A stretch of DNA of 50,597 nt from a virus, in the IMG/VR virus record IMGVR_UViG_3300009124_000027, positions 1-50,597 of that record; one strand, written 5' to 3'. The notes beneath the pieces were generated by a model, which was given only the letters and a program-made list of their open reading frames with translations, did not search any database and had not been told where the DNA came from. The position numbers and the translations under genes were made by a program. This document shows, piece after piece, positions 1 through 50,597 of this stretch (position 1 is the first letter of the stretch; each line of letters opens with the position of its first letter).

Positions 1-246
1 ATGACTAAAAAGTATGACAATTTGATCTCTACAGCTGTAGATAGTATCGAAATTGTTGATAATCAAGTCAAAATCGTCTATAATAGTAATAAAGACAAAG
101 AATATACGTTTGATTGTAATAATATTGATCAATTCGAAGAGGATTTGTGTAAAGAATTGATCAGTATTGAACTAAAGACTGGTGGCAGTGTAGGTAAATT
201 CCTACACTATCAGATCAAAGAATCTGTACTGATTGAATCTAAATAA
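1..246 (+). CDS. Small KTSC-like protein, function unknown
   Basis: This 81-aa acidic protein has the layout of a KTSC domain: an N-terminal STAVDSI strand, an alternating strand VKIVYNS, a Tyr/Phe strand (EYTFDC), a helix (FEEDLCKEL) and a closing GSVGKFLHYQI that resembles the family's small-Gly-Lys-Phe-x-x-x-Ile signature. KTSC domains are small and often found in phages and next to nucleic-acid enzymes; their activity is not established. The ATG is the first base of the window, so its promoter and any upstream extension cannot be seen. A second protein with the same outline lies at 2859-3080. The KTSC assignment is by eye and tentative; the coding call is good. Confidence 0.7.
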   Translation: MTKKYDNLISTAVDSIEIVDNQVKIVYNSNKDKEYTFDCNNIDQFEEDLCKELISIELKTGGSVGKFLHYQIKESVLIESK

Positions 247-281
247 TCACACACAGTTTGAGTTACTAATCACCCAAAACA

Positions 282-443
282 ATGAGCAAGAATTTTAATC
301 GTAATGATCGCTACGATAAGTATAGCGAACTCAATGACGATTTTGAGGACTACGGTTACGACGTAAAAAACATTCGTAGGCAATCCAAAAAGAAAGTTAC
401 CAAATTCAAAGACCGTTCAGAGTATTTTGAGGACAGTTTCTGA
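282..443 (+). CDS. Small charged hypothetical protein (53 aa)
   Basis: An ATG-started frame of 53 codons fills the gap between its neighbours. The product is strongly charged and aromatic: an Asn/Asp/Tyr-rich N-terminal half (NRNDRYDKYSELNDD), a basic centre (RRQSKKKVTKFK) and an acidic end. There is no signal peptide, membrane segment or catalytic motif. The start is 35 bases after the previous stop; the spacer contains TTACTAAT, like the ACTAA strings before other genes of this block. The last codons form the left arm of an imperfect inverted repeat (431-450) with the TGTCC element just after the stop. I do not recognise a family. Confidence 0.6.
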   Translation: MSKNFNRNDRYDKYSELNDDFEDYGYDVKNIRRQSKKKVTKFKDRSEYFEDSF

Positions 444-445
444 AG

Positions 446-486
446 TGTCCACTAATCTCCCCATTTGTCCCGTTTACGTGTATTGT
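446..486 (+). promoter_or_regulatory. TGTCCAC element plus -10-like TATTGT
   Basis: TGTCCACTAAT starts at 446, three bases after the stop of the preceding gene, and a -10-like TATTGT lies at 481-486, 35 bases from element start to -10 start. This is the first of four such pairs. Here TGTCC is also the right arm of an imperfect inverted repeat beginning GGACA at 431. Confidence 0.4.
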
Positions 487-512
487 ATACATGTTGACGG
501 GATTTTTTCATT

Positions 513-674
513 TTGACTATCACTGAGCGCAACCAAAAGTTATACGAACTGCGCGAGCGTTTGCTTAAGGCACGAAACGAAGTTGCCTGGATTGAGCAAG
601 AGATCTGGTTAACCAATGAAAAGTATAAGAACCAGGATCTTGATTTGTATAAAGAAATGTTCTGCACTAACTGA
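513..674 (+). CDS. Small coiled-coil hypothetical protein with TTG start
   Basis: A 53-codon frame starting at TTG encodes an almost wholly helical, charged protein with heptad-like Leu/Ile spacing (YELRERLLKARNEVAWIEQEI) followed by NEKYKNQDLDLYKEMF, which suggests a short coiled coil. An in-frame stop at 495-497 leaves only TTG 513 or a rarer ATT as starts. Upstream lie a TGTCCAC element (446) and a possible -10 TATTGT (481-486). The final codons contain the first copy of a 17-base direct repeat (665-681). Coding is supported by composition and close packing; function is unknown. Confidence 0.55.
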   Translation: MTITERNQKLYELRERLLKARNEVAWIEQEIWLTNEKYKNQDLDLYKEMFCTN

Positions 675-706
675 CACTAACTCATTCACCACTAACTGAC
701 ACTAAC
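665..706 (+). repeat. 17-base direct repeat (two copies)
   Basis: CACTAACTGACACTAAC occurs at 665-681 and again at 690-706, 25 bases apart. The first copy spans the stop codon at 672-674 and the second ends one base before the ATG at 708. The spacing of about 2.4 helical turns and the position suggest an operator or a duplicated promoter. Confidence 0.7.
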
Positions 707-707
707 C

Positions 708-965
708 ATGCAATTCCAAGTTACACAAATTGAGTTCGATTTTGAGGATACGTTGTATCCTATGAGTGAGGAAGAATGTGCCGAGTTTTATGATGACTAC
801 ATCGGCACATTTTGGGAGGCAGAGGATGGTGATGATCTCGTAGAAGAGATTACATCTGCTGCAGGATATTGCGTCAAGACTATTGACTACCGTATCATCC
901 TGGATGATATCGAAGCCCCAGAACATGAGAGCACATTTGAGATAGATTACACGACCCAGGCGTGA
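708..965 (+). CDS. Conserved cyanophage hypothetical protein (85 aa, acidic)
   Basis: This 85-aa very acidic protein has a central TFWEAEDGDDLVEEI segment followed by SAAGYCVKTIDYRIIL. From memory, similar small proteins with a W-E-x-x-D/E-D-x-L-x-E-E-I ... C-V-K-x-I-D-Y pattern recur in cyanomyoviruses, but none has a known function that I can name. There is no transmembrane or signal segment. The ATG directly follows the second copy of a 17-base direct repeat (690-706), which ends in the GACACTAAC string that resembles the -10 regions of neighbouring genes. An inverted repeat (964-981) overlaps the stop codon. Confidence 0.75.
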   Translation: MQFQVTQIEFDFEDTLYPMSEEECAEFYDDYIGTFWEAEDGDDLVEEITSAAGYCVKTIDYRIILDDIEAPEHESTFEIDYTTQA

Positions 966-981
966 CAGTTGGCACACTGTC
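964..981. repeat. Inverted repeat GACAGT-N6-ACTGTC
   Basis: GACAGT (964-969) and ACTGTC (976-981) are perfect complements separated by six bases. The repeat overlaps the stop codon of the preceding gene and its right arm enters the TGTCCAC element before the 1027 gene. It may be an operator or a small hairpin. Confidence 0.55.
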
Positions 982-1020
982 CACTAGTGACCCCAGATCG
1001 TCCGACCCCGTGCCTATAAT
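978..1020 (+). promoter_or_regulatory. Promoter of the 1027 gene: TGTCCAC element and TATAAT
   Basis: TGTCCACTAGT starts at 978 and a perfect TATAAT lies at 1015-1020, 37 bases between starts. No -35 hexamer is seen at the usual distance. The ATG at 1027 coincides with the expected transcription start. Confidence 0.6.
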
Positions 1021-1026
1021 GTCATC

Positions 1027-1224
1027 ATGATCAATCAAACCTTCACCGTTACCTGCCCTGCACTGGGCGAGACCGAAACCGTGTCCGACCTGGACCGTGC
1101 CATGGATATCTGCTTTGCTATGCATGACGAGTCCGACTCCTATGCCTACATCCGAGACGCCTTCGGTGAGATCGTAGGCGAATACGGCGATGTCATGGAG
1201 GCAGTCGCTGACCAGTTGATCTAG
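1027..1224 (+). CDS. Small acidic hypothetical protein, apparently leaderless
   Basis: The 65-aa product begins with a beta-like FTVTCPALGETETVSDL segment and continues as an acidic helical domain ending in VMEAVADQLI. No known motif is seen. A perfect TATAAT lies at 1015-1020, so a transcript would be expected to start about seven bases later, at the A of this ATG, giving an mRNA with no leader. No Shine-Dalgarno sequence is visible, which fits. A TGTCCAC element lies 37 bases before the -10. Base composition is G+C-rich, unlike the genes on its left. A GC hairpin (1232-1254) follows the stop. Confidence 0.75.
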   Translation: MINQTFTVTCPALGETETVSDLDRAMDICFAMHDESDSYAYIRDAFGEIVGEYGDVMEAVADQLI

Positions 1225-1231
1225 TGTCACA

Positions 1232-1254
1232 CAGGGGGTTGCAATTGCCCCCTG
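1232..1254. terminator. GC hairpin after the 1027 gene
   Basis: CAGGGGG (1232-1238) pairs with CCCCCTG (1248-1254) around a nine-base loop. There is no T-run, so termination is uncertain. A -10-like TATTGT (1261-1266) follows, and TGTCAC at 1225 precedes it at 36 bases, similar to the other element pairs. Confidence 0.5.
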
Positions 1255-1260
1255 ATCCTG

Positions 1261-1266
1261 TATTGT
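1261..1266 (+). promoter_or_regulatory. -10-like TATTGT before the 1272 gene
   Basis: TATTGT ends six bases before ATG 1272, close to the leaderless layout of the neighbouring genes. TGTCAC (1225-1230) stands 36 bases upstream. It supports 1272 as the transcription start even if translation begins at 1332. Confidence 0.4.
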
Positions 1267-1271
1267 AGTTC

Positions 1272-1691
1272 ATGTGGGGGGGAATGAGACCCGATCTCTC
1301 CTCCCACACCCCAAACCAATTCTTTTCTTTCATGCGTAAGATCGAACGTCAAATGCTCAACGCCATTGCTAACAACAGCAACTGGCAATCTGCTAACACT
1401 CGTGTAGAGTTTGACGCTGACACTAACGAGAGCAAAGTGTATCTGCACGGCAACCACATTGCAGATGTAGGTGAGAACTACATTCGCATCTATGATGGTG
1501 GTTGGCAGTCTAACACCACCAAGTCTCGTCTGAATGCTATTTTCAGCGAGTGTGGTATTGCTGGCGAAGGTGTATTCCAAAAGAACTATCAGTGGTTCGT
1601 TCGCCTCTACAATGGCACTGAATTCTTCGTCACTGAGTTTCGTAATGGTATGAAGATGGGCGCTCTGTCTCATCAACTGTTGCTCTCCTGA
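1272..1691 (+). CDS. Conserved cyanophage hypothetical protein (119-139 aa)
   Basis: The conserved core runs from MRKIERQMLNAI to the C-terminus and contains SANTRVEF, YLHGNHIADV, YDGGWQSNTTKSRLNAI and VFQKNYQWFV. I recall this protein as recurrent in cyanophages and related elements, without assigned function. Two starts are possible. ATG 1272 gives 139 aa and lies six bases after a -10-like TATTGT (1261-1266), matching the leaderless layout of neighbours. ATG 1332 gives 119 aa and begins exactly at the conserved core. The extra 20 residues (WGGMRPDLSSHTPNQ...) look poorly conserved, so 1332 is at least as likely as the translation start. No ribosome-binding site decides between them. Confidence 0.8.
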   Translation: MWGGMRPDLSSHTPNQFFSFMRKIERQMLNAIANNSNWQSANTRVEFDADTNESKVYLHGNHIADVGENYIRIYDGGWQSNTTKSRLNAIFSECGIAGEGVFQKNYQWFVRLYNGTEFFVTEFRNGMKMGALSHQLLLS

Positions 1692-1754
1692 GGTATGATG
1701 GATCCCTGCACTATTGCCCTCCAAACTGACAAACAACTCCTCACCATTCATAAC

Positions 1755-1958
1755 ATGAACGACTTTGAACTTTTCGAACTCAAAGAAAACTATGTCAACC
1801 ACATTATCGATGGCATGGATATGGACTCTCTGGTGCAATTGGCGCATGATTTGTTAATGGATGAGTATGAAAAGATGAGTGAGGATGAGATGATTGAAGA
1901 GATCAAAGATCTGTATGATGAGGATACTTTGATCGACTTAATCCCTGACGCTAAGTAA
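1755..1958 (+). CDS. Small acidic conserved cyanophage hypothetical protein
   Basis: I place the start at ATG 1755 (67 aa), where the family-like sequence MNDFELFELKENYV begins; an in-frame ATG at 1695 would add 20 residues with no recognisable pattern. The protein is a highly acidic helical bundle: a first helix, a GMDMDSLVQLAHDLL segment, then MSEDEMIEEIKDLYDEDTLIDLI. From memory, small proteins with F-E-L-F-x-L-K-E ... G-M-D-x-D-x-L ... E-E-I-x-x-L-Y-D-E-x-x-L recur in cyanomyoviruses. Function is unknown. It is followed by a strong hairpin (1965-2014). Confidence 0.75.
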   Translation: MNDFELFELKENYVNHIIDGMDMDSLVQLAHDLLMDEYEKMSEDEMIEEIKDLYDEDTLIDLIPDAK

Positions 1959-2171
1959 CACTCGGCCGCGGCAATCTGTCATTCTCAATAGACTTTCTTA
2001 TTGAGAATCGCGGCTCGAACTAGTACAACCACACTACCACGTCATGGCGTCTGCAACTCTGCCCCATCATCCCCGATACTGCCACCAGGGGGTGACAGTC
2101 TGGGAACTGGCACTCAAATGGTTGTGGGGTCGCCTCTAGGGTCTACAATACAGGGAACAAAGCAAAGCAAC
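1959..2171 (+). other. 213-base gap holding a structured element and a promoter
   Basis: This is the longest non-coding stretch in the window. It begins with a strong inverted repeat (1965-2014) and ends with a -10-like TACAAT (2144-2149). A TGGCAC string (2108-2113), 36 bases before that -10, resembles the TGTCCAC/TGTCAC elements of neighbouring genes. An ORF opening at 2001 runs through it in frame with the next gene, but that part has no protein-like features (STTTLPRHGVCNSAPSS...), so I treat it as non-coding. Confidence 0.5.
1965..2014. repeat. Compound inverted repeat / hairpin
   Basis: ATTCTCAATA (1981-1990) and TATTGAGAAT (1999-2008) form a perfect 10-bp stem with an 8-base loop. Outside it GCCGCG (1965-1970) can pair with CGCGGC (2009-2014), leaving a 10-base bulge on the left. 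It lies just after the stop at 1958 and has no T-run, so it is either an atypical terminator or a structured 3' end that stabilises RNA. Confidence 0.6.
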
Positions 2172-2387
2172 ATGACCAACGCCATCGCAGTTCAACCCAG
2201 CGCCTGGGGCAAGTTCGATCCTAACGGGTGCGACTGGGCGACCGACATGAACCACGCTTTCAGGATCGGCAAACTGTGGGGAGAGGAATGCATGATCTGG
2301 ATGTGCCCTCCCTCTGGTGAACCGATCCGCTGGTGTCGCACTGATACCAACACCAACGCCATCGCTGATCTGGTGTTCGGTTGCTAA
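2172..2387 (+). CDS. Small Trp/Cys-rich hypothetical protein (71 aa)
   Basis: The ATG at 2172 gives a 71-aa protein starting MTNAIAVQPSAWGKF. It is unusually rich in Trp (5) and Cys (5): DPNGCDWATDMNHAFRIGKLW, then EECMIWMCPPSGEPIRWCRTDT. The Cys spacing is not a recognisable zinc ribbon. A 128-aa form starting at 2001 is possible but its N-terminus looks non-coding. A -10-like TACAAT (2144-2149) would give a leader of about 16 bases. The segment is G+C-rich. Function is unknown. Confidence 0.65.
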   Translation: MTNAIAVQPSAWGKFDPNGCDWATDMNHAFRIGKLWGEECMIWMCPPSGEPIRWCRTDTNTNAIADLVFGC

Positions 2388-2389
2388 GG

Positions 2390-2432
2390 TGTCCACCATC
2401 GCCCTGGAATCGTGCCACCCTGTGCCTATAAT
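2390..2432 (+). promoter_or_regulatory. Promoter of the 2439 gene: TGTCCAC element and TATAAT
   Basis: TGTCCACCATC begins at 2390, two bases after a stop codon, and a perfect TATAAT lies at 2427-2432. The start-to-start distance of 37 bases equals that of the 1027 promoter. GGTG and CACC flank the element as a short palindrome. The ATG at 2439 is seven bases after the -10. Confidence 0.6.
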
Positions 2433-2438
2433 GGTTTC

Positions 2439-2597
2439 ATGAACAACGATCAACGCATACGCGCCAACCTCGCTGCCTTCGGTGAGAACTATACACCCCC
2501 TCGGAACTGGTGCCAGTCTGAGTTCTTCGGTAAGGGTTGCTGCCTGACACCTAAGCAGGTTGAGAAGCGCCGCCGTCGTGCCATGTGGCAATCCTGA
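2439..2597 (+). CDS. Small basic hypothetical protein, apparently leaderless
   Basis: The start is placed at ATG 2439 (52 aa), because a perfect TATAAT (2427-2432) ends seven bases before it and the upstream in-frame start (2412) lies before the promoter. The product has an acidic-neutral N-terminal half (NNDQRIRANLAAFGENY), a PPRNWCQSEFFGKGCC centre and a very basic end (KQVEKRRRRAMW). This may be nucleic-acid-binding, but no fold is recognised. A TGTCCACC element (2390) stands 37 bases before the -10, the same distance as in front of the 1027 gene. Confidence 0.65.
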   Translation: MNNDQRIRANLAAFGENYTPPRNWCQSEFFGKGCCLTPKQVEKRRRRAMWQS

Positions 2598-2600
2598 GAC

Positions 2601-2641
2601 TGTCCACCAATCCCCCACAGCACCCCCTGAGACCCTATACT
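2601..2641 (+). promoter_or_regulatory. Promoter of the 2648 gene: TGTCCAC element and TATACT
   Basis: TGTCCACCAAT starts at 2601, three bases after a stop codon, and TATACT lies at 2636-2641 (35 bases). The ATG at 2648 is seven bases after the -10, so the transcript should be leaderless. Confidence 0.55.
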
Positions 2642-2647
2642 AAGGAC

Positions 2648-2818
2648 ATGAACAAAACACCTGACCTCGCCGCCATCATGGCATCCTACACTCAACAGCA
2701 CAATGCGATGATGGCACGATCTGCCGCCAATCGCAAGGCGTTTGCTGAGGGTCGCCCTTTCCCCTTCCCTGCCCCTGAGGTCCAATCCAGCAACTGGAAC
2801 ATCAGCGACCGCGACTGA
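2648..2818 (+). CDS. Small hypothetical protein, apparently leaderless
   Basis: ATG 2648 gives 56 aa: a helical N-terminal half (LAAIMASYTQQHNAMMARSAANRKAFAEG) followed by a Pro/Phe-rich linker (RPFPFPAPE) and a short acidic tail. An in-frame start at 2585 would overlap the previous gene and lie before the promoter TATACT (2636-2641), which ends seven bases before this ATG. TGTCCACC (2601) lies 35 bases before that -10. No known family is recognised. Confidence 0.6.
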   Translation: MNKTPDLAAIMASYTQQHNAMMARSAANRKAFAEGRPFPFPAPEVQSSNWNISDRD

Positions 2819-2858
2819 GCGGCAGACCGACTAGGATACACACAACACACAAGAGACC

Positions 2859-3080
2859 ATGATTCTGGACACCTTTGACGAGTCTACCGCTGTTGACCTG
2901 CTGGTGCTGCCCCTGTGGCATCGCAACGTAGAGATCGACTGGCGCTCGGGTTCTACCTCTACTGTCCCTGTGCGTCGTCGTGATCAGGTGCGCCTCCTTG
3001 CCTGCCGCCTGCTATGCGATAACCTCTCCTATGGACGATTCGCAAACTGGGCTATGGGTGACCTGAACCCCGCCCTTTGA
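2859..3080 (+). CDS. Small KTSC-like protein, function unknown
   Basis: This 73-aa protein has STAVDLLVL at its start, an alternating strand VEIDWRSGSTSTVPV, a basic helix (RRRDQVRLLACRLL) and LSYGRFANWAM near the end. The order strand-strand-helix-(small)-Gly-Arg/Lys-Phe-x-N-x-x-(hydrophobic) matches a KTSC domain, as in the first gene of the window, although the two share little sequence. It follows the previous stop by 40 bases; TAGGAT (2832-2837) is a weak -10 candidate. The family call is tentative, the coding call good. Confidence 0.65.
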   Translation: MILDTFDESTAVDLLVLPLWHRNVEIDWRSGSTSTVPVRRRDQVRLLACRLLCDNLSYGRFANWAMGDLNPAL

Positions 3081-3083
3081 TCC

Positions 3084-3089
3084 TATACT
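3084..3089 (+). promoter_or_regulatory. -10-like TATACT before the 3117 gene
   Basis: TATACT follows the stop at 3080 by three bases and would give a leader of about 20 bases. No TGTCCAC element is present upstream, so this promoter differs from the leaderless ones. Confidence 0.45.
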
Positions 3090-3116
3090 AACCACATCAA
3101 CACAACACACAACGAC

Positions 3117-3389
3117 ATGACCGCTTCCACCCTCAGCACCTACAACGGTTGGGCAACTTACGAGACCTGGAACGCTGCCCTGTGGATTGGTAACGATGAG
3201 TTCCTGTACAACACCGCTAAGGCATGTGTGGAGTTCTGCTCTGATGATGAGACCCCCTGGGATAAGTTCGTGCGCTGCATGACTGACGGGCAGATCGGTC
3301 GTCACCTCGTCAAGACTGGCGACGGCGTGGCATGGGACAGCGTGGCGATCGACGCTGATGAGATGAACGAGATGATGGCAGACCTCTGA
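3117..3389 (+). CDS. Conserved phage protein with YETWNAALW motif
   Basis: The 90-aa protein opens with YNGWATYETWNAALWIGND, a signature I recall in many small phage proteins (G-W-x-x-Y-x-T-W-x-x-x-L-W), with no assigned function. The rest is an acidic helical domain with C-terminal DEMNEMMADL. A TATACT (3084-3089) directly after the previous stop would give a leader of about 20 bases rich in ACAAC. The next gene, HicA-like, starts 31 bases downstream. This protein does not look like a HicB antitoxin, so it should not be assumed to be the partner. Confidence 0.75.
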   Translation: MTASTLSTYNGWATYETWNAALWIGNDEFLYNTAKACVEFCSDDETPWDKFVRCMTDGQIGRHLVKTGDGVAWDSVAIDADEMNEMMADL

Positions 3390-3407
3390 GGGGTCGCCCC
3401 CATTCTC

Positions 3408-3413
3408 TACACT
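3408..3413 (+). promoter_or_regulatory. -10-like TACACT before the hicA-like gene
   Basis: TACACT ends seven bases before the ATG at 3420, the same spacing as for the 1027, 2439 and 2648 genes, again predicting a leaderless mRNA. No clear TGTCCAC element lies at the matching distance. Confidence 0.45.
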
Positions 3414-3419
3414 AACACC

Positions 3420-3596
3420 ATGACAGACAAACAACTCAAACGCCTTGCACTTGCACACGGTTGGATTAAAGAACGCAATGGGAGTAAGCATGAGAAATGG
3501 GTACACAAATCAGGTAATGTGATGACTATTCCATACAGACCTAAAGAACACACAGCACGACACATTGCGAGGCGATTAGTTACACTTAGCGCCTGA
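3420..3596 (+). CDS. HicA-like (YcfA family) toxin or RNA-binding protein, orphan
   Basis: This 58-aa frame matches the small HicA fold: an N-terminal helix (DKQLKRLALAHGW), a central G-S-x-H motif in NGSKHEKWVH with the likely catalytic His24, a strand NVMTIPYR and a C-terminal helix (EHTARHIARRL). HicA proteins are mRNA interferases with a double-stranded-RNA-binding-like fold, normally paired with a HicB antitoxin. No HicB-like gene is adjacent here. The ATG sits seven bases after a -10-like TACACT (3408-3413), so it appears leaderless. A strong terminator (3613-3640) follows. It could act on host mRNA or be a solo RNA-binding protein; activity is inferred from motif only. Confidence 0.7.
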   Translation: MTDKQLKRLALAHGWIKERNGSKHEKWVHKSGNVMTIPYRPKEHTARHIARRLVTLSA

Positions 3597-3612
3597 CAGT
3601 AAGGTATACCCA

Positions 3613-3640
3613 GGGGGCAGTGATTTGCCCCCCTTATTTG
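3613..3640 (+). terminator. Rho-independent terminator closing the small-gene block
   Basis: GGGGGCA (3613-3619) pairs with TGCCCCC (3626-3632) around a six-base loop and is followed by a T-rich tract (TTATTTGTT). It ends transcription of the hicA-like gene. The remaining bases to 3754 hold the -10 of the HNH gene and otherwise nothing I can identify. Confidence 0.8.
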
Positions 3641-3724
3641 TTACTTAGGATCGCCAAGCGGGTTGGGACTCCTACCCCTTCCCTAGGCTACAAACGTTTC
3701 CCAGAGGCATAGATATTTTCGTGT

Positions 3725-3730
3725 TATAAT
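3725..3730 (+). promoter_or_regulatory. -10-like TATAAT of the HNH endonuclease gene
   Basis: A perfect TATAAT lies 24 bases before the ATG at 3755, within an A+T-rich stretch. No good -35 is seen. It would let the endonuclease be expressed on its own. Confidence 0.45.
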
Positions 3731-3754
3731 ATTTGAAAAATAAAAAAATCCGCC

Positions 3755-4123
3755 ATGAAAAAATTTCCCACAAAGTTCCCCCGCTACTATGTCTCTGAGG
3801 ACGGCAAAGCATGGAGAGAGAAGCAAGATGGTACGATTGTCGAAGTAGGCCAACACAAGCGTGGAGGGTCTAACAGGGGTGCCACCTCAAAGTATATGGC
3901 AATCAATGTATCACTATACGATGACAACGGAAAGTTTCAGAAACAGATTCGATATTATGTTCACAGGTTAATTGCAGAAACACTTATTGAGAACCCGCAG
4001 GGATTGCCCGAGGTAGACCACAAGAATGGAAAGCATACCGATAATGTTGTAAGCAATCTGAGGTGGTGTACAGGAGAGCAGAACAAGAAGTGGAAGGCAG
4101 AACGTGCGAGAGCAAATAAATAA
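3755..4123 (+). CDS. HNH homing endonuclease, free-standing
   Basis: The 122-aa protein has a NUMOD4-like N-terminal strand region (FPRYYVSEDGKAW ... KYMAINVSLYDDNGK) followed by an HNH_3-type nuclease core: YVHRLIAETLI with His70, EVDHKNG with Asp88-His89, then DNVVSNLRWC. This order is typical of free-standing phage homing endonucleases, which nick or cut a DNA site and spread by recombination. It has its own -10-like TATAAT (3725-3730) and lies exactly between the small-gene block and the virion genes. The stop overlaps a late-promoter-like AATAAATA. I see no intron around it. The key residues appear intact. Confidence 0.88.
   Translation: MKKFPTKFPRYYVSEDGKAWREKQDGTIVEVGQHKRGGSNRGATSKYMAINVSLYDDNGKFQKQIRYYVHRLIAETLIENPQGLPEVDHKNGKHTDNVVSNLRWCTGEQNKKWKAERARANK
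4115..4122 (+). promoter_or_regulatory. Late-promoter-like AATAAATA
   Basis: AATAAATA overlaps the HNH stop codon and matches the T4-type late promoter NATAAATA. It lies 60 bases before the ATG at 4182. The leader contains two small hairpins, GGTTTT/AAAACC (4134-4147) and CGAAAA/TTTTCG (4155-4169). Confidence 0.5.
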
Positions 4124-4181
4124 TTCTGAAAATGGTTTTTTAAAACCCTGAAAACGAAAAAAATTTTCGCCAGAAAAAATC

Positions 4182-4448
4182 ATGGAAAAACCTGATGTAA
4201 ATATGTACCAACAAATTTTAGATAACTTCGACGCATTTTGTGATGGATTTGAACAACAAGCAGCAGAACGATTCCTCAGAGGAAATGACGAGTCCCCAAT
4301 CCTCTCAAGATATGCCGATAAGCACAGAGGAGCTACTCCTCGTGCTGTCACAGAGGTTAGTGAACCTGGAACAGAGGGTCTCCCAGCTAGAGAATCCACA
4401 ATTGATGTACAAGCGTCCGACAGCGACGGAGTACGAGAAGATCTCTGA
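4182..4448 (+). CDS. Possible small ORF overlapping the next gene in another frame
   Basis: This 88-aa frame starts at an ATG 60 bases after the late-promoter-like AATAAATA (4115-4122). Its first 35 residues look like a real helical protein (VNMYQQILDNFDAFCDGFEQQAAERF), but the part overlapping the next gene has the composition of a shadow frame (VTEVSEPGTEGLPARESTID). It overlaps 4243-4521 by 206 bases in a different frame. It may be a true overlapping gene, or its N-terminus may be joined to the next frame by a ribosomal frameshift or a sequence error. The N-terminal part is probably translated; the C-terminal part is doubtful. Confidence 0.4.
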   Translation: MEKPDVNMYQQILDNFDAFCDGFEQQAAERFLRGNDESPILSRYADKHRGATPRAVTEVSEPGTEGLPARESTIDVQASDSDGVREDL

Positions 4449-4521
4449 TACTCTAGACTATTTGCACAATAACATTGAAGGGATCAAGAAAGATCTTTTT
4501 AAAGTAGCGAGTACACGATAA
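4243..4521 (+). CDS. Small coiled-coil protein upstream of baseplate genes
   Basis: Starting at ATG 4243 (a GTG at 4240 is also in frame), this 92-aa protein has a polar, low-complexity N-terminal third (NNKQQNDSSEEMTSPQSSQD) and a clear coiled coil (EELLLVLSQRLVNLEQRVSQLE), then an amphipathic helix near the end (DTLDYLHNNIEGIKKDLF). It is probably a virion assembly or structural component, judging only from position. Its stop overlaps the ATG of the next gene by one base (TAATG), indicating translational coupling. The polar N-terminus overlaps the frame at 4182-4448, so the true start may be further upstream by frameshift. Confidence 0.7.
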   Translation: MDLNNKQQNDSSEEMTSPQSSQDMPISTEELLLVLSQRLVNLEQRVSQLENPQLMYKRPTATEYEKISDTLDYLHNNIEGIKKDLFKVASTR

Positions 4522-5675
4522 TGGCAGTACCGTTCATCAATTTCTTAGCACCCTCGATGGGCGGCATTGGTCCGATTGAATTAGCGGACTTTAGTAAACT
4601 GCAGACGTTACAGAGTCAGAACGGCGTACCGTTTTATGCTGGGAGGTTTTATCCAAAGGACAATCAAGCGATTATCGATGGATTTAATCTGGGGTTAATC
4701 TCACAGACCCCTCCGTGGCTTACATGGGAAGAGATCCAACCAACTCAGATTTGGATGGTTCCAGCATTTGAGGATGAACGGATTGTCACGATGAATGTGA
4801 CGATTGAGCGGATTGACCTGTGGCCCCGTGAAGTAGCAGACTACGAAGGCATGGATGAGCAGACTGCGAATGATTTAGTAACGTATGAACCCAAACAGTA
4901 TGGTGGGGATGTTATTGAGAAAGCATGGGGGCAATTGAATCTCTTACCGTCTTTCAACGGAAGTTTGGATCCTGCTGTAGAGATTGCCCAGAACCTCAAT
5001 TACATTCCCCCAATCATCACGCTTGGGTATTTGGGTATTGCTGAGGTTTCAGGGTACTGCTCCGAGTGGGGGTTTTATGATCAGGAGTTAACCATTGTGA
5101 ATGGTACTGATTATGGACAACCTCAGTATGGATATGGAGGTGCTGATGAGTTGGGGTATAATTATACAGAAGTTGTACAGGTGAGACCTGATGGGGCATG
5201 GGTGTACCGTGACGCCGATATCTCCGAGGGCGCGATCCCGATGTATGATGATAACAAGTCTTTATATGAACCTTTTATCCAACAAGCATCATATCTGAAC
5301 AGTGCGATCTATGATGAACAGTTAGGCAGAACGTTTGGCAATGCATATTGGGAGAACAGAACCAAACGTGAAGACTCGGGTAACCCTCGTGCTGGAATGA
5401 TTGCAGAGGTAAAGACTTCTGAGATGGATTGTGTTGTATATACGATTAAAGTTGCCTGTACAACGATTGTAGTACCTGATGCATTAACAGGACCAGACGA
5501 AGTAGTACGTCAAGAGCTGGGATCTGCTGCATTAGAGACTTTTGCTAGTAACCTTTCCAACAATATTTGGTATTTTTATTTGCCAGTGAGGTATAACGCT
5601 GAGGTTCCAAACGAGAGAATCCAACATCTTTATGAACAGGCAGGGATAAATAACGTTGATTTTGATGAAGTGTAA
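4521..5675 (+). CDS. Virion structural protein, probably baseplate or hub associated
   Basis: This is a 384-aa soluble acidic protein without signal or membrane segments. It is rich in aromatic residues and Pro in the first half (TPPWLTWEEIQPTQIWMV) and in Tyr/Gly in the centre (DYGQPQYGYGG). I do not recognise a domain. It is coupled by one-base overlaps (TAATG) to the coiled-coil gene before it and to the PAAR gene after it. In T4 the PAAR tip gene 5.4 lies shortly downstream of hub gene 5, so a hub or spike role is plausible from order, but no lysozyme domain is visible. Cyanophage homologues would probably be annotated simply as virion structural proteins. Confidence 0.75.
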   Translation: MAVPFINFLAPSMGGIGPIELADFSKLQTLQSQNGVPFYAGRFYPKDNQAIIDGFNLGLISQTPPWLTWEEIQPTQIWMVPAFEDERIVTMNVTIERIDLWPREVADYEGMDEQTANDLVTYEPKQYGGDVIEKAWGQLNLLPSFNGSLDPAVEIAQNLNYIPPIITLGYLGIAEVSGYCSEWGFYDQELTIVNGTDYGQPQYGYGGADELGYNYTEVVQVRPDGAWVYRDADISEGAIPMYDDNKSLYEPFIQQASYLNSAIYDEQLGRTFGNAYWENRTKREDSGNPRAGMIAEVKTSEMDCVVYTIKVACTTIVVPDALTGPDEVVRQELGSAALETFASNLSNNIWYFYLPVRYNAEVPNERIQHLYEQAGINNVDFDEV

Positions 5676-6088
5676 TGGCAGCACTACCAATCGCTAGATT
5701 TGCTGGATTGACGTATGGCAACCATGACATTCACCCGCCCCCAATCCCCGTTCCTACGCCTCCTAATCCCGTTCACCCTCCTACAGGTGGGTATTCATCT
5801 AACGTGTTTATCAACGGTCTTCCAGCGCATTCTACGGGCAATATGTGCATTCCTCATACCATACCAATTATTCCTCCCCCACCACCACATCCAGATGTTC
5901 TGATTACTGGACATCCTACGGTTAGAATCAATGGTGGTGCTGCGGCAACGACAGGATCTGTAACAAATTTTGGTGCCCCTGTATTAGGACAGTTTAGTCA
6001 TACGGTATTCATGGGTGGTGCTCCATTGGTTGCTGCAACAGTTAGTGAAAGTGGAGAAGTTACACAACCACCTCCACCAGCGGCATAA
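5675..6088 (+). CDS. PAAR-domain tail spike tip protein (gp5.4-like)
   Basis: The 137-aa protein has the repeating glycine/proline hairpins of PAAR proteins: a Pro-rich N-terminus (PPPIPVPTPPNP), VFINGLPAHSTGNMCIPHT, DVLITGHPTVRINGGAAATTGS, and a second VFMGGAPLV repeat. PAAR proteins form the sharpened, metal-binding tip of contractile tail spikes and sit on gp5/VgrG trimers. His, Cys and His residues in AHSTGNMCIPHT are candidate metal ligands. It is coupled to the upstream gene by TAATG and lies near gp25 and gp6, like T4 5.4. The C-terminus ends in a Pro-rich tail (QPPPPAA). Confidence 0.85.
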   Translation: MAALPIARFAGLTYGNHDIHPPPIPVPTPPNPVHPPTGGYSSNVFINGLPAHSTGNMCIPHTIPIIPPPPPHPDVLITGHPTVRINGGAAATTGSVTNFGAPVLGQFSHTVFMGGAPLVAATVSESGEVTQPPPPAA

Positions 6089-6093
6089 TGTGC

Positions 6094-6099
6094 TATAAT
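6094..6099 (+). promoter_or_regulatory. -10-like TATAAT
   Basis: A perfect TATAAT just after the PAAR stop codon, 25 bases before the ATG of the small basic gene at 6124. No convincing -35 is seen. Confidence 0.45.
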
Positions 6100-6123
6100 A
6101 TCTAAGTCGATTGATAAAACACT

Positions 6124-6270
6124 ATGGCACGAGCAAAAGTCGGACTGAGCGGCAAGAAAATCATTGAGTCGAAACCCAAAACCACGCGACAGGGAAGCAG
6201 CAAGAACACGAAGTATGCTGCGACTAGTCGCAACGTTGCTAAGAAGAAGTATCGCGGTCAGGGTCGATAA
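6124..6270 (+). CDS. Small basic conserved cyanophage protein (48 aa)
   Basis: This 48-codon frame encodes MARAKVGLSGKKII... ending in AKKKYRGQGR, with about a third Lys/Arg. From memory an almost identical short basic protein (GLSGKK ... KTRQG ... TKYAATSRN ... YRGQGR) recurs in many cyanomyoviruses near the baseplate cluster. Its charge suggests nucleic-acid binding or packing inside the virion, but its role is not known to me. A TATAAT (6094-6099) precedes it, and its stop overlaps the late promoter GATAAATA (6266-6273) of the next gene. Confidence 0.85.
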   Translation: MARAKVGLSGKKIIESKPKTTRQGSSKNTKYAATSRNVAKKKYRGQGR

Positions 6271-6273
6271 ATA
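6266..6273 (+). promoter_or_regulatory. Late promoter GATAAATA
   Basis: GATAAATA overlaps the stop codon of the small basic gene and would drive the 6333 gene. The hairpin at 6288-6331 lies directly downstream in its transcript. Confidence 0.55.
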
Positions 6274-6287
6274 GTCCTAGAGATAGC

Positions 6288-6331
6288 AACCTCTCTAAAA
6301 GTTCTGGAAACAGACTTTAGGGAGGTTTTTT
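6288..6331 (+). terminator. Terminator-like hairpin that includes a Shine-Dalgarno sequence
   Basis: The left arm (6288-6302, starting AACCTCTCTAAA) pairs almost perfectly with the right arm (6314-6327, ending AGGGAGGTT), followed by six Ts up to 6331. The ATG at 6333 comes immediately after. The right arm contains GGGAGG, a strong ribosome-binding site for that ATG, so the element may be a terminator, a translational switch or both. Confidence 0.7.
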
Positions 6332-6332
6332 A

Positions 6333-6548
6333 ATGGGACTCTTTCCAGTAGACAAAAGTGAAGAATTTATCGAAGAAGGTATGACACTCATTACTGAGAC
6401 GGACAGTGACAGACTACTAGATGCCGCTGCAAAGCGTCGTAGATCAAAGATGAAGGAAGAACTATACCCACTGCCCGAAGACCGCCTTGAGCGTCCTTGT
6501 GGAGGGGCAGGTGGATTTGATGATTTTGTTGAGCGTTGGCACGAGTGA
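6333..6548 (+). CDS. Small hypothetical protein before gp25 (71 aa)
   Basis: This 71-aa charged protein has an acidic N-terminus (DKSEEFIEEG), a basic helix (LLDAAAKRRRSKMKEEL) and a C-terminal GGAGGFDDFVERWHE. I recognise no domain. The ATG lies two bases after the T-run of a terminator-like hairpin (6288-6331), whose right arm also supplies a strong Shine-Dalgarno-like GGGAGG. Expression may therefore depend on whether the hairpin forms. A late promoter (6266-6273) stands upstream and another (6548-6555) overlaps its stop. Confidence 0.7.
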   Translation: MGLFPVDKSEEFIEEGMTLITETDSDRLLDAAAKRRRSKMKEELYPLPEDRLERPCGGAGGFDDFVERWHE

Positions 6549-6555
6549 ATAAATA
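6548..6555 (+). promoter_or_regulatory. Late promoter AATAAATA before gp25
   Basis: AATAAATA overlaps the stop codon of the 6333 gene and lies 23 bases before the gp25 ATG. It matches the T4-type late promoter and fits late expression of gp25, gp6 and the giant gene. Confidence 0.65.
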
Positions 6556-6577
6556 GAAACAGCTAACTATCATCTCC

Positions 6578-6970
6578 ATGCCTGAGTTTCAGACGTTCAA
6601 GGATTTGAGCGTCACCTTCAAGAAACATCCTGTAACAGACGACTTCGTTGTCGTTAAGGATAAGGCAGCCATCATTCAGTCAATTCGTAATTTACTTTTG
6701 ACTCAAAGAGGCGAAAGACCGTTTCAACCCGATCTTGGATCTGACATTTACCGTATATTATTTGAACCACTAGACTATGCTAGTGGTGCATTGATCAAAG
6801 AGGCTATTTTCAGAACGTTAAATGTGTATGAACCAAGAATAAGGGTTGATACGGTCCTTGTTAGTCCTGACAATGATAACAATGGTTATAATGTTGAAAT
6901 TTCGTTTACCATTGTTGGAAGAGATGATCAACCATTAAATGTTGACTTTTTCTTAGAGAGCACACGATAA
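6578..6970 (+). CDS. 25: Baseplate wedge protein gp25
   Basis: The 130-aa protein has the gp25/GPW family pattern: an N-terminal region, a helix AAIIQSIRNLLLTQRGERPFQ (about 30-50), the conserved PDLGSDIYRILFEP (51-64), and the E-P-R motif in YEPRIRV (85-87), followed by beta strands to the end. The length matches T4 gp25 (132 aa). gp25 forms, with gp6 and gp53, the core bundle of each baseplate wedge and starts sheath assembly; homologues exist in all contractile injection systems. It has its own late promoter (6548-6555) and its stop is immediately followed by the gp6 start. Confidence 0.95.
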   Translation: MPEFQTFKDLSVTFKKHPVTDDFVVVKDKAAIIQSIRNLLLTQRGERPFQPDLGSDIYRILFEPLDYASGALIKEAIFRTLNVYEPRIRVDTVLVSPDNDNNGYNVEISFTIVGRDDQPLNVDFFLESTR

Positions 6971-8773
6971 ATGCCATACACTCAGGTAGCAAATTTAGAT
7001 TTTACACAAATCAAGACTGCTCTAAAAGACTACCTTAGGGCGAATTCGGATTTTACCGATTATGACTTTGAAGGATCTGCTCTTTCAAACGTGATCGATG
7101 TATTGGCATACAATACTTACTACACAGCGTTCAACGCTAACATGGTTGTCAATGAGTTGTTCATTGACTCTGCATCGCTCCGTGACAACGTTGTATCGCT
7201 TGCTAAGCAGTTAGGGTATCGTCCTAAGTCAAGGACTGCTCCAACGGCATACACGTCCTTTACAGTGTCATATAATAACCCTACAACAGACACTGAGGTG
7301 ACCCTACAAGCAGGTTCTGGTTTTTTAAGTTCCTGGGACAATACTTTATACCAATTCATTGCTACAAGAGATGAGAAAGCACAAGTAGTGAATGGTGTTG
7401 CAACATTTACCGATATTCCCATTAAAGAGGGAAGTTGGATTAAAAATACTTACACATATCAGTCTGCACTGAAGAGTCAGAGGTTTATTATTGATAACCC
7501 TGGTGTAGACACGTCAACAATCCAAGTAAGAGTTTATCCAAGCACAACTGCTACGATTTACACAGAATATACACTTTCAGAAAATATCTTAGAAGCAAAG
7601 CCTTCTTCTGAAATTTATTTCTTAGAAGAGGTTTCAGAAGAAAGATACGAAGTTATCTTTGGCGATGGTGTTATGGGTAAGAAAGTTGAGGATGGATCTA
7701 AGATTGAAATTTCTTACTTAGTAACTTCTGGTCCAGATGCTAATGGAGCAAAGACATTTACTTTCTCTGGAAACCTTCTTAATCAATCAGGAAACAATCC
7801 TGTCAATTTTGCTGTTGCTGTTGTTTCAGGATCGACTGTTTCTGCTTCTGGTGGCGCATCAATTGAATCTGTTGATAAGATCAAGTTTCAAGCACCAAAG
7901 ATGTTTGCTGCACAGGATCGCGCAGTTACATCTCAAGACTACGGTTCTATCGTAAGAAATATCTACCCTGCTGTGAGTGACATTATTGTGTTTGGGGGAG
8001 AAGATCAAGACCCACCAGCATATGGTAAGGTCTTTATTTCTGTTAAACCAGAAGATGCAGCACGTTTAACTTCTGTAACAAAGCAACAGATCAAAGATCA
8101 GTTAAGAGAGTATCGTGTTGCTGCTATCACCCCAGAGATTATTGATCCTTCTATTCTTTACGTTGAGGTTACTAGTAGGATATTCTACAGTCAGTCAAGC
8201 ACTGAACTGGGCAGAAATCAAATTAGAGATTTGGTAATCAAAGAATTCCAAGATTATATTGATACTTCTAATACAGAAAAATTTAACGGTAAATTTAGAT
8301 ACAGTAAAGCAATTGCTGTCATCGACAATGCCGAGCGAGCAATCAATTCAAATCTAACCTCTGTTACGATGAGAAAAGATTTTTATGCTCAAATCAATTC
8401 TACAGCATACTACGAGGTTTGTTACCAAAATCCATTCTTAGATGATGACGACCCTGTTGTATCATCATCTGGTTTTGTTGTTACAGAATACCCCGATTTC
8501 ACTGTCTATATCGAAGATAGACTAGGCAAAATCGTCCTATATAGACTAGATGGCATTACTGGTGAAAAGATCCTTTTGGATGATAACATCGGTGATGTTG
8601 ATTATGAAAAAGGTGAGATTCGTTTGTATGATGTGACCATTATTAAGGGCACATTTGGTGATAATCGCATCGAACTGAGAGTTAAGCCACTTCGAAATGA
8701 TATTGTTGCAAAACGTGAGGTTTACCTAGATGTTGATGTAGCAAAGAGTAGTTTTGTTGCTGTAGCAGAGTAA
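6971..8773 (+). CDS. 6: Baseplate wedge protein gp6
   Basis: This 600-aa protein directly follows gp25, the standard order in T4-like cyanophages. The N-terminus (QIKTALKDYLRANSDFTDYDFEGSALSNVIDVLAYNTYY) is the helical region typical of gp6 and baseplate J-like proteins, followed by SLAKQLGYRPKSRTAP, a conserved motif of the family. The middle has beta-rich segments and RAVTSQDYGSIVRNIYPAVSDIIVFGGE, then a dimerisation-like domain (VTSRIFYSQSSTELGRNQIRD). T4 gp6 is 660 aa. gp6 dimers form the continuous inner ring of the baseplate that joins the six wedges. The start abuts the gp25 stop without a gap. Confidence 0.94.
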   Translation: MPYTQVANLDFTQIKTALKDYLRANSDFTDYDFEGSALSNVIDVLAYNTYYTAFNANMVVNELFIDSASLRDNVVSLAKQLGYRPKSRTAPTAYTSFTVSYNNPTTDTEVTLQAGSGFLSSWDNTLYQFIATRDEKAQVVNGVATFTDIPIKEGSWIKNTYTYQSALKSQRFIIDNPGVDTSTIQVRVYPSTTATIYTEYTLSENILEAKPSSEIYFLEEVSEERYEVIFGDGVMGKKVEDGSKIEISYLVTSGPDANGAKTFTFSGNLLNQSGNNPVNFAVAVVSGSTVSASGGASIESVDKIKFQAPKMFAAQDRAVTSQDYGSIVRNIYPAVSDIIVFGGEDQDPPAYGKVFISVKPEDAARLTSVTKQQIKDQLREYRVAAITPEIIDPSILYVEVTSRIFYSQSSTELGRNQIRDLVIKEFQDYIDTSNTEKFNGKFRYSKAIAVIDNAERAINSNLTSVTMRKDFYAQINSTAYYEVCYQNPFLDDDDPVVSSSGFVVTEYPDFTVYIEDRLGKIVLYRLDGITGEKILLDDNIGDVDYEKGEIRLYDVTIIKGTFGDNRIELRVKPLRNDIVAKREVYLDVDVAKSSFVAVAE

Positions 8774-8778
8774 TTTAG

Positions 8779-11700
8779 ATGTCCGTAAAGAAGAAGTCAA
8801 TTTCAACTCTGATCGAGTCTCAGCTCCCAGAGTTTATCTCTTCTGAGTATGAGCTTTTTAGTAAGTTCGTAACAAAATACTATGAGCAACAAGAGTTGCA
8901 GGGACAACCACTAGATGTCCTCAGCAATTTGCAGACTTATGCTGACATCGATTATTACGAGAAAAATATTCTCAAGCAAAACAGCATTCTATCTTCCGAT
9001 GTTGGTGTTTCTGACACTACTATCACTGTAGATGATGCAACTTCTTTTCCAGAAGAGAATGGTTATATTCAGATTGGAAATGAAATCTGTTTTTACAAGG
9101 AAAGAACAAACACCCAGTTTCTTGAAGTTTCCCGTGGAGTCAGTGGAAACACGAAACTAGGAGATTTATATTCAGCATCTAATTTTACCAGCACCGAAGC
9201 TGCATTCCACTCAAGTGGCACTTCGGTTAATAATATTAGCAATTTGTTTCTCTATGCTCTTGTAAAGAGCTTTGAGGCACAGTATCTTGGCGCATTTCCA
9301 GAGAAGTACCTTAAGGGTCAGGTAGACAAAAGAACTTTAATTAAGAATATTCGTAAGTTTTACAAGGCAAAGGGCACAGATGCCTCTGTAAGATTCATTT
9401 TTAATACTCTAGTTGCTGGTGGAGAAGAGAACACACCAACACTATACAATCCAAAAGATTTTACATATAAGTCTTCTGAGTCTGACTGGGTAAAAGGTTA
9501 TGCTCTAAAGGCAAAAATTCTAAGTGGCAATCCTAACGATCTTATTGGAAAAATTATTACACAACCAAGCAGCGGCAACATTTCATTTGCATCTGCTACA
9601 GTTGACAATGTAAGATTTGATAGCAATGTTGATGGTGAAGCAATTTACAACATCTTCCTTGCTGAAGAAACCATTAATGGTGAGTTTTCTATTACATCAA
9701 AGACTGAGCTAACTAAGCAAATTGATTCAAGTGCTGGTCTTGGAGATTTTATTGATGTATTCTCGACACTAGGATGGGCAAAATCTGGAAATTTATTGAT
9801 TGGGGGAGAGACCTTTACGTTTGATGAAAAGAATATCACCCAATTTAGAATTAAGACAAGACAGAATAATTCTGTACATCCCGTAGGAACAGAGGTATAT
9901 GAACCAATTAGATTATTTGGTGCGGGTGTAGAATTATTATCGTTCGGTTTAATTTACAATCTTGAAGTATCAGACGGTCAACCAAACTCATTTACTGGCG
10001 ACAGTGTTGAGATTGGATTGCCTGGATTTACAACAGCAGACTCTAAAATTGTAAATCCTTCTACAAATTCGGTTAGATGGAAGTTTTCTTCTAACACTCA
10101 GATTTCAACTCCTGGTTATCCAAGCATTCAGCAGTCTTTAGCAAATCTTTCTACTGATGTATCTGCAATTTTTGAAGATGAGCAATATTATTACATTGCA
10201 TCTTCAGGTTTCCCATCATATCCAATTTTAGATGGTGCTAGTAGTATTCCTACTAATGTAAAAGATCAAAGACTTCTAAAGCTAATTAGAAAAGAAGCAA
10301 TTAGAAGCACTGAAATTTATGAGACGCCAAAAACAGATGTTGGCATTCTTGTAAATGGAACTCGTGTTTATGGATACAAGGATTCTTCTTCGGTTGAGTT
10401 TGGAAGACTTGAGAACGTTAAAGTTTTAAGTCAGGGATCTAGATATAGAATTCCTCCAAATGTTTTGGTTGATGGTGTACCAGGAAAAGCAATTGCTAAA
10501 CTAGCTGGAGAATTTTTAGAATCTGTAGAATTAACAGGAGTATCTTTATATCCAAGGGTTCCAACTGTTGAAATTACTTCTGGTAGAAACGCTGTAGTAC
10601 GAGCGATTGTAACTCTAGGAAAAGTTACGAGTCTGGTTATTGACAATGCTGGAGAATACTATTCCGCTCCACCTGATATTATCATCAGAGATAGACTAGG
10701 TAGAGGAAGATTTGCTGAATACACTGCTTTGATTGAAGCTGGCAAAATTGTTGGATTTGAAGTAGTTAGTGAGGGAGAATTCTATACTCAATCAGAAATT
10801 GAAGTTGAGGTCTTGCCTATTGGTTCTGGAGCAAGAGCAGAGGCAGAACTTAAAACTTGGGTAAAGAATAGATATGAAGCATTAAAAAATAAATTAGATA
10901 ACGAAAATGGATACCTATTCCCCAACTATAATGGAGAATTGGAAAATGGTTATGGTCACGTTGGAAATCCAAAAGCACTGCGTATAGCTTTAAATGACAA
11001 TCTTTCATCTACTTTAACAGAACCACAAGTAAAAACTCACTCACCTGTATTGGGATTTGCATATGATGGCAACCCAATTTATGGTCCATTTGCTCACGAG
11101 AATCCACTAGATGCCTCTTCTCCTATTGTTAGGATGACATCTAGTTATATTCAAAAGACTACTAGACTAGAAGGTCCTTCTACTGTAACGTATCCACTAG
11201 GAACTTTTATTGATGACTTTGAATATCGCCATCGCAGCGGTTCTTTAGATGAAAATAATGGAAGATTTTGCGTAACTCCCGATTTTCCCGAAGGAACTTA
11301 CGCATACTTCTTGACTATTGATTCTTCACAAACTCCCGTTTATCCATATATTATTGGAAAGAACTACTATTCTCTTCCAGTAGATTCAAACTACAATTCG
11401 AATTTATCTCAGCAAGATCTTCCATTAGATTCTAGACGTTTCAATCTTCCTGGAACCCCAGTTAATGGTGGAAATGTAATTGCACAAATTAAAGATATTA
11501 AGTCTGGTAGTATTGATGAAATTGAAGTTATTTCTTCATCTGATAATTTCAGTGTTGGATCTTCTCTTGTATTTGATAATACAGGTACAAATGGATTTGG
11601 TGCTGAGGGTAGCGTATCAATTCTAAAAGGTAAAAACGTAAATTTCTTAGAGTCGCAACAAACAAAGGCAACGAGACTAGAGATTGTAAGACCAGCATAT

Positions 11701-14700
11701 TTGTTTGTTGGTGATACTTTGTCACAACCAGCTACTGGAGCATCGGGTGAGATAGTTGGTGATGTTTCTAACGATAATACAGTTGTTTTGAGAGATGTAC
11801 AAGGAACATTTGACACTACAAATACTTTCTCGGCATCTATTAAGGTATTGAGTCTTCTGCTCAACAAACCTTCTTCCTATACCGCTGGATCCATTGTAAA
11901 ATTAACTGATGGATTTGTCGCAGAGGTTGCATATGGCGAAGTTCTGGAGACAACATCAGAGTCTAATATTGTAATTGTCAAAGTATTAACCAGTGTTGAC
12001 TACAATGGCGATGGCACATTAGAGACTCCAACAGGAACTGCTCCTTTCTATTTTGAAAATGAAGATGATTTGCCAAATCATTACTTACAGAGCAATTCTT
12101 TATCGGATACTTCAGGAACAGGAATTATCACCATCACACCTCTTAGCGATGGACTAGAACCTTTTAAAGTTGATCAAAATGTTGCTCTCATTGAAACAAC
12201 AGATAATCATGGGGTTGGATTAGATGACATCGTAAATGTTTCCATTAATCCAGATGATTCTACAACTACGACAACGTATTTTGTAAGAAAAAGAATTTAC
12301 CAGAATCTAAAGTTAGCAACACCAACGATCAAAACTGCTGTAAATTATAACGGTGTTGGCAGACTATTGACTGTTAATGTAGGATGGGACTACACCACTG
12401 GTAGCTACACTAATATTCCTTTGACTGGTGGATCAGGAACGGGAGCAACAGCAAATATTGTTGTTAATTCTGATGGTTATGTTAGTGACGTACAAATTAC
12501 TGATGGTGGCAGTGGTTATAAGAGAGAAGATGTTTTATCTGTCGATGATGCATCATTACAAAGATCTGGTGCTTCAAATAGCACCCAGAGAGTAAAATTA
12601 TTGGTTGATCATGTTGGTGTATCAAATGAATCGACAAAAATTGTTCTCGATGATGCAACAAAATTTGTCGAAGATGATTTGATCAAACTTGATAACGAGA
12701 TCATCAAAATTGTGTCTATTTCTGGTAATACTGTAACTGTAGAAAGGGGACAGAATGGAACCAAGGCAGTTGATCACTATGATAATGCAGCTGTTTCTCT
12801 CTACAATGGAAGATATAATTTTAATGCGAATTTTGTAATTAATGGTTGTGAGTCTACAACATATGATCCAGAGACTCAGATGTTGTATATCATCTATCCA
12901 TCATCTACAAACATTTCCACGTTACAACCAGTCACTGATCTGTTCTCGTTCTTTGACAACAGTACTCCTCAAAGATTTGTTGATATTATTGAAGCGACAG
13001 ATCCTGTCAATAAATTTGAATTTAGAAAAAATGGTACAACTGAATATCTTACAAATCCTGTAATTGAAGTTCAAGAATACTACAAGTATAAATTCGATAC
13101 CTCAGATTCTTCGCTATCAGGAACTTATCTAGATTTCAGCCCAAGTAAAAACTTCAATGTCATTCCAGTAGAAAAAGTACAGTCTGTTCCTCTGCCTGGC
13201 AATCCTAATGCATTTATTGATTTGAAGTTTGGTTTTGGTGCAAGAACTGCAGCTAACAATTATACAGAAAAGCAAGCAACAGAGTTTAGTAATTACTACT
13301 ACTTCGACAAGAATGAAATATGCGATTCTGAAGGATCATATTTAAGTGTTATAAAAGACCCCCTGACTGGAAGAAAAGTAGTAAATTATGTAACTTCAAA
13401 TAGATTCTGCTATTCTCTTGAAAAGTTCCCCCAGTGGGATGGTGGTGGATCTATCACATATACAACAAATTCTGCATTTGCTGTTGGTGAAATTTTTGAA
13501 ATTGCTATTACAAACATTGGTGATAACTACCAGAAGACTCCAATTGTTTCTGGAATCTATCCTTCTGTAGAAAATCTAGCAGAGGCAACGGTTCTATTTG
13601 ATGATTATACAAAAACTATTACTGGTGTTCGTGTAGATAAAACTGGAGCAAACTATTCAAATCCCAAAGTAGTAATTATTGATGGTGATGGAAGAGATGC
13701 GAAGTTTGATATTGTCTCCAGAAATGGAAACATTTTAGACATTCGTGTTAAGAACAGAGGAAAAGGATATACGTTTGCTCCCACAATTGCTGTTGTGGAG
13801 GGTGATGTAAAAGTATTTGCTAAAGGCGCAAACATTGGCATTCCAAAAAATGTTTCTATTATAAGGAATGGCGCATCTTTCCACAAAGATAAAACACTAT
13901 ATTCAAACTACACTTCATCTTATACCTTTGCATTGAAAGATTATCCGAATAATGCATTTAAGCAAGGAGAATTGATTACCCAAAAAATTAATGGCACAGA
14001 AGTTGCTAGAGGATATATCGCTATCGGTGGATGGCGTGAGGGATCTAACTTACTAAAGGTTTCTAGGGTAACAGGAACATTTAGAGAAAATTTTGATATT
14101 CAAAGTGCTAGAAGTGGTAACACAGCAAAAATCACAAATATCTTTGTGACTACATTTTCTCCTGTTATTAAATCAACTTATGATAATCAAGGATATTATA
14201 CTTCCGATAGAGGAAGGATTGGCAACTCAAATCAAAAAATAACAGATTCATTCTTCTATCAGGATTACTCTTATGTAATTAAATCAAGAACTCCAATTAA
14301 TGTTTGGAGAGACTTAATTAAGAGCACAACTCACCCAGCTGGTATGAAGTTGTTTGGTGAAGTAACTATTGATGCAACTGCAAACACTGAAATGCCAGTT
14401 GAATCGCCCAAAGCAAGTCATTTCACTGTTCTTGAGTTAGGACTGGATGCATCTATTGTTTCTGAAAATACACGAAGAGTTGTTACTCAAAGTGTACAGA
14501 AAATTGAAGATTATAGGGCAAAGAATGGTACTGGTTCGGTTTCTGTACAAGAATACAATTTTTCGGACATTGTTGCCACTCGTATCAAACTTGGTGCTAA
14601 CTTTGATGGTGAATTTAATAATGACGGTCAGTTAGTTGGAACAAAAACTTTCCAATTATTGGATGCTGATACTAATGTAACTGTAACTCCATATAACGAG

Positions 14701-17700
14701 CAATCATTAATTATAACTATTGACGGTGTTTTACAAGAACCTGGAGTAGCATTCACAGTAAATGGCAGTACAATTACTTTTGCTGCTCCTCCTCTTGGAG
14801 AAAAAATTGTAGAGGGTCAAAAAGTACCACAACAAAAGTTCTTAGGTAAGGTATTCTCATTTAGATCTGATACAGAAAATAAAAAGGTACTCAAGAAAGT
14901 AAAAAATATCTATCAAAGAAATGGTAGATGGTTAGATGCAGCTAATCAAATTAGATTGAATCTAGACTTTATTGTTCTAGAAACTATTGGATGGTTCGAA
15001 AATCAGTATTCATCTGTAATTACTAACAATACCATTCCATGGAATATCTTAGAACCAAGATTCAAGGATGATATTAGACTTATTCTTCAAGCAGTAGAAC
15101 ATGATGTTCGTTTTGGTGGAAATGCTAAATCGGTTGATTACGCAAAGGGATATGCTGATTCGTACAGTGGATATGAAACATATGTAAAAGCAGCATTTGA
15201 TTACGCAGTAAGACTTGCCAAATTTGCTACTCTTAACTGGGACTGGACTACAACTGGAGCTTCATTTACTGCTGGCAGTAATCTACTAACAGTTCCAGAT
15301 ACAAGCAGAGTTCCTTTAGGTGCTGCAATTAGTGCTGGTAAGGCAATTCCTCTTGCAAATAACGTTATTGTCGAAGAAATTATTTCCGACACACAAATTA
15401 AGATGTCTGCAACTGCGTTGTTTGATAGTGGCACTCAACCAGCAGGATCTGCTGGTCCAGGATTTACTCCATATTCTGGTACACAAACTGTCAATGTAAC
15501 CAGTCCAACATCTTCTGCTGGGGTAGTTCCTCCAAACACCTATTCTGTAGGACCAGGAACCACACTTACTGTTCCTCCAATCTTTACTGTATTAGATCAA
15601 GTAACGTTCACTTTATCAGGTATTAACAACGGAACTTACTATGATGCATCTAATACTATTAACAGTAATAGAGAATTTATTACAGATTATGCAGTTAACT
15701 GGGCAAAAGTAACATATCCTCTAATTAACTGGACATCTAAAGAAACAAAATGCAGAAGAGATATTGGATTCTTATTAGATGCAGTTATCAAGCATCTTCG
15801 TTTTGGTGGTAATAGTGACTTAGTTGAATTTGCGGAGTTGTACTTTATTGGAAGTCAGTTGCAATATGTCAACAACCAATTAACAGAAACTCTTGCTACT
15901 TTTAGAAAGGTAATTGTCGAGCTTTGCGTTCAGGCAATGAGGCAAACACTTTCTGGTGGTGGATTTACTAATATCACTCCAGTTATTGATAACGGAATTA
16001 TTAATGACGCAAACAGTCCAACATGTGCTGATGTAGAATCCACATTGAATACTTATTATGATATTATCGATACTATTTTTAATACTGGTCCGAATGTAAT
16101 TCAACCAACTAGTCTGAATCCAAGCAGACAGGGTAAGTTTGTAACTCTAACTCCTGTTACGAATTACAATATCATTCCTGATCCACAGTTAATTTTTGGA
16201 GAATGTGAAGATGTTATTTCTTCTATTTCTTCTCTTGGATCCAATATTCAAGATTCTATTGATGGCACATCTGTCACAAGAACTACTCCAGATTATATTG
16301 ATGGGGAAACTAAAGTATTTGATCTTTTCTGGGAAGATGGCACCGACGTTATCCTAGAAGGACCAGAGGATGATTTGTTCGTTTCATTGAACGGTGTTCT
16401 TCAGAGGAACCAGTTTGCGCCAGATGATCCCGCATTTGATGCATATTATATTGATAGATCAAAAATACCTAACCAAATCGTATTTGATTCCCCACCAATC
16501 TGGGATCAAGACTTCTCGGCACTTACAATTGGCGAAGCAACTTCAGTGGAGAAATTCTTTGCTTATAATGTCGGATCTTATAAGAGATACACTACAGATA
16601 AAACAAGAGTCGAAGATGAAGGTTCTTCATCTCTTGGTCCATTCCTGATTGTTTCTGTAGAAGATAATAAAGTAGTCAATATTGATGAAGAAAAATTCTT
16701 GGTTGTTCTCGTAAATGGAGTAATTCAAGAGTATGACTCTGCCTATACAATCAGTGGTCCTGCTATTACGTTCAAATATCCTCTAAGAAAAGAGGATGTT
16801 GTTGATATGAGACTGCTTTATGGTAAAGATTATGAAAAAATTGTAACATTCTATGATCATGAACCAGGAAGTTACTTAATTGAAAAGACTTTATTAGTTG
16901 AAGATCCATCAAGAGCGGTACATGAAGGGTTTAATGCTTGGTGGAATTCAAAGAAACCAGTTCCATCTACTTATAGTAATGTCTATGTTTATCAACAAAG
17001 AACCGATGGGACACAAAATCCAATTGGTAAGTTAGTAAACTATTGGCATAAATCTGGATATTTCTATGTCAATCTAAGATCTAATAATAATATACTAGAA
17101 TCGGAAGAGCTATCATTTGGAGTAATTCAAAGTCCAAATGGACCAGTATTTAAGGTAAATCCATTAGTAAATCCATTTTCTCTAACGACTGAAAATGTTG
17201 ATTCAACTGGAACCGTTAGACTCTATAGAGAATCGCAAACATGGTATAAGGGGGACGTTGGAAAAACTAAGGATGCTCTGAAGAAAAAGGGATTCTTTAA
17301 AATTTCACCAGGGGATAAGGTAAAGATCGATGGTGAAAGTGAATTCAGAACCATCAAGAAAGTCCCAGATGCTGTATATGCAAAAGAATATAGAACTAAT
17401 TTTGATGTAACAAGTGATCACTATGGATCATACACAGTAACTCCATATAATGGAATTACTAAGGGAGAAGGTCTAAGTGTCGTTGCTGTCATTAACAATG
17501 GTGAAGTAGTCGATCTTGTTTGGAATCAAAAGGTTGTCGATTTTAGTGATCCAAATAGACCAAGAGTTGCAGAAGCAACTGCATATCAATATTACACAAA
17601 TCCAATCCTAGAATTTGTGCCTAGAGATGGAAATGGCGGTGGCGCTAGAGCAGAAGTTATTGTAAAAGATGGTCATGTAATTTCTGTTGAACTTTTACAG

Positions 17701-19182
17701 GGAGGAAGTGGATATACTACCGAACCAAAAGTTGTTGTTACTAGAAGATATAAACTTGTTCGTGAAAATGAAATTGAAACAAATGTAATTAAAGTTGGTG
17801 TTAATAAGGTACTAAAACAGGATCTTCTTATCACTAGTACAATTGATAGTATTTCTCTACCACCTCCAGGTCTTGCTTTAATCAGTAGTATTGTTCTGAA
17901 ATCACCATCAACTGTCCAAGATGAAATAGAAAATCATGTTTGGCCAGATAAAGAAGATGTTGATATGCCAACTGGTGCAGATCAACCTGGCATTCAAACT
18001 CGTATTAGATCTACAGATAGAGTTACACCAGTAGATGTAGGTAAAAAGAGAATTACGAAGCAACTTACTTCAATTATACCAACTGCTTCTATCAATGTTC
18101 TCTCTACTTCTACCCTTGTTTCTAACAGAGAAATTACTACATCATTCACAAGAGAACTTGATAATACCAGAATCAATAATATTACAAACCGCGTTCCTGG
18201 TGCATTCTTGCAGATCGATCTTAATATCGGTGATACTATTGTATATGTTGCAGATACCACCAAATTTAGCAGTAATGGTAAGATTCTTGTTGGTAATGAA
18301 CTTATTTACTATCCACGTAAGTACGACGATCGTTTCCTCTTCGCAAGTAGAGGAGTTGATGGAACACAAGAACAATTCTGGGCAGCTGGTACTTATGTAC
18401 GACAGGTAGAAGATTATGTATCTGTTGTTCCTGGTGGAATTAATGTAATCAGTAGTATTAGTTCTACTGCTGGTCCTACAGCACAACCAGGAGCTGAAAT
18501 CTTCAGATCTACAAGTTCTGGATCTGGAGTAGGATTAGAACCATTTGCTATTGTAACATTTGAAACAACTTCAACTGAATTACTAATATTCACTCCACCA
18601 TCTGGTTTAATTGATTATTTCCAAGAAGATATCCTTTGGACCAATCCAGTTGTAACTAGAAATAGTGGAAGTGTATTTTTAACATCTAAAACGGTCACAC
18701 AAAGAAGTGGAACTATAATTGATGTCAAAAATGCCGACAAGAATATTGAGTTCCAAGGAACTTATAAAGTTGGCAATTTAGGATTTAACCTCGGTGATTG
18801 GAACGCGAATATTGATGATGGTGCTGCAAACGTATCTGGATGGTCTATTCAACAATTTGATAGGTATTTTGCAGACGTTAGCATTAGAGATTTCGAAGAT
18901 AGGGCAGATTCAAACTTTACTAGATCTGGCATTAGATGGAATATTGCAAATCCATCCTTCCAGAATCCAGTTGCAATTGTACAGTCAACAGGATCTGTTG
19001 TTCCAACAGTAACAGTACAAAGTACAAGTTATTTCCCATCTAGTGGATATCTATTCACATCTGCTGGATCGGTAATTCAATACACCAGCACTACCGCAAC
19101 TACTTTTGAAGGATGTACTGTTATTAGAGGAGGAAGTATCGTCACCAATGGCGATGAGATCATCCCACACGAACTTTCCTAA
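8779..19182 (+). CDS. Giant baseplate-wedge structural protein (gp7 position), 3467 aa
   Basis: Lying between gp6 and gp8, this takes the place of T4 gp7 (1032 aa) but is over three times longer; I see no sequence match to T4 gp7, so the role is from synteny. The N-terminus is helical (SQLPEFISSEYELFSKFVTKYYEQQ; RTLIKNIRKFYKAKGTDASVRFIF). Around 750-870 is a YHYH-type domain: VLGFAYDGNPIYGPF, SLDENNGRFCVTPDFPEGTYAYF and YPYIIG. Many short beta repeats carry GxxY-x-x-(P)-P signatures (e.g. near 545, 620, 1242, 1661, 2975). A different module with T-x-V/I-x-x-x-x-D-A/T-T-x-F recurs near 79, 1286 and 3151. Two helical modules with RRDIGFLLDA/RFGGN-like sequence lie near 2100 and 2330. Cyanophage homologues are usually called VrlC or virion structural protein, as I recall. 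It ends in a late promoter. Confidence 0.88.
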   Translation: MSVKKKSISTLIESQLPEFISSEYELFSKFVTKYYEQQELQGQPLDVLSNLQTYADIDYYEKNILKQNSILSSDVGVSDTTITVDDATSFPEENGYIQIGNEICFYKERTNTQFLEVSRGVSGNTKLGDLYSASNFTSTEAAFHSSGTSVNNISNLFLYALVKSFEAQYLGAFPEKYLKGQVDKRTLIKNIRKFYKAKGTDASVRFIFNTLVAGGEENTPTLYNPKDFTYKSSESDWVKGYALKAKILSGNPNDLIGKIITQPSSGNISFASATVDNVRFDSNVDGEAIYNIFLAEETINGEFSITSKTELTKQIDSSAGLGDFIDVFSTLGWAKSGNLLIGGETFTFDEKNITQFRIKTRQNNSVHPVGTEVYEPIRLFGAGVELLSFGLIYNLEVSDGQPNSFTGDSVEIGLPGFTTADSKIVNPSTNSVRWKFSSNTQISTPGYPSIQQSLANLSTDVSAIFEDEQYYYIASSGFPSYPILDGASSIPTNVKDQRLLKLIRKEAIRSTEIYETPKTDVGILVNGTRVYGYKDSSSVEFGRLENVKVLSQGSRYRIPPNVLVDGVPGKAIAKLAGEFLESVELTGVSLYPRVPTVEITSGRNAVVRAIVTLGKVTSLVIDNAGEYYSAPPDIIIRDRLGRGRFAEYTALIEAGKIVGFEVVSEGEFYTQSEIEVEVLPIGSGARAEAELKTWVKNRYEALKNKLDNENGYLFPNYNGELENGYGHVGNPKALRIALNDNLSSTLTEPQVKTHSPVLGFAYDGNPIYGPFAHENPLDASSPIVRMTSSYIQKTTRLEGPSTVTYPLGTFIDDFEYRHRSGSLDENNGRFCVTPDFPEGTYAYFLTIDSSQTPVYPYIIGKNYYSLPVDSNYNSNLSQQDLPLDSRRFNLPGTPVNGGNVIAQIKDIKSGSIDEIEVISSSDNFSVGSSLVFDNTGTNGFGAEGSVSILKGKNVNFLESQQTKATRLEIVRPAYLFVGDTLSQPATGASGEIVGDVSNDNTVVLRDVQGTFDTTNTFSASIKVLSLLLNKPSSYTAGSIVKLTDGFVAEVAYGEVLETTSESNIVIVKVLTSVDYNGDGTLETPTGTAPFYFENEDDLPNHYLQSNSLSDTSGTGIITITPLSDGLEPFKVDQNVALIETTDNHGVGLDDIVNVSINPDDSTTTTTYFVRKRIYQNLKLATPTIKTAVNYNGVGRLLTVNVGWDYTTGSYTNIPLTGGSGTGATANIVVNSDGYVSDVQITDGGSGYKREDVLSVDDASLQRSGASNSTQRVKLLVDHVGVSNESTKIVLDDATKFVEDDLIKLDNEIIKIVSISGNTVTVERGQNGTKAVDHYDNAAVSLYNGRYNFNANFVINGCESTTYDPETQMLYIIYPSSTNISTLQPVTDLFSFFDNSTPQRFVDIIEATDPVNKFEFRKNGTTEYLTNPVIEVQEYYKYKFDTSDSSLSGTYLDFSPSKNFNVIPVEKVQSVPLPGNPNAFIDLKFGFGARTAANNYTEKQATEFSNYYYFDKNEICDSEGSYLSVIKDPLTGRKVVNYVTSNRFCYSLEKFPQWDGGGSITYTTNSAFAVGEIFEIAITNIGDNYQKTPIVSGIYPSVENLAEATVLFDDYTKTITGVRVDKTGANYSNPKVVIIDGDGRDAKFDIVSRNGNILDIRVKNRGKGYTFAPTIAVVEGDVKVFAKGANIGIPKNVSIIRNGASFHKDKTLYSNYTSSYTFALKDYPNNAFKQGELITQKINGTEVARGYIAIGGWREGSNLLKVSRVTGTFRENFDIQSARSGNTAKITNIFVTTFSPVIKSTYDNQGYYTSDRGRIGNSNQKITDSFFYQDYSYVIKSRTPINVWRDLIKSTTHPAGMKLFGEVTIDATANTEMPVESPKASHFTVLELGLDASIVSENTRRVVTQSVQKIEDYRAKNGTGSVSVQEYNFSDIVATRIKLGANFDGEFNNDGQLVGTKTFQLLDADTNVTVTPYNEQSLIITIDGVLQEPGVAFTVNGSTITFAAPPLGEKIVEGQKVPQQKFLGKVFSFRSDTENKKVLKKVKNIYQRNGRWLDAANQIRLNLDFIVLETIGWFENQYSSVITNNTIPWNILEPRFKDDIRLILQAVEHDVRFGGNAKSVDYAKGYADSYSGYETYVKAAFDYAVRLAKFATLNWDWTTTGASFTAGSNLLTVPDTSRVPLGAAISAGKAIPLANNVIVEEIISDTQIKMSATALFDSGTQPAGSAGPGFTPYSGTQTVNVTSPTSSAGVVPPNTYSVGPGTTLTVPPIFTVLDQVTFTLSGINNGTYYDASNTINSNREFITDYAVNWAKVTYPLINWTSKETKCRRDIGFLLDAVIKHLRFGGNSDLVEFAELYFIGSQLQYVNNQLTETLATFRKVIVELCVQAMRQTLSGGGFTNITPVIDNGIINDANSPTCADVESTLNTYYDIIDTIFNTGPNVIQPTSLNPSRQGKFVTLTPVTNYNIIPDPQLIFGECEDVISSISSLGSNIQDSIDGTSVTRTTPDYIDGETKVFDLFWEDGTDVILEGPEDDLFVSLNGVLQRNQFAPDDPAFDAYYIDRSKIPNQIVFDSPPIWDQDFSALTIGEATSVEKFFAYNVGSYKRYTTDKTRVEDEGSSSLGPFLIVSVEDNKVVNIDEEKFLVVLVNGVIQEYDSAYTISGPAITFKYPLRKEDVVDMRLLYGKDYEKIVTFYDHEPGSYLIEKTLLVEDPSRAVHEGFNAWWNSKKPVPSTYSNVYVYQQRTDGTQNPIGKLVNYWHKSGYFYVNLRSNNNILESEELSFGVIQSPNGPVFKVNPLVNPFSLTTENVDSTGTVRLYRESQTWYKGDVGKTKDALKKKGFFKISPGDKVKIDGESEFRTIKKVPDAVYAKEYRTNFDVTSDHYGSYTVTPYNGITKGEGLSVVAVINNGEVVDLVWNQKVVDFSDPNRPRVAEATAYQYYTNPILEFVPRDGNGGGARAEVIVKDGHVISVELLQGGSGYTTEPKVVVTRRYKLVRENEIETNVIKVGVNKVLKQDLLITSTIDSISLPPPGLALISSIVLKSPSTVQDEIENHVWPDKEDVDMPTGADQPGIQTRIRSTDRVTPVDVGKKRITKQLTSIIPTASINVLSTSTLVSNREITTSFTRELDNTRINNITNRVPGAFLQIDLNIGDTIVYVADTTKFSSNGKILVGNELIYYPRKYDDRFLFASRGVDGTQEQFWAAGTYVRQVEDYVSVVPGGINVISSISSTAGPTAQPGAEIFRSTSSGSGVGLEPFAIVTFETTSTELLIFTPPSGLIDYFQEDILWTNPVVTRNSGSVFLTSKTVTQRSGTIIDVKNADKNIEFQGTYKVGNLGFNLGDWNANIDDGAANVSGWSIQQFDRYFADVSIRDFEDRADSNFTRSGIRWNIANPSFQNPVAIVQSTGSVVPTVTVQSTSYFPSSGYLFTSAGSVIQYTSTTATTFEGCTVIRGGSIVTNGDEIIPHELS

Positions 19183-19195
19183 ATAACCACATAAA

Positions 19196-19203
19196 TATAA
19201 ATA
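19196..19203 (+). promoter_or_regulatory. Late promoter TATAAATA before gp8
   Basis: An exact T4 consensus TATAAATA, 37 bases before the gp8 ATG. CTAAATA (19179-19185) and ATAAATA (19191-19197) lie just before it, giving three overlapping or adjacent copies after the end of the giant gene. Confidence 0.75.
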
Positions 19204-19240
19204 ACTCAGGCACAAATTACTACGTCGGAACGGAAAACCA

Positions 19241-21037
19241 ATGGCTGCTATTATCTCTGATAAGTTTAGAATTTTTAACGCGAAGCAATTTCTTGAGTCG
19301 CTTACTGAAAATCCAAGTACGAACATGTACTTTTTTGTTGGGCGTCCTCAACCATGGTCTGGATACCTAGAGACATATTCAATTTCTGGCGGAACTTTTA
19401 CCGCAGGAAATGAAGTTTATGTTGGTGCAAGTTACGGCACTGCTACATTTAGAGCAACCATCTCTGCAGTTTATTCCGACGCTGTATTAGTAACTGCAGT
19501 CTTTGGTTCTAACGGTGTAAATTCTGTTCCTGGTGCCCTAGGAACAACTCTAAAAGAATACGACGGTGCCGCTGATACTGGAGTTACTGCTAAGTCTGGT
19601 ATCTATCGTTATGGTACAGAAAATGAACCACCCCTTCCACTAGATAACCAGGAAGAAAAGTATGATGTTTATGACGACATCATTGCTGCAAAAAGAATCA
19701 CCGATGAATATGCCCGTGCTGTTGTAAGACGTTACAACTGGGACCTTTCAGCAAATCCAAAATTTGATATGTGGAAACCAGACTATTCAGCAACTCCTGC
19801 TGGTGGTGGTCAGATTGGTAAAGCAACTGCTACTGGTGCCACGAGCATTGCAGATGCTAAATTCTATGTAATGAACAGCAACTACGAAGTATTTAAGTGT
19901 CTTTATAATGGCGAGAATCCTTCAAACCCTGCTGGACAAAATGCAACGCAAGAACCACTAACAACTTCTGGTAATTACAGCAACGGTGTCTTCAGAGAAT
20001 CTCAAGGTGCTGGGTATGTTTGGAAGTACATGTACACCCTACCAACTGATGACGTACTACGCTTCCTCTCTTCGGACTTCTTACCAGTTGTTCTACCAAC
20101 CAACGCATCAAGAATCGCAACAGAGGCAGCTGCAGTAGATGGTGCTATTGATGTTGTAGTCGTCAAAGATGCTGGAACGGGTCTTCCCGCTGCACAGACT
20201 CTATATACTGCTGTTCGTGGAGACGGCAGTGGTGGTGTAGTTGAAGTTGTTGTTAATGCTGGTGGAAACATCGATAGTGCTAGTGTTGTTATTCCTGGAA
20301 GTGGTTATTCTTACGCTTCAATCTCAGTTGCTGATGGCAACCTCTACGGCGATCAAGGACTTTCAAATGGTGTTGCATCACCAAATGCAGTCGCTTCAAT
20401 TGAACCAATCATTCCTCCAAAAGGTGGTCATGGTGCTGATATGGAGTTGGAACTCAATGCTAAGCGTGTCATGACAAATATTCGTTTGACATACGCAGAA
20501 GGTTCTGGAGACTTCCCCGTAGATAACGACTTCCGCAGAATCGGTATTATCAAAGATCCTATTGACGCCAATTCTCTTGCAGTTGCCAGTGATAACACAC
20601 TTTCAGGTTTATACTCAATTAAGATTTCTGGAACTGGCGGAACAGATTACATCGCTGATGAAATTATCTCTCAGAGTGTTGCTGGTGGTCTTAAATCAGC
20701 GTTGGGTACTGTAGTTTCTTGGACTCTAGATCCTGCATCAAACACTGACGGAATCCTCAAGTATTATCAAAGACCAGCTCAACATACTGATGCCGATGGC
20801 AAAGTTTATCCATTTGAAGCGAATGGTTCCGCTACTGTCATTGGCGCACAATCAGCAGCTGCTGGTTCTCCCGATACCACAAATAATGCTATTGTGGAAG
20901 GTGTACAACTAACAAACGGTCTAGCATCACCAGAAATTGCTAATAACACTGGCGATATCATCTATGTTGAGAACAGAAGACTAATCACTCGTGCTCCTGA
21001 CCAGATTGAAGATATCAAACTTGTTATCGAATTCTGA
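19241..21037 (+). CDS. 8: Baseplate wedge protein gp8
   Basis: The 598-aa protein matches T4 gp8 at two points I can align by eye: GAGYVWKYMYTLP (near 256), compared with GDGYVWEYLFEIP in T4, and the C-terminus YVENRRLITRAPDQIEDI, compared with YMENRPPIIMAMDQTEEI. The N-terminus has DKFRIFNAKQFLESL and YFFVGRPQPW. It is 264 aa longer than T4 gp8; part of the excess is a GSGYSY-type beta repeat near 353 like those in the giant proteins. gp8 dimers link gp7 and gp10 on the wedge surface. A consensus late promoter (19196-19203) stands 37 bases upstream and a strong terminator follows. Confidence 0.93.
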   Translation: MAAIISDKFRIFNAKQFLESLTENPSTNMYFFVGRPQPWSGYLETYSISGGTFTAGNEVYVGASYGTATFRATISAVYSDAVLVTAVFGSNGVNSVPGALGTTLKEYDGAADTGVTAKSGIYRYGTENEPPLPLDNQEEKYDVYDDIIAAKRITDEYARAVVRRYNWDLSANPKFDMWKPDYSATPAGGGQIGKATATGATSIADAKFYVMNSNYEVFKCLYNGENPSNPAGQNATQEPLTTSGNYSNGVFRESQGAGYVWKYMYTLPTDDVLRFLSSDFLPVVLPTNASRIATEAAAVDGAIDVVVVKDAGTGLPAAQTLYTAVRGDGSGGVVEVVVNAGGNIDSASVVIPGSGYSYASISVADGNLYGDQGLSNGVASPNAVASIEPIIPPKGGHGADMELELNAKRVMTNIRLTYAEGSGDFPVDNDFRRIGIIKDPIDANSLAVASDNTLSGLYSIKISGTGGTDYIADEIISQSVAGGLKSALGTVVSWTLDPASNTDGILKYYQRPAQHTDADGKVYPFEANGSATVIGAQSAAAGSPDTTNNAIVEGVQLTNGLASPEIANNTGDIIYVENRRLITRAPDQIEDIKLVIEF

Positions 21038-21055
21038 TTTAATTACATACTTTCA

Positions 21056-21085
21056 AATCCCCCGAGAGATCGGGGGATTTTTTTT
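21056..21085 (+). terminator. Strong rho-independent terminator after gp8
   Basis: AATCCCCCGA (21056-21065) and TCGGGGGATT (21070-21079) form a perfect 10-bp stem with a GAGA tetraloop, followed by a run of Ts to 21085. This is a textbook intrinsic terminator. Confidence 0.93.
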
Positions 21086-21092
21086 AACTCTA

Positions 21093-21099
21093 CTAAATA
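21093..21099 (+). promoter_or_regulatory. Late promoter CTAAATA before the DUF4815 gene
   Basis: CTAAATA stands right after the gp8 terminator and 34 bases before the ATG at 21134. It restarts transcription for the DUF4815 gene and the fibre genes behind it. Confidence 0.6.
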
Positions 21100-21133
21100 C
21101 TAGGGACTAGATACTAGTATTTGGCGGAGTACG

Positions 21134-24100
21134 ATGCCTCAGAAGACGAACCTTAATGTAAATCCTTATTACGAGGACTTTGACGCGAATAAGAATTTTT
21201 ATAAAGTTTTATTCCGTCCTGGATACTCGATTCAAGGCAGAGAGCTAACACAACTTCAATCTATTCTACAAAATCAGATTGAGAGTTTTGGTAAGTATTC
21301 TTTCAAACAGGGAGAATTAGTGATCCCTGGGGAGGTAGGACTTAACAATAAACTTGATTACGTTAAGTTGTCTTCTGTTTCTGAAGTTGCTGTCAATGAC
21401 GGTCTTGGTAATATTGTCTACAAGAAATATGACATTTCCCAGTTGCATGGAAGACAACTGAGAGGTTTGACATCTGGTGTTATCGGAAATGTAGTATCTT
21501 CAAAAAATGCTACAGAAACAAATGCAGACACTTTGTTTGTCATTTATACTACTAGTGGTAACGCTAATAACGAGACTACTTTTAGACAAGGTGAAACTCT
21601 AGAAGTTATTGATGGTGTAAACACCCCCTTAATGGTAGTCGGAACAGATGGATCTGTACTGCCTACTGCAATTACTGTTGTTGATCCAGATACTGGTGCA
21701 GAATCATCTGTTATAAGTCCAGCAATGGGCTTTTGCTCCGCTGTTAAAGTACAAGAAGGCATTTACTTTGTAAATGGATATTTTGTTCGTAACGATGATG
21801 AGCTTTTAGTAATTGATCCATATTACAATGCTCCCAGTGCCAAAGTAGGATTTTTAGTAACAGAAGATATTGTTACTCCAGAAGAAGATGAATCACTATA
21901 TGATAATGCAATTGGTTCTTCCAATTACACAGCACCTGGAGCGCATCGTTTAAAGATTTCTCTTACTTTGAAAAAGTATGAGTTATCTACACAGACAGAT
22001 AAGAATTTTATTCAACTCCTCAGAGTAAAAAGAGGAGTCATAGAGAAAAAAGTAGTACAAGCAGACTATTCGCTCCTAGAGCAGACCCTGGCAAGAAGGA
22101 CTTATGACGAGTCTGGTGATTATGTTGTAGATAATTTCTCTATTGATATTAGAGAATATGCACAGAAAGAAGGAAACAATGGTGTATATGCCGTTGATTC
22201 CGAAGGAAATTACAATGGACTAAGCGAACAAGAAGCATCAGAAAAAATGATCGCTAATGTTGGACCTGGAAAGGCTTACATTAGAGGTTATGAAATTGTT
22301 AATAAAGAAACTAAAACTATTGAAGTTAGTAAGGCTAGAGAAACTCTTGACAGTGATAACATCACAATCAAAACTAGAGGTCTTCCAACTTACTCTGTAA
22401 GTAATGTTTCTGGATCTATTCCCCTAAATTCAGAGGGTTCTGACTTAACTTCATATCCTGATGTTGAACTTTATAATATCTACAATGATGCTTTGTTAGG
22501 TCAAAATCTTGATTTCGTCTCTGGACAAAGATTTACTGAAGATGCAGATGAAAGAGTATTCAGTATCAATCGTAGAGGATCTCTATTTACAGATTCGGAT
22601 GCTATCAAAACAGTAACAGTAGAAATCAGCCAGCAGGATCTGGTTTTGAAAATGAATCCAGCAAATAATGCTGCTCCCACTATTGTATTTACAGATATCT
22701 GCGATTCAAATGGAAATCTTTATGCTGTCGCAACAAGAGCATCTGGATTACCAGAATCTTATAACTCTTTCAAAGTAATTGGTTTTAGTATTGTTACCAG
22801 ACCAGATGCAAGCCCTGGAGATCAAGCAAAAAGATTTGCAGAAATTACTTTGCTTGGTAATAAAGCAGAATTAAGTGCTCTAATAGAATATGATGCTGAA
22901 GATGATGGAGAAAGAAGATTTCTTTTCTTAGGCACTTCAACTGGTGCTGGTCAAGGACCTGTTGACTCATTTACAAAAACTAATGGCACTATTCTTGCAG
23001 GTCAGTCTTCACAAACTTATAGTGATGTTACTGGTGTAAGTTCAGCAAATGGTGTTGGTGCTAAGTTTAATGTTGAAAGAGATGGCACTGGCGCGATTGC
23101 CACAGTAACTCTTTCTGATGCAGGCACTGGATATACCCCAACAGAGACTATCACAATTCTTGGTAGTAGTATTGGTGGAGTAGATACTACTGATGATATT
23201 GTAATAACTGTTGCTAGTATTGTACCCGTTGAAAAACTTGGATATATTGTTGATTACAATGAATCTGTAACTCCATTAATTGGAACAACAAAACCAAGCA
23301 ATTTTACTCTCAAGAGAAAAGGTTTTGGATTCAATCCAGATACAGATGTTGTTGTATCTAAAGGCACTTTATCTAGTGGAGAAAAGGCATATAATAGCGT
23401 ATTTGGATTATCTTATTTTGGTCCATCATTCTTTACTAAAATTACATTAGAAGAACAACCATCAACAGGATTTGGTCCTGGAGATTACATTATCGGTTCT
23501 ACCAGTGGAGCTTATGGTGTTGTAGAAGGAACGAGTCAGTCTTCTTTCAGCAGTTCTGGGATCTTAATGGTTCGTACTTTGTCTGGTAAATTCAGGTCAG
23601 GTGAAGTATTGAAGGACGAAAATGATAATGCTGCTAAGATTGCTAGAGACAATACAATCTCCCACTTCGTAACTAAGTATAGAGGTACTGGAGGATATCC
23701 TCAGGAAACAGATATTAAAATCAATGGTCAGACTTTTGATACGTCGAAAGTAACTGTCACTACTGATACTGGAGGCATTGGTTATGTTACTTACGTTAAG
23801 ATTAGAGATAGAGCAGCATTCAATCAAACATATTCACAACCACCAGTAGTTACAGTTACTGCTGGCATAAGTAACATTGCTCTTGCGGCAAGAGTTGACG
23901 CAATCTTATTCAGAGATACAGTTGTAACGTATAGTCCACAAGATGTCAAATCTTTTGGTGCTGCATTTGGTTCGCTTGGTGTCAATAAGTTTACTGCGGA
24001 CGTGGAGAGTAATGATACAACTTATGCAAACCTTGTATCTGTAACAGAATTTACTTTCTCTGGAAAGAAAGGATTTAAGTTCCTTGAGTGTAATGGATTT

Positions 24101-27100
24101 GGTGGAGATGCCACCCAATTCCTGAAGCAAGGAGACTATGTACAATATACTGGAACGGATGGTCTTTCTGTAAGAGCTCTTGTTCAATATGCAACAAAAC
24201 CAGAAGGAACTAACAAGTCTAGAATTTATCTTGATAAGTCAATTCCAGAAGAAGTTGTAAATGGAAATATTGTTAAGATTGTTCCTAAGGTAGATAATTT
24301 TGCTCAAGGAACACTCATCTATCCTACTGGTAGTGGTCAAGTATCTTCAATTTCCAGAGGATCTGAGGACTCTAAAATTAAGTACTACTATAGAAGAGAC
24401 TTTATCACAACGTCAACTACTAGTGGTAACTTCATTACATTCACTGCACAATTGCCATTTGGCACACAGAGATTTGTAACTTTTGATGAATCTAATTTCA
24501 TCATGACAGTTCTTGATCCAGGTGATGCCACAAACGTAAAGACAGGAGATGTAATTTACTTAACTTCTGATAATATTTCTACTACTAACACCACGGATCA
24601 AGCAAGTGGATTGAATGCTGGTTCTGTTGTTATCAGTCTACCAACTAGTGTCTTCAATGCTTCATCAAATTTCCCCAAACTAAAACTCTCGGCAACTCTA
24701 GAACTAACAAAAGCACGTCCTAGAATTAAGACGGCAGTTAAGAATAAGAGAGTCCTTATCAAGTCTGTTGGAGATAGAATTATTCCTATTCGTGGTGAAA
24801 ACTACGATGATGAATCAACTGTTATTTCATCATATGCTGACGCTTTTAGAGTTAGATATGTTTATGAAGGAACTTCTGTTGCACCACCAGATGTTGATAC
24901 TGCAGGAAATCTTGTAGGAAATGGTAGTGATATCACAGAAAGATTTACTTTTGATGATGGACAAAGAGACACATATTATGATGTCTCAAGACTTGTTTTG
25001 AAACCAGGATATCCAGCACCGACTGGACAGTTAGTTGTTGCTTTTGATTATTTCGAGCATTCACAGGGAGATTTCTGTACTGTAGATAGTTATTCTCACG
25101 AAGCAGGCGTAACCCTAGAAGAGATCCCTAATTTCAACTCCGCTGTTCATGGCATCGTTTCACTCAAGAACGTCCTTGACTTCAGACCAAAAGTAGACTC
25201 CACTTCATATGTAACTGGTTTTGCTAACGTTTCTTCTAGACAGCAACCAACTACAGTGTTTAGTGGAGAAGGCGGTGTTGTTTCTGTAACTCCAGCTCCA
25301 GATTCAAACTTAGAATTTACATTTAGTTTCAGTCAGTCAGAATTCCTCAACAGAATTGATGGAATTTTCTTAAACAAAAAGGGTCAGTTTGTTCTTAAGG
25401 AAGGTAACTCTTCACAGAACCCAACTCGTCCAGAACCTCTTGATGACGCTATTGCATTGTACTATATGTACATTCCTGCTTTCACAACCACAAGCAAGGA
25501 TGTAAGAATTACTCCTGTAGATAACCGCAGGTATACAATGAGAGATATTGGAAAACTTGAGAAGCGTATTGAGCGTCTTGAGTATTACACAACTCTCAGT
25601 ATTCTTGAGCAACAAGCACTCGGAATGCAGATTCGTGATGAAATCGGATTTGATAGATTCAAGACTGGTTTTATCGTAGACAACTTCGAAACGCATTTAA
25701 TTGGCGACATTTCTTCTGCCGATTATCTGTGTGCTATCGACACTCAGCAATCTGTTCTCAGGTGTCAGACAAATGAAGAATCATTTGCATTGAAAGAAGT
25801 AAACACTAGAGATGATCAAAGAGTTATTGATGGATACCAGAAGACTGGAGACATCATAACTCTACCATATACGACGCTAGAATTACTGGGAAATAGTTTT
25901 GCAACTAAAACCATTAATCCAAATCCATTTGTTGCTCTTCAGTATGTTGGCGAAGGTCAACTAAATCCAAGAATTGATCCTTGGTATGATAAGAATGTAG
26001 AACCTTTGATTGTCGATAATAACACTCAACTATATTCTATCTTCATTTCTAAGAATGAAATTAGAGATTCTTTCTCAAGTCTCTTCAATTCATTTATTGT
26101 TAATTGGATTGGATCGAAAGATTCATCTGGAGAGATCACTTCATTTGGAACTACTAATTCAGACTCCGCAAATTCTAAGGTACAAAGTGCTTCTGTTGCA
26201 AGTTCTTCTAATGTAAGTCCTAAGAATAATGAGATTGGAAAGGGTCTAACAACTGACTCTACGGAGAAAGGAACTGTAGCAACGTCTCTAAGATTCTTTG
26301 CTAGAAGCATTGCTGTCAAGTATGTTCTTAAGAGGATGAAGCCATCAACAAGACTTTATCCTTTCTTGGAAGGAACTGACATTTCTAGATGGGTAAATCC
26401 AGACAGTAAGTTTACTGGAATTGCTGCTAACTCCCTGTCAGGATTTAATGGTCCAATTGTCACTGACGAAAATGGTAACGCTAGTGGTATCATTTTGGTT
26501 CCTGGCGGTTACGCACCTCTGCAAAATACCACATGGACTGGCAGCCCAGAAACAGTCGAATACGATACTGCTTCTGAGCAGGTTAGAGTAACTACTGGAG
26601 TTAAGACATTTAAGTTTACTTCAAGTGCATCAAATGCACCCAAGGAAGAAGTAGATACTTACACAGAAGTTAAGTATTATGCAATTGGAAGACTCCCAGA
26701 AAATCCTGCAACTATTAATTCAACTTCCCCATCTATCTTCAAAGCAAATGAAGGTGTACAAATTATTGATAGCGTAACTGACTTGGAGGCAAGACCTAAT
26801 CCTCTTGCACAGACATTCAAGATTGAAAATTATGAGGGTGGTTGCTTTGCTACTAGCGTTGATCTCTTCTTCAATAAAAAGAGTACAAATATTCCAATCA
26901 AAGTTTATTTGACAAATACTGAAAGTGATAAACCAGGCAAGTACATTGTTCCTGGAACTGAAGTTGCTTTACTGCCAAATACAAGAATTCGTGTATTCAC
27001 AAGTGGAACTCTGACAGTTACTATTGGAGAGACTATTACTGGTTCCAGATCAAATTGCAGTGGTCCATTATCAAAAGTTCTTGATAGAAATAACAATGAA

Positions 27101-29602
27101 CTAACGGCTTCTAGTTCTGGAGTTGTTACTTTAACAAATGATCAAGTATACACTTTTGTGTTGAGCAATCATAATGGTAAAACATTCGTTCAAAATGAAG
27201 GATTGATTATTGGATCATTGACAACTTACAATGCCACCAACAACACAAGTCTTTCGGTAACCATTGCAAAAGATTCTGGTAAGGTTTCAGAGTTGTTAGT
27301 TAAAGAAACTGGCGGCAATTATGACTCAGCGATTCTTTCTGTTGAAAGTCCACAGTTGCCTGGTGGTAGTGTTGCTAACGGCAGTGTAAATATTTCAGGT
27401 GGAGAAATTTACAATGCTGACGTAACACTATTTGGTTCCGAGTACACCGCTCCACCATCAATCGTTGTTAAAGGCATTGGTAATGGCGCTGCTGGTGCTG
27501 TTATTGAGGCAAAGGTAACTATCGATACCCCAGCAGTTAGAATGGGCGTTGCAGTCGATTCTGCGGGGGTTACGCAGTCAATTACTCCAACATCTTTCAA
27601 ATTTGATTATCCAGTATATCTGCAAAATAATGCTCAATATGCACTGGTTGTTGAAACAGATTCAACAGAGTATGAACTGTGGACATCGAGACTGGGAGAA
27701 ATCGAAATTGCTACGAGCACTCCCGTTACAACACAACCTTTACTTGGATCGGTATTCAGATCTCAAAATGTTGATACTTGGACCGAGGATCTATTTGAAG
27801 ATATTAAATTTACGATTAAGAGAGCAGAATTTGATATCAGTAGGACTGGAAGCCTCAAAGTTGAAAACGAATCTCTTGGTTATCAACTTCTAGGAATAAA
27901 TCCAATTCAGACTGATGGAACGACCAATGCTGGTGCAACTTCTGATCTATTCAGAAACAACAACAAGATCTTAAGAATCAACCACCCAAATCATGGTTTC
28001 GAAGATCGTGGCAATTCTTATGTGTTCTTTAGAAATTCAGAAACTGTTGCTGGAGTAACAAACACTCAATTGAATACTACCTTATATCAGGTTAAGAGTG
28101 CTGGTGTTGATTATTACCATATCGAAAACGCAACTGTTGCCGCAAATACATTAAGGGGTGGTGGATCTTCTATTCTTGTTTCACATAACAAGAAGTATGA
28201 GCGCATGTATCCTCAGGTTAATTACTTAACCTTTAGTGCAACTAAGGTAGAAACTTCAGTTAAGTCAACAAACATTGTCGCTGTGGATTCAACAACCACA
28301 AACTATGTTTCATATTCACAAACTGGATATGAAAAAACTTTCTTGAATGAAATTCATTACTTCAACAACCAAAAAGTTCTTTGCTCTAAGATCAATCAAA
28401 CTGTAAATAATCTTGACAGATCATTTGAATTAGATATCAAACTTTCATCTACTGTTTCTTATCTATCTCCAGTTATCGATCTATCTTCTGCTTCTGTTAA
28501 ATTTGCTTCTAACAGAATTGAGAAGTCAAAAGGACAAGAAGATAGATATGGAAGAAGAGATCAAGTCCTTAAGTTCAAGGACGTATACTATTTTGCTCTA
28601 GCTAACTTACCAGTTGGAGAAGTTATTGATGCTGATAATAACCAAGCAGTTGAAGGATACAATAGCAAGGCAAAAGGAACTATTATCAGAAAAACAGAAG
28701 TTGCTGGTACTACCAATATTTGGGTTAAAGTTTCAACAACAAATGGATTCCAGAAGAACGAAGGTTTGATCTTTGGTGGTGCAAATTCCAATGTAAGTTG
28801 GGATCCTACAGCAAACCAAGGTGCTGGTGGTGGAGTAGCAGTTGGATCGGATCCAACCAGAGAAATATTCTCTGTAAATGTTGCGGATACAATTGTTGCT
28901 AGAAATCCAAGCATTCTTTCCGATACATTTGATAACAAGATTGATGGTAAAGTACAATTCTTCGACTCCCAAAATCAGATTATCACATTGAAAAATGATA
29001 AGAAGCCACATGGAGATCTTGGTTATACAGAATCTCTATTAGAATCTTCATCATCTGGAAATGCTAGATCTGGAGAAGGTGTTGCTGACATCTTTAGAGT
29101 AGGAGATATTATTTCATATCCCGATCAACCAACTGAGACTGTTGCATACTGGGAAGTGAAGGAAATTGAATACACTGATGGTATTGAGTACCGCTCAGAA
29201 AATACATTTAGTGATAGTTCTTCTGTTGCTAAGTATGTAAGTAAGGAGATTTCTATTGGCAATCCTGGAACCTCTATTGATGTTAGATTGACCGTTAATG
29301 TCAAGAACATCGATGATGTACAAGTTCTATATCGTTATAAGAAGTCTTCAAGTCAAGAATCATTTGACAACATTGAGTGGGAGTACTTCAATGAAACTGG
29401 ACTACCAGATGTTGCAGAATTCCCAACTAGCGAAAACAGCATTTCTGGTATTGTAGAAAAGCAAAGTTCTTATCAAGAGCTTAAGTATAGCGTCTCTAAT
29501 CTACCAGAGTTTTCATCGTTTGGCGTTAAGATCGTAATGAGATCTACTGATCCTGTATACGTACCCAAGATTCAAGATCTTCGCGCTGTTGCATCTTATT
29601 AA
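21134..29602 (+). CDS. Giant DUF4815 virion structural protein, 2822 aa
   Basis: The N-terminus carries the DUF4815 signature seen in large phage virion proteins: LNVNPYYEDFDANKNFYKVLF, RPGYSIQGRELTQLQSILQNQ and then YSFKQGELVIPG within the first 75 residues. The rest is a long beta-rich chain with GxGY repeats (GTGYTPTETITI; GGNYDSAIL), a helical coiled-coil-like stretch (RDIGKLEKRIERLEYYTTLSILEQQALGMQIR) in the middle, and a C-terminus ending VYVPKIQDLRAVASY. No catalytic site is apparent. Its place after gp8 would correspond to T4 gp9/gp10, which connect baseplate to fibres, but no sequence match is visible. It has its own late promoter (21093-21099) behind a terminator, and two small genes follow closely. 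Confidence 0.87.
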   Translation: MPQKTNLNVNPYYEDFDANKNFYKVLFRPGYSIQGRELTQLQSILQNQIESFGKYSFKQGELVIPGEVGLNNKLDYVKLSSVSEVAVNDGLGNIVYKKYDISQLHGRQLRGLTSGVIGNVVSSKNATETNADTLFVIYTTSGNANNETTFRQGETLEVIDGVNTPLMVVGTDGSVLPTAITVVDPDTGAESSVISPAMGFCSAVKVQEGIYFVNGYFVRNDDELLVIDPYYNAPSAKVGFLVTEDIVTPEEDESLYDNAIGSSNYTAPGAHRLKISLTLKKYELSTQTDKNFIQLLRVKRGVIEKKVVQADYSLLEQTLARRTYDESGDYVVDNFSIDIREYAQKEGNNGVYAVDSEGNYNGLSEQEASEKMIANVGPGKAYIRGYEIVNKETKTIEVSKARETLDSDNITIKTRGLPTYSVSNVSGSIPLNSEGSDLTSYPDVELYNIYNDALLGQNLDFVSGQRFTEDADERVFSINRRGSLFTDSDAIKTVTVEISQQDLVLKMNPANNAAPTIVFTDICDSNGNLYAVATRASGLPESYNSFKVIGFSIVTRPDASPGDQAKRFAEITLLGNKAELSALIEYDAEDDGERRFLFLGTSTGAGQGPVDSFTKTNGTILAGQSSQTYSDVTGVSSANGVGAKFNVERDGTGAIATVTLSDAGTGYTPTETITILGSSIGGVDTTDDIVITVASIVPVEKLGYIVDYNESVTPLIGTTKPSNFTLKRKGFGFNPDTDVVVSKGTLSSGEKAYNSVFGLSYFGPSFFTKITLEEQPSTGFGPGDYIIGSTSGAYGVVEGTSQSSFSSSGILMVRTLSGKFRSGEVLKDENDNAAKIARDNTISHFVTKYRGTGGYPQETDIKINGQTFDTSKVTVTTDTGGIGYVTYVKIRDRAAFNQTYSQPPVVTVTAGISNIALAARVDAILFRDTVVTYSPQDVKSFGAAFGSLGVNKFTADVESNDTTYANLVSVTEFTFSGKKGFKFLECNGFGGDATQFLKQGDYVQYTGTDGLSVRALVQYATKPEGTNKSRIYLDKSIPEEVVNGNIVKIVPKVDNFAQGTLIYPTGSGQVSSISRGSEDSKIKYYYRRDFITTSTTSGNFITFTAQLPFGTQRFVTFDESNFIMTVLDPGDATNVKTGDVIYLTSDNISTTNTTDQASGLNAGSVVISLPTSVFNASSNFPKLKLSATLELTKARPRIKTAVKNKRVLIKSVGDRIIPIRGENYDDESTVISSYADAFRVRYVYEGTSVAPPDVDTAGNLVGNGSDITERFTFDDGQRDTYYDVSRLVLKPGYPAPTGQLVVAFDYFEHSQGDFCTVDSYSHEAGVTLEEIPNFNSAVHGIVSLKNVLDFRPKVDSTSYVTGFANVSSRQQPTTVFSGEGGVVSVTPAPDSNLEFTFSFSQSEFLNRIDGIFLNKKGQFVLKEGNSSQNPTRPEPLDDAIALYYMYIPAFTTTSKDVRITPVDNRRYTMRDIGKLEKRIERLEYYTTLSILEQQALGMQIRDEIGFDRFKTGFIVDNFETHLIGDISSADYLCAIDTQQSVLRCQTNEESFALKEVNTRDDQRVIDGYQKTGDIITLPYTTLELLGNSFATKTINPNPFVALQYVGEGQLNPRIDPWYDKNVEPLIVDNNTQLYSIFISKNEIRDSFSSLFNSFIVNWIGSKDSSGEITSFGTTNSDSANSKVQSASVASSSNVSPKNNEIGKGLTTDSTEKGTVATSLRFFARSIAVKYVLKRMKPSTRLYPFLEGTDISRWVNPDSKFTGIAANSLSGFNGPIVTDENGNASGIILVPGGYAPLQNTTWTGSPETVEYDTASEQVRVTTGVKTFKFTSSASNAPKEEVDTYTEVKYYAIGRLPENPATINSTSPSIFKANEGVQIIDSVTDLEARPNPLAQTFKIENYEGGCFATSVDLFFNKKSTNIPIKVYLTNTESDKPGKYIVPGTEVALLPNTRIRVFTSGTLTVTIGETITGSRSNCSGPLSKVLDRNNNELTASSSGVVTLTNDQVYTFVLSNHNGKTFVQNEGLIIGSLTTYNATNNTSLSVTIAKDSGKVSELLVKETGGNYDSAILSVESPQLPGGSVANGSVNISGGEIYNADVTLFGSEYTAPPSIVVKGIGNGAAGAVIEAKVTIDTPAVRMGVAVDSAGVTQSITPTSFKFDYPVYLQNNAQYALVVETDSTEYELWTSRLGEIEIATSTPVTTQPLLGSVFRSQNVDTWTEDLFEDIKFTIKRAEFDISRTGSLKVENESLGYQLLGINPIQTDGTTNAGATSDLFRNNNKILRINHPNHGFEDRGNSYVFFRNSETVAGVTNTQLNTTLYQVKSAGVDYYHIENATVAANTLRGGGSSILVSHNKKYERMYPQVNYLTFSATKVETSVKSTNIVAVDSTTTNYVSYSQTGYEKTFLNEIHYFNNQKVLCSKINQTVNNLDRSFELDIKLSSTVSYLSPVIDLSSASVKFASNRIEKSKGQEDRYGRRDQVLKFKDVYYFALANLPVGEVIDADNNQAVEGYNSKAKGTIIRKTEVAGTTNIWVKVSTTNGFQKNEGLIFGGANSNVSWDPTANQGAGGGVAVGSDPTREIFSVNVADTIVARNPSILSDTFDNKIDGKVQFFDSQNQIITLKNDKKPHGDLGYTESLLESSSSGNARSGEGVADIFRVGDIISYPDQPTETVAYWEVKEIEYTDGIEYRSENTFSDSSSVAKYVSKEISIGNPGTSIDVRLTVNVKNIDDVQVLYRYKKSSSQESFDNIEWEYFNETGLPDVAEFPTSENSISGIVEKQSSYQELKYSVSNLPEFSSFGVKIVMRSTDPVYVPKIQDLRAVASY

Positions 29603-29611
29603 TTTCCGCGT

Positions 29612-29818
29612 ATGACTTATATTAAAGTTTCTGGGCATGATGGTCTTGTCAGAGATGAGACCACAGGTGCCATCTTGAATCAGAGCGATTCTGCTATTGA
29701 AGCAAGGCGTAAACAAAGACAGTTGAATTCCGCGTTGGAAGACATAAATATGTTGAAGGATGAAATCTCTGAAATCAAATCCCTACTTAGAGAGTTAGTA
29801 AAAAATGCCAGCAATTAA
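29612..29818 (+). CDS. Small coiled-coil protein between fibre genes (68 aa)
   Basis: This 68-aa protein has an N-terminal beta-like part (YIKVSGHDGLVRDETTGAIL) and a C-terminal coiled coil (LNSALEDINMLKDEISEIKSLLREL). It lies nine bases after the DUF4815 gene and overlaps the start of the next gene by 14 bases, so the three are presumably co-transcribed and co-translated. Similar short proteins at this place in cyanophages are, I believe, annotated as hypothetical or structural. It might be a trimerisation or attachment piece for the fibre that follows; that is inference from position only. Confidence 0.75.
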   Translation: MTYIKVSGHDGLVRDETTGAILNQSDSAIEARRKQRQLNSALEDINMLKDEISEIKSLLRELVKNASN

Positions 29819-32800
29819 CGTCGCACGTACTGATACCTTTGAGATTCAAAGGCAGAAGATTAACGATATTGGATCTCAGGTATTTTCCATCACTCAAGGT
29901 GGCAGTGATCTTGCTACTGGAAATCTTAGACTTGGTGATGGTACACTTTCATCACCATCATTAGCCTTCACTTCCGACTCACAATTAGGTATTTACAAAT
30001 CCGATCTTTCAACTTTGGGGTTTGCTTCTGTTGGAAAAAGAATTTTTGACATATCATCAACAGAATTAATTTCATATAAAAATTTCAAAATTCAAAAAAA
30101 TACATTATCTACTGGTGGATTAACATTATTAAATTCTGGATCTGGATATGATCCTGGAAATTATCTTGGTGTTTCTATTCTGGGGGGATCTGGAGATCTA
30201 GCGACAATAGATCTTATTGTTGAGTCTTTTTCTGGATCTATAACAAATGCTGGTAGAAATTATACACCAGGATCTTTCGCTGGTATAAACTTAGAAGGAG
30301 GATCTGGAACTGGAGCTGAGGCATCTTTTACAGTAGAAGCAGTAGACGGAACAATTTTAAATAATGGTTCTGGATATGGTGATGGTAACACCACTTTGTA
30401 TGAATTTATTTTCTTAACTGGTGGATCTGGAACTGGAGCTCAGGCTTCATTTTTTGTGGATACTGTATCTGGAGAGATTGTTTCTGTAAACATTCTTTTA
30501 TCTGGATCTGATTATCAGATTGGAGACATTTTAAGTGTCGATAATGCAGATTTTAATGGCAGTGGATCTGGATTTCAATTTGAAATTACTTCAGAACCAG
30601 GGATTGTAAAAAATCTATCTTTTACTCAAAAAGGAAGTGGATATTCAGCAAATGATGTACTAACACTTCCTGGACCAGTAAATGGAGTTTCTGCCACATT
30701 AGACTCAAATTCTTCTGTAATTACAGTTTCTTCTACTTCTGGTATTTTTTCAGGATCTTCCGTAACACAATCTTCTGGAACTGGACAGATTGATTCTGGA
30801 ACTACAGTTCAATTTGTTGATCCTGTTACAAATACTATCACGATTTCCGCAAATCCATTGGTATCTGGATCTGCTGTATTAAACTTTATTCCTCCATACG
30901 GAAATACTCAAACTACAGATTTTGAGTATACCATTAATAATGTTGGAGTTGTAGATAGTTTCACTGTAAATTCGGAAGGAAATGGATATGCCATTGGCGA
31001 TTTATTGAGTGTTTCGGCATTAAACTTAGTACAACCAATCACATACTTGGTTTCAGCAAAAGAAACCGATTTAGTAACATTTGTTGAATCTATACCAGCT
31101 GGGTATTTTTCTGTTGGGGACTCTATTACAAATGGTTTATTAACGGGAGAAATTTACCAAGTTAATACTTCTGGTGGTAATTTAATTTCTATTCTATGTG
31201 AATCAATACAATTACAAGCATCGGATACTGTTAATAAAGTTGGCGATGTAACAAACTATACCGTAAATGTTGCGGTTAATGGATATCGATTTTTTATTGA
31301 CACTGGCAATGGTCCAGAACTGACACCAGATTTAACTTTATACGTAGATAACACTTATATTTTTGATTTATCAGATTCTTCCAATTCTATACATTCTTTT
31401 GCTCTAAGTGAGTATAGAGATGGAAGATGGGAACCAAGTTACGTACAGAATATTAATACTACTTTAGATTCATCAACTAATTTAATTACAGTATCTACTA
31501 CTACAAATATTCTGGAAGGAATGGAAGTAATTGTTACTTCTATTGGTGGAGGTGGATTACCAGTAAACACAATAGTGGAATCTGTTATCGATTCTACTAC
31601 TATTCAATTATCAAATTCCCCGACTTTTTCTGGAGCAGCTACCCTATCCTTCAGAGGAGTTGAATATACGGATGGCGTAATTACTGCAGCAAATTCTATA
31701 ACTTTAAAAGTTACCAACAATACACCAACATTATATTATTATTGCAAAAATGCGAGCCCAAATCATGCCGATATGGGTGGAGTTGATGGTTTGGAAGCAA
31801 CCATTACAATTGATCCCAATAACCCAAAAGTATTTGGATCAGGACTTTCATTAAGAGTCGATGCATTAAACACCACTGATATTATTAATCAAAATGTAGA
31901 TACTGGTAAAATTGATTGTTTAGATATTGCCAGTGTAAATTCTCAATTTACAAGTACAAATGTTACTGGTACTTTAACGGCACCGACAATTTCTGGTAAT
32001 ACTATTTCACTTTACACCATAAATTCTCAGGCAAATTTAGAGATAAATGCAACCAGTACCAATGTTCAAAGCGATTTAAATGTTGGATCAAATTTAACTA
32101 TTGAACGTATATCTGGTAATCTAACAACATCTGGCGTTTTAAAAAGTACATTATCTATAAATGTCAATGATAAGTTGTTTATCACAAACAACACAATTTC
32201 ATCTCCAACTGGAACTGATATCATTATTCAACCTCCTTCTGGAAGGATCACCAAAGTAGATTCTACATCTGCTTTAGTTGTACCATCTGGAACAACTGCA
32301 CAAAGACCAGGGGCTACACTAGCAACAAATGGATCTGTAAGATTCAACACAACCACTGGTCAATATGAAGGTTATAGTGCATCAACATCATCCTGGTCTT
32401 CTCTTGGTGGCGTAAGAGATATTGATGGTAATACTTATATACTTGCAGAACTAACAACTGGAGCCAATGATAATACATTATGGTTCTTTAATGATAATAA
32501 TAATACATTAAAGTTGACAACGCAATTTTTGGACTTTAGAAATGTTAAGAAAATTTCATCTGGAAAACTTGGTCTTCCATCTTTTGTTTTATGGTCAGCA
32601 AATACTCCTGTTACTATCGGACAGTATGTAAAATATAGAAATAATTTATATGAAGTAACTGCTACTGGAACAACTGGTGGAGTTGGAACAGAACCAACAC
32701 ATCTATCTGGTGCTTCAAATAGTGGTACTGCACAGTTTACTTGGTATTCTTCTGCTGTATCTCCATTAGAATTTACGGAGATTGAAGAACTTAGAGTTGG

Positions 32801-33809
32801 TCCAAATAAAGACTGTCCTTTGATTGTAAGTGCTGAAACTAAAATATTAAACAATACAATTTTCACTCTTGTGGAAGATCTTGTATTGTCACCAAATTCT
32901 GGTAAAAAAGTTTCTATAAATGCCCCAACTTCTTTAGTAATTCCAGTTGGTAATACTAATCAAAGAGGTTCTGCTTCGCAAGGATCGATTAGATATAACA
33001 CCACAATATCTCAGTTTGAAGGTTATAGTGGAACGAACTGGTCTTCTCTAGGTGGAGTTAGAGACGTTGATGGAAACACATATATTATTCCAGAGACTGC
33101 ACCCGCAGCAAATGAAAATATCTTGTATTTCTATAATAATAATGTAAACACTATTAAACTCAGTGAGACAGAACTTGACTTCACAAATATTGATACAATC
33201 ACAACTAGTGGTGGTAATTCTTTAGCACTTAATACAGATATTCTTACCTTAGATAGTTCTGCTACAACTATCGATAATACAGATGCTTCTTCTACGTTCA
33301 TCAGCACAACAAAACAATACTTAGATCTTGGACTTTCTAGTGGACTTAATGTAGATCCTGTATTGAGATTGGATGATCAAGGTGATGTATACCTTAATAC
33401 TGGGTTTGGCACAGGAACTTTCAATGGAGTTAAAATTTTTGATGGTGACCTAAAAGATTTTGAACTAGCAGATTATTCTGTAGCTACAAAAACTTTTGAT
33501 TTAACAAAGGGAAGTGTTAATACTTCTTCTTCAATCCTTTATAGTATCTCATCTGCTAAAGGTTGTGATGTTACTGTTATCTGTAAGTCAAGCAGTGGTA
33601 AAAAATCTATGGCAAAGTATTCTGTCATTGATAACGGTACTGATATTTACTTTACAGAGATTGGATCGTTAAATACTTCTGCGGATGGATTTACCGCAAG
33701 TTTTGATATTACTGCATTGAATGAAACTAGAATTAGTTTAACTCTTTCTGACGATCATTCTAATGGAGACGTGGTTTCGTTCACTCTAGTAACACAAACT
33801 ATTAAGTAA
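29805..33809 (+). CDS. Large tail-fibre-like protein with cupredoxin-like domain, 1334 aa
   Basis: The N-terminus (INVARTDTFEIQRQKINDIG) is followed by at least five GSGY-type beta repeats (about 105-415). About 485-673 is a cupredoxin-like domain: strand NGYRFFID, PDLTLYVDNTYIFDL, HSF with His530, then after a roughly 80-residue insertion TLYYYC (Cys647), PNH (His654) and ADMGG (Met657), the order of type-1 copper ligands. After this come fibre repeats: two copies of a SLGGVRD(I/V)DGNTYI ... LDF unit, separated by WSANTPVTIGQYVKYRNNLYEV, a module of the carbohydrate-binding type common in phage fibres. The C-terminus is beta-rich. It overlaps the previous gene by 14 bases. Probably a fibre attached to the outer baseplate. 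Confidence 0.82.
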   Translation: MPAINVARTDTFEIQRQKINDIGSQVFSITQGGSDLATGNLRLGDGTLSSPSLAFTSDSQLGIYKSDLSTLGFASVGKRIFDISSTELISYKNFKIQKNTLSTGGLTLLNSGSGYDPGNYLGVSILGGSGDLATIDLIVESFSGSITNAGRNYTPGSFAGINLEGGSGTGAEASFTVEAVDGTILNNGSGYGDGNTTLYEFIFLTGGSGTGAQASFFVDTVSGEIVSVNILLSGSDYQIGDILSVDNADFNGSGSGFQFEITSEPGIVKNLSFTQKGSGYSANDVLTLPGPVNGVSATLDSNSSVITVSSTSGIFSGSSVTQSSGTGQIDSGTTVQFVDPVTNTITISANPLVSGSAVLNFIPPYGNTQTTDFEYTINNVGVVDSFTVNSEGNGYAIGDLLSVSALNLVQPITYLVSAKETDLVTFVESIPAGYFSVGDSITNGLLTGEIYQVNTSGGNLISILCESIQLQASDTVNKVGDVTNYTVNVAVNGYRFFIDTGNGPELTPDLTLYVDNTYIFDLSDSSNSIHSFALSEYRDGRWEPSYVQNINTTLDSSTNLITVSTTTNILEGMEVIVTSIGGGGLPVNTIVESVIDSTTIQLSNSPTFSGAATLSFRGVEYTDGVITAANSITLKVTNNTPTLYYYCKNASPNHADMGGVDGLEATITIDPNNPKVFGSGLSLRVDALNTTDIINQNVDTGKIDCLDIASVNSQFTSTNVTGTLTAPTISGNTISLYTINSQANLEINATSTNVQSDLNVGSNLTIERISGNLTTSGVLKSTLSINVNDKLFITNNTISSPTGTDIIIQPPSGRITKVDSTSALVVPSGTTAQRPGATLATNGSVRFNTTTGQYEGYSASTSSWSSLGGVRDIDGNTYILAELTTGANDNTLWFFNDNNNTLKLTTQFLDFRNVKKISSGKLGLPSFVLWSANTPVTIGQYVKYRNNLYEVTATGTTGGVGTEPTHLSGASNSGTAQFTWYSSAVSPLEFTEIEELRVGPNKDCPLIVSAETKILNNTIFTLVEDLVLSPNSGKKVSINAPTSLVIPVGNTNQRGSASQGSIRYNTTISQFEGYSGTNWSSLGGVRDVDGNTYIIPETAPAANENILYFYNNNVNTIKLSETELDFTNIDTITTSGGNSLALNTDILTLDSSATTIDNTDASSTFISTTKQYLDLGLSSGLNVDPVLRLDDQGDVYLNTGFGTGTFNGVKIFDGDLKDFELADYSVATKTFDLTKGSVNTSSSILYSISSAKGCDVTVICKSSSGKKSMAKYSVIDNGTDIYFTEIGSLNTSADGFTASFDITALNETRISLTLSDDHSNGDVVSFTLVTQTIK

Positions 33810-33810
33810 A

Positions 33811-34311
33811 ATGGCAAGTAATTTAAAACAATTTGATTCATTAGGCGGATTTTCTATTAATGAGACTGTCGTTGTAGATGAGTCTAGAAATGCTAAAGAT
33901 TTAAACACTATTGAATTAAAAAATAGTTTCTTTAGCGATAGCAAAAAAATTCATTACATTTTAAGAGGTAGTAATACAGCTACTTTACAAATTGATGATG
34001 TTGGTACTACTATCCCATTAGAAAGTAGCACTATGAATTTTATTACTGGACATTTTATTGGTGTAAATCCAAGTGGAACCGTTTATTCAGGAAAAATAGA
34101 AAGTGCAGTAAATTGCAATGCTTCTGGATTGACAACTGTTCTTTCTAGTATGCTAACAATTATCAAACATGATGTTCCAGTGGGAGAATCTTGGAATATT
34201 GATACGTTCACTGCTACCAATAGATTCAGCTATTCTACTATCAGAACAGGAACCACACAACTAATTAAATGGGCTGTATCCACTGAAGTAATTAGTATTG
34301 CCTGGTCTTGA
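33811..34311 (+). CDS. Virion-associated hypothetical protein (166 aa)
   Basis: This 166-aa beta-rich protein starts one base after the fibre gene's stop. It contains VVVDESRNAKDLNTIELKN, ILRGSNTATLQIDD and a C-terminal SYSTIRTGTTQLIKW ... ISIAWS. There are no signal or membrane segments and no motif I know. The tight spacing implies the same transcript as the fibre gene. Its Ser/Thr/Asn-rich beta composition resembles small fibre-tip or fibre-coupling proteins, but that is a guess. The stop is two bases before the late promoter CTAAATA (34314-34320). Confidence 0.75.
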   Translation: MASNLKQFDSLGGFSINETVVVDESRNAKDLNTIELKNSFFSDSKKIHYILRGSNTATLQIDDVGTTIPLESSTMNFITGHFIGVNPSGTVYSGKIESAVNCNASGLTTVLSSMLTIIKHDVPVGESWNIDTFTATNRFSYSTIRTGTTQLIKWAVSTEVISIAWS

Positions 34312-34313
34312 TG

Positions 34314-34320
34314 CTAAATA
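34314..34320 (+). promoter_or_regulatory. Late promoter CTAAATA before the giant fibre
   Basis: CTAAATA starts two bases after the stop at 34311 and lies 36 bases before the ATG at 34357, the same distance as before the DUF4815 gene. A weak GGCGGAG lies between them. Confidence 0.6.
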
Positions 34321-34356
34321 TATCAGAGGATTTTAACGGCGGAGCTAGGTAGCACC

Positions 34357-37300
34357 ATGAGTTTTCATATTAATTCCGATAAAGAAAAAATTAGAGGCGT
34401 AAACCCTAAACTTATCGGTGATAATGAAGCTACAATCAGGATCGGTACTGGTTCGGATGAACGAGAAGTTTTCCGAGCAGAACTAGATGCCCTGAGTGGA
34501 TTGCCAAGAATTGGTATCAATAGAACTGGACAAAGAGTTGACAGTATTACTGTTGTTACTGGAGGTTCTGGTTATACTTCTCCACCAACTGTTAATATTG
34601 ATCCACCACCAGCTGGTGGTACACAGGCACTAGGAACAGCGTTTGTTGGAATTAATGGTCAAGTTTCAAACGTTGCTGTTAATGACCCAGGTAGTGGATA
34701 TACTACTGCTCCCAATGTTACATTTTCTGGTGGTGGTGGCGCTGGTGCTTCCGCAACCGCTACTCTAGATACCGTCGAATTTGAACTTGATATTAATGGT
34801 GCTATTAGAACTTCAACGTCTATTATTTCAGACACGGCGAGAGTTCTAAACCTTGATATTGATAACTTTGTTACTCCCGACTTGGAGTTAAGAGCTCCAA
34901 GCTTGAAAACATATGTAAACAATACTGGAGTTCTATTTACTCCAAACGATATTGTTAACAAAGACGAATTTGTATATGCTGATGCAAATGTATATCAGAT
35001 TTTAAATGACGGTAAGACAGGATCGCTTTTCCCTACGCACACAGATGGTATTGTTGTCAGTGGAAATGCTCTAGATGCTCCCATAGATCCTGGTGTGCAA
35101 TTGAAGCATATTGGATATAGAGTTATTGATCCAGAGGGATACCTCTATAATGAGACTGGTAATGCGGGTGCGTACCCTCGTTCTATCACCCCTTTACTTG
35201 GTGACAGATCAGACAAGATTGCAACAACAGAATACGTCCTCAACCTAGCTACAAACGACGTTGGCGGTCGTATTTACGTTTCCGAGCAAATTGGTTCTAA
35301 CTTGAACGATGGTCGTTCGGCAGTTGCTCCTGTGCAGACAATTAAAAGAGCAGCACAAATTGCTTGGAGTACACCTGGAGTAAAAGAAACTATTATTGTT
35401 GCTGGTGGAGATTATGTAGAAGATAACCCAATCTCTCTACCACCAGATGCATCGGTCGTTGGCGATAACCTGCGTCTTGTAATCATTAGACCTGCAAATC
35501 CAGGAAAGGATATTTTTAAATTTGGTGACAAAAACTATGTTACTGGAGTAACGTATAGAGACCAAGTTGATCCTGTTACTGGACAAGGTACTGCTACATG
35601 GCGATATGCCATGGTATTTGATGACAAGCAAAGAGTTATTATTGACAACGAAGTCAATGGAGATTTTGGAGTTGACTTCCCAATTGGTCACCAAATTATT
35701 GGACCAGATAGATTTAGACTAACTTTTGATTCTAATAATGGCGGAAATACTCTTGTCCCTGGTATTGATGCTGTCTCTAACATTCAAGGTGCTAGAACTA
35801 AAGTAATCTCTGTATTGTTTGATGAAATTTCTGGACCAAGTGCCTTTAATACAGGTTCAGTTGATGTAGAAATTATTAGTGGTGGTTTCTCAAATTCAGA
35901 ACCATTTACATATTATACTGGTGCCACACAAGGAGCACAGATAAATGGATTAACTGCTACACAAGCAGCAGGTAATAATTTAATTAGATTTACAACAGAT
36001 CCTAGCACATTAATTCCTGGAGGATCAATTGTTTACCTCGATGATGTAAACAATGATGTATTTACTGCTGGTTTCTATGAGATTACTGGTATTCTTCCAG
36101 ATCAAGCGCCAGCATACTGGGATGTTAGAGTTGGTGGATTGTTAGGAGCACCAACATTTAACAGTCTTGAAACATTTACTGGTGGTGTTGATGTATATGC
36201 TGCTAGTGCAACAACTGCAACTTTTAATTCAAATTCTGCAACTTCTATTAGAGCAGAAGGTGAAGTTGTTTCGGTTGACTATGACGTAACATCTACTTTA
36301 AACCTGACACGTATTGACTTCTCATTGCAAGGAGATCCAAGTATTGCTACTGGCGGTTTCCAGAGTAATCTATTTGGTAATGCTGAAGATCTTGGTGGTA
36401 TTGTATTCTATACAAACCCTCTATCTGGTGCTTCTAACATCCATGATTTTAAAGAAGGACAAGAAATTGAAATTTCTGGTTTGCAAACCCAAAATCCAGA
36501 TTTGAGTTTCTTAAATGGAAAACAAAGGATTTATAAAGTATTAGAAGATGCTGATGGTCGTTCCAGAAGATTTGTAATTCCAAAGAAAGCTCCAACAATC
36601 ACAACTGATAATTTTGATCCAGGGCAATTTGCAAAAGTAAAATCATACGCTAAGAGCATCACTTTATCTCTTAGAAACTCTCCAAGTAAGTTCCCTATTG
36701 CGACTCCTGTAGATAGAAGATATCAAGATGCTGTTACTTACATTCGTAATAACAGAGACTTCATTGCGGATGAAGTCGTAGGAAGAATCAATGCACAATT
36801 TGCTAAAGAATATTATTCTGTATACAATGTATCTGGAAATTCTTTCGACATTTACCTTGGACTAAGTGCATATCCACATACTTATGTAAGTGGCGGAACT
36901 GTAACCTTTGGTGGATCCACATATAACATTACTGGATTTACTTGGGATAATGCAGTTACTGGTGTCGCTACAGTTACTACATCGACTTTCACAGGAGTCA
37001 GCGAAGATGATACTGTAAAATTAGCAGATCTACTAATTTCCTGTGCAAATGGTCAGAAGATTTATCCAAGTTTCAGTATTCCAGTAGATGACGAGCAATG
37101 CCGTCAGGATATTGTACACTTCTTGAATGCTCTAGTAAGAGACTTAGAATTTGGAACCAACCATAATATTATTGAAGCTGGTAAGAAATATATTGTCGGT
37201 GCAAAAATTGATTATGTAGAGAATGAAATTATCCAAACTGTACGTGCAATTGAGTATGCTAGAGAACTAGCAATCTATGCAATGTGCAACTGGAGAACTG

Positions 37301-40300
37301 GAAACAGAACTACAAGCGATCCAGTATATGCTCCAGAATATTCTTCAGTTGCAAGATATTTCGATGACAGTGTAATCACAGCAACAGCAGGAACACCTGC
37401 TTGTGATGATGTAAGATCTGCTATCGATACTCTCGCATTCCTTTATATTGATGTTGTTGCTAACAACACATCAGGAACATATCTTGACGCAGCGTACCTA
37501 ATTGCTCGCAACAGAGATCTAATTGCTGATCAAGCATACTTAGAGACTTTAGTGCAGTATCCATCACTAGGTCTCAGCAATGTTGATGAGAGAAAGTGCC
37601 GTAGAGACATCAACTACATCATTGGTGGTTTGATTAGGGACCTTTCACTTGGCGGCAACTCTGGTATTGTAACTGCAGCAGAAAGTTATTATAATGGCAC
37701 TGCTTTGGTTGGCGTCCCACCAGCGGAACTTGGTGCTACTAGATATGCATTTACAAGAACTGGTGTTCTTGCTATTGCAGCAATGCGTAACTGGAAGGAT
37801 GCTTCTGGAAATGCGTATACAACTACATCTCCAATTCCACAATTTACAGATGCTACAATTCTAGCAGATCCAGCTGGGGATCCTCTCTGTGCTAATGTTG
37901 AGTCAACTATCAACACAGAGATGTCATTGTTGGATGGAATTTTAGAATTTGCAGAAACACCATCAAGTCCAACTGCTATTATTCCTGGTTCTACAACAAA
38001 AACTTACGGAATTTTATATGATACCACACAGATTACCACGTATCCAGATAGCTTCATCTACGATACACAAGGCACCAGAATGGCAGTTCGTGCTGATTAT
38101 GATGATTTCCCAATCATCGAGGCATCGCCATACACACAAAACGCTTCGGTAATCTCTTCCGCTGGTGGTAGTGGCGCGGAAATTGATGGTGCTAAAGTCA
38201 AACAACCCAACTGTCCTTTCCCTGGTCTAGAAGATGACGGTTCTGCATCATTCCCCAACCAAGGTAAATCCATGGTTGCTGCAGCGTTCACCATTGTATC
38301 TCAAGGTGGAACTGGATATATCATCAAGAATGATGGATACGTTCAGTTAGTTTCCGTTTTCTGCATTTTCTGTCAAGATGGTGTCTTGGCAGAGAGTGGT
38401 GGTTATGCATCTATCACTAACTCTGCTACAAACTTCGGTATATATGCATTAAGAGCAAACGGATTTAGAAGCGAAGCATATTCGTTCGACCAAGCAACTA
38501 TCCAATCAATCAGTCAAACTGCTGCTGGTAGAACTACCATGATCGTTACTGGTCTTGGCAGAGCTCCACTGGAGCACTATATTGCTAAGATTCCTGGTTA
38601 CTCAACACAGGCAAGCAACATTGAATTCTTCATTGATGCTGTAGATGCTGTTTCTGTTGCAGCTCCATTTACAGCAACTATCACACTAGCAAATGGTGAT
38701 GGTAATGATCCTCTCGTACTTGTTAGAGACTCTGATGGTACACTTATCACTGGTCTAACAGCATTACAGCAAGAGTTAACACCAGCTGGTTCTGCCAATT
38801 CCACAATCGCTTTCCATAGACCATCTATTGTTAACAGTTCCTCCCACACATGGGAATTTGCTGGTGCTGGTATTACATACAACGCACTTCCAGAAAACGG
38901 TGGCACAAAGATTGAAGCATATGAACAAGTAGATGGACCAAATGAAAACTATGGTCGTGTATATGTCTCTGGTACTGACGAACTTGGAGACTTTAAAGTT
39001 GGTACATTCGCTAGAATTGAAAACAGAACTGGTGCTATTACCTTCACGGGTACGGTTACGATCTCGGAAGTTGAATTCCTCAAACTGAAAGGTGGTACTG
39101 TTGTTGTTACTGGATTCTCTGCTGATAATACACTTGGTGGGGCAAATACATCCGACTCTAAGCTGCCAACTCAGAAAGCAGTTAGAGACTTTATCACCAA
39201 TAACCTTGGTGCATATATTAACAAACCATATTCCACAAATGCTGTTCCAAGATCTCTTGTGGAACTTACCGATTCTGGTAAAATTTCACTAGACCAAATC
39301 CCAGCACTCAGACCATTCAGTGTCTACACAGTTGCCGATGAACCAGGAAGACTTGATCTAGAAGGAGCACTTGCTGGTGATATTGCTATCCAACAGGATA
39401 CTCAAACTTCATTCATTTTGAATAATGATAATGATAGCTTGTTCCTCGGATTTGTCGTAGATCCAAACCTAACATTTAGCAACAATGGAGTTGGTGGTGT
39501 TTATACAGGATCTCCAGGTGGAGGAAGAATTCAGGCAACTGAATACAGACAGGGTATTGTATATCAACTAAACATTACCGATGGCGGATCTGGATATACA
39601 ACTGCTCCAACCGTAACAATTTCTTCTCCTGGTGGAACTGGCGTTCTAGCAACAGCTGTTTGTACAATTGCTGGCGGTGAAGTTGTTACACTAACAATTA
39701 CAGAAAATGCTGGATATTATGGAGGTTATGGTTATACCACAGCACCAACAGTAACTATTGCAGGACCTCCTGGTGCTGGTACTCAAGCAACCGCATCTGC
39801 GTTGATTGAAAGCAGATTGTATGGTGATATCATTAATAATATTAAAATTGAAGATACCGATTCTATCAATGATGATTCAGTACCATCAAATAATATTAAC
39901 ATTAATAGATCTGTAAATACTTCCGCATCTGATGGAGCTAACTGGGTATCTCTTTCTGCACAGGCTGTTAATATTGGAGATCTTACCGCAACTGCTGGTA
40001 GTGTTATTAGTTCGACACTTCTTGGTACGGGGTCAGCAAACTCATTTACATTTTTACGCGGTGATACATCATATGCTCCAGCAGTACAAACTGTTAAAGG
40101 AGCTGAAAGAAGATATTTTGCTCCTATTGTAGCACAAGCAGTTGGAGGATCCAGTCAGTTAATCTTTAATGAGGTTGATATTATTGATGATGCTGTAGTT
40201 GGACATGAAGTAAGTGAAAGTGTTACTGGTATTGCCGCCGATACATCAATCAACGGAATTGCTAGTACAGGTGGATTAACAACAGTTGCTCTCAACAATC

Positions 40301-43300
40301 CAATTACAAGTGGTGTAACAATTCCTGCAGGAACATTTATTGAATTCTTCCGTAGCCCATCTCCAGTTAAAATTGATTCCTTGCAAACAAAGAGTGACTT
40401 TGTTGCTGAAATTCTAATTGCAAATCCTGGTAGTAACTATACTCCAGGAGATTATAGAAATATTCCACTTACTGGAGCAAATGTTGGAAACGGTATAGAT
40501 CTTGAAGCTAATATTGTTGTAGATTCAAATGGTTCTATTGAAAGTGTAACTATTACAAATGGTGGTTCTAATTTCCAGAAGTATGAAAGTCCTACCTTAA
40601 ATGGAGACTTTACTATTACTATTCCAGTAGAGCTTGGACCAGGAAATGGTGCTATACTAGAAGCAAAAACAACCACCTCTACAAGATCACATGGTTTCGT
40701 TGGTCTTGACGTTGATAGAGTAACTGACGCAACAATTTCAGCAGATTTATTTGGAACAGCTGGTGTTGCTAGATTTAAAAAATCTCAGTTTATTATTGGA
40801 GCAAATGGTTCAGTTGAGATAAAAGATCAATCAAATTCAATTGCTAGTGGTCTAGACGCTGATTTACTCGATGGCGCACAAGGATCTGTTTATTTGGATG
40901 GTCAATATTTCTTCCAAGATTCTATCACTCCTCTGCAAATGCAGAAGAAAGTTGATTACGATTTCAACGTTCTTGGAAGTTCTGGTGAAACAGATAAGGT
41001 AAACACAATTACCATTAACCCCAACTCAAACGGAGCTCCTTTTGAATTCAAAAACGGATTAGCAATGAGAACCGTTTTTGATACCGCCGATGGTCTTTCT
41101 ACAGCATATCCTCAAGTTGTTTCTGGAAATTCCAATGCAACAAAGCACTTGGTAATGTCAATCAGAACTGCTGGGGATAGTTCAACTGTTGACGGTGGTG
41201 GTGTAAGACAGCTTGCATTTGCTAATGATGACAACTTGTACCTCCGTGGTTCTGGTGCTGCGCTAAACCAATTTGGTAACTGGGTAAAAATTTGGACCTC
41301 TGGAAATGATGGTCCTGGAAATGCTGTATCTGGTTTGGGTCCAGATGCTGATTTACTTGATACAAAACAAGGAACTTGGTATCAGCAACCATGGAACCTC
41401 AATATTAAGGATCCAAAAACCAACCAACCACAGCAACTCTGGGAAACTTATTTACCAAGATTCTTAGATACAACTACATTTAGAAATAAAATTCAAATTA
41501 AATCCTACAATGGAACAGATACTTCATATAGAATCTTCTTCAGACAGCTATTAGACATTAGTGCCACTGGAATTTACAGAATTGGTTATCCTGGTGGTAT
41601 CAATCTTTATGACAACACTGGTGCTGGTAACGTTGGCGATTTCTTTGTTGATAATGCAATTCAACACGTTGATGCAAATGATTCTGCTGAGAATTACACT
41701 ATTCTAGAAGGCAGGTTATCTTCTGGTGGTAGTTTTGCTAACGCTGTTTTTGCTGGAACTGCAAATATTCAAAGACGATTTGATGCATATGCATTGAATG
41801 AAGATAACAATATGTATTTCCCAGCAGAAATTGGGAATGATGGTGGTAATGGATTTGTAAGATTGGGTAGAAGAAATAATATTGCATCTACTCCTTACAT
41901 TCATTTCAATTCTTCTGCTGCTCCTGCTTTAGATGCTAATAGCAATCCAACATTTAACTCTGCTATTGTTGCAAGTGGAGGTGATGCAACAGAAGGTTCT
42001 GGTTCTATCAATGTTATTGTTGTAGATGAAAATGAATTTACAGTAAATTCATCCATTATTTGGAACGCAGGTAATGTTAACTTCAATTCCTCTAATGTAG
42101 CATCTACAGCATCCCTCAAGTCTGCTGTGATAAGAGATACTAATGGCAATTTCTCTGCTGGTACAATTACAGCAAGTTTAAGTGGACTTGCTAGCGATAA
42201 CGTAGCATTGGCTGGAGATACCATGACTGGCGCTCTCTTGATTACTAATGTTGACGAAAGTGCCCAAGCACTTAGCGTTTCTGGTAGAGCAGATTTCCTC
42301 GCTTCGGTAACTGTAGAAGATGATTTGAATGTTGATGCTGGAACTTTATATGTAGATTCTACTAACAATAAAGTAACTGTCAACAGTGCAACCAGTGGTC
42401 CTTCTTTACTTACTGTATATGATACTGATGGCAGCACTGGATACGTAGCAAATAATGCTCTTGCTGTACAAACATCACAATATAAGTTTACTGTTTGGAA
42501 TGCTTCAACTGGTGGCGAATCTGGCATGGTTCTTCGCCATGGAACAACAGCTTCAGAACCATCTGAATGGGGACTTTCTGTTGAAAGATCTGCAGCAAAT
42601 GTAGGAGACCTAATCTTCAGAACTAAGACTGGCACTTCTTCAAACGCAGAGAGACTAAGAATTGCTAATGCTGGTGATGTCACACCAGGAGCAACAGAAA
42701 CACAGCATTTAGGTACTGTTTCAAAACGTTGGGCAACTATCTTTGGTTCTGTTATCGACGCAAAAGATTCAGTCAAGATCAGTGATGCTAGTGGAAATAA
42801 TGGTGCCGAAATTCAGTTCTTAGGTGCAGGATCTGGAGCAGGTGGTGGTAGAAGCTGGAGAATGGGCAACGCTCTAAACTCTGGAGTGGATGTTTTTGAA
42901 ATCTCTTCTTCCGATTCTCTCGGTGGAACTGATTGGAGAACTGCTATTGCTGCTCCAAATACAGAAGCACCAGTAATGGCATTTGATGGTGCTACAAACG
43001 CTGTCGCTATTAATACAACTTCGTTCTCTGGAACTGACACTACAGTCACTCCAAATCAAGCGCGTAGTTATATTCTCAATGTTGAAGGTGATGTTAATAT
43101 CAATGGAAGTTTTTATAAAGATAATGCCGAGTTTGTAACTTCACGATGGACAGAATCGACCAATGATAGCGGTGCTAATATCTACAGAAATTCTAAGGTT
43201 GGTGTTGGTAACATTGCTGCTCCAGCATATCAATTAGATGTTAAAGGCGATATTAATTCTACTGGAAGTGTACGTGCAAGTGGTGATATCCAGTGGTTAG

Positions 43301-43452
43301 ATACTTATGGAATTGTAAAAACTAATAGAAATAATATTAATGAGGATCTATCGATTCCATCTAACACCAACGCTGTAAGTGCTGGTCCTATTACCATAAA
43401 TACTGGTAAGACCGTTACTATTCAATCTGACGCTAATTGGAGTATTGTATAA
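34357..43452 (+). CDS. Giant tail fibre, 3031 aa
   Basis: The protein begins with FHINSDKEKIRGVNPKLIG and two GSGYTSPPTV/GSGYTTAPNV repeats (about 68-140). From about 304 it has a pectin-lyase-like right-handed beta-helix start (RSAVAPVQTIKRAAQIA; ETIIVAGGDYVEDNPISLPP) that seems to resume near 1267 (GSGAEIDGAKV ... GGYASITNSATNFGIYAL). In between are two helical modules starting ECRQDI-like (DEQCRQDIVHFLNALVRD, near 912) and ERKCRRDINYIIGGLIRD (near 1077). Near 1602 is the fibre motif KLPTQKAVRDF; two more GSGY/GYGYTTAP repeats follow; near 2168 and 2330 are DADLLDG/DADLLDT fibre motifs; near 2620 GDTMTG. The end (SAGPITINTGKTVTI) is a common fibre C-terminus. No self-cleaving chaperone domain is visible. 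Likely the long receptor-facing fibre, with its own late promoter. Confidence 0.88.
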   Translation: MSFHINSDKEKIRGVNPKLIGDNEATIRIGTGSDEREVFRAELDALSGLPRIGINRTGQRVDSITVVTGGSGYTSPPTVNIDPPPAGGTQALGTAFVGINGQVSNVAVNDPGSGYTTAPNVTFSGGGGAGASATATLDTVEFELDINGAIRTSTSIISDTARVLNLDIDNFVTPDLELRAPSLKTYVNNTGVLFTPNDIVNKDEFVYADANVYQILNDGKTGSLFPTHTDGIVVSGNALDAPIDPGVQLKHIGYRVIDPEGYLYNETGNAGAYPRSITPLLGDRSDKIATTEYVLNLATNDVGGRIYVSEQIGSNLNDGRSAVAPVQTIKRAAQIAWSTPGVKETIIVAGGDYVEDNPISLPPDASVVGDNLRLVIIRPANPGKDIFKFGDKNYVTGVTYRDQVDPVTGQGTATWRYAMVFDDKQRVIIDNEVNGDFGVDFPIGHQIIGPDRFRLTFDSNNGGNTLVPGIDAVSNIQGARTKVISVLFDEISGPSAFNTGSVDVEIISGGFSNSEPFTYYTGATQGAQINGLTATQAAGNNLIRFTTDPSTLIPGGSIVYLDDVNNDVFTAGFYEITGILPDQAPAYWDVRVGGLLGAPTFNSLETFTGGVDVYAASATTATFNSNSATSIRAEGEVVSVDYDVTSTLNLTRIDFSLQGDPSIATGGFQSNLFGNAEDLGGIVFYTNPLSGASNIHDFKEGQEIEISGLQTQNPDLSFLNGKQRIYKVLEDADGRSRRFVIPKKAPTITTDNFDPGQFAKVKSYAKSITLSLRNSPSKFPIATPVDRRYQDAVTYIRNNRDFIADEVVGRINAQFAKEYYSVYNVSGNSFDIYLGLSAYPHTYVSGGTVTFGGSTYNITGFTWDNAVTGVATVTTSTFTGVSEDDTVKLADLLISCANGQKIYPSFSIPVDDEQCRQDIVHFLNALVRDLEFGTNHNIIEAGKKYIVGAKIDYVENEIIQTVRAIEYARELAIYAMCNWRTGNRTTSDPVYAPEYSSVARYFDDSVITATAGTPACDDVRSAIDTLAFLYIDVVANNTSGTYLDAAYLIARNRDLIADQAYLETLVQYPSLGLSNVDERKCRRDINYIIGGLIRDLSLGGNSGIVTAAESYYNGTALVGVPPAELGATRYAFTRTGVLAIAAMRNWKDASGNAYTTTSPIPQFTDATILADPAGDPLCANVESTINTEMSLLDGILEFAETPSSPTAIIPGSTTKTYGILYDTTQITTYPDSFIYDTQGTRMAVRADYDDFPIIEASPYTQNASVISSAGGSGAEIDGAKVKQPNCPFPGLEDDGSASFPNQGKSMVAAAFTIVSQGGTGYIIKNDGYVQLVSVFCIFCQDGVLAESGGYASITNSATNFGIYALRANGFRSEAYSFDQATIQSISQTAAGRTTMIVTGLGRAPLEHYIAKIPGYSTQASNIEFFIDAVDAVSVAAPFTATITLANGDGNDPLVLVRDSDGTLITGLTALQQELTPAGSANSTIAFHRPSIVNSSSHTWEFAGAGITYNALPENGGTKIEAYEQVDGPNENYGRVYVSGTDELGDFKVGTFARIENRTGAITFTGTVTISEVEFLKLKGGTVVVTGFSADNTLGGANTSDSKLPTQKAVRDFITNNLGAYINKPYSTNAVPRSLVELTDSGKISLDQIPALRPFSVYTVADEPGRLDLEGALAGDIAIQQDTQTSFILNNDNDSLFLGFVVDPNLTFSNNGVGGVYTGSPGGGRIQATEYRQGIVYQLNITDGGSGYTTAPTVTISSPGGTGVLATAVCTIAGGEVVTLTITENAGYYGGYGYTTAPTVTIAGPPGAGTQATASALIESRLYGDIINNIKIEDTDSINDDSVPSNNININRSVNTSASDGANWVSLSAQAVNIGDLTATAGSVISSTLLGTGSANSFTFLRGDTSYAPAVQTVKGAERRYFAPIVAQAVGGSSQLIFNEVDIIDDAVVGHEVSESVTGIAADTSINGIASTGGLTTVALNNPITSGVTIPAGTFIEFFRSPSPVKIDSLQTKSDFVAEILIANPGSNYTPGDYRNIPLTGANVGNGIDLEANIVVDSNGSIESVTITNGGSNFQKYESPTLNGDFTITIPVELGPGNGAILEAKTTTSTRSHGFVGLDVDRVTDATISADLFGTAGVARFKKSQFIIGANGSVEIKDQSNSIASGLDADLLDGAQGSVYLDGQYFFQDSITPLQMQKKVDYDFNVLGSSGETDKVNTITINPNSNGAPFEFKNGLAMRTVFDTADGLSTAYPQVVSGNSNATKHLVMSIRTAGDSSTVDGGGVRQLAFANDDNLYLRGSGAALNQFGNWVKIWTSGNDGPGNAVSGLGPDADLLDTKQGTWYQQPWNLNIKDPKTNQPQQLWETYLPRFLDTTTFRNKIQIKSYNGTDTSYRIFFRQLLDISATGIYRIGYPGGINLYDNTGAGNVGDFFVDNAIQHVDANDSAENYTILEGRLSSGGSFANAVFAGTANIQRRFDAYALNEDNNMYFPAEIGNDGGNGFVRLGRRNNIASTPYIHFNSSAAPALDANSNPTFNSAIVASGGDATEGSGSINVIVVDENEFTVNSSIIWNAGNVNFNSSNVASTASLKSAVIRDTNGNFSAGTITASLSGLASDNVALAGDTMTGALLITNVDESAQALSVSGRADFLASVTVEDDLNVDAGTLYVDSTNNKVTVNSATSGPSLLTVYDTDGSTGYVANNALAVQTSQYKFTVWNASTGGESGMVLRHGTTASEPSEWGLSVERSAANVGDLIFRTKTGTSSNAERLRIANAGDVTPGATETQHLGTVSKRWATIFGSVIDAKDSVKISDASGNNGAEIQFLGAGSGAGGGRSWRMGNALNSGVDVFEISSSDSLGGTDWRTAIAAPNTEAPVMAFDGATNAVAINTTSFSGTDTTVTPNQARSYILNVEGDVNINGSFYKDNAEFVTSRWTESTNDSGANIYRNSKVGVGNIAAPAYQLDVKGDINSTGSVRASGDIQWLDTYGIVKTNRNNINEDLSIPSNTNAVSAGPITINTGKTVTIQSDANWSIV

Positions 43453-44445
43453 ATGTCAACTCTTAATGTAGGGACAATTAATTTGTCTAGTGGCATGGTA
43501 TTGCCAGAATATGCTACTGCGAATTTGCCTCAAGGAGAAGCTGGATTATTGGTATATGATACCACAGCATCAAAGATTAGAGTTCATGATGGAACTAATT
43601 GGAAATCACTAGATAGTGGTATGTCTGCTCTTGGTGGAACCATTACAACATTTGGTGATTATAAAATTCACACATATACATCAACCTCAACTTTCACGGT
43701 AACTTCTCCTGGAATTGTTGAATATTTGATTGTTGGTGGAGGTGGTGCTGGTGGTGCAGGAGGCGGTGGTGCTGGAGGTCTTCTACAAGGTGCTCTGTTT
43801 ATACCAAATGGAACATATACGGTTGAAGTTGGAGCTGGCGGAGCAAAAACTACCAGTGGATCAAGAGGTCAGGCACCAAAAGGAGGAGATGGATTACAAA
43901 GTTCTTTGTTTGGTTTAATTGCTTACGGTGGTGGTGGTGGTTCTCAGGCAGGAACTGGCAATGCTGGCGGAGCTGTACAAAATAAAGCATCTGGTGGAGG
44001 TCAAGGTGGAGATGCCACTAGTGCTTACCGAGCACCAGGAATTGCTCCACAAGGTAATAGAGGTGGTAGGTCTTGGAGAGGTGGTTATGGTGGTCCTGGT
44101 GGTGGCGGAGGAGCTGGTGCTCAAGGACAAGATGCTACAAATGAATCTGGAAGTATTGGTAGGGGTGGTAATGGTGGCTCTGGTTTACCTTCAGCAATTA
44201 GTGGAACTCCAACTTGGTACGCTGGTGGCGGTGGTGGTGGATCAAACACCAACTCCAATACATCAAATGACCGTGGATTAGGCGGAAAAGGTGGTGGTGG
44301 TAATGGAGGAAGAATTCCTGATACGGGTGGTCAAAATGCTACTGCTAATACAGGAGGCGGTGGCGGTGGTGCAGAATATGAAGGATCTATTGCTGGTGGC
44401 GGATCTGGCGGATCTGGTATCGTAATCATTCGTTATAAGGGATAA
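43453..44445 (+). CDS. Glycine-rich fibre/adhesin protein, copy 1
   Basis: The 330-aa protein has three parts. The N-terminal anchor MSTLNVGTINLSSG ... is followed by the fibre motif LLVYDTTASKIRVHDGTNWK, then a strand-rich connector (IHTYTSTSTFTVTSPGIVEYLIV). The rest is glycine-rich, with GGGG(A)GG runs between short polar loops, and ends GGSGGSGIVIIRY. Glycine-rich tips such as those of T-even gp38 adhesins fold as packed polyglycine-II helices and bind receptors in their loops; by analogy this is a candidate adhesin. It starts directly after the giant fibre's stop and is the first of three paralogues. Confidence 0.85.
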   Translation: MSTLNVGTINLSSGMVLPEYATANLPQGEAGLLVYDTTASKIRVHDGTNWKSLDSGMSALGGTITTFGDYKIHTYTSTSTFTVTSPGIVEYLIVGGGGAGGAGGGGAGGLLQGALFIPNGTYTVEVGAGGAKTTSGSRGQAPKGGDGLQSSLFGLIAYGGGGGSQAGTGNAGGAVQNKASGGGQGGDATSAYRAPGIAPQGNRGGRSWRGGYGGPGGGGGAGAQGQDATNESGSIGRGGNGGSGLPSAISGTPTWYAGGGGGGSNTNSNTSNDRGLGGKGGGGNGGRIPDTGGQNATANTGGGGGGAEYEGSIAGGGSGGSGIVIIRYKG

Positions 44446-44451
44446 TAAATA
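44444..44451 (+). promoter_or_regulatory. Late-promoter-like AATAAATA before adhesin copy 2
   Basis: AATAAATA overlaps the stop codon of copy 1 and is followed directly by AGGAG. It is only 11 bases before the ATG at 44463, so a transcript from it would have almost no leader; it may be fortuitous. Confidence 0.35.
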
Positions 44452-44462
44452 GGAGAAAAATT

Positions 44463-45437
44463 ATGTCTACTTTAAACGTAGGAACTATACAAACAACAGA
44501 AGGCGTAAAACTTCCATCAGTTGTCTCATCTGGAAGACCAGCAAATCCAACTCAAGGAGCTATTATCTTTAATAGCGATAAACAGAATTTAGAGTTATAT
44601 AATGGAACTGCTTGGACTACATTTGGAACCAATCAAACAGTTGCTGCTACTGGCGGATCGGTAACAACTGCAAACGGATATACTGTACATACATTTACTG
44701 GATCGGGAACATTTGCAGTAACTTCCCCTGGTTTTGTTCAATATTTAATTGTTGCTGGCGGTGGAGGTGGAGGAGCACACCACGGCGGTGGTGCTGGCGG
44801 TGGTGGAGTTATAGAAGGAATAGCAAAAGTAACTGCTGGGAATTATGCTATTGATGTTGGAACTGGTGGAGCTGGAGCTCCAGCATCAACTAGTGGCAGT
44901 AATCCAAACGGAACAAACGGACTGAATAGTTCTGCTTTTGGATATACTGCTATTGGTGGTGGATATGGAGGTTCATATCCAAAGGATGGAAACGCTGGTG
45001 GATCTGGTGGAGGAGCTTGCAATTGGTCTACTGGAGACTATGCTGGCGAATGTCAATGGAATCAAGGAAACTGGGGAGCATTTGGTGGCGGATCTACAAA
45101 TGTAGGAGGTGGCGGCGGGGGCGCTGGCACGGAAGGTGGATACAATACATCAAATAGTTATAGAAATGGTGGAGCTGGAAGATATATCGGATGGACTGGT
45201 GGAACTTATGGAGGCGGTGGCGGTGCTGGATCATATCCTGGATATGGAAATGAAGGTGCAGCAGGCACTGGTGGATCTGGTGGCGGTGGTGTTGGAGGAA
45301 ATGGTCCACATAATGCTGGACTTGCAGGTGGTAATGGATCTGCAAATACTGGAGGTGGAGGTGGAGGAACTGCCGACCTCTACAAAACTGGGGGAAATGG
45401 CGGATCTGGTATTGTAATTATTAGATACTTAGCATAA
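44463..45437 (+). CDS. Glycine-rich fibre/adhesin protein, copy 2
   Basis: This 324-aa paralogue has the same plan: MSTLNVGTIQTTEGVKLP, the fibre motif IIFNSDKQNLELYNGTAWT, the connector VHTFTGSGTFAVTSPGFVQYLIVAG, a glycine-rich body and the end NGGSGIVIIRY. The loops between glycine runs differ greatly from copy 1 and include two Cys (ACNW, GECQW) and aromatic residues, as expected if loops contact a receptor. It has a good Shine-Dalgarno (AGGAG, 44451-44455) and a late-promoter-like AATAAATA overlapping the stop of copy 1. Confidence 0.85.
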   Translation: MSTLNVGTIQTTEGVKLPSVVSSGRPANPTQGAIIFNSDKQNLELYNGTAWTTFGTNQTVAATGGSVTTANGYTVHTFTGSGTFAVTSPGFVQYLIVAGGGGGGAHHGGGAGGGGVIEGIAKVTAGNYAIDVGTGGAGAPASTSGSNPNGTNGLNSSAFGYTAIGGGYGGSYPKDGNAGGSGGGACNWSTGDYAGECQWNQGNWGAFGGGSTNVGGGGGGAGTEGGYNTSNSYRNGGAGRYIGWTGGTYGGGGGAGSYPGYGNEGAAGTGGSGGGGVGGNGPHNAGLAGGNGSANTGGGGGGTADLYKTGGNGGSGIVIIRYLA

Positions 45438-45448
45438 GGAGTAATTAA

Positions 45449-46561
45449 ATGTCTACATTAAATGTTGGAAAAGTTGTAGCAACTGGAGGTGGGGTAAGGA
45501 TTCCATCTGTTAATAGTTCAAATAGACCATCTACTCCTTTAGACGGAACTATTATTCACAATACTGATATTAATAATTTTGAATACTGGAACGGATCATC
45601 TTGGACAGCAATTGGTATTTCTTCCATTATTGCTAACGGTGGACAAGATACTTATGAATGGGGTGGATATAAAATTCATGCGTTTACTGGAACTGGAACT
45701 TTCACAGTAACAACTGGTGGATATATGGATGTTTTGTTAGTTGCTGGTGGTGGCGGTGGTGGATGTCACGTTCCTGGTGGAGGTGGTGCTGGTGGTGTTG
45801 TAATTAGACCAGGATTAAACGTTGCTGCTGGAACATATGCTATTAGTGTTGGAAATGGTGGTGTTAGATCATCTAATACAGGAAGTAACCCAACAGCATA
45901 TGTTGGTATGCCTAATGCCACGGTTGGTGGAGACACTACTGCCTTTGGTCTAACAGCAAAAGGTGGTGGATTTGGTGGTTCGTGGTCTCAGGATACTAGA
46001 TCCACCACTGGTGGATCATCTGGTGGTAGGAATGGATCACAAGCTCAGCCTGGGGCTCCAACACAACCATCTCAAGGTGGCGATTCTGGAACTTATGGTT
46101 TAGGAAACTGGGGAGAAAACGGACAATCTTTTCAATCTTCTAGGTATCCAGGTGGCGGAGGCGGTGGTGCTGGTTGTGCTGCTCAACAAGCATATGATAG
46201 CGATGATTGTGGTGATGGCGGTGATGGTATTAATTTGATTTCTATGTTTGGACCCAAGTATGGAGAAAATGGATGGTTCGCTGGTGGTGGCGGTGGCGGT
46301 TCCTGGGGTTTTGGATCCGTCAGATACAAACCAGGACTAGGAAGAGGATATCGCGGTAGAGGTGGTGGAGGTTATGGAGACTCTCCAAATGGTGCGGGAT
46401 CTGGTCCTAGTTTCAAAACAGGAAGTGGACAACCAACTGGTGGAGATGGTTATGCAAATACAGGTGGTGGCGGCGGAGGTGGTGGTGCTCGTGGAGGCGA
46501 TCCATCCCAAGGAGGAAATGGTGGTTCGGGAATTGTCCTAATCCGCTATGTTCAATTCTGA
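45449..46561 (+). CDS. Glycine-rich fibre/adhesin protein, copy 3
   Basis: The third paralogue has 370 aa: MSTLNVGKVVATGGGVRIP, the fibre motif IIHNTDINNFEYWNGSSWT, the connector IHAFTGTGTFTVTTGGYMDVLLV, a longer glycine-rich body and the end NGGSGIVLIRYVQF. The loops again differ from the other copies and include Cys pairs (GCAAQQAYDSDDCGDGG). AGGAG overlaps the previous stop codon (45437-45441), suggesting coupled translation with copy 2. The stop overlaps a late-promoter-like GATAAATA (46560-46567). Confidence 0.85.
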   Translation: MSTLNVGKVVATGGGVRIPSVNSSNRPSTPLDGTIIHNTDINNFEYWNGSSWTAIGISSIIANGGQDTYEWGGYKIHAFTGTGTFTVTTGGYMDVLLVAGGGGGGCHVPGGGGAGGVVIRPGLNVAAGTYAISVGNGGVRSSNTGSNPTAYVGMPNATVGGDTTAFGLTAKGGGFGGSWSQDTRSTTGGSSGGRNGSQAQPGAPTQPSQGGDSGTYGLGNWGENGQSFQSSRYPGGGGGGAGCAAQQAYDSDDCGDGGDGINLISMFGPKYGENGWFAGGGGGGSWGFGSVRYKPGLGRGYRGRGGGGYGDSPNGAGSGPSFKTGSGQPTGGDGYANTGGGGGGGGARGGDPSQGGNGGSGIVLIRYVQF

Positions 46562-46567
46562 TAAATA
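46560..46567 (+). promoter_or_regulatory. Late promoter GATAAATA before the 46600 gene
   Basis: GATAAATA overlaps the stop codon of adhesin copy 3 and lies 32 bases before the ATG at 46600, a spacing like that of other late promoters here. Confidence 0.6.
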
Positions 46568-46599
46568 AACATAACAAGGTATTTCATTAAATTAATCTC

Positions 46600-46974
46600 A
46601 TGGCACATTTTGCAAAATTAGACGCGGATAATAAAGTTATTCATGTCTGTGTTGTTGATAACGAAGTTTTAGTTGATACTGATGGTTCTGAGAGCGAGCA
46701 AAAAGGTATTGAATACCTGACAGAAATTTTCGGATATTCAAAGTGGAAGCAAACTTCATATAATGGAAACTTCAGAAAAAATTATGCTGGTCTTGATTAT
46801 ACATTTAATGAAAGACTAAACGCATTTATTCCACCACAACCATATCCTAGTTGGAAATTAGACGAAAATATTTGTCAGTGGATGACTCCAGTTCCATATC
46901 CAACTGACGGAGCAGCATATGTTTGGGATGAGTCAATTGTAAATTGGAAAAAGACTGGAGATTATCCTGTTTGA
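46600..46974 (+). CDS. Conserved phage protein (MAHFAKLD family), fibre region
   Basis: The 124-aa protein begins MAHFAKLDADNKVIHVCVVDNEVL and contains SESEQKGIEYL, KQTSYNGNFRKNYAG and PPQPYPSWKLDENICQWMTPVPYP. I recall this family as widespread in marine phages, often beside fibre genes, with no established function; a role as a fibre or capsid accessory is possible. The sequence has repeated beta hairpins and Trp-containing strands and no enzymatic motif. It is preceded by a late-promoter-like GATAAATA 33 bases upstream and followed closely by the oxygenase gene. Confidence 0.85.
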   Translation: MAHFAKLDADNKVIHVCVVDNEVLVDTDGSESEQKGIEYLTEIFGYSKWKQTSYNGNFRKNYAGLDYTFNERLNAFIPPQPYPSWKLDENICQWMTPVPYPTDGAAYVWDESIVNWKKTGDYPV

Positions 46975-46990
46975 TTTTTATTACTTTATA

Positions 46991-47596
46991 ATGAATTTTA
47001 TACACATAAGTGAGAATGCTATTTCTCACGAAACTTGCGATGAATTAATTTGCCTCTTTGAATTTAACAAACATCTTCAAGAACAAGGAAGTATAGTAAA
47101 AGAAGGCAATTCTATAGTTAATCTTAACTACAAAAAATCCACAGAAATATCGATAGATCAAAGTTTTCTATCAGATCCTCTTTGGTCTTTTTCTATAGGA
47201 AAAATATTAGATTCTTTATATAAAGAAGCAGATAGATACAAAGAAAATTTTTCAAACTACGAGGATGGAAAATCTATTCTGGGGTTAGACTCTCTTGATA
47301 GATGGAGTATTGATGATACCTTCAATTTTCAAAAATATAATCCAAATGATGCTTACTATTCATGGCACTGCGAAGTAGGGGGTTTAGAAACATCCAAAAG
47401 AATACTTGCGTGGATGATTTACTTGAATGATGTTGAGGATGGTGGAGGAACTGAATTCAAATTTCAGAATTATACATCAAAGGCACAAAAAGGAAAATTG
47501 TTAATTTGGCCAGCTTATTGGACTCATATGCACCGAGGAATACCCAGTAAAACTCAAGAAAAATATATCTTGACTGGGTGGTTTTCTTTCATATAA
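46991..47596 (+). CDS. 2-oxoglutarate/Fe(II)-dependent oxygenase
   Basis: The 201-aa protein ends in a double-stranded beta-helix core of the 2OG-Fe(II) dioxygenase type: FQKYNPNDAYYSWHCE with His126 and Glu128 in place of the usual HxD, RILAWMIYLNDVEDGGGTEF, GKLLIWPAYWTHMHRG with the distal His179/His181, and KYILTGWFSF as the 2-oxoglutarate end. Such enzymes hydroxylate proteins, nucleotides or small molecules; cyanophages often carry several, with unknown substrates. Its place between fibre and neck genes would fit modification of a virion protein, but that is inference. It is more A+T-rich than its neighbours. The stop overlaps a consensus late promoter. Confidence 0.88.
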   Translation: MNFIHISENAISHETCDELICLFEFNKHLQEQGSIVKEGNSIVNLNYKKSTEISIDQSFLSDPLWSFSIGKILDSLYKEADRYKENFSNYEDGKSILGLDSLDRWSIDDTFNFQKYNPNDAYYSWHCEVGGLETSKRILAWMIYLNDVEDGGGTEFKFQNYTSKAQKGKLLIWPAYWTHMHRGIPSKTQEKYILTGWFSFI

Positions 47597-47599
47597 ATA
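47592..47599 (+). promoter_or_regulatory. Late promoter TATAAATA before the 47628 gene
   Basis: An exact T4 consensus TATAAATA overlaps the oxygenase stop codon and lies 28 bases before the ATG at 47628. Confidence 0.7.
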
Positions 47600-47627
47600 A
47601 CCCTATACACAATTACATGTGATTACT

Positions 47628-47822
47628 ATGGACCCTTCAGCACTTAAGCAAAACTTCGAAGAGCAAATTGCTCAAACAGAAAAGCAAATCAAAGAACTAG
47701 AAGAAAACCTCGTCAAGGCAAAAGAGTATAAGATCAAACTACAAGGTGGTCTTGAAACTCTAGGACTTCTAGAATCGGAAGAACCAATCGCACCTGGAGC
47801 GCCAGACGCGCCAGAAGAATAA
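47628..47822 (+). CDS. Small coiled-coil protein (64 aa)
   Basis: ATG 47628 gives 64 aa; an in-frame GTG at 47619 would add three residues. Most of the protein is a coiled coil (FEEQIAQTEKQIKELEENLVKAKEY) followed by KIKLQGGLETLGLLE and an acidic Pro/Ala tail (PIAPGAPDAPEE). A short protein of this type (coiled coil plus GGLETLxLLE) recurs, as I recall, before the neck genes of cyanomyoviruses; no function is known to me. The consensus late promoter TATAAATA lies at 47592-47599 and a terminator follows. Confidence 0.82.
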   Translation: MDPSALKQNFEEQIAQTEKQIKELEENLVKAKEYKIKLQGGLETLGLLESEEPIAPGAPDAPEE

Positions 47823-47828
47823 ATACTA

Positions 47829-47865
47829 AATCCCTTCTTCCTAAATAGGTAAGAAGGGATTTTTT
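47829..47865 (+). terminator. Terminator after the 47628 gene, with a late promoter in its loop
   Basis: AATCCCTTCTT (47829-47839) and AAGAAGGGATT (47851-47861) form a perfect 11-bp stem and are followed by a T-run. The 11-base loop contains the late promoter CTAAATA. The ATG of gp13 follows at 47873. Confidence 0.85.
47841..47847 (+). promoter_or_regulatory. Late promoter CTAAATA of gp13, inside a terminator loop
   Basis: CTAAATA lies in the loop of the terminator hairpin, 26 bases before the gp13 ATG. Transcription from it would begin in the right arm, so its RNA lacks the left arm and cannot form the terminator. Confidence 0.6.
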
Positions 47866-47872
47866 GTGTGTA

Positions 47873-48673
47873 ATGGCATCTCCAAGTTCTAGAGCTGAAC
47901 TCATCACATATTGTAAGAGGCAGCTTGGTGAGCCTGTCCTCCAAGTTAATATTGACGACGAGCAGGTCAATAATGTTATCGACGATACCATCCAGTTCTT
48001 CCAAGAGAACTGCTACAATGGTATGGAGAGAGCATACCTAAGACACAAAATCAATGCTGATGATCTAACAAGATTTGATGGTGAAGATACTACATCATCT
48101 GGAACTACTAACTGGGAAGAGGCGACAAATTACATTCCCATTCCAGATCATGTTGTAGGTGTCACCAGAGTATTTGGTCTAGTCAGCAACTCAATCCGTT
48201 CTAATCTTTTTGGTGTTGAGTATCAGTTGTTCCTAAACGACTTATATGCGTTCGGATCACTTGATATCCTCAACTACTATATGAATAAGCAGTATCTAGA
48301 AACTTTAGATATGGTCCTCAACAATGGATCATTCCAGCAGTTCAGATACACAATGCGTCGTGATCGTTTGTATCTTGATATCAATAAGTCGTTCCTCAAA
48401 GAGGATACCTGGCTCTTGATTGAAGCACACCGTCTCATCGATCCCAATGATGCGACTGAGATGTATAATGATATGTTTGTCAAGAGATATGCTACTTCTC
48501 TTATGAAGAAGCAGTGGGGTATGAACTTAATTAAGTATAACAATGTTCAACTGCCTGGTGGTATTACCCTCAACGGCAGAGAACTATACACAGACGCACT
48601 GGCAGAAATTGAGAAAATCGAATCAGAAGTTCTCAGCAAGTATGCTATTCCACCTATGGATATGATCGGATAA
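47873..48673 (+). CDS. 13: Neck protein gp13
   Basis: ATG 47873 gives 266 aa starting MASPSSRAELITYCKRQLGEPVL, the usual N-terminus of cyanophage gp13; a TTG at 47864 would add three residues. Typical features follow: DDEQVNNVIDDTIQFFQENCYNGMERAYL, the ITVTRVF-like GVTRVFGL, DLYAFGSLDILNYYMNKQYLE, and a C-terminal KKQWGMNLIKYNNVQLPGGITLNG. gp13 and gp14 form the neck collar that closes the filled head and accepts the tail. T4 gp13 is 309 aa. The next gene, gp14, starts one base after the stop. A late promoter in the loop of the preceding terminator probably drives it. Confidence 0.92.
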   Translation: MASPSSRAELITYCKRQLGEPVLQVNIDDEQVNNVIDDTIQFFQENCYNGMERAYLRHKINADDLTRFDGEDTTSSGTTNWEEATNYIPIPDHVVGVTRVFGLVSNSIRSNLFGVEYQLFLNDLYAFGSLDILNYYMNKQYLETLDMVLNNGSFQQFRYTMRRDRLYLDINKSFLKEDTWLLIEAHRLIDPNDATEMYNDMFVKRYATSLMKKQWGMNLIKYNNVQLPGGITLNGRELYTDALAEIEKIESEVLSKYAIPPMDMIG

Positions 48674-48674
48674 G

Positions 48675-49808
48675 ATGCCTACTAGTCCTTATTTTCCAAC
48701 ATACTACCAGGGAGATTCTGGAGAGCAAAACCTCTACCAAGATCTAGTTGACGAGCAAATTAAATTGTTCGGAACAGATATTTATTATCTGCCCAGAACT
48801 ATGCTTCAAGATAATACACTTGAAGAGGTAAGATATTCGAAGTATAAAGAGCAGTTCCAAATAGAAATGCTCCTCCAGAATGTAACTGGATTTGCTGACG
48901 GAGCAGAGTTTGTCAGTAAGTTTGGTTTGAGAATTACAGACGAGGTTATATTCCGTGTCTCAACTAGACGTTGGGATCAGGTAGTAGCTGCAGAACAACC
49001 AACTCTAACTTATGATGGAAGACCTAATGAAGGAGACCTTCTTTACTTCCCACTAACACAAGATATTTACGAGATCAAATTTGTAGAGAAAGAAAGTCCT
49101 TTCTTCCAGTTTGGTAAGATTCAATTTTACATTCTAACATGTGAACTCTATGAACTCGGTAGCGATAGCTTTGAAACTGGTGTTGATGAGATTGATGACA
49201 TCGAACTAGAATTTGGCGCTGCCATCAAACTTGTTATGGATCCTGGTGGCACAGGAGCATTTGTTGTTGGTGAGGAAGTTGTTGGCGATGAGTTCCTTGC
49301 CAAAGCGACAGCAACTATCGATGTCAATACTAATGTTGTAGATAGCATCACGATTACTGATAGTGGATTGCATTACAATTCTGCATTACCACCCACAGTT
49401 ACAATCTCAGGAGGCGGAGGAAATGGTGCTACGGCGACTGCTTCAGTTAGCTCTACTGGTCTTGTTACTGGCATTCTCATCACAAATCCTGGCACTGGTT
49501 ATACTTCTGCGCCTACCGTTACCATTGACTACTCGCCAAAAGACAACAGAGCAGAAGTCAAGTCCTGGGATGCTGCTACCAGATCCTTACAGGTCATCAA
49601 CAGAACGGGAACATTCACTACCGCTGAAGTAATTACTGGTCAAACATCTGGTGCTAAGTGGAGTCCTGAGTCATATGACACTCTAAATAATACGAGCACT
49701 ACATACTACGCCCAGAATAGGGAGATTGAAGATAGTGCAGATGAGATCATTGACTGGACTGAGGGTAACCCGTTTGGTGAATATGGCAATTTTACAGGTA
49801 GCATCTAA
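48675..49808 (+). CDS. 14: Neck protein gp14 with inserted beta-repeat domain
   Basis: The N-terminal half (SPYFPTYYQGDSGEQNLYQDLVDEQIKLFGTDIYYLPR; FGLRITDEVIFRVSTRRW; GDLLYFPLTQDIYEIKFVE) has the pattern of T4-type gp14, and the gene lies between gp13 and gp15 as in T4. At 377 aa it is about 120 longer than T4 gp14. The excess, about residues 180-300, holds two GxxY repeats (SGLHYNSALPPTVTI; NPGTGYTSAPTVTIDY) like those in the giant baseplate and fibre proteins. The acidic Trp-containing C-terminus (IIDWTEGNPFGEYGNF) follows the insert. gp14 builds the neck with gp13. Its stop overlaps the gp15 start (TAATG). Confidence 0.9.
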   Translation: MPTSPYFPTYYQGDSGEQNLYQDLVDEQIKLFGTDIYYLPRTMLQDNTLEEVRYSKYKEQFQIEMLLQNVTGFADGAEFVSKFGLRITDEVIFRVSTRRWDQVVAAEQPTLTYDGRPNEGDLLYFPLTQDIYEIKFVEKESPFFQFGKIQFYILTCELYELGSDSFETGVDEIDDIELEFGAAIKLVMDPGGTGAFVVGEEVVGDEFLAKATATIDVNTNVVDSITITDSGLHYNSALPPTVTISGGGGNGATATASVSSTGLVTGILITNPGTGYTSAPTVTIDYSPKDNRAEVKSWDAATRSLQVINRTGTFTTAEVITGQTSGAKWSPESYDTLNNTSTTYYAQNREIEDSADEIIDWTEGNPFGEYGNFTGSI

Positions 49809-50597
49809 TGTTAGGTAATCATTTTTACAACCAGATTGTTCGCAAGAACATTATTGCGTTTGGTACGCTCTTCAATAACATTACAATGAAGAGCACTGAT
49901 CCTGACACAGGAGAAGTATTGGAAGAACAGAAAGTTCCTCTTGCATATGGACCCAAGCAGAAGTTTCTTGTTCGTCTAACTGATACTTCAGTATCAAAGG
50001 TATCCATCACCCTTCCTCGAATTTATTTCGAGATGACTAGCATTGATTACGATTCTTCCCGTAAGACATCACCAATTCAAAAATACAAAACAATTATTGA
50101 TGGTAATGGCGATGAGGTCAGAGTTCAATATGTTCCTGTTCCTTATAATATAGGGTTTGAGTTAGGAATTATTGCTAAGTCTCAAGACGATGCTTTACAA
50201 ATTCTAGAGCAGATTTTACCATACTTCCAACCATCTTTTTCATTAACTCTCAACATGATCCCAGACATGAATGAGAAGAGAGATGTTGCTATTGTTCTAA
50301 ACAACATTAGCAGTGAAGATGAGTGGGATGATAGTTTTATGCAGCGTAGGTATATTGCCTACACTCTAAACTTTACCGCCAAAACTTATCTCTACGGTCC
50401 TTACAGCACTTCTGATATTATCAGGAAGGCGATTATCCACGAAACTATTGGCGATTTAGATGTCAATAGAAGAACCGTCACGAGAACTTACACACCAAAA
50501 GCAGTTACAGATATCAACTCAGATGGTGTCATTGATGTCAATGATGATGTCCTGGTTGATGCTGGAGATGACTTTGGATTTAATGAAGGAATTGAAT
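49808..50597 (+). CDS. 15: Tail completion / sheath terminator gp15, cut by the window end
   Basis: The frame opens at ATG 49808 (one-base overlap with gp14) and is still open after 263 codons at the window end. MLGNHFYNQIVRKNIIAFGTLFNNI matches the T4 gp15 start MFGYFYNSSFRRYATLMGDLF, and LEQILPYFQPSFSLTLN matches its EQILPYFQPHF. It also has RDVAIVLNNISSEDEW and RRYIAYTLNFTAKTYLYGP. gp15 hexamers cap the finished tail and bind the head neck. Near residue 235 there is an EF-hand-like loop (DINSDGVIDVND) not expected in gp15. The C-terminus is outside the window. Confidence 0.92.
   Translation, partial: MLGNHFYNQIVRKNIIAFGTLFNNITMKSTDPDTGEVLEEQKVPLAYGPKQKFLVRLTDTSVSKVSITLPRIYFEMTSIDYDSSRKTSPIQKYKTIIDGNGDEVRVQYVPVPYNIGFELGIIAKSQDDALQILEQILPYFQPSFSLTLNMIPDMNEKRDVAIVLNNISSEDEWDDSFMQRRYIAYTLNFTAKTYLYGPYSTSDIIRKAIIHETIGDLDVNRRTVTRTYTPKAVTDINSDGVIDVNDDVLVDAGDDFGFNEGIE

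Follow-up and report, generated by a model that had tools for sequence, protein, structure and literature searches.

Small genes and promoter cassettes at the start of the window

The window, the whole stretch of DNA analysed here, is a 50.6-kb fragment (50,597 nt, an IMG/VR record) of a T4-like cyanomyovirus. Over the first 4.2 kb it most resembles S-H9-1, S-WAM2 and S-RSM4. Small genes run through the first 3.6 kb, and in relatives the same cluster precedes gp25/gp6. An earlier note on this DNA had singled out the word TGTCCACYA among these genes, at 446, 978, 2390 and 2601, as an element that follows a stop codon closely and precedes a -10 hexamer at a nearly constant distance. Re-examination bore this out: the word occurs exactly four times, always on the + strand and nowhere else in the 50.6 kb, and the copies start 3, 13, 3 and 4 bases beyond the final base of a stop codon. 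The distance to the start of the -10 is 35, 37, 37 and 35 bases (TATTGT at 481, TATAAT at 1015, TATAAT at 2427 and TATACT at 2636), and a TTGACA-like -35 is not visible at these four promoters. Two sites previously listed as weaker relatives, TGTCAC at 1225 and TGGCAC at 2108, are full-scoring members of the generalised element described below, belonging to its TG[T/G]CACA subtype. The first reading had overlooked that a left arm, CAGTT, stands 12 bases upstream and completes a palindrome, and that hairpins accompany the copies at 446 and 1225. The features are as follows.

429..452, + strand: operator 1, GAGGACAGTTTCTGAAGTGTCCAC, a palindrome with TGTCCAC at 446 as its right arm; S-WAM2, S-RSM4 and S-B43 have orthologous copies
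467..508, + strand: intrinsic-terminator-like hairpin of promoter 1, -20.2 kcal/mol, z -6.0, U6 tail, loop within the -10
481..486, + strand: -10 of promoter 1, TATTGT, offset 35; predicted to drive the ORF at 513-674 (TTG start)
961..984, + strand: operator 2, CGTGACAGTTGGCACACTGTCCAC, right arm TGTCCAC at 978
1015..1020, + strand: -10 of promoter 2, TATAAT, offset 37; predicted to drive the ORF at 1027-1224 (phrog_25733)
1208..1231, + strand: operator 3, CACA subtype, CTGACCAGTTGATCTAGTGTCACA; near-identical in S-WAM2 and S-RSM4
1232..1254, + strand: spacer hairpin of promoter 3, GGGGGTTGCAATTGCCCCC, -15.9 kcal/mol, without a T tract
1261..1266, + strand: -10 of promoter 3, TATTGT, offset 36; predicted to drive the ORF at 1272/1332-1691 (phrog_554)
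2091..2114, + strand: operator 4, TGGCAC subtype, GGTGACAGTCTGGGAACTGGCACT, a weight-matrix match
2144..2149, + strand: -10 of promoter 4, TACAAT, offset 36; predicted to drive the ORF at 2172-2387 (phrog_6036)
2373..2396, + strand: operator 5, GTGTTCGGTTGCTAAGGTGTCCAC, degenerate left arm, right arm at 2390
2427..2432, + strand: -10 of promoter 5, TATAAT, offset 37; predicted to drive the ORF at 2439-2597
2584..2607, + strand: operator 6, TGTGGCAATCCTGAGACTGTCCAC, right arm at 2601
2636..2641, + strand: -10 of promoter 6, TATACT, offset 35; predicted to drive the ORF at 2648-2818 (phrog_14769)
2778..2801, + strand: operator 7, a weak candidate with its right arm at 2795, score 18.4; may be due to chance
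3031..3054, + strand: operator 8, a weak candidate with its right arm at 3048, score mostly from the -10 and only 6.2 from the operator; may be due to chance

A palindrome at a fixed distance from the -10

The four-copy observation is real, and its certainty comes from comparative data; the count of the 9-mer is weak evidence when taken alone. Dinucleotide shuffles of the window contained a mean of 1.02 copies, and 3 of 100 reached four. In whole phage genomes, the bare word showed no consistent excess over its backward control, so it is position and context that matter rather than the word.

Matching sites lie at equivalent places in S-H9-1, S-WAM2, S-RSM4 and S-B43, and CAGTT 12 bases upstream is common to the copies. 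We scanned viral contigs for the pattern CAGTT-N7-TGTCCACYA-N4-CCCC, which gave at least 119 loci, and all 119 IMG/VR loci among the matches listed were cyanomyovirus-like. A weight matrix that let the distance to the -10 vary was then iterated from training loci chosen by this combination of CAGTT, TGTCCACYA and CCCC. The last training round returned 643 raw matches compared with 4 in the reversed-sequence control, and the matrix yielded 544 non-redundant copies from 1.01 Mb of IMG/VR sequence. The C-rich -35 slot seen in the copies is partly ascertainment, CCCC having been part of the selection pattern, and partly the arms of terminators. The aligned cyanophage copies converged on an imperfect palindrome of about 24 bases, TGTGMCAGTT-N4-AASTGKCACA, or TGTGMCAGTT-N4-AASTGKC[C]ACA with an optional extra base in the right arm, which comes in two subtypes, TGTCCAC and TG[T/G]CACA. 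The TGTCCAC element as first proposed is genuine, but it represents only one arm of the palindrome and one of two subtypes of that arm.

The spacing to the -10 is tight. With no -10 required, 145 of 180 non-redundant TGTCCACYA sites had a -10-like hexamer at an offset of 35-38; elsewhere between offsets 17 and 83, almost every offset had 0-5, with 15 at offset 41. Among 662 copies found with the model that includes the -10, offsets 35, 36, 37 and 38 accounted for 155, 314, 165 and 28. The first ATG downstream was most often 28-35 bases past the -10 start. The stop codon of a frame of at least 40 codons lay near 125 of 207 copies, as against 17.7% of random places.

Where TTGA occurred in the spacer, 48 of its 71 occurrences were placed -24..-22 from the -10 start, which confirms the sigma70 -35 register. 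TTG[AC] in this register was found in 12 of 202 copies of the TGTCCAC subtype and in 35 of 183 of the CAC subtype, and a match to at least 5/6 of TTGACA stood alongside the operator in 83 of 662 copies. The palindrome ends about 27-30 bases before the -10 start. Together, these data place the operator just upstream of the -35 slot, with most promoters lacking a good -35. The earlier note had proposed an activator site that replaces the -35. A fixed-distance, activator-type site at promoters mostly without a -35 is supported; strict replacement is not, given the 83 copies that also carry one. A quantitative trade between operator strength and -35 strength was considered and rejected, as the correlation between operator score and -35 match was almost nil and not significant overall (rho -0.06, p 0.15; 662 copies). 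A weak anticorrelation between operator and -10 could arise from the score threshold.

We asked whether the arms of the palindrome covary. Across 544 non-redundant copies, pairing equalled the expectation under independence at every symmetric position, and the lack of compensatory changes between the arms led us to reject an RNA stem-loop in favor of a DNA operator. Separate hairpins do occur downstream of it. Spacers folded at -6.6 kcal/mol compared with -4.5 kcal/mol in shuffles, and 19% of them fell below -12 kcal/mol compared with 3% of shuffles. A terminator-like stem with a T tract was present in 43 of 463 cassettes, or about 10%, and at 22 of 1389 random places (1.6%); within the window it is clearest at 446, where the hairpin at 467..508 is also present in S-WAM2 and S-RSM4. 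In this minority of cassettes the terminator lies between the operator and the start or overlaps the -10, so that transcripts from upstream would stop where a new one begins. As predicted for the 446 cassette, a read-through transcript would contain the whole hairpin and a newly initiated one would lack its 5' arm.

The hairpins bring to mind the PeSLs of T4-type phages, and the cassettes might be promoter-terminator modules of that kind, kept for the shuffling of small genes, with the palindrome serving chiefly in recombination or as an RNA stem-loop. The cassettes do sit between small variable genes, often directly after stop codons, and both the tenth with a terminator and the excess of stable spacers fit such modules. 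We nevertheless regard this explanation as improbable: a terminator is lacking in most cassettes, the two arms vary independently of each other, recombination has no need of a rigid spacing between operator and -10, and PeSL-type exchange was judged unlikely for one S-PM2 region (PMC4503421).

Occurrence in phages and in host genomes

The element is conserved across T4-like cyanophages. With copies counted at a score above 16, a threshold at which reversed-sequence controls give 0-1, all 11 of 11 picocyanobacterial T4-like genomes contained it in 9-29 copies each, from marine and freshwater phages and from phages of both Synechococcus and Prochlorococcus. By whole genome, there were 21 copies in S-WAM2, 18 in S-RSM4, 29 in S-PM2, 12 in Syn9, 15 in S-B43, 16 in S-CAM9, 27 in S-CRM01, 9 in S-TIM5, 20 in S-SKS1, 12 in Syn19 and 20 in P-SSM2. 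S-TIM5 is a divergent member of this set. At the same threshold, T4, Ma-LMM01, HTVC008M and Syn5 had 0 copies each. HTVC008M is a SAR11-infecting pelagiphage of the same family, Kyanoviridae, and Syn5 is T7-like. A second model, a sequence-only profile built from 87 copies, gave 10-29 matches per phage in nine of these phages and 0 in T4, Ma-LMM01, HTVC008M and Syn5.

Most copies are clustered upstream of gp25/gp6, and some precede other genes. In S-PM2 the latter include uvsX and gp32 (by protein starts, with names read from the sequence). In Syn9, 8 of 12 copies lie at 43-53 kb, ahead of the small ORFs gp55-gp90, and the Syn9 copies come after stop codons of small ORFs; examples of their -10s begin at 47257, 49131 and 53049. 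Enrichment upstream of other phage genes had been set beforehand as a test of the original observation; it was strong and extended to many genes. These comparative data refute the idea that TGTCCACYA is a functionless chance recurrence. The shuffles that reach four copies would allow it, but the fixed -10 spacing over hundreds of copies and 11 genomes, with near-zero controls, makes it vanishingly improbable.

The earlier note had left open whether the activator belongs to the phage or the host. A host transcription factor whose site is exploited by the phages, as PhoB is for some genes, would account for several observations. The carriers are all picocyanobacterial phages, including S-TIM5, and the SAR11 phage HTVC008M lacks the element; early transcription requires something to be there at time zero; and PhoB of the host binds some S-PM2d promoters (PMC10976474). 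Cyanophage promoters do contain host NtcA and Pho boxes, which, like the palindrome, are regulator sites upstream of the -10. However, the consensus sequences quoted in PMC3037559, GTA-N8-TAC for NtcA and CTTA repeats for Pho, are both unlike TGTGMCAGTT-N4-AASTGKCACA, and the element is essentially absent from host genomes. Across 257 Gb of bacterial and archaeal genomes there were four matches, one of them in a 6-kb contig of a Synechococcus MAG. The palindrome alone had 21 sites in 201 Cyanobiaceae genomes compared with 12 in the backward control, which is little or no enrichment, and the full profile matched in 5 of 101 host genomes with no credible matches among them, all under strict filters that lose weak matches. 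The best two were in small contigs of the same Synechococcus MAG, and we take the MAG contigs with profile matches to be phage contigs. With no recurrence upstream of host genes in any of these searches, a host regulon site was rejected, the binding protein is unlikely to be a host regulator that controls a regulon of its own, and we consider a host factor unlikely overall. Since only picocyanobacterial T4-like phages carry the element and their hosts essentially lack it, we consider it most likely that the phage encodes the protein.

To look for candidates, we filtered S-RSM4 ORFs for those shared with each of the 10 other element-bearing genomes and missing from all 4 controls. The only survivors were psbA, psbD, an Hli-like protein, an opposite-strand ORF overlapping psbA, and phrog_516 (names from sequence), and co-occurrence across the 11 element-bearing and 4 control genomes did not name the binding protein. 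phrog_516 is a basic protein of 48 residues; it is a lead, with nothing marking it as a regulator. One further candidate, phrog_1920 (77 residues), looked helix-turn-helix-like and was set aside: it was found in 9 of the 10 genomes and is missing from S-TIM5, it had no Pfam match, and the PDB gave only weak, probably chance matches to zinc fingers.

A putative activator of early promoters and known systems

From the layout of these sequences, we think it likely that a phage-supplied activator binds the palindrome and serves early promoters, most of which have no -35. Each copy would be a promoter for host RNA polymerase with the primary, sigma70-type sigma factor, with a clear -10, a -35 that in most cases is weak or missing, and a ~24-base operator that ends just upstream of the -35 slot, its centre some 52-55 bases ahead of the inferred start. 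The palindrome would be occupied by a dimer of a DNA-binding protein, which would recruit or position RNA polymerase and so offset the weak -35. That the protein comes from the phage is suggested by elimination; it may arrive inside the virion or be produced at a very early stage. Units of small genes, mostly upstream of gp25/gp6, would stand behind these promoters, as would a small number of genes for replication and recombination, for example uvsX and gp32. Whether a virion-borne or minutes-early phage activator in fact steers host RNA polymerase to -35-less early promoters is a more tentative matter, and we put it forward as a possibility somewhat short of even.

A phage repressor could also bind such a site and turn early promoters off later in infection. 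Palindromes are typical of repressor operators, early genes need switching off, and a phage-encoded repressor would suit a distribution limited to phages. We favor activation because of the position of the operator and the weakness of the -35s: a site upstream of the -35 slot, at a tight 35-38 bases, is in the usual place for an activator, and a merely repressed promoter would need the -35 that most copies lack. A repressor thus appears quite unlikely.

One known element is closely comparable. Doron et al. 2016 (ISME J 10:1437) reportedly described, from the Syn9 transcriptome, a novel early-gene regulatory element conserved among T4-like cyanophages. The likeness lies in the same T4-like Synechococcus and Prochlorococcus cyanophages, in abundance and conservation, and in the Syn9 copies found here, which head the small-ORF cluster. 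The palindrome is probably this element, an identity drawn from its reported occurrence rather than from its sequence, and the copies in the window are then new copies of a probably known element. The earlier view that no cyanophage element of this sequence had been named is thus probably wrong. A text search of the literature for TGTCCAC with cyanophage returned nothing relevant.

PeSLs carry strong, full sigma70 promoters. The cassettes share with PeSLs their dispersal between small variable genes and, in a subset, the pairing of a promoter with a terminator stem-loop. They differ in the upstream palindromic operator, in mostly having no -35, just 83 of 662 copies matching TTGACA at 5/6 positions or better, and in carrying a terminator in about a tenth of cases. 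PeSLs in S-PM2 are discussed in PMC4503421, which cites Arbiol 2010 and Comeau 2014.

The cassettes also resemble the middle promoters of T4, where an activator-bound element, the MotA box acting with AsiA, offsets a missing -35 before a sigma70 -10. The MotA box occupies the -30 region and does not have the form of a 24-base palindrome; the palindrome here ends ~27-30 bases before the -10 start. The expectation that MotA/AsiA are absent from this phage group is supported by PMC2984593, in which motA and asiA are absent from cyanomyoviruses, their control of early and middle transcription is called unclear, and sigma70-like early motifs are reported as not found in S-RSM4. The unit of operator, spacer and -10 is now defined, with 18 copies in S-RSM4, and the promoters that carry it are specified. 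The 24-base palindrome, present in the phages and essentially absent from the hosts, can serve as bait in a direct search for the binding protein. Cyanomyoviruses are among the most abundant viruses in the ocean, and at issue is how their first genes are switched on without Alt or MotA/AsiA. If the proposed activation is correct, it would be an early strategy distinct from Alt, MotA/AsiA and gp55 of T4 and common to all picocyanobacterial T4-like phages, S-TIM5 included.

Gene starts in Syn9

Two genes of Syn9 (NC_008296) have annotated starts that lie upstream of the predicted -10: gp61 starts at 44804, with its -10 at 44827, and gp73 at 48608, with its -10 at 48611. Because the annotated starts precede these -10s, the real starts of both genes are probably located downstream.

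The window: hairpin and two genes

The -10 of promoter 1 (TATTGT) holds the loop of a strong terminator-like hairpin (window 467-508), a counterpart of which was found in S-WAM2 and S-RSM4. Two further genes were recorded:

3755-4123, + strand: HNH endonuclease gene, bordering the small-gene cluster
6124-6270, + strand: phrog_516, basic protein of 48 residues

The phrog_516 protein was present in all 11 picocyanobacterial myoviruses examined, S-TIM5 included, and was not found in the four control phages (T4, Ma-LMM01, HTVC008M and Syn5).

Copies in a host MAG and at S-PM2 uvsX

Strong copies of the element, a predicted activator site, occurred on small contigs within the Synechococcus MAG ARS1019; these are probably phage contigs that were binned together with the host. 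An operator copy was also located in the uvsX promoter of S-PM2 (NC_006820, 90525), a promoter that was bound by host PhoB and has no recognizable Pho box (PMC10976474).
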